IMG/VR virus record: IMGVR_UViG_3300044648_000181
Coordinates: 1 to 26,050 of that record
DNA: 26,050 nucleotides
Strand: one strand, 5' to 3'
Source: a virus
The notes beneath the pieces were generated by a model. It saw only the letters and a program-made list of their open reading frames with translations, had not been told where the DNA came from and ran no database searches. A program made the translations under genes and the position numbers. Shown piece after piece: positions 1 to 26,050 of the stretch (the first letter of the stretch is position 1; every line of letters starts with the position of its first letter).

Positions 1-6
1 GGAACG

Positions 7-228
7 TTGAAAATTACCGATACGGCGTGGGAGAGGGTCTTTCATATGGTCGAAAACGCGAAGTCAGGATGGGGCGGGACGAAGCGCAGGCAGACTCTTT
101 ACGTCACGAGCAACGAAGCCCCAGAGGCAATGATTGACCATCTTTCGCCGCCGAGTGACGCTTCGGGCGGAGAGCGCATCGTGCGACGGCTGCGCCAAAT
201 CTGCGACGTCGTAGAGGTGGGACTGTGA
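7..228 (+). CDS. Hypothetical small protein, possibly cut by the left edge
   Basis: A 73-residue reading frame opens with TTG six bases from the window edge. The two codons before it are also open, so the gene may begin outside the window. The product is small, basic in its first half, and matches no family I recognise. Its TGA overlaps the ATG of the next gene (TGATG at 226-230), which suggests translational coupling and supports its being a real gene in a phage operon. Function unknown. Confidence 0.5.
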   Translation: MKITDTAWERVFHMVENAKSGWGGTKRRQTLYVTSNEAPEAMIDHLSPPSDASGGERIVRRLRQICDVVEVGL

Positions 229-548
229 TGACCGGACCACTGCCGGAAGACGTGATGACGGAGCCGCTGTTCGACGTGGATGAGCGCGTGCAACTCTTCG
301 GCACCCATCCGGCAACAGGTGAGGTGCAGTCGCGGGAATGGTGCGGCAAGCTGTTCGGCTGGCGCTACGTGGTCCTGCTCGATGACGGACAGCAGATCGG
401 AGCCGGGGAGATGATGCTGGCGTTGATCGAGCAGCCGGTGCGCTCCGACTTCCGCAAGGTGCTGCGGAGTCGCGGTGGCTGGGTGGCGGTGGATACCGGG
501 CGCACGCTTCAACGCGGCAAGCGGGCTAGCGAGGGGGTAGCGCGATGA
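228..548 (+). CDS. Hypothetical protein, about 106 aa
   Basis: A GTG at 225 is also in frame, but the ATG at 228, which shares its A with the upstream stop, is the more likely start. The protein has an acidic N-terminal half and a basic tail rich in Arg, Lys and Gly. The centre (WRYVVLLDDGQQIGAG) looks like a small beta-rich fold, but I recognise no family. Its stop overlaps the next start as ATGA at 545-548, continuing the coupled chain. Function unknown. Confidence 0.6.
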   Translation: MTGPLPEDVMTEPLFDVDERVQLFGTHPATGEVQSREWCGKLFGWRYVVLLDDGQQIGAGEMMLALIEQPVRSDFRKVLRSRGGWVAVDTGRTLQRGKRASEGVAR

Positions 549-1402
549 TCGGGCAGGAGCTTGCCTTGGCAATGCGCCGGGCCGGTGGGGCTAGCGAGGA
601 AGTGTTCCAGTCGCAGTGCGTGCGGGTGCAGAAACTGCTATCGGACAATGATATGCGCTTTACGCCTGAAATCGCAGCGCAATTCTCGGAACTGCTACCG
701 TTCTGCGTGGATGATCTCGACTTCGCCAAAGTGATCGGACACGCCGAAATCGTTCTCTGGGATGAGCAGATATTCCAGGCGGCAATCTGCGGACACGAGG
801 TTCTGATTGGCGATGCGCCGCCGCCACTTCTACCGCACCCGCCGCAGATTTGGATCAGGGACAGGGTTTATAAAGGGACCGACGAATGCGAGTTCCTTTA
901 TGGGGTGGTTATCCGCTGCGTGTTGTCCCAGATTGAGCGTTCTTGGGGAAAGTTAGGCGTGCAAATCTGCGACATCCGCACGAAGCCGGATGTTGGGCTG
1001 CATATCGTCCCCACTGACACCCTGCTACTTGAAGAGCACCCCTTGGAGCCGGGCGACTCGGCTTCACTGGCGGCAATTCTCTTCTTACGGCAGGAATGGG
1101 TGCGCACTGAACCCGTGCATTTCGCGCGTGCTTTTCGCAGGAAGTATGAACGCGAACACCGCGAAGTCCCGGCGGTGAAAACCGTTCTCTTGCGCCGCGC
1201 CGCTAAAAGCAATGATAGCCAATCAGTTAGCCAGAGTGACCGCGAGTACTCTTGTCAATGGATCGTATCGGGGCACTGGCGTAGGCAGTATTATCCCTCG
1301 AAGGGAGTGCACGCTCCGAAATATATTGCCCCGTATCCCAAGGGGCCGGAAGGCAAGCCTCTTCGCGTTCCTCGTTCGACTATCTATTTGGCGCAGAGGT
1401 AG
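545..1402 (+). CDS. Conserved-type phage/plasmid hypothetical protein with C-terminal SGHWRRQ motif
   Basis: This 285-residue soluble protein starts at an ATG overlapping the previous stop. The N-terminal 200 residues are predicted helical with no motif I can name. The last 60 carry WIVSGHWRRQYYPSKGVH followed by IAPYPKGPEGKPL. That pattern (GHWR.Q.YPS...H...I.P..KGP) recurs, from memory, at the C-terminus of uncharacterised proteins in actinobacterial phages and plasmids, where its role is unknown. It ends with TAG, and the next gene starts 2 bp later. The resemblance of the C-terminal motif is my recollection, not a search result. Confidence 0.7.
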   Translation: MIGQELALAMRRAGGASEEVFQSQCVRVQKLLSDNDMRFTPEIAAQFSELLPFCVDDLDFAKVIGHAEIVLWDEQIFQAAICGHEVLIGDAPPPLLPHPPQIWIRDRVYKGTDECEFLYGVVIRCVLSQIERSWGKLGVQICDIRTKPDVGLHIVPTDTLLLEEHPLEPGDSASLAAILFLRQEWVRTEPVHFARAFRRKYEREHREVPAVKTVLLRRAAKSNDSQSVSQSDREYSCQWIVSGHWRRQYYPSKGVHAPKYIAPYPKGPEGKPLRVPRSTIYLAQR

Positions 1403-1404
1403 AT

Positions 1405-1641
1405 ATGCCTGACTTTTATGGTGATCGATATCCGGGCGAAGCCTCGCTAGCGGAAGTGCTGGAGTACGCCGTTGAGGCGTTGGAACCGTTCTGGCACATG
1501 GATAACGGCCTGAGTGCGATGTGTCATGAGGACAGCCTCATTCCTGAAGGTCAGATTACTCACGGAATGCTCTGGCAGTTATCTACTGCTTACGCGCATT
1601 TGAAGCATTACGCGGAAGAACTGAAGGCGGAAACGCGATGA
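1405..1641 (+). CDS. Hypothetical protein, 78 aa
   Basis: A short acidic protein, mostly predicted helical, rich in Glu, Ala, His and Trp. It lies 2 bp after the previous gene and overlaps the next by ATGA at 1638-1641, so it sits inside the coupled early operon. No family, membrane segment or metal motif is visible. Confidence 0.6.
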   Translation: MPDFYGDRYPGEASLAEVLEYAVEALEPFWHMDNGLSAMCHEDSLIPEGQITHGMLWQLSTAYAHLKHYAEELKAETR

Positions 1642-1853
1642 GCCTCACGGAAGAATGCCTGGCTCCTGATACCCAGGACCGTAACCCGGATTACGTGCCG
1701 GAGCCAGCGAAACGCTGCACCTGCTGCCTGCGGCGGGGCGTGCGGCTGCTCTGCCAACGCTGCGAAGCCGACCGGGACTGGCGGCGCTGGGTGGCGGAAG
1801 CGGCAGCGCGGCATAGAGGGGAGTGGGTGGCATGGACGCCTGGCGAGGAGTAG
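1638..1853 (+). CDS. Small Cys-rich zinc-ribbon-like protein
   Basis: A 71-residue protein. Residues around 26-43 hold two paired cysteine motifs, RCTCCLRR and LLCQRCE, a CxxC spacing typical of small zinc ribbons. The tail is rich in Trp, Arg and Glu. The start overlaps the upstream stop (ATGA). The C-terminus overlaps the start of the RusA-like gene by about 20 bp, so the two are probably co-translated. A nucleic-acid or protein-binding role is possible but not shown. Confidence 0.6.
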   Translation: MSLTEECLAPDTQDRNPDYVPEPAKRCTCCLRRGVRLLCQRCEADRDWRRWVAEAAARHRGEWVAWTPGEE

Positions 1854-2338
1854 CAACGCTACGCGGGCCTGCCGCCAGTCAGGGATCAAAACGACTGGGT
1901 CGCAACCGGAAGACGGGCAAGCCGATGTTGCTGGATGCCAGTCCGCGCACGCGGGAATGGCGGGACCTGCTGACGTTGGAGATGCGGAAGTGCGCACCGC
2001 CCCAACCGCTTGACGAGCCGGTGTTCGTGCAGTTGACGATATTCGTTCAGCGCCCACTCAGCCACTACGGAACAGGGCGCAACGCCGACAGGTTGAAGCG
2101 CGGGGTGCCAGATATCCCGAAGACTGGACTGGATACAGACAAGGTGTTACGCGCCTGCAATGACGCGGCTAAGAACGCGGGTTGGTTTGTAAATGATTCG
2201 AGGGTCGCGGAGTGCCACGTTCGGCGCTGCTACGCGGAAACCGAGGGCGTGGTCGTGGAAGCGTGGGCATTGGAGAGTCATTTCGCCACCTCCACTGCGG
2301 AGCGGGCGGCGACCCCGCGCGGGAGGGTGGCGAGGTGA
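1832..2338 (+). CDS. rusA: RusA-like Holliday junction resolvase
   Basis: RusA enzymes are dimeric endonucleases that cut four-way DNA junctions using metal ions held by Asp residues. In phages they resolve recombination or replication intermediates before packaging. This 168-residue protein is somewhat longer than typical RusA (about 120-140). The signature region is at residues 91-126: VPDIPKTGLDTDKVLRACND followed by FVNDSRVAE. It provides candidate catalytic Asp94, Asp101, Asp103 and Asp122 and a nearby Lys. A GTG at 1823 is in frame, but ATG at 1832 leaves a normal N-terminus. The C-terminal 20 residues are low-complexity. The next gene starts within its stop (GTGA). Confidence 0.8.
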   Translation: MDAWRGVATLRGPAASQGSKRLGRNRKTGKPMLLDASPRTREWRDLLTLEMRKCAPPQPLDEPVFVQLTIFVQRPLSHYGTGRNADRLKRGVPDIPKTGLDTDKVLRACNDAAKNAGWFVNDSRVAECHVRRCYAETEGVVVEAWALESHFATSTAERAATPRGRVAR

Positions 2339-3051
2339 AGAAGTACTTCCAGAACGAGTGGGTGACGTTGTACCACGGGGATTGCCTGGAAGTTCTGCCG
2401 CGCCTGCCTGCAAGTAGTATTGGCTGTGTCATCACTGATCCTCCGTATGGGGTGAACTACGAGAGCACCTGGCGGAAGGAGAGCTTTGGAGTGATTGCGG
2501 GCGACAAGTCGCAGGATGTGGCAGTCCTTGCCCTGCGTGAGTGTCAGCGGGTGCTGCAAAACAAGGCGCACGTTTACACCTTCGGGCAGTACGATCTGAC
2601 CGGGCTGAACTACACCGCGCCTGTCGAGCTGATCTGGGACAAGGGAACGCAGAGTGTCGGAAACCTCAATTGCCCGTGGGGGCCTGCCCACGAATACATT
2701 CAGTTCCGCGTCTTCAACAACTCCAAGCAAAACATCGCGAACGGTGAAGGCAACCTCACGGCGAAGATGCGGAAAGGTTCCGTCCTGCATGTGCCTGCCA
2801 TTCGGGGCGGTTCCGCCACCCGGCACCCGACCGAAAAGCCAGTTCAACTCCTTCGCGAACTGATTGAGTCCTCTAGCCGCTTTGGCGACACGATCCTTGA
2901 TTTCTTCGGAGGCGTGGGGTCAACCGCAGTGGCGGCGATGCTGGAAGGCCGCAAGTGCATCCTCATCGAGTTAGAGGAACGCTACCTGGAAATTGCCGCC
3001 CGCCGACTTTCGCAGAGCGTTCTCCCGCTGGAATTTGAGGTAGCCGCGTGA
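2335..3051 (+). CDS. DNA adenine-type methyltransferase, DPPY class, orphan
   Basis: Transfers a methyl group from S-adenosylmethionine to a DNA base. Of 238 residues, the catalytic motif DPPYG is at 35-39, HPTEKPVQL at 164-172, and the cofactor-binding motif DFFGGVGST at 189-197. This order (catalytic motif first, FxGxG later) is that of beta-type amino-methyltransferases. DPPY points to N6-adenine, though N4-cytosine cannot be excluded. The frame stays open upstream to 2212, but GTG at 2335 overlaps the RusA stop and directly precedes the conserved N-terminus, so it is the better start. No restriction enzyme gene is adjacent. Likely roles are protection from host restriction or marking of phage DNA. 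Confidence 0.88.
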   Translation: MKKYFQNEWVTLYHGDCLEVLPRLPASSIGCVITDPPYGVNYESTWRKESFGVIAGDKSQDVAVLALRECQRVLQNKAHVYTFGQYDLTGLNYTAPVELIWDKGTQSVGNLNCPWGPAHEYIQFRVFNNSKQNIANGEGNLTAKMRKGSVLHVPAIRGGSATRHPTEKPVQLLRELIESSSRFGDTILDFFGGVGSTAVAAMLEGRKCILIELEERYLEIAARRLSQSVLPLEFEVAA

Positions 3052-3182
3052 TGCCCCGCCACTATCGCCCCGGCCAGCAGCGGGCAGCCAGGGCGACTTA
3101 CACCCCTAGCCCCGGCGAGCGACCCGCCCGGAAGCAGCGAGCGTGGGTAGGGCGGGAGATGCAGCGAGTGATGGAGATCTGA
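3051..3182 (+). CDS. Small basic hypothetical protein, 43 aa
   Basis: This short frame runs from an ATG that overlaps the methyltransferase stop (TGATG) to a TGA that overlaps the ATG of the next gene. Coupling at both ends is the main argument that it is translated. The product is very basic, rich in Arg, Pro and Gln (it begins MPRHYRPGQQRAARA), and could bind nucleic acid, but no family is recognisable. Its length limits confidence. Confidence 0.5.
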   Translation: MPRHYRPGQQRAARATYTPSPGERPARKQRAWVGREMQRVMEI

Positions 3183-3466
3183 TGGAGCCAGAGGAGAAGC
3201 GCAAATACCCGCCGTTCCCGCTCTGCCCGGTGTGCGGCCAGAAGTTGGGTCAGAACGGGCAGTGGATGGCTACCAGCTACGTTTGTGGCTACCAGGTGCA
3301 TTCGCCGGAGTGTTTTCGGCAAGCGGAGCGGGTAGCGCGGGCGGCGTTGCAGGCGCAGTATCCCGGTTGCGCGGTAGGAGAGCGGGCGGTGTTGCCAGCG
3401 CCGGAGCTAGGCGGGCTGTTCGACTGGCAGGCAGAGCCGCCTGTTCAGAGAGCTTTGGAGATTTGA
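3182..3466 (+). CDS. Small zinc-finger-like protein
   Basis: 94 residues from the ATG that shares a base with the preceding stop. An in-frame GTG at 3143 exists but would overlap the upstream gene. The N-terminal third has CPVCGQKLG followed about 15 residues later by CGYQVHSPECF, a Cys/His-rich pattern suggesting one zinc site. The remainder is an Ala/Arg helix and an acidic tail. Possibly a DNA or protein-binding accessory protein; function not known. Confidence 0.62.
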   Translation: MEPEEKRKYPPFPLCPVCGQKLGQNGQWMATSYVCGYQVHSPECFRQAERVARAALQAQYPGCAVGERAVLPAPELGGLFDWQAEPPVQRALEI

Positions 3467-3467
3467 G

Positions 3468-3758
3468 ATGACGCAAGCAGAAATGAAGCTAGCCGCGCAC
3501 TTATTGCGACAGGCATCGGACACATACGGCAACCACGGCTGCAATGACCTGGATTTGGTTGAGGTGCTGCCCGATCTAGCTGATCGGCAATACGTGATGA
3601 AGCGGCTCTGGGATTACAACGGCACGCCGGAAGATTACGACCCAGACGACTGCGACGGAGCGCACGACGCAGTGATGATGGGCTTCCTGGCCGACGAACT
3701 GGACCGGGCCGCGCAGTGGTGCCCAACTGCGGCAGAGCAGGCGCAGTTGCCCGGTTAA
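3468..3758 (+). CDS. Acidic hypothetical protein, 96 aa
   Basis: The ATG lies one base after the previous TGA. The protein has an amphipathic N-terminal helix, then a strongly acidic segment (DYNGTPEDYDPDDCDGAHDA), then a second helix. Highly acidic small early phage proteins sometimes mimic DNA or inhibit host enzymes, but nothing here establishes that. It ends with TAA, and a 41-bp gap with a GGAGG site precedes the next gene. Confidence 0.58.
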   Translation: MTQAEMKLAAHLLRQASDTYGNHGCNDLDLVEVLPDLADRQYVMKRLWDYNGTPEDYDPDDCDGAHDAVMMGFLADELDRAAQWCPTAAEQAQLPG

Positions 3759-3799
3759 CCACGCACGCACAGCACGGTTTAGCACGGAGGAGCGACCCC

Positions 3800-5014
3800 A
3801 TGACCATCGCGATAGAGACGCTGAAGGATGAAGCCGCCGACCCCGCGCCGCCAGCGACCGAGGAGCCGCAGGGCGGGGAGCAGGCACTACTCGGAAGCTT
3901 ACGAACTAGGGCGAAGCTCCTGAAAGGGATCCCTGTTAGCGATGAAATAGTGGCGCTTCTCGCCGCCTATGACGCATCCCGCTCTCAGGTGGCGCGGCTG
4001 GAAGCGGAGTTGCGGGAGGCGCGGCAGAACTTCGAGAGCGTGCGCGGGAGCTTCCAATCGGCAAGCGAGACGATCCTGCAACGAGAGGAGGCGATCCGCT
4101 GCCTGACACAGGAGCGCAACGCAGCCCGCCAGGAACGGGATGAGGCGCGGGGCGAGTTGAAGGCTATCGACCGGGCACTGTGGCCGAACCTCGAGTTCAA
4201 AAGGGAGAGCCGTGCTGGCTGCATCACCCGGTTGTTCACCGCCCTCAATGATGCTCGCCTGACCCACCTCCGCGCCCACCCGCTAGCCCAGCCTGCGCCT
4301 GTGGAGCCGGGCAGGATGGCGCAATTAGCAGAGCTAGCCAAGCGGTGGGAGCAGGCGCAGGAAGCGGCAAACACTTACGCTTCAGCGCGCTGGGACAGTG
4401 ACGGGGTTCCCAGATGCGCAACCACTGCCCAGGATGAGGCGGAGATGGAGCGGCTTCAGGCGGCGTCAGAACTGGCCCAGACCGCCTATCTGGAAGCGGA
4501 GAAGGCAATTCCCGGCAGTGGGAGCATCAGTGAACTTATCCTGCTCTCCCTGGCTGAAGGTCGCGCCCAGCCTGCGGAGCCGGATGCGTGCGGGGATGGA
4601 AAGCGGTATCGGCTTTGCACGGACGCGGACGGGCATTTCGTGGAAGACGAGCGGGAACAGGTAGTCGGATATTTCGCTTTCGACCTGTCAGGAGAGGGCG
4701 ACTACCGCGAGTGGAACCGGGCGCAGTTAGGGCGGGCCAAGCTGTTCCTGCGGGCACTCACCCAGGAAGACCAGGGCACCAGTCTTGCCGCCGAGGTGGA
4801 GCGGCTGCGGGGGATCATCTTCGAGGCTGTTCGGGCACGCCACGCTCACGAAATCAAGAAGATGCTTTTTGAGACAGCGCGGGGCGAATACCACATCGCG
4901 GAAACTTGGGATCAGGAGGCCCGCCGCACCCTTAGCCGAGCCGTGGACGAACACGAGCAACCCGGCTTTGTGCTAGGCGTGGGCGTGCCGGAGCCGGAAG
5001 GGGCGGTGAGCTGA
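3800..5014 (+). CDS. Coiled-coil hypothetical protein, 404 aa
   Basis: The start at 3800 follows GGAGG with normal spacing; an upstream GTG at 3716 would overlap the previous gene. Residues about 55-125 form a clear heptad-like coiled coil (for example QVARLEAELREARQNFESV), and further Ala/Glu/Gln-rich helices follow to about residue 240. The C-terminal part is mixed and contains a second short helical stretch. No catalytic motif is seen. Its place among early genes resembles the Ea22-like or other coiled-coil accessory proteins of phages, but I cannot assign it to a family. Confidence 0.65.
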   Translation: MTIAIETLKDEAADPAPPATEEPQGGEQALLGSLRTRAKLLKGIPVSDEIVALLAAYDASRSQVARLEAELREARQNFESVRGSFQSASETILQREEAIRCLTQERNAARQERDEARGELKAIDRALWPNLEFKRESRAGCITRLFTALNDARLTHLRAHPLAQPAPVEPGRMAQLAELAKRWEQAQEAANTYASARWDSDGVPRCATTAQDEAEMERLQAASELAQTAYLEAEKAIPGSGSISELILLSLAEGRAQPAEPDACGDGKRYRLCTDADGHFVEDEREQVVGYFAFDLSGEGDYREWNRAQLGRAKLFLRALTQEDQGTSLAAEVERLRGIIFEAVRARHAHEIKKMLFETARGEYHIAETWDQEARRTLSRAVDEHEQPGFVLGVGVPEPEGAVS

Positions 5015-5015
5015 G

Positions 5016-5234
5016 ATGGCGACTGATGATCTGAACCAACGAGTTATTCAGAGGAATATGGCCCTGGCGTCCACTCTGCGAGAGATTGCCGAGTTTGCAA
5101 AAGCGCATCACCACGAGCAGCCGACCCACGAACTACTGTATGCGCTGACCGTGGACATTCCAGAGATGTGCGAGAAGGCGATGGGGCGCTGGGTATTTCC
5201 AGTTTCCGCTACACCCACCCAGGAGACCCCCTGA
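5016..5234 (+). CDS. Hypothetical protein, 72 aa
   Basis: The ATG lies one base after the stop of the coiled-coil gene. The product is mostly helical with several His residues (AKAHHHEQPTHE) and a short Pro/Thr tail. Its TGA overlaps the next ATG (TGATG at 5232-5236). No known family. Confidence 0.55.
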   Translation: MATDDLNQRVIQRNMALASTLREIAEFAKAHHHEQPTHELLYALTVDIPEMCEKAMGRWVFPVSATPTQETP

Positions 5235-5536
5235 TGCCCACGCAGACCCCAGAGCAGGAGATGACGCTGGCCGAGGCGGTGGCAGTGCTGAATGAACGAC
5301 GGCATCGGGGCTTTGACGATCTCTTTCCGGGCTGGGAGGTAATGACCGACAGCGCTGCCGGACCCTACGTGAGAGCCATTCCCGCCCGCTGTAAGTATTT
5401 TTCCGCCTTTGAGGCCATCGCCATTGCCGAGAAGTACGAGCGGCTACGCGCCAGGGAGACCCCGGAGCGGGAGAGGACCGCAGACGAGTTTTCAGACGGG
5501 ATTGACCGGAAAGCAGCGGTGGCGAATCGTGGCTGA
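5234..5536 (+). CDS. Hypothetical protein, 100 aa
   Basis: The start is taken at the ATG overlapping the previous stop; an earlier GTG at 5168 would overlap the neighbour. The residues resemble a short alpha/beta domain with a helix at the N-terminus (MTLAEAVAVLNERRHRGFDDL) and FEAIAIAEKYERLRA near the C-terminus. A similar layout occurs in small phage proteins of unknown function. It overlaps the sigma-like gene by 8 bp. Confidence 0.58.
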   Translation: MPTQTPEQEMTLAEAVAVLNERRHRGFDDLFPGWEVMTDSAAGPYVRAIPARCKYFSAFEAIAIAEKYERLRARETPERERTADEFSDGIDRKAAVANRG

Positions 5537-6164
5537 TCTACGTGCCTTTCTTCAAATCAACAACCCCGCTGTCAGCGATGATGATCTCCTCCGCGCCCAC
5601 CGGTCGGTGCAGAAGTTCTTGCGGACGCGGCAGGTCCGGGCGTCTCCGTGGGTAGATCGGGAACTGATGGAAGCCGAGAGTTTGCAGGCGTTGTGGGAAG
5701 CAGCGCAGACCTATGACCCCAGCCGGGGCGCGTCTCTCGTCACCCACGCCGTCAACCTCGCCCGCCGCAACTTCCAATACCTCTACCGGCAGATGTGGCC
5801 CGGTGGACAGGCGCAGTGGAACCGGCGGATAGACGCCGCGCGGTACGCGCAAGCGTTTGACGGCAACCTGGATGCTCCGCTGGAATTGGAGGGCGGGGAG
5901 CGGGAGTTGAGCGAGGACCTGGAGAGTGCGGCGGCACCGGACGATACGGAAGCCATGGTGCTGCTTCGCACGGAGTATGAGCGCGTGCTGACGGCCTGCG
6001 CTGCGACGTTGACGCCCAAACAGCAACAGCGGCTCCTGGTGTGGGTGGAGACCGGCTGTTGCGGTGCGGCGAGCCGCGAGTTAGGCATCAGCCGGGGGAT
6101 GGTGGCGAACAGCGTGTATCTGGCGTTGGGCAAGTTGCGCGCAGAATTGGGGGTGGCGGGGTGA
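5529..6164 (+). CDS. Sigma-70-family RNA polymerase sigma factor-like protein
   Basis: Sigma factors direct RNA polymerase to promoters. This 211-residue protein has a region-2-like stretch at about residues 45-90, where EAAQTYDPSRGASLVTHAVN matches the sigma pattern of Tyr-Asp-Pro-Ser-Arg-Gly followed by a helix. A region-4 helix-turn-helix lies at about 160-208 (LTPKQQQRLLVWVETGCCGA, then SRELGISRGMVANSVYLALG). A GTG start at 5529, overlapping the previous stop by 8 bp, is chosen. The frame is open to 5409, but that part reads as out-of-frame coding sequence. Next to an AbrB-like gene, it is a candidate regulator of later phage genes. Confidence 0.75.
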   Translation: MADLRAFLQINNPAVSDDDLLRAHRSVQKFLRTRQVRASPWVDRELMEAESLQALWEAAQTYDPSRGASLVTHAVNLARRNFQYLYRQMWPGGQAQWNRRIDAARYAQAFDGNLDAPLELEGGERELSEDLESAAAPDDTEAMVLLRTEYERVLTACAATLTPKQQQRLLVWVETGCCGAASRELGISRGMVANSVYLALGKLRAELGVAG

Positions 6165-6595
6165 GCGCAGAGGTGAGGACTCTTGACCGCGCAGGCCGCC
6201 TCTGCCTCCCCTCGGAGTGGGCGGCAGGCCGGGAGCAGGTGGCGCTCATTGCGCTGCCCCGGCGGACGATTGGCATCGTAGGCGTGGAGCAACTGGCAGC
6301 GATGCGGGCAGCGGCAACGGCGGAGCAGCGGGTGTATCTCCGCACGCTGGTTTCCATCGCTTCCACGACGGTTTGCCGCCGCGTCACGATCCCCGCCGAC
6401 CTGCGGCAGGCGTGCAGCTTTGGACCGTTGGAAGAGTTGGTGATCGCTGATTGGGAAGACCCGTGGGGCTGGACTCTGCGGGTAATGGCGAGCAGTCAAT
6501 GGAGCCGGGAAGTGGGCGACCTGTTTGCCATTGCCCAGCGGCCCAGCTTCCCGGTTCCGCGCGGAGAGTGGGCCAGAGTAGGGGTGGCTTTGTGA
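6161..6595 (+). CDS. Double AbrB/MraZ-like DNA-binding protein
   Basis: Starts at GTG within the stop of the sigma-like gene (GTGA). Of 144 residues, positions 8-20 (LDRAGRLCLPSEW) and 72-82 (CRRVTIPADLR) are two copies of the SpoVT/AbrB signature, a D-x-x-G-R-x-x-(I/L)-P-like strand and turn. Two copies separated by about 50 residues containing a helix is the layout of MraZ, a transcriptional regulator that forms rings on repeated DNA sites. Here it probably represses or tunes phage promoters, perhaps with the sigma factor. The assignment rests on motif pattern and length (MraZ is about 150 residues). Confidence 0.65.
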   Translation: MSAEVRTLDRAGRLCLPSEWAAGREQVALIALPRRTIGIVGVEQLAAMRAAATAEQRVYLRTLVSIASTTVCRRVTIPADLRQACSFGPLEELVIADWEDPWGWTLRVMASSQWSREVGDLFAIAQRPSFPVPRGEWARVGVAL

Positions 6596-6684
6596 CCACG
6601 GGTCTGTTAGTCGAGTCTCGGGAGCCGGAGGCGTATCTAGACGCCCTCACCGACTGGGAGGATGCCTATTACCTCGCCGCGTAG
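6592..6684 (+). pseudogene. 30-codon ORF ending at TAG, in frame with the metallopeptidase downstream
   Basis: GTG at 6592 overlaps the stop of the AbrB-like gene (GTGA), as most starts here do. The frame encodes 30 residues ending EDAYYLAA, then TAG at 6682-6684. Seven sense codons later, in the same frame, comes the TTG assigned to the metallopeptidase. Without the TAG the product would be a continuous protein of about 166 residues with a helical junction. It may be an N-terminal fragment of a gene broken by a nonsense mutation, an amber-suppressed or read-through gene, or a real tiny ORF. Confidence 0.5.
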
Positions 6685-6705
6685 GCCGAGAAAACAGCGG
6701 GAGAG

Positions 6706-7092
6706 TTGCGCGACCTGTTACGCCGACTCTGCGCCCGCTACGGAGTGCCGGAGTTGAGGTTGGAGATGCAGGCGGGCACGGCGAGTGATTGCCTCAACGC
6801 GGAGCGGATACGAATCTGCGCCGACCGCCCCAATGGCCTGGAGTTGTGTCACGAGTTCGCCCACGCGCTGCAATGGCAACTGTGGGCGCGCGGGCTGATC
6901 CACCTACCGGAAAGCACGGAAGGGCACGGTGCTTCGTTTGTCGGGGTGCTGGTCGTGCTGATGGAGGCGGTCTATTTCTACGATGCCAACCGCGCCAAAC
7001 GAGCAGCGGAAGCGGCGGGCCTGCTGTGCTGGCAACCGTTCCGAGTTCGCGAGTTGCTAGAGCTATTGAAGACGACGGAAGTCAGCCGTTAG
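6706..7092 (+). CDS. HExxH metallopeptidase-like protein, possibly N-terminally interrupted
   Basis: 128 residues from TTG at 6706. HEFAH at residues 49-53 is the zinc-binding and catalytic HExxH motif of gluzincin-like peptidases. HGASFVGVLVVLMEAV at 74-89 resembles the HGxxF helix that supplies a third ligand in small actinobacterial-type metallohydrolases (from memory, similar to TIGR04338 members). It is probably a cytoplasmic zinc hydrolase of unknown substrate. The TTG is a poor start: GGGAG lies only two bases before it. The same frame continues upstream to a GTG at 6592, broken by TAG, so the gene may have lost its native N-terminus. Confidence 0.65.
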   Translation: MRDLLRRLCARYGVPELRLEMQAGTASDCLNAERIRICADRPNGLELCHEFAHALQWQLWARGLIHLPESTEGHGASFVGVLVVLMEAVYFYDANRAKRAAEAAGLLCWQPFRVRELLELLKTTEVSR

Positions 7093-7128
7093 CCAGCCAC
7101 CGAGGGCGCGAGGAAGGGGTGGGGAGTG

Positions 7129-7317
7129 ATGGCGATTATTGATGTGCGGCTGAACACAGAAAACGGCAAGGTGCAGATCGTAACTTCCGGTCGCACAAGT
7201 CTAAACGAATGGAAGCAGTTGGCGGCAGAACTTGCGAAGAAAGTCTTCGATTTAGAAGACCAACTTGCAACGTCAAACGCTGCCACCACCAACCCCTGCG
7301 CCACCTCTGGCGGGTAG
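7129..7317 (+). CDS. Small hypothetical protein, 62 aa
   Basis: An ATG at 7129 follows a purine-rich GAGGAAGGGGTGGGGAG site; a GTG at 7126 is an alternative. The start codes for a beta strand pattern (MAIIDVRLNTENGKVQIVTS), then a helix, then an Ala/Thr/Ser-rich tail. No family is recognised. Confidence 0.5.
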   Translation: MAIIDVRLNTENGKVQIVTSGRTSLNEWKQLAAELAKKVFDLEDQLATSNAATTNPCATSGG

Positions 7318-7360
7318 GAGGCGGGAGCGGGGTTGATCGCTATAATTCCAAGGAGTGGGC

Positions 7361-7639
7361 ATGGTTCAGTTTCTTATTCAGACATTCTTTCCGCCCAATC
7401 GCCTCTCAGATCGGGAAGCGTTGACGCTCGAAATCATTCGTCGGTTAGGACTAGCGAAACCGCTGGATATTCACCGCGAATTGCGAAAGGTGCAGGGAAG
7501 GGAGCCAGCCTTGGCTGCGATTTACACAGACCTTGACCGGCTGGAAAAGAAAGGCCGCATTTACTCCCACTTGGAGAAGGGCGGGCCGGAACGGTGCGGG
7601 CGACCGGTGCGGGTATGCTGGGCTGCGGAAAGGGAGTAA
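7361..7639 (+). CDS. PadR-like winged-helix transcriptional regulator
   Basis: 92 residues from an ATG with a strong AAGGAG site 5 bases upstream, the clearest ribosome binding site of this block. Residues about 20-85 match a winged helix. They have a helix-turn-helix with REPALAAIYTDLDRLEKKGR and a wing ending GGPERCGRPVRVCW, the same order as PadR regulators (IYTDLDRLEKKG then GR-P-x-Y). The dimerisation helix typical of longer PadR proteins is missing, so this is the short form. It likely regulates transcription of the nearby genes. Confidence 0.6.
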   Translation: MVQFLIQTFFPPNRLSDREALTLEIIRRLGLAKPLDIHRELRKVQGREPALAAIYTDLDRLEKKGRIYSHLEKGGPERCGRPVRVCWAAERE

Positions 7640-7644
7640 CCACG

Positions 7645-8277
7645 ATGCGAGAAAGCGGCTTGTCTTGGATTTGCGAGACTCTGAATGTCAAACTGCGCGC
7701 GTCTCGCGTCCTCCGGCTCCTGTGGGTGGATGGATACTCCACTCAGGCGGTAGCGGTAGAAATGGGGATGTCGCGGCCTGCCGTGGCAATGTGTTCCGGT
7801 CGGCACCTGCGGAAAGCGGAATTGCGGGCACGGGCCGCGCAAGAGGCGGAAACGCAGGTTTTGGAGTTGCAGGTCGCGGTCAAGAACCTTCAGCGCAAGG
7901 AGTCGAAGGGAGAAGCTGACGATCTGGACCGCTATCAAGTAGCGCGGCTGGAAGAGGCTTGCACCGTGGATGTCCGCCTGCTGGCGATGGAGGCCATTCT
8001 GTGGCGGCAGCACCTGTTAGATGACGCGCCGGTAGACCACGAAGCTGACCCTGACGCTTTGCCGCCCCCGTTGGGATTGGACAAACACGCCCGTGAGCTA
8101 CTTCGGTCGATGAAGGGGCCGCGTAAGAAGACCCCGCAGACGCCAGAGTATGACGCGAACGGGCGACGCGTGGGTGCACCTGCCGTTCTGGTGTCTGGCT
8201 ATGAAGCAGAGCAACTATGCCGACAAGTCAGCGCGCGGCACGGAATTACTTTCGAGATAGCGAATCCACCATTGTGA
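7645..8277 (+). CDS. Helix-turn-helix DNA-binding protein
   Basis: 210 residues from ATG at 7645, with GGGAG about 9 bases before; an upstream GTG at 7594 is in frame but overlaps the PadR-like gene. Residues about 20-55 contain an HTH (VDGYSTQAVAVEMGMSRPAV), followed by an Ala/Glu/Gln-rich coiled coil to about residue 100 and a Pro-rich C-terminal part. The HTH plus coiled coil resembles small terminase or transcription-factor folds, but a separate small terminase is present downstream, so a regulator is more likely. It ends just before the 620-bp region without a confident protein gene. Confidence 0.6.
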   Translation: MRESGLSWICETLNVKLRASRVLRLLWVDGYSTQAVAVEMGMSRPAVAMCSGRHLRKAELRARAAQEAETQVLELQVAVKNLQRKESKGEADDLDRYQVARLEEACTVDVRLLAMEAILWRQHLLDDAPVDHEADPDALPPPLGLDKHARELLRSMKGPRKKTPQTPEYDANGRRVGAPAVLVSGYEAEQLCRQVSARHGITFEIANPPL

Positions 8278-8280
8278 TGG

Positions 8281-8309
8281 TTGACACTACCTAAAAAAAG
8301 CGATAAGTT
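8281..8309 (+). promoter_or_regulatory. Candidate sigma-70-type promoter
   Basis: A perfect TTGACA (8281-8286), a 17-bp spacer containing an A7 run, and TAAGTT (8304-8309, 3 of 6 bases of the -10 consensus) lie just after the stop of the HTH gene and before the tRNA-like region. The spacing is ideal but the -10 is weak. It could transcribe the tRNA-like genes, or if read through, the downstream membrane-protein and lysis genes. Confidence 0.4.
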
Positions 8310-8319
8310 ACGGGTAACC

Positions 8320-8352
8320 GTGGCCCCCATTGTCTCTGGACGTAGGGGCCAC
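8320..8352 (+). repeat. Inverted repeat / hairpin, 8-bp stem
   Basis: GTGGCCCC (8320-8327) pairs exactly with GGGGCCAC (8345-8352) around a 17-base loop. It begins about 10 bases after the promoter candidate, so it could be a transcript leader hairpin or an operator. There is no T-run after it, so it is unlikely to be a terminator. Confidence 0.4.
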
Positions 8353-8445
8353 ACCGCATTTTCTGCCACCCGGAGCAGGCCGGTTCCCTGCATCGCGGAG
8401 TGTGAAGCGATGGGCGGTGGAGACTGAAGGTTTTGAGCGGAGCAA

Positions 8446-8515
8446 TTGCGCGTGTGGTGTATCGGTAGCAGCGCAGTCTACAGGGCTGTGGGCCGGTTCA
8501 ATTCCGGGCGCGCAA
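8446..8515 (+). tRNA. tRNA-like gene, noncanonical; apparent anticodon ACA
   Basis: An acceptor stem TTGCGCG (8446-8452) pairs with CGCGCAA (8509-8515). The T arm is CCGG-TTCAATT-CCGG (8493-8507). The D arm contains the usual ATCGGTA loop. GCAGT (8473-8477) pairs with GCTGT (8485-8489), with G.U at both ends, around CTACAGG; this gives U33 and anticodon ACA (Cys UGU), which is uncommon. Faults are a G.G mismatch in the D stem, a short variable loop, and one or two extra bases between acceptor and D stem. It may be a degenerate or divergent phage tRNA. No CCA is encoded. Confidence 0.45.
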
Positions 8516-8516
8516 C

Positions 8517-8620
8517 AGAGAGGTCGTCTAAGGGTAGGACGCTAGCCTGAGCGGGCTAGAAATGGGGTCCCGAAAGGGCGGTAGTGCGCTCACACTTCCG
8601 GTTCGAATCCCCCGCTCTCG
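8517..8620 (+). tRNA. tRNA-like sequence with disrupted T arm; apparent anticodon GAG
   Basis: Begins next to the first. The acceptor GAGAG (8518-8522) pairs with CTCTC (8615-8619). The D arm is GTCT/GGAC with loop AAGGGTA. The anticodon stem CTAGC/GCTAG (8542-8546, 8555-8559) encloses an 8-base loop reading T-GAG (Leu). The T loop TTCGAAT is followed by CCCCC (8609-8613), but the bases just before it (TCCGG) pair only at GG. A matching GGGG lies 33 bases earlier at 8564-8567. So it is either a class II tRNA with a damaged arm, a tRNA with a 33-base insertion, or a recombined pseudogene. Function uncertain. Confidence 0.35.
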
Positions 8621-8626
8621 ATTATC

Positions 8627-8663
8627 GGAAGGGCCGCGTAGTTCATCGCTACGCGGCCCTTCC
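8627..8663 (+). terminator. Strong 15-bp hairpin, probable terminator
   Basis: GGAAGGGCCGCGTAG (8627-8641) is the perfect reverse complement of 8649-8663, with a 7-base loop TTCATCG. The following sequence CTGTTTCTG is only moderately T-rich, so it is a weaker intrinsic terminator in sequence terms but a very stable hairpin. It ends the tRNA-like region. Confidence 0.6.
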
Positions 8664-8899
8664 CTGTTTCTGACCACCAACTAACTAACCAACCGCACGG
8701 ACGGGGGCAGTGCTACGAACACGACCCCCACCCGCCGAGCAATGGGGGCACTCGCGTGCAACCCCTGCTCTCACGAAGAAGTCTCGGACAAGGAGACGAC
8801 TCCGCATGAATCCATTGTGTTGGGACGCTGGTGCGTGAGAGTCCTGCGCCGAGGAATTCTCCGTTTCGCAGCAAACCCATCCTGACTGCTCAGGCCATT
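8664..8899 (+). other. Intergenic leader region with hairpin
   Basis: No confident protein gene here. It contains CTAACTAACCAACC-like short repeats (about 8682-8696). It also contains a hairpin-forming stretch at 8744-8765 (GGGG-GCAC-TCGC-GTGC-AA-CCCC), which precedes an AAGGAG site at 8790-8795. Together with the small ORF at 8806 it could be the 5' leader of the membrane-protein operon. I see no -10/-35 pair. Confidence 0.35.
8806..8838 (+). CDS. Possible 10-residue leader peptide
   Basis: ATG at 8806 follows AAGGAG (8790-8795) at a workable distance. It encodes MNPLCWDAGA before TGA. It is far too short for confidence, but it has the best ribosome binding site upstream of the membrane-protein gene and could couple translation of the next frame. 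Confidence 0.2.
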   Translation: MNPLCWDAGA

Positions 8900-9427
8900 A
8901 TGTTCGGCTGGAAGTTTTCTCTCCGGCGCAGCGCAGAGCGGTTGTGGCTAATCGTGCTTTTCGGGACCCCGGAAGTTGCCGGAGTCGGCAGCGGCCTGGC
9001 AGCATTGAGCATGGGCTTGCGCTACGCCTGGCCTGACCAGGTGTTCGACGTTAACCCGCGCTTCTTTCGCCCGATGAGCGACCTGGCTCCCGAATGGGCC
9101 TGGGCGATTCTGATGATTGCCGTGGGTACGGTGCAGATTTTCACGGTAGCGGACGGCAATCGCTCGGTGCGTCGGAGCGCAGCGATGGCGGGGGTTCTGC
9201 TCTGGGCTTTCCTGACCGTGATGTATGTCCGGGGAGATGTACGAGCCCCGGTGATCCCCCTGTTCCTGCTAGGAGTGGCGGCTAATGCTTGGAAGTATCT
9301 GCGCCTCTCCTCCTGGTGGAATGCGGAGTTTGAAGTCACGGCGGCACCTGATCCTGAAGGACGGGGACGCGAACTACACGACCGCCATGATCGCCCTGGC
9401 GACGGCGCTGTTCGTGAAGGGCCTTGA
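8900..9427 (+). CDS. Membrane protein, four predicted helices
   Basis: The frame is open from GTG at 8831; ATG at 8900 is placed before the hydrophobic part. From 8900 it has 175 residues and about four membrane segments: LWLIVLFGTPEVAGVGSGLA, WAWAILMIAVGTVQIFTVA, AMAGVLLWAFLTVMYV and VIPLFLLGVAANAWKYL. No family is recognised. It starts a series of small membrane proteins before the endolysin, so a lysis or holin-related role is possible. The last 48 codons overlap the next ORF, and their composition looks unlike the rest, so the true end or a frameshift needs checking. Confidence 0.55.
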   Translation: MFGWKFSLRRSAERLWLIVLFGTPEVAGVGSGLAALSMGLRYAWPDQVFDVNPRFFRPMSDLAPEWAWAILMIAVGTVQIFTVADGNRSVRRSAAMAGVLLWAFLTVMYVRGDVRAPVIPLFLLGVAANAWKYLRLSSWWNAEFEVTAAPDPEGRGRELHDRHDRPGDGAVREGP

Positions 9428-9797
9428 CCTGCTCGGCGGGCTGTTCGGGGACCGCCGCAAGCGCAAAGCCGAGGAGGATGAACGGGCGCAGGAAGCAGCC
9501 CTGGCAGCGCGGGTAGAGGATCGGAAAGACGCCCGTGATATTGACCGGGAACTCCGGGGGCGGCTGGAACGGGTTGAGGCGAAGTACGAAAGCCTCTACG
9601 AGAAATACCTCACCGAGCGGGAGTTGCGGCTCAAGGCTGAAGCCAAAGAGGCGGTAATGCTGGTGCGGCTGGAGTCGGCAATGGGGCAGATTACCTCCCT
9701 ACAGCACGATTTCCAGAAGGCGCAAGAGACGATTTCCACTCTCCAAAACCAGGTGGAAGAATTGCGCACCCGGGTCCCGCTGGGGGAAGACACGTGA
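9285..9797 (+). CDS. Membrane-anchored coiled-coil protein
   Basis: 170 residues from ATG 9285, which has AGGAG about 9 bases upstream but overlaps the previous ORF by 143 bp; ATG 9321 or 9387 are alternatives. A hydrophobic segment (TTAMIALATALFVKGLDLLG) is followed by about 100 residues of highly charged coiled coil (RKRKAEEDERAQEAALAARV through ISTLQNQVEELRTRV). A single membrane helix plus long coiled coil suits a spanin- or holin-associated factor or a scaffold, but the role is unknown. Confidence 0.6.
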   Translation: MLGSICASPPGGMRSLKSRRHLILKDGDANYTTAMIALATALFVKGLDLLGGLFGDRRKRKAEEDERAQEAALAARVEDRKDARDIDRELRGRLERVEAKYESLYEKYLTERELRLKAEAKEAVMLVRLESAMGQITSLQHDFQKAQETISTLQNQVEELRTRVPLGEDT

Positions 9798-10024
9798 TCC
9801 GAGGGATAAGCGGGCTGGTTCTCCTGATGGCAGCGGCGTTGCTGCTGTTCACTGCGTGGAATGCGCGAGCGAACCGGACGGGGACTGGCAAACCGCCTCT
9901 CGTGCAATGCGTGGCGTTGACGCGGAAGAAGGCGCGCTGTCTGAACGCGACCCGCAATGCCGACCGGCTGTGCTGGATTCACCACGCCCGCGCCCAGGCT
10001 TCCCAAGTGCCCCGGAGCAAATGA
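9794..10024 (+). CDS. Small membrane protein with Cys/His motif
   Basis: GTG at 9794 overlaps the preceding stop (GTGA). Residues 5-22 are one membrane helix or signal anchor (ISGLVLLMAAALLLFTAW). After it, QCVALTRKKARC followed by RLCWIHH gives C-x8-9-C-...-C-x2-H. This resembles the C-x-A-x-T-x(5)-C...C-x2-H pattern I recall from DUF5763-type proteins, a small metal-binding motif. Position in the lysis region suggests a membrane-associated accessory protein. Confidence 0.55.
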   Translation: MIRGISGLVLLMAAALLLFTAWNARANRTGTGKPPLVQCVALTRKKARCLNATRNADRLCWIHHARAQASQVPRSK

Positions 10025-10025
10025 C

Positions 10026-10157
10026 ATGACCGAGGAACAGCTTGGTGGCTGCATTTTCGCCCTGGCGCTAATCGCCCTCCCCCTGTGGAAGTACCTCGTC
10101 TATCTCCAGGCAGAGCGCGAGCGGGCGGAGTTTCGGGAACGGTTGCGAGGTAAGTGA
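10026..10157 (+). CDS. Single-span membrane protein, 43 aa
   Basis: ATG at 10026 lies one base after the preceding stop. The peptide has one hydrophobic segment (IFALALIALPLWKYLVYL) followed by a charged Arg/Glu tail (AERERAEFRERLRGK), the classic layout of small phage Rz-like or holin-accessory peptides. The next gene starts one base after its stop. Size limits certainty. Confidence 0.5.
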   Translation: MTEEQLGGCIFALALIALPLWKYLVYLQAERERAEFRERLRGK

Positions 10158-10158
10158 G

Positions 10159-10314
10159 ATGTCTCTCCTGCGCCTGATCCTCGGATTGCTGCTTCTGGCC
10201 TGGGTCGTTAGCCTTGCGCTCAACGTTGGCGGCTGGCTGATCCACCTGATTTTGATTGTAGTCCTACTAGGCATCGCCTACGACTGGCTGACCGGCAGGA
10301 GACCGCCTCTGTGA
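10159..10314 (+). CDS. Lmo0937/DUF5670-like small membrane protein, 51 aa
   Basis: Two hydrophobic helices with a short turn: LRLILGLLLLAWVVSLALNV and WLIHLILIVVLLGIAYDWL, ending in TGRRPP. The two-helix layout with LNVGGWLIHLILIVV and a terminal GRRP matches the small Lmo0937-family membrane proteins I recall from bacteria. Starts one base after the previous stop and ends as GTGA with the next gene. Probably inserts in the inner membrane; function unknown even in the family. Confidence 0.6.
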   Translation: MSLLRLILGLLLLAWVVSLALNVGGWLIHLILIVVLLGIAYDWLTGRRPPL

Positions 10315-10691
10315 GAATGCGTGAACGTCGGGCCATCTCGGAGAATGCGGCCCTCAACCAGTCGGTTATTCGTGTGTTGGGTGCCGTGGCCCTGATCCTT
10401 TCCGCGGGCGCGATTACGCTGGCCTGGAACCGCATCCCGCCGCCCGACTGGATGGGCAACGTGGTGAACGTGCTGGTTGGCGGCCTGATTGGCTACCTCG
10501 CGAAGGACATCAAGCAACCGGCCCATCCTACCGTTTCGGCTCCAGATGCCCAAACGGTCAACGTGGACGCCACCGGCGGTACGGTGGAAACGCCTATTGA
10601 CCCTATGGGAAACGCCAACCCCGCGCCGCCTTCAACCCCGCTCCCTGGCTCCCAGGCGGAGGACCGGACGGGTAGGGGAGAGCGTGGATGA
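10311..10691 (+). CDS. Holin-like membrane protein
   Basis: 126 residues from GTG at 10311, which overlaps the previous stop. Two membrane segments at about 20-40 (VLGAVALILSAGAITLAW) and 48-66 (MGNVVNVLVGGLIGYLA) are separated by a short turn, then a polar Pro/Thr/Ala-rich tail of about 55 residues. Two spans and a polar C-terminus just before a peptidoglycan peptidase fit a class II holin, which forms the membrane lesion that releases the endolysin. Sequence-level holin families are too diverse to name one. Confidence 0.5.
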   Translation: MRMRERRAISENAALNQSVIRVLGAVALILSAGAITLAWNRIPPPDWMGNVVNVLVGGLIGYLAKDIKQPAHPTVSAPDAQTVNVDATGGTVETPIDPMGNANPAPPSTPLPGSQAEDRTGRGERG

Positions 10692-10882
10692 AAGACACAA
10701 AAGGTCCAAGCTACTTCGCATGGATGATTGAGCAGAGAGCGCACCCTAAAGGCTGCCTGTGCGCGGAATGCTACGAACGGATTATGCGCGAGGCGCGAGC
10801 AGCCGGACGGAATGCGGCAAGGAACGCCTCTAATCGCGAAGACCGGACAGTTAACCTGCCGTCGCTGGGAGATAGGTCGTGA
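10688..10882 (+). CDS. Small Cys-motif hypothetical protein
   Basis: ATGA overlap at 10688 with the preceding stop. 64 residues with CLCAECYERI near the middle (C-x-C-x2-C) and a basic Ala/Asn/Arg-rich helix afterwards. A single zinc or iron site is possible. No family recognised. The next gene overlaps through GTGA. Confidence 0.5.
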   Translation: MKDTKGPSYFAWMIEQRAHPKGCLCAECYERIMREARAAGRNAARNASNREDRTVNLPSLGDRS

Positions 10883-11127
10883 GTGAGATGCCTGATCACT
10901 TTCGACCCCGGCGAGGGTTGTCCGAAGGGGAGTGCCGACGGCGCAAGGTGCTGGAGCAGACCCGCCAGCACGCTTTGAACGCCGCCACCCTGGAGCAGCC
11001 CTACGTCCCCGGCGAAGACCGCGATCCTAGTTGCATCGCCCGTCTCTCTCGCGAAATCGAGGCGCTGAAGGCGGAGCGGGATGGGCTGCGGGAGCGCGTG
11101 GCGGAGTTGGAGAGAGAGCGACAATGA
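10879..11127 (+). CDS. Small coiled-coil protein, 82 aa
   Basis: GTG start in the preceding stop. An N-terminal basic half (RPRRGLSEGECRRRKVLEQT) is followed at the C-terminus by a leucine/glutamate coiled coil (REIEALKAERDGLRERVAEL). It resembles other short accessory proteins of phages with no assigned role. Overlaps the exonuclease-like gene by ATGA. Confidence 0.5.
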   Translation: MSEMPDHFRPRRGLSEGECRRRKVLEQTRQHALNAATLEQPYVPGEDRDPSCIARLSREIEALKAERDGLRERVAELERERQ

Positions 11128-11690
11128 CGATCTCTAAAGACCAAATCTTCTTCGTGTTTGACGTGGAGAGCATCGGCCTGCACGGTGAGGGCTGGGCTGT
11201 CGGATGGGTAATGATCCAGAACGGCAAGGAAATTGCTTCGGCGGGTTACTCGTGTCCTCCAGCCGAAGCGGCGGGTGATGACGAAGGCCGCGCCTGGGTT
11301 GAGGCGAATGCCCACGGTGGCCCTGGTTACTGTCGCACCCCCTATGAGGTGCGTCGCGAGTTCTGGGATGCCTGGGGATACGGTAAGAGCAGGGGCGCGA
11401 TACTCGTAGCAGACTGCCCTTGGCCGGTAGAGGCCCGGTTCCTGCTGGCGTGCATCGAAGACAAGCCAGAGCGAGCGGCGGATGGGCCTTATCCTCTCAT
11501 TGACGTGGCAAGCGTACGGTTAGCAACGGGGTTGGACCCATTAGGGACCGAGGAGCGACTGCCTGCCGAACTTCCCGTTCACAATGCGCAGAGCGATGCT
11601 CGCCAATCGGCACGATTGCTGATGGAAGCATTGGAAAAGGCCCAGTATCCGCTGCACGAAGTGGCTCAAGGGCCACCGGTTGTGGTTTAG
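11124..11690 (+). CDS. DEDDh-type 3'-5' exonuclease-like protein
   Basis: 188 residues, start ATG at the ATGA overlap (GTG 11031 upstream is rejected). The DnaQ/RNase T fold is marked by FVFDVESIGLHGEGWA near residues 8-23 (DxE of motif I), AILVADCPW around the middle (motif II Asp), and HNAQSDARQSARLL near the C-terminus (HxAxxD, motif III). These give the Asp-Glu-Asp-Asp-His metal-binding set. Such enzymes trim nucleic acid ends. Substrate unknown. An odd place, between membrane proteins and the endolysin. Confidence 0.72.
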   Translation: MTISKDQIFFVFDVESIGLHGEGWAVGWVMIQNGKEIASAGYSCPPAEAAGDDEGRAWVEANAHGGPGYCRTPYEVRREFWDAWGYGKSRGAILVADCPWPVEARFLLACIEDKPERAADGPYPLIDVASVRLATGLDPLGTEERLPAELPVHNAQSDARQSARLLMEALEKAQYPLHEVAQGPPVVV

Positions 11691-11717
11691 CCTCCACCCA
11701 CAACCCACCCCCTCTCC

Positions 11718-11745
11718 AGCAGCCTCCACACCGGGGCTGCTTTTT
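11718..11745 (+). terminator. Intrinsic terminator after the exonuclease gene
   Basis: AGCAGCC (11718-11724) pairs with GGCTGCT (11735-11741) around a 10-base loop and is followed by TTTTT to 11745. It separates the early/lysis operon from the endolysin gene that begins 20 bases later. Confidence 0.75.
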
Positions 11746-11764
11746 CGTGAGTCGACAAACACCA

Positions 11765-12226
11765 ATGGCTGATAACTGGCAGGGCTTCCACGAGGGCGAA
11801 TGGCCCACAGACCAACTCTCGGAGCATTTCACCTGGCACGAGGTTGCCTGTCGCCACTGCGGGAAGCTGCCGAAGAATCTCGACGCCGTTCGGAACACTG
11901 CTCAAATGATGGAGAAGGTGCGCCACGTCCTCGGCGGACATCCGGTGTTCGTCTTCTCCTGGTTCCGCTGCCCCTTCTATAACGCGAAGGTCGGCGGGGT
12001 AGCAAACTCGGTTCACCTGTCCGGTCGCGCTGTGGATCACATCGTCAAACCGATTGGTGCCCGCAACGAGCAGAAGATTCTGAAGCCGTTCTGGAAAGGA
12101 AATAACCTTCCAGTCCCAGAGAAGTTCAAGGCGCTGGGCAAGTTCCTCATTGGTGGCTTCGGGAAATACGCCACGTTCACACATCTCGATAATCGCCAGG
12201 ATGGCCCCTCCACCTGGAACGGCTAG
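11765..12226 (+). CDS. Peptidase M15-type endolysin
   Basis: Cleaves peptide crosslinks in peptidoglycan during host lysis. 153 residues from ATG 11765 (a GTG at 11747 is possible but lies at the terminator). FSWFRCPFYN at about 64-73 resembles the conserved S-x-x-R of D-Ala-D-Ala or L-Ala-D-Glu peptidases. SVHLSGRAVDH at 82-92 gives the zinc ligands His84 and Asp91, and FTHLD at 138-142 gives the third, His140. This is the M15_3-like arrangement. A CRHCG motif near residue 30 precedes the domain. No signal peptide is present, so a holin is needed for release, which agrees with the upstream membrane genes. Confidence 0.8.
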   Translation: MADNWQGFHEGEWPTDQLSEHFTWHEVACRHCGKLPKNLDAVRNTAQMMEKVRHVLGGHPVFVFSWFRCPFYNAKVGGVANSVHLSGRAVDHIVKPIGARNEQKILKPFWKGNNLPVPEKFKALGKFLIGGFGKYATFTHLDNRQDGPSTWNG

Positions 12227-12311
12227 TCTCCACCTCCCACCACCTCCCGCCTAGCCGACCGCCAGTCACCGGGATGGGGGCGGGGTGAGCGTCACTTAGC
12301 GTAACTTTCTG

Positions 12312-12836
12312 ATGAGCGCAACGCAGGAAAAGGCAATAAACCTTACCGTAAAACAGAGGGATTTCATCCGCTACTACCTGGGCCGCGCAAATGGTAACGC
12401 CACTGTGGCGGCGCGGTTGGCGGGCTATGGTTCACCCAAAGAGCGCGGGTGCGAACTCACCCACAATCCCACTGTGGCCGCTGAAATCAAGCGGGTGTTA
12501 GACGAGCGGGCGATGCCTGCTAACGACGTGCTAGCGCGTTTGGCTGACCAGGCCAGAGGCCCATCGATTTATCTCCGCGCTGCTGGCGAGCGAGTCTATA
12601 TTGACGCTGAGGGGATGCTGGAAGACGGGATGGGGCATCTCATCAAAGGGGTGAAGGAGACTGTCACCAAGGATGGCGACCGCATCCAGACAATTGAGTT
12701 TGCGGACTCGCAGGCGGCTCTTGTGCATCTAGGCCGACACCACAAGCTTTTTACCGACAAGGCGGAAGTGACCGGTGCGGACGGTGAGGCATTCACTGTG
12801 AAAGTCATCTCTGGCGTGAGCCTGGACGACCTGTAA
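12312..12836 (+). CDS. terS: Terminase small subunit
   Basis: Recognises the packaging site on phage DNA and loads the large subunit. 174 residues with the Terminase_2-type N-terminus: LTVKQRDFIRYYLGRANGNA, then an HTH-like ATVAARLAGYGSP, and HNPTVAAEIKRVLDERAMPA, followed by a conserved-looking middle. No good ribosome binding site precedes the ATG; the upstream 85-bp gap is rich in CCACCTCCC and GGGGCGGGG. The gene overlaps the large-subunit ATG in TAATG, consistent with stoichiometric coupling. Confidence 0.88.
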   Translation: MSATQEKAINLTVKQRDFIRYYLGRANGNATVAARLAGYGSPKERGCELTHNPTVAAEIKRVLDERAMPANDVLARLADQARGPSIYLRAAGERVYIDAEGMLEDGMGHLIKGVKETVTKDGDRIQTIEFADSQAALVHLGRHHKLFTDKAEVTGADGEAFTVKVISGVSLDDL

Positions 12837-14149
12837 TGGCCGTCTACCAGATTGCGGAGTTGCGGGACGGAGAGAAGGGCGGGTTTGCTCCGAGGGGTGC
12901 GGTGAAGACGCTCTGGCAATCCCGAGATTTTGAGACGATAGTAGCGGGACCTGCCGAGACGGGGAAAACCTGGGGTTGCTTGCAATACGCCGACGCGCTC
13001 CTGTGGAAGTATCCCGGCGCGCAGGGTGTTATGGCGAGGAAGACCTACGCCTCTCTCGTCGCCTCCGCTGTACGCACCTATTCCCGTATCATCGGCAACC
13101 ACTCTCCGATCAAGCCCTATGGCGGTGAGAAGCCAGAGTGGTTTCAATATCCGAATGGCTCTCGATTGTGGGTGGCGGGTCTGGATAATCCCGGCAAGGC
13201 TCTCTCTACCGAACGCGATTTCATTTACATCAACCAGGCTGAAGAGGTTTCCCTAGACGACTGGCAAATCCTCACCACGCGTTGCACCGGACGCGGCGCG
13301 ACGATGCCTTACACCCGCATCTTTGCCGACTGCAATCCCGGCCCGCCGTCTCACTGGATCAAGCAACGGGAATCCCTGCGGCTCCTAGAATCCCGCCACG
13401 AAGACAACCCCACGCTTTACGATGACGATCTGCACCTGACGCCGCAAGGCGAGGTGACGATGAACATTCTCGGAGCGTTGACCGGAGTTCACCTCCAGCG
13501 GTTGCGGTTCGGGAGGTGGGTTCAGGCCGAGGGCGCGGTGTACGAGGAGTGGGACGCCGCAGTTCACATCGTAGACCAACTACCCAAGGGCTGGGAGACG
13601 TGGCGGAAGATACGAGCGATTGACTTCGGGTTTACTAACCCGTTTGTCTGCTTGTGGATTGCCATTGATCCCGATGGGCGGATGTGGGTGTACCGCGAAA
13701 TCTACATGACCGGGCGCACCGTGCGCGACCACGCGAAGCAGATTCGGGAGTTGTCGGAAGGCGAGACTTACGAAGCGACTCTTGCTGACCACGACGCTGA
13801 GGATCGTGCCACGTTGCATCAGGAAGGCATTCCCACCCGCGCTGCCTATAAAGGCATTACGGTGGGCATTCAGGCGCTACAGGAGCGATTACGGAAGGCG
13901 GGCGACGGGAAGGCCCGGTTCTTTGTTCTTCGGTCGTGTTTGGTCGAGCGGGACGACTCTCTCCATCGCAAGCGCCAACCCTGCTCCATCTTGCAAGAGC
14001 CGGAAGTATACGTATGGCCGCAAGGCGTAGATGGCAAGCCGGTGAAAGAAGCGCCTGTTGATATGAACAACCACGGGTTGGACGCGGCGCGGTATGGTGT
14101 GGCGTACGTGGATAAGTTGCCTCGGGCGCGTGAGATGCAGTTCCTCTAA
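12836..14149 (+). CDS. terL: Terminase large subunit
   Basis: The ATP-driven packaging motor and nuclease. 437 residues. The N-terminal ATPase has a Walker A-like GPAETGKT at 38-45, Walker B DFIYINQAEE at 128-137, and the coupling motif FADCNPGPPSHW at 163-174. The C-terminal RNase H-fold nuclease has AIDFGFTNP (Asp263), LADHDAED (Asp318, Asp320) and NNHGLDAARYG (Asp416). The length is typical. The start overlaps the small-subunit stop (TAATG). Together with terS and the portal it forms the packaging machine. Confidence 0.93.
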   Translation: MAVYQIAELRDGEKGGFAPRGAVKTLWQSRDFETIVAGPAETGKTWGCLQYADALLWKYPGAQGVMARKTYASLVASAVRTYSRIIGNHSPIKPYGGEKPEWFQYPNGSRLWVAGLDNPGKALSTERDFIYINQAEEVSLDDWQILTTRCTGRGATMPYTRIFADCNPGPPSHWIKQRESLRLLESRHEDNPTLYDDDLHLTPQGEVTMNILGALTGVHLQRLRFGRWVQAEGAVYEEWDAAVHIVDQLPKGWETWRKIRAIDFGFTNPFVCLWIAIDPDGRMWVYREIYMTGRTVRDHAKQIRELSEGETYEATLADHDAEDRATLHQEGIPTRAAYKGITVGIQALQERLRKAGDGKARFFVLRSCLVERDDSLHRKRQPCSILQEPEVYVWPQGVDGKPVKEAPVDMNNHGLDAARYGVAYVDKLPRAREMQFL

Positions 14150-14154
14150 ACACT

Positions 14155-15762
14155 ATGGCAGGCATTCTCACGAGTTTTAGCGAGGCGATCAAAGCCGCGT
14201 CGTTTGTCTACGGCAAGACACGTGGAGCCGCTTCCGGCTTCCCGTGGGGCTGGGGCCGCTTCGACAACCTGACGGACCCCTACCCGCGCTGGCAATACAA
14301 CGGCAAGCAGGGAGACGCGTTCGATGTGACGGCGAGCGCAGGCAACCCAGCGGATAACTCCGCCGTGGTCATCTGCCTGGGGAAGATCGCGAACGTCTTC
14401 CCAGAGCCGCGCCTGCAAGTGGTCGAACTCGACTCAGATGGCAACTGGCAGCCGGTAGAAGACCACCCGGCGCTAGACCTGCTCTCGGAACCGAACCAGC
14501 TAGACGACTTCGGCAGCCTCTCTATCGCGTGGGCGATGTCCTACAAGGTGGATGGGAACGCCTACTTCGTGCTGACCCGTACGCGGGGCGGCGAGATTGC
14601 CCAGATTGACTACGTGCGCCCCGACCAGATGCGGCCAGAGAGTAATTCGCCCACGGTGGCGATTCAACGCTACATCTACACCGTCGACGGGAAAGAAACC
14701 CCCTACGATCCCTCTGATGTCATTCACTGGCGGGATGGGAAGGACCCGAACGACCCTCGGCTGGGGCTAGGGCGGCTGAAGCGGCTCCTCGGCGAGATTG
14801 CCACGGACAACGAGGCAACCCGCTACACCACGGCTATTCTGCACAACATGGGCATCGTGGGTGGGATGTTGGTCTCTGATGATGCCGAGGCGATGCCTGC
14901 CGACAAGGAGCAGGTGGAGCGACTGCGGGCGCACTGGAAGCAGCAGACCACCGGCAGTAATCGAGGCGGGCTGATTATCCCGACGTGGAAGGCGAAGTAC
15001 CAGGACATCGGCAGATCACCGGAAGAGATGGCGCTGCGGGATATCCGTACCATCCCCGAGGCTCGGATCGCTGCTGTTTTAGACGTGCCTGCGATGGTGG
15101 CGGGGCTAACGGCAGGGTCGGAGTCGAAGTCCTACGCCAACTATGCCGAGGCGCGGGAGTCCTTCTGGGAAGAGTGCATCGTTCCGCTCCATACCCGGTT
15201 CTGCGCGGGCCTGACGCGCTATCTCTTGCCGCAATACGGCGACGAGATTCGGGGTAACCGCCGCCGCAGGTTCCGCTACTGCTATGACGAGGTCCGCGCC
15301 TTCCAGCCGGATATGGATAAGGTGAGTGGGAGGAAGACCAAGGAGTGGATGGCAGACGGGATTACGCTGAACGAGTACCGAGAGGCGGTGGGAGAGAAGG
15401 AGTGGGAAGAGGAAGCAGTAGGCAAACTCTTCTACAGCCAGCATACTTCCGCTATGAAGCCGAGCTTGCCTGATCCCGCCGCCCCGCCCGAATCCCAAGG
15501 CGATCTCGCCGCGACTGCTGACAACGCCGTGGGCAGAACGATGCCATTCGGCACGGAGAAGAAGGCGCTGGCGGGGCTGAACGGGCACGCAGCGAAGGCG
15601 GTGGAGTTCGAGGCGGATGGCGTGGAATACACGACCACCTCCGTCGATGTGATGAAGGTTGCCGCTGACGCGTTCGGTGACGACCTGGAAGACTTCTGGG
15701 CTAAAAGACGGGAGCGGTGGAGCGGGCTGCTGGAAGAGGGAGGCGGAGATGAAAGTCCTTGA
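14155..15762 (+). CDS. HK97-type portal protein
   Basis: Forms the dodecameric ring at one capsid vertex through which DNA passes and to which the tail attaches. 535 residues starting 5 bases after the large terminase. The core fits HK97-like portals: ADNSAVVICLGKIANVF near the start, HPALDLLSEPNQLDDFGSL, SYKVDGNAYFVLTRT, DPSDVIHWRDGKDPNDPRLG and EARIAAVLDVPAMVAGL. The last about 110 residues are polar and variable, as is common. It overlaps the next small gene by 14 bp. Confidence 0.9.
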   Translation: MAGILTSFSEAIKAASFVYGKTRGAASGFPWGWGRFDNLTDPYPRWQYNGKQGDAFDVTASAGNPADNSAVVICLGKIANVFPEPRLQVVELDSDGNWQPVEDHPALDLLSEPNQLDDFGSLSIAWAMSYKVDGNAYFVLTRTRGGEIAQIDYVRPDQMRPESNSPTVAIQRYIYTVDGKETPYDPSDVIHWRDGKDPNDPRLGLGRLKRLLGEIATDNEATRYTTAILHNMGIVGGMLVSDDAEAMPADKEQVERLRAHWKQQTTGSNRGGLIIPTWKAKYQDIGRSPEEMALRDIRTIPEARIAAVLDVPAMVAGLTAGSESKSYANYAEARESFWEECIVPLHTRFCAGLTRYLLPQYGDEIRGNRRRRFRYCYDEVRAFQPDMDKVSGRKTKEWMADGITLNEYREAVGEKEWEEEAVGKLFYSQHTSAMKPSLPDPAAPPESQGDLAATADNAVGRTMPFGTEKKALAGLNGHAAKAVEFEADGVEYTTTSVDVMKVAADAFGDDLEDFWAKRRERWSGLLEEGGGDESP

Positions 15763-15964
15763 CGTTCTCCGTAATGTGCTTGTGTTCTTGATGATCGTAT
15801 GGTGGGTGGTAAGTTCTGTATGTGCCCCGATACTTGCCGCGCACTATGCTTTAGGCGGGGAGGTCGGCGGCGCATGGCTGTTTACGGCTTGCTCCATCTG
15901 GCTCTGGGGGCTGTGGACGCATTTGGCTCTAAAGATTCGCAGACAGGCTGCTTCTAGCCAGTGA
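15749..15964 (+). CDS. Small membrane protein, two helices
   Basis: 71 residues from the ATG at 15749, within the end of the portal gene. Two hydrophobic segments (VLVFLMIVWWVVSSVCAPIL, and WLFTACSIWLWGLWTHLAL) flank a short loop. Membrane proteins between portal and head genes are unusual; superinfection exclusion is one guess without further support. Stop overlaps the next GTG (GTGA). Confidence 0.5.
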   Translation: MKVLDVLRNVLVFLMIVWWVVSSVCAPILAAHYALGGEVGGAWLFTACSIWLWGLWTHLALKIRRQAASSQ

Positions 15965-16602
15965 GACGCCCCGCAGGCTCGTTTATAGGGCCTACAGAGC
16001 AGGCGTTCAGGCTCACAGCATCCGATGCCGCCGATCTCGCCACGGAACTCTTCCAGCGTAACAAGCGCACCTTCGAGGCCACGGTGAATGCGCAGCTAGA
16101 GGCGTTAGAGAGACGGCCCGACTTCCGCCTGACCAACGGCAAGGTGCTGAAGCAACTGAAGAAAGATGCCGTTGCGACAGCCAAGGGGATTGCTTCCACC
16201 TACAACCAGGCGTTGGTAGCCAAAACCGACGCGGTAGTGGAAGCGGAACGGACCAGGGGCCTGAACCGAGCCACTCTCGCCAAACGCCTGAACGATTGGG
16301 ACCAAGAGCGTTCCTTGTGGAAGTCGGCGCAAATCCAGCGCACGGAAGCGGCGAAGACCGCCACGATTGCGACCGAGTTGTTTGTGCAAGTCAGCGGGCT
16401 GGAGTCGGAGGTGCGGTATCGGCTCCTGCCGGGGGATTCGGAATACGACCACCCGGATGATTTGGCGGCCATTGCGGGGGAAGTGCTGACGAGCGGAGAG
16501 GCGCAGGCAATGCCGTTACCCGCGCATCCCAACGAACGCCACACGCTGCACCTGGCGTTCCCGAAGCAGATGGACAAAACGGCGCTGTGGATGGGGGCTT
16601 GA
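15961..16602 (+). CDS. MuF-like head morphogenesis protein, probable
   Basis: 213 residues from GTG 15961. It is largely helical with a run of KRTFEATVNAQLEALERR and later QRTEAAKTATIATELFV, then PLPAHPNERHTLHLAFP near the C-terminus. The order, a helical body ending in a His/Pro-rich segment resembling the PPxHPxCRC of MuF proteins, plus its place directly after the portal, suggests a minor head protein. The Cys residues of that motif are missing, so it is a diverged copy at best. Confidence 0.4.
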   Translation: MRRPAGSFIGPTEQAFRLTASDAADLATELFQRNKRTFEATVNAQLEALERRPDFRLTNGKVLKQLKKDAVATAKGIASTYNQALVAKTDAVVEAERTRGLNRATLAKRLNDWDQERSLWKSAQIQRTEAAKTATIATELFVQVSGLESEVRYRLLPGDSEYDHPDDLAAIAGEVLTSGEAQAMPLPAHPNERHTLHLAFPKQMDKTALWMGA

Positions 16603-16606
16603 CGAG

Positions 16607-16759
16607 ATGGACGCAGACGACCGCAAGTGGCTGGCGAAGGGCTTTGTTGATGCCTTGTTGACTACTGCCGCAACCGAGCTAGTGAAGTGGGCGATAGGGG
16701 CACTCAAGGATCGCAAGCCAGTCGAGAAGGATCGGGACGGGTTCGTCGTTGTAGAATAG
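16607..16759 (+). CDS. Small hypothetical protein, 50 aa
   Basis: ATG at 16607 lies four bases after the preceding stop. The frame codes MDADDRKWLAKGFVDALLTT, then an amphipathic helix and a charged tail. Composition agrees with the coding neighbours, and it fills an otherwise open gap. Start has only a weak GACGAG site. No family. Confidence 0.4.
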   Translation: MDADDRKWLAKGFVDALLTTAATELVKWAIGALKDRKPVEKDRDGFVVVE

Positions 16760-16763
16760 CAGC

Positions 16764-17102
16764 ATGGAACCCACTCTTCCTCCCGACCGCAAGGCCATCG
16801 CCTGCAACTTCCTGGAAGCAACCAAGATTGCCACGCAGGGCGCGAAGGCATACCTCGTTAACCCAAACCCCGGCTGGGGCAATGAGCGGGTCACGGTCCT
16901 CGCTCGTTCCAGGGGCGGCAGGTGGGTGCAGAAGTGGGAGAACACCCGCCGCTTGGGGAACTTCCGAGTGGTGACGATTTGCCCGCAGGACCCGCTGTAT
17001 CGGTTCGAGCAGATAGAGGTGCGGAACGTCTCCCCCGAACTCCTGGCGGAGTTGAACGCCTGGGGCAAGTCGCAGATCGTGCCGCCAGCGGAAGTGAAAT
17101 GA
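16764..17102 (+). CDS. Hypothetical protein, 112 aa
   Basis: Four bases after the previous TAG. The product has a basic N-terminal half (including KAYLVNPNPGWGNERVTVLA) with beta-strand character, then GRWVQKWENTRRLGNFRVV and an acidic tail. It looks like a small beta-barrel or SH3-like protein. Its stop overlaps the next ATG (AAATGA at 17097-17102). Confidence 0.55.
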   Translation: MEPTLPPDRKAIACNFLEATKIATQGAKAYLVNPNPGWGNERVTVLARSRGGRWVQKWENTRRLGNFRVVTICPQDPLYRFEQIEVRNVSPELLAELNAWGKSQIVPPAEVK

Positions 17103-17371
17103 AGAACCCGAAATGGGCATCGTCCATCCAAAACCCTCGCAGTGAGTACCAATGGCATGGTGCGATGAGTTTGGAGGTCCGTGTCTGGAAAGAAGGCGCG
17201 GTCTGGGCAGGGTATTTCGAGATCAATATCCGCCGCCCTTGTAGTGAATTGGTGAAGAGTCGCCGCTTTTATTCGGAAGCGAGCGAAGCTGCCCTGCGCA
17301 GAGAGTTGAAACGACGAGCGCGGGCGACAGCCCGAACCCTTGGCTGGCCGCGCCTGAGCCTGCACGAATAA
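17099..17371 (+). CDS. Hypothetical protein, 90 aa
   Basis: ATG overlaps the stop of the previous gene; an upstream GTG at 16922 would run inside that gene. The predicted product has a beta-hairpin-like start (SLEVRVWKEGAVWAGYFEIN) and a basic helical C-terminus (ALRRELKRRARATARTLGW). Possibly a nucleic-acid-binding or adaptor protein. Not recognised. Confidence 0.5.
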   Translation: MKNPKWASSIQNPRSEYQWHGAMSLEVRVWKEGAVWAGYFEINIRRPCSELVKSRRFYSEASEAALRRELKRRARATARTLGWPRLSLHE

Positions 17372-17412
17372 CGAAAGCGAATCCTTTAGTACCGGGGCAG
17401 CGTTAGATACGT

Positions 17413-17685
17413 ATGGAAACCCTGCACATCTACCTAGTCGATGGCTCGACGGTCACGTATGAGTTAAGCGCGTCCGACTACTTCTTCGTGGCGGCTCAGC
17501 TTATTGGTCCGTTCCAGGCGTACCGAGACGCATACCCACGGGGGCACAAGCGTTTCGAGAACCGAGACGGCGAGCTTTCTTCCCGCTACATAGAAGTGCC
17601 GACCGGCGCAGAGTCGGATTTCATTCCGCACGCCAGCATCCTGCGGGTGCGGCTTAAAGTAGACGAACGGTTCACGCCCCGTTAG
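17413..17685 (+). CDS. Hypothetical protein, 90 aa
   Basis: A small mixed alpha/beta protein starting METLHIYLVDGSTVTYELSA with a hydrophobic central helix (YFFVAAQLIGPFQAY). Its ribosome binding site is weak. It ends before the terminator at 17726. No family. Confidence 0.5.
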   Translation: METLHIYLVDGSTVTYELSASDYFFVAAQLIGPFQAYRDAYPRGHKRFENRDGELSSRYIEVPTGAESDFIPHASILRVRLKVDERFTPR

Positions 17686-17725
17686 ACCGCACCCGAAAAA
17701 GTAAAGCACGCGCATTTAGCGACCC

Positions 17726-17753
17726 AAGGAAGCCTTAACCGGCTTCCTTTTTT
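17726..17753 (+). terminator. Intrinsic terminator before the protease gene
   Basis: AAGGAAGCC (17726-17734) pairs with GGCTTCCTT (17741-17749) around TTAACC, followed by a T-run to 17753. It is a clear rho-independent terminator, ending the portal-head accessory transcript. GGAG at 17761-17764 then serves the next start. Confidence 0.88.
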
Positions 17754-17771
17754 CATGCCCGGAGTAACCCT

Positions 17772-18923
17772 ATGGACGAAACCCTTGTAGCCTTTGGCAG
17801 CGCCCTGAAGGCGTTGGGTGGCGGAAAAATCGGGGGACTCCTGATCCGCTACTCGGACGCCGATTCCCCTGACCTGGAGGGGGAGTTCTTCACGAAATCG
17901 ACCGATTTCGGGCTAGAGCTTCCGGCGAAGGTAGGCGTGTACTACAACCACGGCATGGATAAGGAACTCGGCAAGAAGCGCATGGGGCGCGCCGAGTTGA
18001 AGGCTACCGACGAGGGGATTTGGTTCGAGGCGCAGTTGGACCTCTCCGACCGTTACCAGGCCAAGGTGTACGAGTTGGCGGAGATGGAGCGGCTGGGTGC
18101 GAGCAGCGGCGCGGCTCCTCACCTGGTAGAGAAGAAGGCGGCAGGGAAGGCTACGGAAATCCTCTCCTGGCCGGTGGCGGAAGCCTCTCTCACGGTGACG
18201 CCCGCCGAGTGGCGCAATACCGTGACTGCCCTGAAGTCCGTCACGCTCCCCTCGCTAGAAGAAGCGGCCAAGTGCTACGGCTGCGGGATGGCTTACGCGA
18301 GCGAGCATCGCGAGAATATCCCCGCCGAGGCGACGATGGCCGCGCTGGAGCGGATGAACAGTGCCCTCTTCTATGGCACCGTCTCCCAGACCATCCGGGA
18401 CGACAAAACGCCCCTGGCTGACCGCGTAGCAGTCTTACGGAAGGCGTTTGACGATAACCGAGATTTGGCCCTGCGAGTGATTGAAGCAATCCTCCAGGGC
18501 ACGGGAGACGAGGATGCGGCCAAGGCGCTGGCATCCATTAAAGCTTTGTGGGGTCCAAACGATCCCACGCAGGCGGGGGTGGGGCTTACCCTCGCTTCTC
18601 ACTCCGAAGCAGTGGTGTCCGCTGTGGAGGGCTACGCCGACCGCCTGGAGTCCAGGCACGAGGCGCGCATCAAAGCGGGGCGGATGTTTTCCGAGGCGAA
18701 CGTGACGGAGTTGCGCGAGGTGCAGGACAGCCTGGCCGCGCTGCAATCCCGACTCACGACGCTGCTGGAGAAAGCCGCGCCCAAGCAATCAGCGGATACC
18801 CCGCAGGATCAGGCCGTGACGGGAGAAGAGGCAACCAAAACGCCATCCGCCTCCCTCCGCCTGGAAACCCTGCGGCTGCAATCGCAAGCCTTGCAACAGC
18901 GGTTTGCGGGAGTGATTCAATGA
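17772..18923 (+). CDS. HK97-type prohead protease with long C-terminal scaffold-like region
   Basis: Cleaves the N-terminal part of capsid protein during maturation. 383 residues, longer than the about 200 residues of simple prohead proteases. The protease part is 1-150: VYYNHGMDK with candidate catalytic His60, then LGASSGAAPHL with candidate Ser111/112, and SWPVAEASLTVTPAEW. The remainder is helical and polar (about 160-383), including CYGCGMAYASEH near 169. It is probably a covalent scaffold domain, as in phages lacking a separate scaffold gene. GGAG is 7 bases upstream of the ATG. Its stop overlaps the capsid ATG (ATGA), giving coupled translation. Confidence 0.85.
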   Translation: MDETLVAFGSALKALGGGKIGGLLIRYSDADSPDLEGEFFTKSTDFGLELPAKVGVYYNHGMDKELGKKRMGRAELKATDEGIWFEAQLDLSDRYQAKVYELAEMERLGASSGAAPHLVEKKAAGKATEILSWPVAEASLTVTPAEWRNTVTALKSVTLPSLEEAAKCYGCGMAYASEHRENIPAEATMAALERMNSALFYGTVSQTIRDDKTPLADRVAVLRKAFDDNRDLALRVIEAILQGTGDEDAAKALASIKALWGPNDPTQAGVGLTLASHSEAVVSAVEGYADRLESRHEARIKAGRMFSEANVTELREVQDSLAALQSRLTTLLEKAAPKQSADTPQDQAVTGEEATKTPSASLRLETLRLQSQALQQRFAGVIQ

Positions 18924-20209
18924 GCCGTTTGGCAGAATATCAGAAGAACGCCAAGGAACGTTTCGACAACGTTCAGGCGATGTTTAAAACCATCGACACT
19001 GAGCAGGGCGGCGAGCCGAAGCCGGAACAGGTTGAGCAGATCAAGACCTGGAACAAGGAAGCCGAAGAGTTCCTGACCTCCGCGAAGCAAGCGGAAGATT
19101 GGGATGCGCAACGGGACGCAGCCAAGAAGGGCCTGGATTACCTCGGGCAGCCAGTGAGCCGCTTCCAGTATGGCAACGGGCGCGGCGAGGACATCCATCA
19201 TCTGGTGCCTGCTGCTGTGAATATGGCCGAAGGCTTCGTGAAGTCGGCCATGTGGCAGGACTACCTGAAGACCTATGCGCCCGATGGCCGCTTCCCGGAA
19301 CGGATGCGTATCAACACCAACCCGGTGAACTTCAACCAGGGGGTGAAGGCGCTCATCACTGGCTCCAGCGATACCTCGGCGGGCGCGTTGTTCCGCAACG
19401 ACCGGAAGCCGATCCTTGATCCTGGCGTAACGTTCCGTCCGCTCAAAGTGCGGGACCTGGTAAACGTGGGGACCACGACTGGCGATACGGTGGAATACGT
19501 GCGGATGGATACCCGCACGAACGCCGCTGCGACGGTGGCGGAGGCTACAGCCACGGGCGGTTCCTCTGGCGTGAAGCCGGAAGGGAACGCGGCGCTGGTG
19601 GTCATCACGGAGCCGGTGAAGACGATTGCGGAGTGGATCGCCGTCACTCGTCGCGCCCTGGCGGACGCGGGCCAAATCCGCACGATGCTGGAACAGTTGC
19701 TCCGCTATGACGTAGGAGAAAAGCTGGACTCTCAGATGATCTCCGGAGATGGCGTGGGTGAGAACTTCACCGGCATCCTGAACGTCTCCGGCACGCAGAC
19801 CCAGACGTTCGACACGGACATGCTGACCACGCTGCGGAAGGCGCGCACGAAGGTTAACCTGGTTGGTCGCGCGACTCCTACCGGCTATGTCTTGCACCCG
19901 AACGACCTGGAAGAGTTGGACCTGCTCACCGACAACGAGGAGCGGTACTACTTCGGCGGGCCGGTCGTGGGCGGCGTGCCGCGCCTGTGGGGCCTGCCGG
20001 TAGTAGAGACGGAAGCCATGACCGAGAACAAGGCCGTGGTTGGGCAGTGGGATCTGGCGATGCTCTGGGACCGGGAGCAGGCGAACATCCTGGCCTCGGA
20101 TAGCCATGCGGACTTCTTCATCCGCAACCTGATCGCCCTGCTGTGCGAACTCCGGGCGGCGTTTGGGGTCATTCGTCCCAAGGCATTCGTGGAAGCTGAC
20201 CTCGTCTAA
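18920..20209 (+). CDS. Major capsid protein, HK97 fold
   Basis: 429 residues from the ATG at 18920 overlapping the protease stop. The N-terminal 75 residues form a charged coiled-coil delta region, which the protease probably removes. The core carries HK97-type patterns: VEYVRMDTRTNAAATVAEAT (E-loop), EPVKTIAEWIAVTRRALAD and MLEQLLRYDVGEKLDSQMIS (spine helix). Then come ATPTGYVLHPNDLEELDLLT, WGLPVVETEAM and a Phe-Ile-Arg-Asn tail ending AAFGVIRPKAFV. The extension upstream of 18920 is the protease gene in another frame. Confidence 0.92.
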   Translation: MSRLAEYQKNAKERFDNVQAMFKTIDTEQGGEPKPEQVEQIKTWNKEAEEFLTSAKQAEDWDAQRDAAKKGLDYLGQPVSRFQYGNGRGEDIHHLVPAAVNMAEGFVKSAMWQDYLKTYAPDGRFPERMRINTNPVNFNQGVKALITGSSDTSAGALFRNDRKPILDPGVTFRPLKVRDLVNVGTTTGDTVEYVRMDTRTNAAATVAEATATGGSSGVKPEGNAALVVITEPVKTIAEWIAVTRRALADAGQIRTMLEQLLRYDVGEKLDSQMISGDGVGENFTGILNVSGTQTQTFDTDMLTTLRKARTKVNLVGRATPTGYVLHPNDLEELDLLTDNEERYYFGGPVVGGVPRLWGLPVVETEAMTENKAVVGQWDLAMLWDREQANILASDSHADFFIRNLIALLCELRAAFGVIRPKAFVEADLV

Positions 20210-20237
20210 CGAGACGGTGTGGTTACAGCGTGCGACT

Positions 20238-20268
20238 GCGGGGAGGTGCAAAACACCTCCCCGCTTTT
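20238..20268 (+). terminator. Intrinsic terminator after the capsid gene
   Basis: An 11-bp perfect stem, GCGGGGAGGTG (20238-20248) with CACCTCCCCGC (20254-20264), around CAAAA, followed by TTTT. Placed right after the major capsid stop, it probably reduces expression of the downstream genes relative to the capsid. Confidence 0.85.
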
Positions 20269-20346
20269 ACTTGCCCCGCTCGAAACTTCGGGCGTCTCAT
20301 ATCCCCAGGCGGGAGCCTGCTGGGACAGGAGTTAATAGGGTTCACC

Positions 20347-20841
20347 ATGTATAAAAACAGCAGCGCACAGGGGATGCGCGATACCGCCTCCGTCCCCCTC
20401 CCCGCTTCCGCTACTGGCCGCGCCCGCATGGCGACCGGCTTCTTCAACGCCGCCACCGCCCTGCTGAAGTTCGCCGCTCGTTCCATCGCCTTCTCCCTCA
20501 TCGAACTGCGCCCCGTTGAGGCGCACACTGCCGGGGACACGCTCACCGTGGAAGAGTCCGGCTCCATCCACACCAACACCGGAGCCAGCGGGACGATCAC
20601 CCTCGTTCTGCCTGCCGCCGTGGTCGGACTGGAGTATTTCTTCTTCGTGGGGGCCGCGCAGGAATTGCGGATTGACCCGAACACCACGCAGACCATTTCC
20701 CTGCCTTCTACTGGCGTAGCCGGGGCGGCGGGCAAGTATCTGGTCGCGGATGCGGTTGGGGAGACGGTGCATCTCGTCTGCGCCCTCGCGGGCACGTGGT
20801 CCGTAATGGGCTATACGGGCACCTGGACCGCAGAGGGCTAA
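20347..20841 (+). CDS. Decoration-like virion protein, first of two paralogues
   Basis: 164 residues from the ATG at 20347, with AGGG six bases upstream. Residues 1-55 are a distinct N-terminal segment (helical, Ala-rich). Residues 56-164 form a beta-sandwich-like domain with GASGTITLVLPAAVVGLEYF, AAQELRIDPNTTQTISLPS and CALAGTWSVMGYTGTWTA. The same motifs recur in the next gene. Such domains occur in capsid decoration and fibre proteins. Its place after the capsid gene supports a head decoration role. Confidence 0.65.
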   Translation: MYKNSSAQGMRDTASVPLPASATGRARMATGFFNAATALLKFAARSIAFSLIELRPVEAHTAGDTLTVEESGSIHTNTGASGTITLVLPAAVVGLEYFFFVGAAQELRIDPNTTQTISLPSTGVAGAAGKYLVADAVGETVHLVCALAGTWSVMGYTGTWTAEG

Positions 20842-20861
20842 TCCTTCGATCACTCTCTTTC

Positions 20862-20893
20862 AAGCCCTGGGGAAACTCCGGGCTTCGTTCTGT
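20862..20893 (+). terminator. Hairpin terminator between the two decoration-like genes
   Basis: AAGCCC (20862-20867) pairs with GGGCTT (20880-20885), and an inner GGGG/CTCC stem adds four pairs around AAA with one bulged T. It is followed by CGTTCTGTT, so the T-run is imperfect. Probably a partial terminator or attenuator. Confidence 0.55.
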
Positions 20894-20908
20894 TAGGAGT
20901 TACCCGAC

Positions 20909-21265
20909 ATGTCCACTCTGAATGGGCGCGAACTGCGGACGGTGGAAGCCAAAACGGCGGACTACACCGTGACCGCGAACGACATCGGCAAGACCTTCAC
21001 CAACGAAGGGGCGGGGGGAGCGATTACCTTTGCTCTCCCTGCCGCCACCGTTGGCCTCTGGTATCGCTTCAACGTGAAAGCAGCCCAGGAGCTACGCATC
21101 GACCCGAACGGCACCGAGACGATTGCCCTGCCATCCAGCGGTGCCCAGCAGGCCGCTGGGGCTTACCTGACCGCCAACGCGGACGGGGAATCAATCGAGA
21201 TCATGTGCGTGAAGGCAGGGGTGTGGGAATCTCGCTACTACACCGGGACCTGGACCGCAGTATAG
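20909..21265 (+). CDS. Decoration-like virion protein, second paralogue
   Basis: 118 residues from ATG 20909 with TAGGAG nine bases upstream. The N-terminus begins MSTLNGRELRTVEAKTADYT. The core repeats the previous gene: ITFALPAATVGLWYRF, AAQELRIDPNGTETIALPS, and a Cys-bearing ending VCK-like to YTGTWTA. It lacks the first protein's N-terminal extension. Probably an outer capsid decoration or stabilising protein, arisen by duplication. Confidence 0.65.
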   Translation: MSTLNGRELRTVEAKTADYTVTANDIGKTFTNEGAGGAITFALPAATVGLWYRFNVKAAQELRIDPNGTETIALPSSGAQQAAGAYLTANADGESIEIMCVKAGVWESRYYTGTWTAV

Positions 21266-21281
21266 GAAGGGAGATAACACT

Positions 21282-21707
21282 TTGTCTCTCGCAACGACCA
21301 TCACGACTCAGGGCGGTGAAACGACCGTCAGCAACTCTGCCGAACGGCAGGGCGACCTGATTGCGGATCGCCGCCTCTATCTCAACGCGGCAGGGCAACC
21401 GGTGGAAGCCGGGGACGCGAGCCGCACGGAACTGCTGGCGGCAGCGGGCACGCCCATCCGCAAGGAGCGGGCGGAGAAGTTGGGGCTGCGGATGGAGCAG
21501 GGTCGCTTGGCTTGGGGGCAACCTGAGAAGCAATTCGTCAGGCAAATGAGCCAAGAGGAAGTTGCCTCCAACGTGAAGCAGATTCTGGCTCACGACCCTG
21601 CCCCAACCGCACAGGAGCCTCAAGAAATGGCCTCTGGTGACGCAGGCGACACCCAAGACCCGAAGCCGAAAAACCAGGCCGCCAGCAAGGCCAAACGCAA
21701 CGGTTAA
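21282..21707 (+). CDS. Small head-associated hypothetical protein
   Basis: 141 residues from TTG 21282, with GGAAGGGAG well placed upstream. The first 100 residues are alpha/beta (ADRRLYLNAAGQPVEAGDAS, then RKERAEKLGLRMEQG), and the last 40 are a low-complexity Pro/Ala/Lys-rich tail ending in a basic cluster. It could be a head completion or DNA-binding protein, but the family is not known. Confidence 0.55.
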   Translation: MSLATTITTQGGETTVSNSAERQGDLIADRRLYLNAAGQPVEAGDASRTELLAAAGTPIRKERAEKLGLRMEQGRLAWGQPEKQFVRQMSQEEVASNVKQILAHDPAPTAQEPQEMASGDAGDTQDPKPKNQAASKAKRNG

Positions 21708-21735
21708 CGTTAACCAATCGCTCCTCTCCTGACCT

Positions 21736-21767
21736 ACGCCCTGGTTAATCACCAGGGCGTTTTCTTT
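21736..21767 (+). terminator. Intrinsic terminator
   Basis: ACGCCCTGGT (21736-21745) pairs perfectly with ACCAGGGCGT (21751-21760) around TAATC, followed by TTTCTTTC. It closes the capsid-decoration unit. Confidence 0.8.
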
Positions 21768-21778
21768 CGGTGCCAAGA

Positions 21779-22033
21779 ATGTTCCTCGGGCCAATCTCCT
21801 GGCGGGTAATCGACGCCTCTCTCTTGGAAGTGTCTCCGAGCGGGCAGATTGCCCGTCGCCAGGAACCTTACGCGGCGTGGGCGCGACGAGAGGCTGAACG
21901 TGAAATTGCTGCCCTGCTCGCGGGCGAAGACTACACGCCGCCTACTCCTACGGCAGAAGATCGAGTAACCGTCCTTCGTGCCGGGATGATTGGCGGGCCT
22001 CCGCGCAGTGGTTCCGCTATTAGCAAGCCCTAA
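21779..22033 (+). CDS. Hypothetical protein, 84 aa
   Basis: ATG at 21779 (a GTG at 21770 is nine bases before) with no clear ribosome binding site. The protein has a mixed start (FLGPISWRVIDASLLEVSP), a charged helix (RREAEREIAALLAGEDYT) and a Gly/Ser tail. A head-tail joining role would fit its position but is unproven. Confidence 0.5.
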   Translation: MFLGPISWRVIDASLLEVSPSGQIARRQEPYAAWARREAEREIAALLAGEDYTPPTPTAEDRVTVLRAGMIGGPPRSGSAISKP

Positions 22034-22042
22034 CCCCCCCCC

Positions 22043-22972
22043 ATGCCTAACGACGCGCTCACCTACCGCATCGGGGAAACGAAGCGGATCGGTCACCGGG
22101 TGGACTCGGATACGGAGTTCATCGTCTCGGCAGCGGTGATTTCCATCTATGACGCGGCAGGGGTAGCGGTCGAGTCGGGAGCCACGGCGGCGGTAGATAA
22201 CCCCGATGAGGCGCTGTTCCATGAGGTCTACTACCTCTGGACTCCCGACACTGCGGGCGACTACACCTACCAGTTGGTTTATACGGTCGGCGCACAGGAT
22301 ATCGCTCTCACGGGGCTGATAACGGTCCTGCCTGCCGTGAGCAAGTACGACGCCTACATCCACAGGATTGGCCGCGCCCTCGCCGAGTCCGAGATCGGGG
22401 ATGCGCAGGCCGAACTAGCCTGCCGCGACCTGATGGATGCGGTGTCGGTGGCGGTGCGGGCCTACTCCGACGCTCGCCCCCGGCGCAGGCAGGTGTCGAT
22501 TGCGCTGACCGCCTCCCAGTGGGAGTATCCGCTCTCGGGCATCACCGGCTGGGAGACGGAGTTTTCCTCGATTGTCTCCCTGGAACCGGATGTAGACGCG
22601 ACGATTCAAACCCAGTATTTCCTCGCGGAAGCCGATTGGTATGTCGATGAGGAACGGGCGACCCCGGTGTGGGGCTTCCGCAACCGCGTCCCCTCTGCGG
22701 GTGAGACGGCCCGCATCACCTACACCGCGCCCCACTCCCTGACCCACACCACCACCACGCTGCCCACGAGGGATTTTGAAGCCATTTGCCTCTATGCGGC
22801 AGGCGTGGCGGCAGAGACGGCCTTGGCGAGCCTAGCGGCAAGGACCGAAGCCCCAGAGCAGGGGGCGGAGTTAGTGTCGAGGCGCGATCAGACTGCCAGA
22901 TGGCAATCCCAGGCCAAGGCCCTGAAGGCGGCGGGCCGCAAGCTGTGGGCGCGGCAAGAGTTCTACCTATGA
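22043..22972 (+). CDS. Head-tail connector candidate with N-terminal Ig-like domain
   Basis: 309 residues beginning directly after a run of nine C bases, with no Shine-Dalgarno sequence. Residues 1-95 look like an immunoglobulin-type beta sandwich (AVISIYDAAGVAVESG, YYLWTPDTAGDYTYQLVYTV). The rest has a helical segment (DAQAELACRDLMDAVSVAVR), a central beta region (ARITYTAPHSL) and a long C-terminal helix (AVVAETALASLAAR-like). That helix-beta-helix layout fits the gp6-type adaptor that joins portal to tail. The position after the head genes supports it. Confidence 0.45.
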   Translation: MPNDALTYRIGETKRIGHRVDSDTEFIVSAAVISIYDAAGVAVESGATAAVDNPDEALFHEVYYLWTPDTAGDYTYQLVYTVGAQDIALTGLITVLPAVSKYDAYIHRIGRALAESEIGDAQAELACRDLMDAVSVAVRAYSDARPRRRQVSIALTASQWEYPLSGITGWETEFSSIVSLEPDVDATIQTQYFLAEADWYVDEERATPVWGFRNRVPSAGETARITYTAPHSLTHTTTTLPTRDFEAICLYAAGVAAETALASLAARTEAPEQGAELVSRRDQTARWQSQAKALKAAGRKLWARQEFYL

Positions 22973-22988
22973 TTTCGAGGTTTAGCTA

Positions 22989-23591
22989 ATGGCAGTGAAA
23001 AAGGGTCTTGCGGCACTTCAGGCGGGAGAGGACGGGAACCTCCAGGTTGCCTTCCCTGGTGATGGCGCACCGGGCACCGTGCCGGAGATGAACCCGATTC
23101 AGTTTGGCGGCGTGGCGCAATCCACCGAACCGGACTCCACTGCCGATGGGCAGGTGGTCCGTCCCTGGTTTGACGAAGTGGGGCGACTGGTAACCCGTAA
23201 TGACGGCGCGCTGTCTCCCGCCACGGATGCGGTAGCGCAGGGTGCTGATGCCGCCTCGGCTGGGGCATTAGACGTGCTGGTGACTGACGCCCTGGTTGCT
23301 ACCAAGGTGGAGATAAAGGCAAGCGCAGGCAGGCTGCATTTCGTCCACGTCTACAACCCGAACGCTTTCGCGGTGTGGGTGCATTTCTACGATGCGCTGG
23401 CGGCCAACGTTACAGTCGGCACTACCACCCGCAAGTTGACGCTTGGCGTCCCGGCTTCCGTGGATCGGGCGTTTGTCCTACCAGTGCCGGTAGGCTTTGC
23501 GACCGGAATCACCCACGCTGCCACGAAGACGAATGCTACCGGCTCGACTGCGCCCGATGCGGGTCTTTCCGTCTCTGTCGGCTACAAGTAG
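22989..23591 (+). CDS. Virion structural protein, probable head-tail or fibre component
   Basis: 200 residues from ATG 22989. The N-terminal half is flexible (GQVVRPWFDEVGRLVTRNDG). The C-terminal half is a beta-rich domain with ASAGRLHFVHVYNPNAFAVW and VPASVDRAFVLPVPVGFATG ending SVSVGYK. I recall similar C-terminal modules in phage structural proteins annotated as hypothetical. It lies directly before the adhesin gene. Confidence 0.5.
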   Translation: MAVKKGLAALQAGEDGNLQVAFPGDGAPGTVPEMNPIQFGGVAQSTEPDSTADGQVVRPWFDEVGRLVTRNDGALSPATDAVAQGADAASAGALDVLVTDALVATKVEIKASAGRLHFVHVYNPNAFAVWVHFYDALAANVTVGTTTRKLTLGVPASVDRAFVLPVPVGFATGITHAATKTNATGSTAPDAGLSVSVGYK

Positions 23592-23600
23592 GCGCGGATT

Positions 23601-25376
23601 ATGCCTATCAGAAACGTAGCCGCGAACCGTGCCACCGTTACTCGCACGCTAAAAACGCCCACCGTCGTCTCCCGCGCTGCCATCACCCGACCACCCTCTG
23701 ATGAATGGCTGTCCAATGCGGTGATTGCCGCCGCGCTGGAGATTTGGGACCCGACACAGCCATCTCTGATGACAGTTGGCGGCAGCCCGGCAGGTAGTGG
23801 CAGCTTGGTAGGTTCCCTGCGCGGACTGCGGGGTATTGAGCCGCTAGTATCCGCCAGCACGGCGCGGATGACGCTCGACCTGACCGGCCTGAACAGCCGT
23901 CCCTGCTTGAAGAACGCTGACAGCTCCGCCGCGCAGTACTATGCCGCTGACGGGTTGGGCGCGACCACCTTCACGAACGGTAAATCATGGTCGGTGCTGG
24001 GCGAGTTGTACGTGCCTGCGGTCGGTTCTGTGCCCGGTCAGCAGACAGTCTTTTCGCTCGGCAACTCGGCGCAGGCGAACGACTTCCTGCTCCTCTATCT
24101 CTCCTCCAGCGCCAGCGCCCCCCGCCTGACCGCCCAATTCCGCGCCAACGCCACGACGATCCTGACTATCACGGGCGGCTGGCTAGCGCCGGGGCTGCAT
24201 TACTACGGACTGACGTTCGACGGCACGAGCCTGCGCCTTTACATCGATGGCGTGGATTGGGGCGCAGCGGATGTTTCCGCTATCGGCTCCGTCACGTTCA
24301 ACCGCGTGACCATTGGCGCGAACCGGCGCACGACCGTCACGCAATACCTGACTGCTGGCAGTAAGCTGGGCCGGTGGTTGGTCTGGAACTATACGCTCAC
24401 CCGCGCGGAGATGGCGTCGGCTACTCGCGCCATCCGCCCCCGCTACAACGGGTGGGCCATCGATCTCTTCCAGGAAGTGGACCGCACCGGCGGGCACAAT
24501 GCGTTCGGATCGGTCATCTGGCGCGGAGGGGGGTGGGTTTCGACCAATCGCCGCGCCACCTCTCACGCGGCGGTGGATGGAGTGATTGTCGTTCGCACCT
24601 CCCCGGACTTCATCACCTGGACCGAGCGAGCGACCCTCGCCACTGGTAGCAGCCTGGCAGAGTATCGGGACCAGCGGCTTATCCCGCTCCCCGATGGGTC
24701 TCTGGGCCTCTACACCGTGCGCTGGGAGCCGACTGCGGCGGTGACGCACCGCACCTGGCTGTTCCGCTCCTACGATGGCGGCCTGACCTGGGATGCGGGA
24801 CGGCAAGTGGGCGAAGACAACTTCTGGAAGTGGGGCCTCGGCGCGTGCCCGGACGGCTTGCTCCGCTCCTTGGAATACAACCTCAAGGCCGGAACCCCGC
24901 GCCTGCGGCAGAGCCGGAGCCGGGACGGCGTCAACTGGGTGGTGGAGATCCCCACGGTTGACGACACGACCGGCGCGTCGGAAGCGCATTTCGCGATAGG
25001 CCGGGACGGCACGCGCTATACCGCCTGTCGGGTAGACAGTGGCGGCCTGCTGCGGTTTGGGGTAGACGCGCCGCCGTATGACGCCCTCACACTCGCCGCC
25101 ACCTCCACGAGTTTTCACGCTCCCGAACTTCTGATGTGGCCGGATGGGCGCTTGCTGATGGGGGCGCGAACTCAACCGGTGAACCGCCCGGCGGTCGGCT
25201 TTCTGGACAAGAGCAGCGGCGAGTTTTCCGTGGGGACCTACCTCCCCGGCGCGACCGACACCAGCTATCACCGCTTCTGCCCCGTGGGCGGCGATATCTA
25301 CACGGCCTGGTATGGCACGCTGCCTGATCCGAACTACCCCTGCCAATACGTGGCGCGGCTCACTCCCCCGGATTAG
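23601..25376 (+). CDS. LamG-like plus sialidase-type beta-propeller adhesin or depolymerase
   Basis: 591 residues. Residues about 125-275 look like a concanavalin/LamG-like jellyroll (GLTFDGTSLRLYIDGVDWGA, GKLGRWLVWNYTLTRAE-like). From about 285 the sequence follows a sialidase-type propeller: IWRGGGWVSTNRRATSHAAV, Asp-box SYDGGLTW at 390-397 and weaker copies SPDFITW (334) and SRDGVNW (440). Later motifs are EAHFAIGRDGTRYTACRVD, FHAPELLMWPDGRLL and TDTSYHRFCPVGGDIYTAWY. The family removes or binds sialic-acid-like sugars, but catalytic activity here is unproven. It most likely recognises host surface glycan. Confidence 0.7.
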   Translation: MPIRNVAANRATVTRTLKTPTVVSRAAITRPPSDEWLSNAVIAAALEIWDPTQPSLMTVGGSPAGSGSLVGSLRGLRGIEPLVSASTARMTLDLTGLNSRPCLKNADSSAAQYYAADGLGATTFTNGKSWSVLGELYVPAVGSVPGQQTVFSLGNSAQANDFLLLYLSSSASAPRLTAQFRANATTILTITGGWLAPGLHYYGLTFDGTSLRLYIDGVDWGAADVSAIGSVTFNRVTIGANRRTTVTQYLTAGSKLGRWLVWNYTLTRAEMASATRAIRPRYNGWAIDLFQEVDRTGGHNAFGSVIWRGGGWVSTNRRATSHAAVDGVIVVRTSPDFITWTERATLATGSSLAEYRDQRLIPLPDGSLGLYTVRWEPTAAVTHRTWLFRSYDGGLTWDAGRQVGEDNFWKWGLGACPDGLLRSLEYNLKAGTPRLRQSRSRDGVNWVVEIPTVDDTTGASEAHFAIGRDGTRYTACRVDSGGLLRFGVDAPPYDALTLAATSTSFHAPELLMWPDGRLLMGARTQPVNRPAVGFLDKSSGEFSVGTYLPGATDTSYHRFCPVGGDIYTAWYGTLPDPNYPCQYVARLTPPD

Positions 25377-25381
25377 TAACT

Positions 25382-26050
25382 ATGCAAGCTCTCCCAATGC
25401 AGTTCGATCCGGCCACGCACTGCGATCTGTTCCTCGATTTCTTCGGCGCAACGCCCAAGTACTACCTGCCGGTTACGCTCAACGACGGCAGTGGCGCGGC
25501 GCAGATACCGACCACCGGCACGGCCAAAGCCTCTATCGAGGTGCCGCGTTCCGGGGCGCTGGCGGCGGCGCGGCTGGTGACGGAGACGGGCCTGGCAGTC
25601 GATGCCAGCAACTACGTGACGGTAACGATCCTGAACCGGCTAGGGGCCGGGGTCGGCGCTGTCAATGTTTTGGCAACCACGCCCACAGGCGTCAACTCCA
25701 CCAACTCCAGCGGCGGCGCGGCGATCACGGCCAAGGTTCCCTACCCGCTCACCGTGGGGAATGCGGCCTCGGTGAACGTCTCCACAGGGGACGTACTGGA
25801 GGTGGTTGTCACCGTCACCGGCACGTTGGGCGCGGCGCTGGCGAATGCGCGGCTGGTGTTGGAAGTCAATACGATCACCCACGAGCTATCCCCGCTGGTG
25901 GGACGCACGGCAGGACTGCCGACTTGCACGCCTACCCTGAGCAGCGCGAATGGCGAAGTCAGTTTCGGCCTGACGGCCACCAATGAGGCGCAGTATGTCG
26001 GCGCGGCGTTCAACGACCGGCTGATTATCCCTGCGAACAAGCAGTTCTGG
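25382..26050 (+). CDS. Virion structural protein, truncated by the window end
   Basis: An ATG five bases after the adhesin stop opens a frame that runs without a stop to the last base (223 codons). The predicted product is rich in Ala, Thr, Val and Gly with many beta strands (VLEVVVTVTGTLGAALANAR, TNEAQYVGAAFNDRLIIP). It is probably a tail or fibre protein. The overlapping frame at 25312-25986 is an out-of-frame shadow. Confidence 0.6.
   Translation, partial: MQALPMQFDPATHCDLFLDFFGATPKYYLPVTLNDGSGAAQIPTTGTAKASIEVPRSGALAAARLVTETGLAVDASNYVTVTILNRLGAGVGAVNVLATTPTGVNSTNSSGGAAITAKVPYPLTVGNAASVNVSTGDVLEVVVTVTGTLGAALANARLVLEVNTITHELSPLVGRTAGLPTCTPTLSSANGEVSFGLTATNEAQYVGAAFNDRLIIPANKQFW

What the first reader, a model, noticed from the sequence alone, without database searches (positions are those of the whole stretch)
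8446..8620. Two adjacent tRNA-like sequences with structural faults
Both have recognisable acceptor, D and anticodon arms. The first reads ACA, a rare anticodon. The second has a T-arm 5' side that does not pair; a GGGG that would pair lies 33 bases upstream. This could be decay, recombination at an att-like site, or a small insertion. The sequence CTA also sits in the first anticodon loop one reading-shift away, which would read UAG, but pairing favours ACA.
Basis: partly seen in the sequence, partly recalled or inferred. Interest (0 to 1): 0.6.

Follow-up and report, generated by a model that had tools for sequence, protein, structure and literature searches.

The report
Two worn-out phage tRNA genes
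A short non-coding gap in this phage genome holds two side-by-side sequences that clearly derive from transfer RNA genes but are badly damaged, one by a 33-base insertion; they are most likely decaying leftovers, which is ordinary for phages.

Summary
Two tRNA-derived sequences lie in tandem in a 553-base gap between protein genes, followed by a perfect 16-bp hairpin. Each keeps the sequence invariants of a tRNA, and shuffled windows almost never give either one. Neither scores as a normal tRNA: Rfam's tRNA model does not call them, and a tRNA model built here gives 19.4 and 9.1 bits.

Element 1 (ACA) has a fully paired 12-bp acceptor/T domain, best read as 8+4 bp. However, its D stem has 3 bp, its variable loop about 2-3 bases, and its cloverleaf lies 15.7 kcal/mol above a rod-like fold.

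Element 2 is split by a 33-base insert. Joining its flanks gives a perfect 5-bp T stem and TTCGAAT loop.

No relative carries the pair. Of 45 contigs with related terminases, the few that have tRNAs carry different single ones, several also faulty.

Best reading: pseudogenes, element 2 through an insertion. Functional, spliced or regulatory readings are not excluded. Stop-codon recoding and an attachment site find no support. A separate family of array tRNAs with a conserved, covarying insert is reported in passing.

The parts
8446..8517 (+). tRNA-like element 1: acceptor 8446-8453/8508-8515 (8 bp), D loop ATCGGTA 8461-8467 with a 3-bp stem, anticodon loop CTACAGG 8478-8484 (ACA), T stem 8493-8496/8504-8507 with loop TTCAATT 8497-8503
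   Evidence: ARAGORN 107.9; own tRNA model 19.4 bits; pairing listed; cloverleaf -20.8 against minimum -36.5 kcal/mol
8517..8620 (+). tRNA-like element 2: acceptor 8518-8522/8615-8619 (5 bp), U8 at 8524, D arm 8526-8540, anticodon arm 8542-8559 with an 8-base loop CTGAGCGG, T-stem 5' side GGGG 8564-8567, T loop TTCGAAT 8602-8608, T-stem 3' side 8609-8613
   Evidence: composite motif search, own tRNA model 9.1 bits, pattern absent from shuffles, flank join
8568..8600 (+). 33-base insert splitting the T arm of element 2 (ends ambiguous by one G); can form CCC-GAAA-GGG and CGGTAGTG-CGCTCA-CACTTCCG hairpins
   Evidence: joined flanks give 5 of 5 T-stem pairs and ARAGORN 104.4; fold
8627..8663 (+). 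perfect 16-bp hairpin, terminator-like, directly after element 2; the T tract is weak (CTGTTTCTGA)
8278..8830 (+). 553-base gap between predicted genes (7594-8277 and 8831-9427) that holds both elements and the hairpin
   Evidence: ORF list; inference that the gap is non-coding

Best explanation
The locus is a two-gene phage tRNA cassette that has decayed. Both genes were once tRNAs, probably acquired separately. Element 1 has drifted until the cloverleaf is no longer its preferred fold. Element 2 was interrupted by a 33-base insertion at the T-stem/T-loop border and also gained an extra anticodon-loop base and two acceptor mismatches. Neither is likely to be aminoacylated and used in decoding now; the pair may still be transcribed up to the hairpin at 8627-8663. 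Shown here: tRNA ancestry, the listed faults, restoration of the T arm by the join, and absence from known relatives. Inferred: loss of function, the order of events, transcription.
For: Sequence invariants of tRNA remain in both (U8, A14, G18G19, A21, U33, TTCRANT) with significant composite matches. Rfam RF00005 does not call either at E<=0.001 in the record or up to E=1 in a whole-window scan; near element 1 the best clan match is tRNA-Sec, 20.9 bits against a cut-off of 47. Own model scores are 19.4 and 9.1 bits. Element 1's cloverleaf is 15.7 kcal/mol above its minimum, against 0-6.3 for 20 cellular tRNAs. Element 2's fold energy is no better than shuffles, z -0.30. Joining flanks restores a 5-bp T stem. 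Among relatives by terminase, tRNAs differ from phage to phage and several are also faulty, as expected for rapid gain and loss. The T-arm insert architecture was not seen in the 56 viral contigs matched by a dedicated pattern scan.
Against: No closely related phage with the locus was found, so decay cannot be told from a lineage-specific working RNA by comparison. The two sit in tandem on one strand before a strong hairpin, which looks like a kept transcription unit. The tRNA invariants survive in both, which long neutral decay would erode. Element 1 is unusually stable for its composition (z -3.86).
Confidence: 0.66

Rival explanations
1. The elements are transcribed non-decoding RNAs: tRNA mimics or decoys that occupy a host tRNA-binding protein, for example a tRNA-cutting defence nuclease, or that act as structured regulators. 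They need tRNA-like arms but not an intact cloverleaf.
For: Tandem position before a 16-bp hairpin; element 1 folds far more stably than shuffles, z -3.86; phage tRNAs are known to counter tRNA-targeting defences (PMC10264068, PMC11555353).
Against: The published cases are working tRNAs with altered anticodon loops, not broken cloverleafs; no conservation could be shown; element 2 is no more stable than shuffles.
Confidence: 0.13
2. Element 2 is an insert-bearing tRNA whose 33-base insert is removed or tolerated, giving a tRNA with an 8-base anticodon loop (four-base anticodon GAGC or frame-shifting GAG).
For: The join gives a near-complete tRNA, ARAGORN 104.4 with a (gagc) loop. An extra anticodon-loop base gives +1 frameshifting in SufB2 (PMC7803779).
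Against: Even the joined form lacks pairs 1-72 and 7-66. The anticodon stem can extend to 7 bp and close the loop. No splicing machinery for such inserts is known to me in bacteria. The architecture was not found in other viral contigs.
Confidence: 0.07
3. Element 1 is a working non-canonical tRNA of the 8/4 type (8-bp acceptor, 4-bp T stem), with element 2 a dead neighbour.
For: All 12 acceptor/T pairs form only in the 8/4 reading; best Rfam match is tRNA-Sec; irregular 8/4 tRNAs are described from soil metatranscriptomes (PMC7609411).
Against: No long variable arm, a 3-bp D stem, and a cloverleaf 15.7 kcal/mol above the minimum. ACA reads UGU, which is rare here (10 of 6027 codons).
Confidence: 0.07
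4. The site is an attachment (attP) site or other recombination scar carrying partial host tRNA sequence.
For: Temperate phages often carry the 3' half of a host tRNA (established knowledge); element 1's 3' half is its best-preserved part.
Against: Both 5' and 3' halves of both elements are present; no tyrosine recombinase in the record.
Confidence: 0.04

Closest known systems
Degenerate or pseudo tRNA genes in phage tRNA cassettes
   Same: Recognisable tRNA arms, low covariance scores, different from relative to relative
   Different: A clean 33-base insertion at the T-stem/T-loop border in element 2
Lak megaphage tRNAs with introns (PMC6784885)
   Same: A phage tRNA interrupted by an insert that need not destroy the flanking tRNA pairs
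   Different: Those introns are conserved across cohorts; here no conservation could be shown and other faults exist
8/4 allo-tRNAs and irregular metatranscriptomic tRNAs (PMC7609411)
   Same: Element 1 pairs as 8 bp plus 4 bp and has extra bases between acceptor and D stem
   Different: No long variable arm and no serine identity features recognised
SufB2-type +1 frameshifting tRNAs (PMC7803779)
   Same: Element 2 has an 8-base anticodon loop
   Different: Element 2 has a broken T arm and acceptor mismatches, and its loop can close into a 7-bp stem

Membership tests
Canonical bacterial tRNA | Score above Rfam RF00005 gathering threshold (29 bits) | tested here: not met
   No RF00005 match in the record at E<=0.001; in the window and sub-window scans no RF00005 match was listed, and element 1's best clan match is tRNA-Sec at 20.9 bits
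Canonical bacterial tRNA | 7-bp acceptor and 5-bp T stem | tested here: not met
   Element 1 pairs as 8/4; element 2 has 5 acceptor pairs and a split T stem
Canonical bacterial tRNA | 7-base anticodon loop with U33 | tested here: inconclusive
   Met by element 1 (CTACAGG); not met by element 2 (8 bases)
Canonical bacterial tRNA | Transcribed, processed and charged | not testable with these tools
   No RNA data available
8/4 allo-tRNA | 8-bp acceptor plus 4-bp T stem | tested here: met
   Element 1
8/4 allo-tRNA | Long variable arm (serine type) | tested here: not met
   Two to three bases between anticodon stem and T stem in element 1
Intron-bearing phage tRNA | Removing the insert gives an otherwise intact tRNA | tested here: inconclusive
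   T arm fully restored, but 1-72 and 7-66 mismatches and an 8-base loop remain
Intron-bearing phage tRNA | Insert conserved among related phages | tested here: inconclusive
   No relative carries the locus; the architecture was not seen in other viral contigs
Suppressor tRNA (UAG) | CUA in anticodon position and UAG read as sense in the genome | tested here: not met
   Pairing puts ACA at 34-36; TAG appears 6 times in 21 ORFs, at the level of ordinary stops
attP site | Integrase gene in the element | tested here: inconclusive
   No PF00589 match in the 26-kb record, but the record is a fragment; serine recombinases were not searched

The most novel reading that the evidence does not exclude
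Element 2 is a functional phage tRNA whose structured 33-base T-arm insert is excised or tolerated in a bacterium, yielding a natural tRNA with a four-base anticodon.
Probability: 0.05. Interest if true: 0.8.

Novelty: new member of a known kind. Interest (0 to 1): 0.27.

Why it matters
If the elements are pseudogenes, they are one more example of fast tRNA turnover in phages and of tRNA relics that standard callers half-see or miss. If the insert were removed, it would bring a new case of tRNA splicing in a bacterial virus and a natural four-base anticodon. The side finding, a covarying insert between D arm and anticodon arm in extra tRNAs of phage tRNA arrays, is a better testable lead on the open question of phage tRNA inserts.

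Tried and rejected
UAG recoding: rejected, since TAG is used at stop-like frequency and ACA is favoured by pairing. Type II tRNA with a long variable arm for element 2: rejected, because the bases next to the T loop pair at only 2 of 5 positions. Codon compensation by element 1: unlikely, since UGU is rare. Element 1 kin in L024 by blastn: rejected, because the hit lies inside what reads as a lysozyme-like coding sequence. Searches that found nothing: blastn of the gap against 50,697 phage records; neighbours 7594-8277 and 8831-9427 in viral contigs; exact 20-mer of element 2 in viral contigs. ARAGORN at relaxed thresholds on the relatives gave mostly chance calls and was not used. Mukai et al. 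2017 on novel cloverleafs is not held; its content is taken from the review PMC7609411.

Full report
What is there. The window is a 26,050-base virus record. Its gene content is that of a tailed phage: terminase small subunit at 12312, terminase large subunit at 12836, portal at 14155 and major head protein around 18.9-20.2 kb. The nearest named phages by terminase are only about 42% identical (Streptomyces phage Xkcd426). Between the predicted genes at 7594-8277 and 8831-9427 is a gap of 553 bases. It holds two tRNA-like sequences in tandem and then a perfect 16-bp hairpin at 8627-8663.

Element 1, 8446-8517. ARAGORN calls it as tRNA with anticodon ACA, score 107.9. Only one of 200 dinucleotide-shuffled windows gave any call, and that scored 100.4. 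A fully paired 12-bp acceptor/T domain with a consensus T loop occurs in the window at this place and about 0.003 times per shuffled window (those shuffles keep base composition only). All 12 pairs form if read as 8 bp of acceptor (8446-8453 with 8508-8515) and 4 bp of T stem; the standard 7/5 reading leaves a G-G mismatch. The D loop (ATCGGTA), the anticodon loop (CTACAGG, U33) and the T loop (TTCAATT) keep the tRNA invariants. The D stem has 3 pairs and the variable loop 2-3 bases. Rfam's tRNA model does not reach threshold. The best match is tRNA-Sec at 20.9 bits against a cut-off of 47. A model built here from 26 cellular and phage tRNAs (A2, R1) gives 19.4 bits, E 0.0011 for the window. 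The unmodified RNA prefers a rod-like hairpin: its cloverleaf is 15.7 kcal/mol above the minimum, against 0-6.3 for 20 cellular tRNAs treated the same way.

Element 2, 8517-8620. A strict search for U8, a 4-bp D stem with A14/GG/A21, and a 5-bp anticodon stem with U33 finds one place in the window and 3 in 200 shuffled plus strands. The stem can also extend to 7 bp and close the loop to GAGC. GGGG at 8564-8567 stands where a T stem should begin, but the T loop TTCGAAT begins only at 8602. The pattern D-arm end / GGGG / T loop with CCCC occurs in none of 100 shuffles. Joining the flanks around 33 bases (8568-8600, ambiguous by one G) gives GGGGG/CCCCC around TTCGAAT and lifts the element to an ARAGORN score of 104.4. 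Mismatches at 1-72 and 7-66 and the 8-base loop remain. The insert can form two hairpins, yet the whole element is no more stable than shuffles (z -0.30). The own model gives 9.1 bits.

Relatives. Terminase searches gave 45 viral loci and one contig of a Chlorobiota MAG. None has a homologous tRNA locus by blastn. Seven of 24 records searched hold tRNA matches at E<=0.1, and one of those seven is the MAG itself with its cellular tRNAs. The phage tRNAs are of different types and several are faulty: L001's has A33 and an A1-C72 mismatch, and L049's has two anticodon-stem mismatches. The collections may leave out records very near the window, as the tools state, so a close relative may exist unseen.

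How it most likely works. The simplest account is decay of a small tRNA cassette: acquisition, loss of selection, drift in element 1, and in element 2 a 33-base insertion plus further faults. Ancestry and faults are shown; loss of function is inferred. The tandem arrangement before a strong hairpin, and the surviving invariants, keep alive the reading that the transcript has a role as a tRNA mimic. Phage tRNAs that resist tRNA-cutting defences are published (PMC10264068, PMC11555353), but those are working tRNAs. Removal of the insert by splicing is possible in principle: Lak phages carry tRNAs with conserved introns (PMC6784885). No evidence here supports it, and the T-arm architecture was not seen again among 56 viral-contig matches to a dedicated pattern.

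What was excluded. UAG recoding is not supported: TAG occurs 6 times in 21 ORFs, at stop-like frequency. An attachment site is not supported by any tyrosine recombinase in the record, but the record is a fragment.

Side finding. A search of viral contigs with the D arm of element 2 turned up at least 16 loci (L084, L085, L089, L097, L098, L101, L105, L115, L117, L118, L123, L126, L128, L135, L138, L155). In them an Asp-like tRNA carries about 45 structured bases between the D arm and the anticodon arm; the seven loci scanned for other tRNAs hold it inside large tRNA arrays. Over nine distinct sequences 94.9% of cells pair, with 23 compensatory cells, including two covarying pairs inside the insert hairpin. 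Sliding the partners drops pairing to 35-53%. Most have encoded CCA, and several of these loci also carry normal Asp tRNAs. Rfam scores the L105 copy as a tRNA at 39.3 bits; ARAGORN does not call these copies. This is not homologous to the window's insert, which lies at another position with another sequence, but it is a stronger case of a kept insert in a phage tRNA.

Verdict. The finding itself is of modest interest.

Noticed in passing
L084:4994-5113(-), L089:8587-8704, L097:2267-2385, L098:2685-2807(-), L105:531-649, L117:130-247, L126:9747-9866(-), L128:9289-9409(-), L155:2842-2956: Family of extra Asp-like tRNAs in phage tRNA arrays with a conserved, covarying insert of about 45 bases between D arm and anticodon arm (hairpin then TTCAGCA/GTCAGCA). 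ARAGORN does not call them; covariation is.
   Followed up: partly
L087:1689-1810: Possible distant variant of the same kind: CGGGGTG/CGCCCCG acceptor, same D arm, a hairpin and TTCAGCA after the D arm, longer insert.
   Followed up: no
L001:3795-3866: tRNA called Asn(GTT) in the closest relative has A at position 33 and an A1-C72 mismatch; its cloverleaf is 10.4 kcal/mol above the minimum.
   Followed up: partly
L158:1570-1695 and L174:2925-3050: An Ala-like tRNA (GGC) followed directly by a second, separate T-arm-like hairpin GCGGGGTTCGAGTCCCCGC, as if a 3' tRNA piece had been duplicated.
   Followed up: no
L090, L116, L121, L091, L127: Phage tRNA-like sequences with the same D arm but shortened or closed anticodon arms.
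   Followed up: no
window 8627-8663: Perfect 16-bp G+C-rich hairpin with a 5-base loop directly after the tRNA-like pair and a weak T tract; terminator-like.
   Followed up: partly
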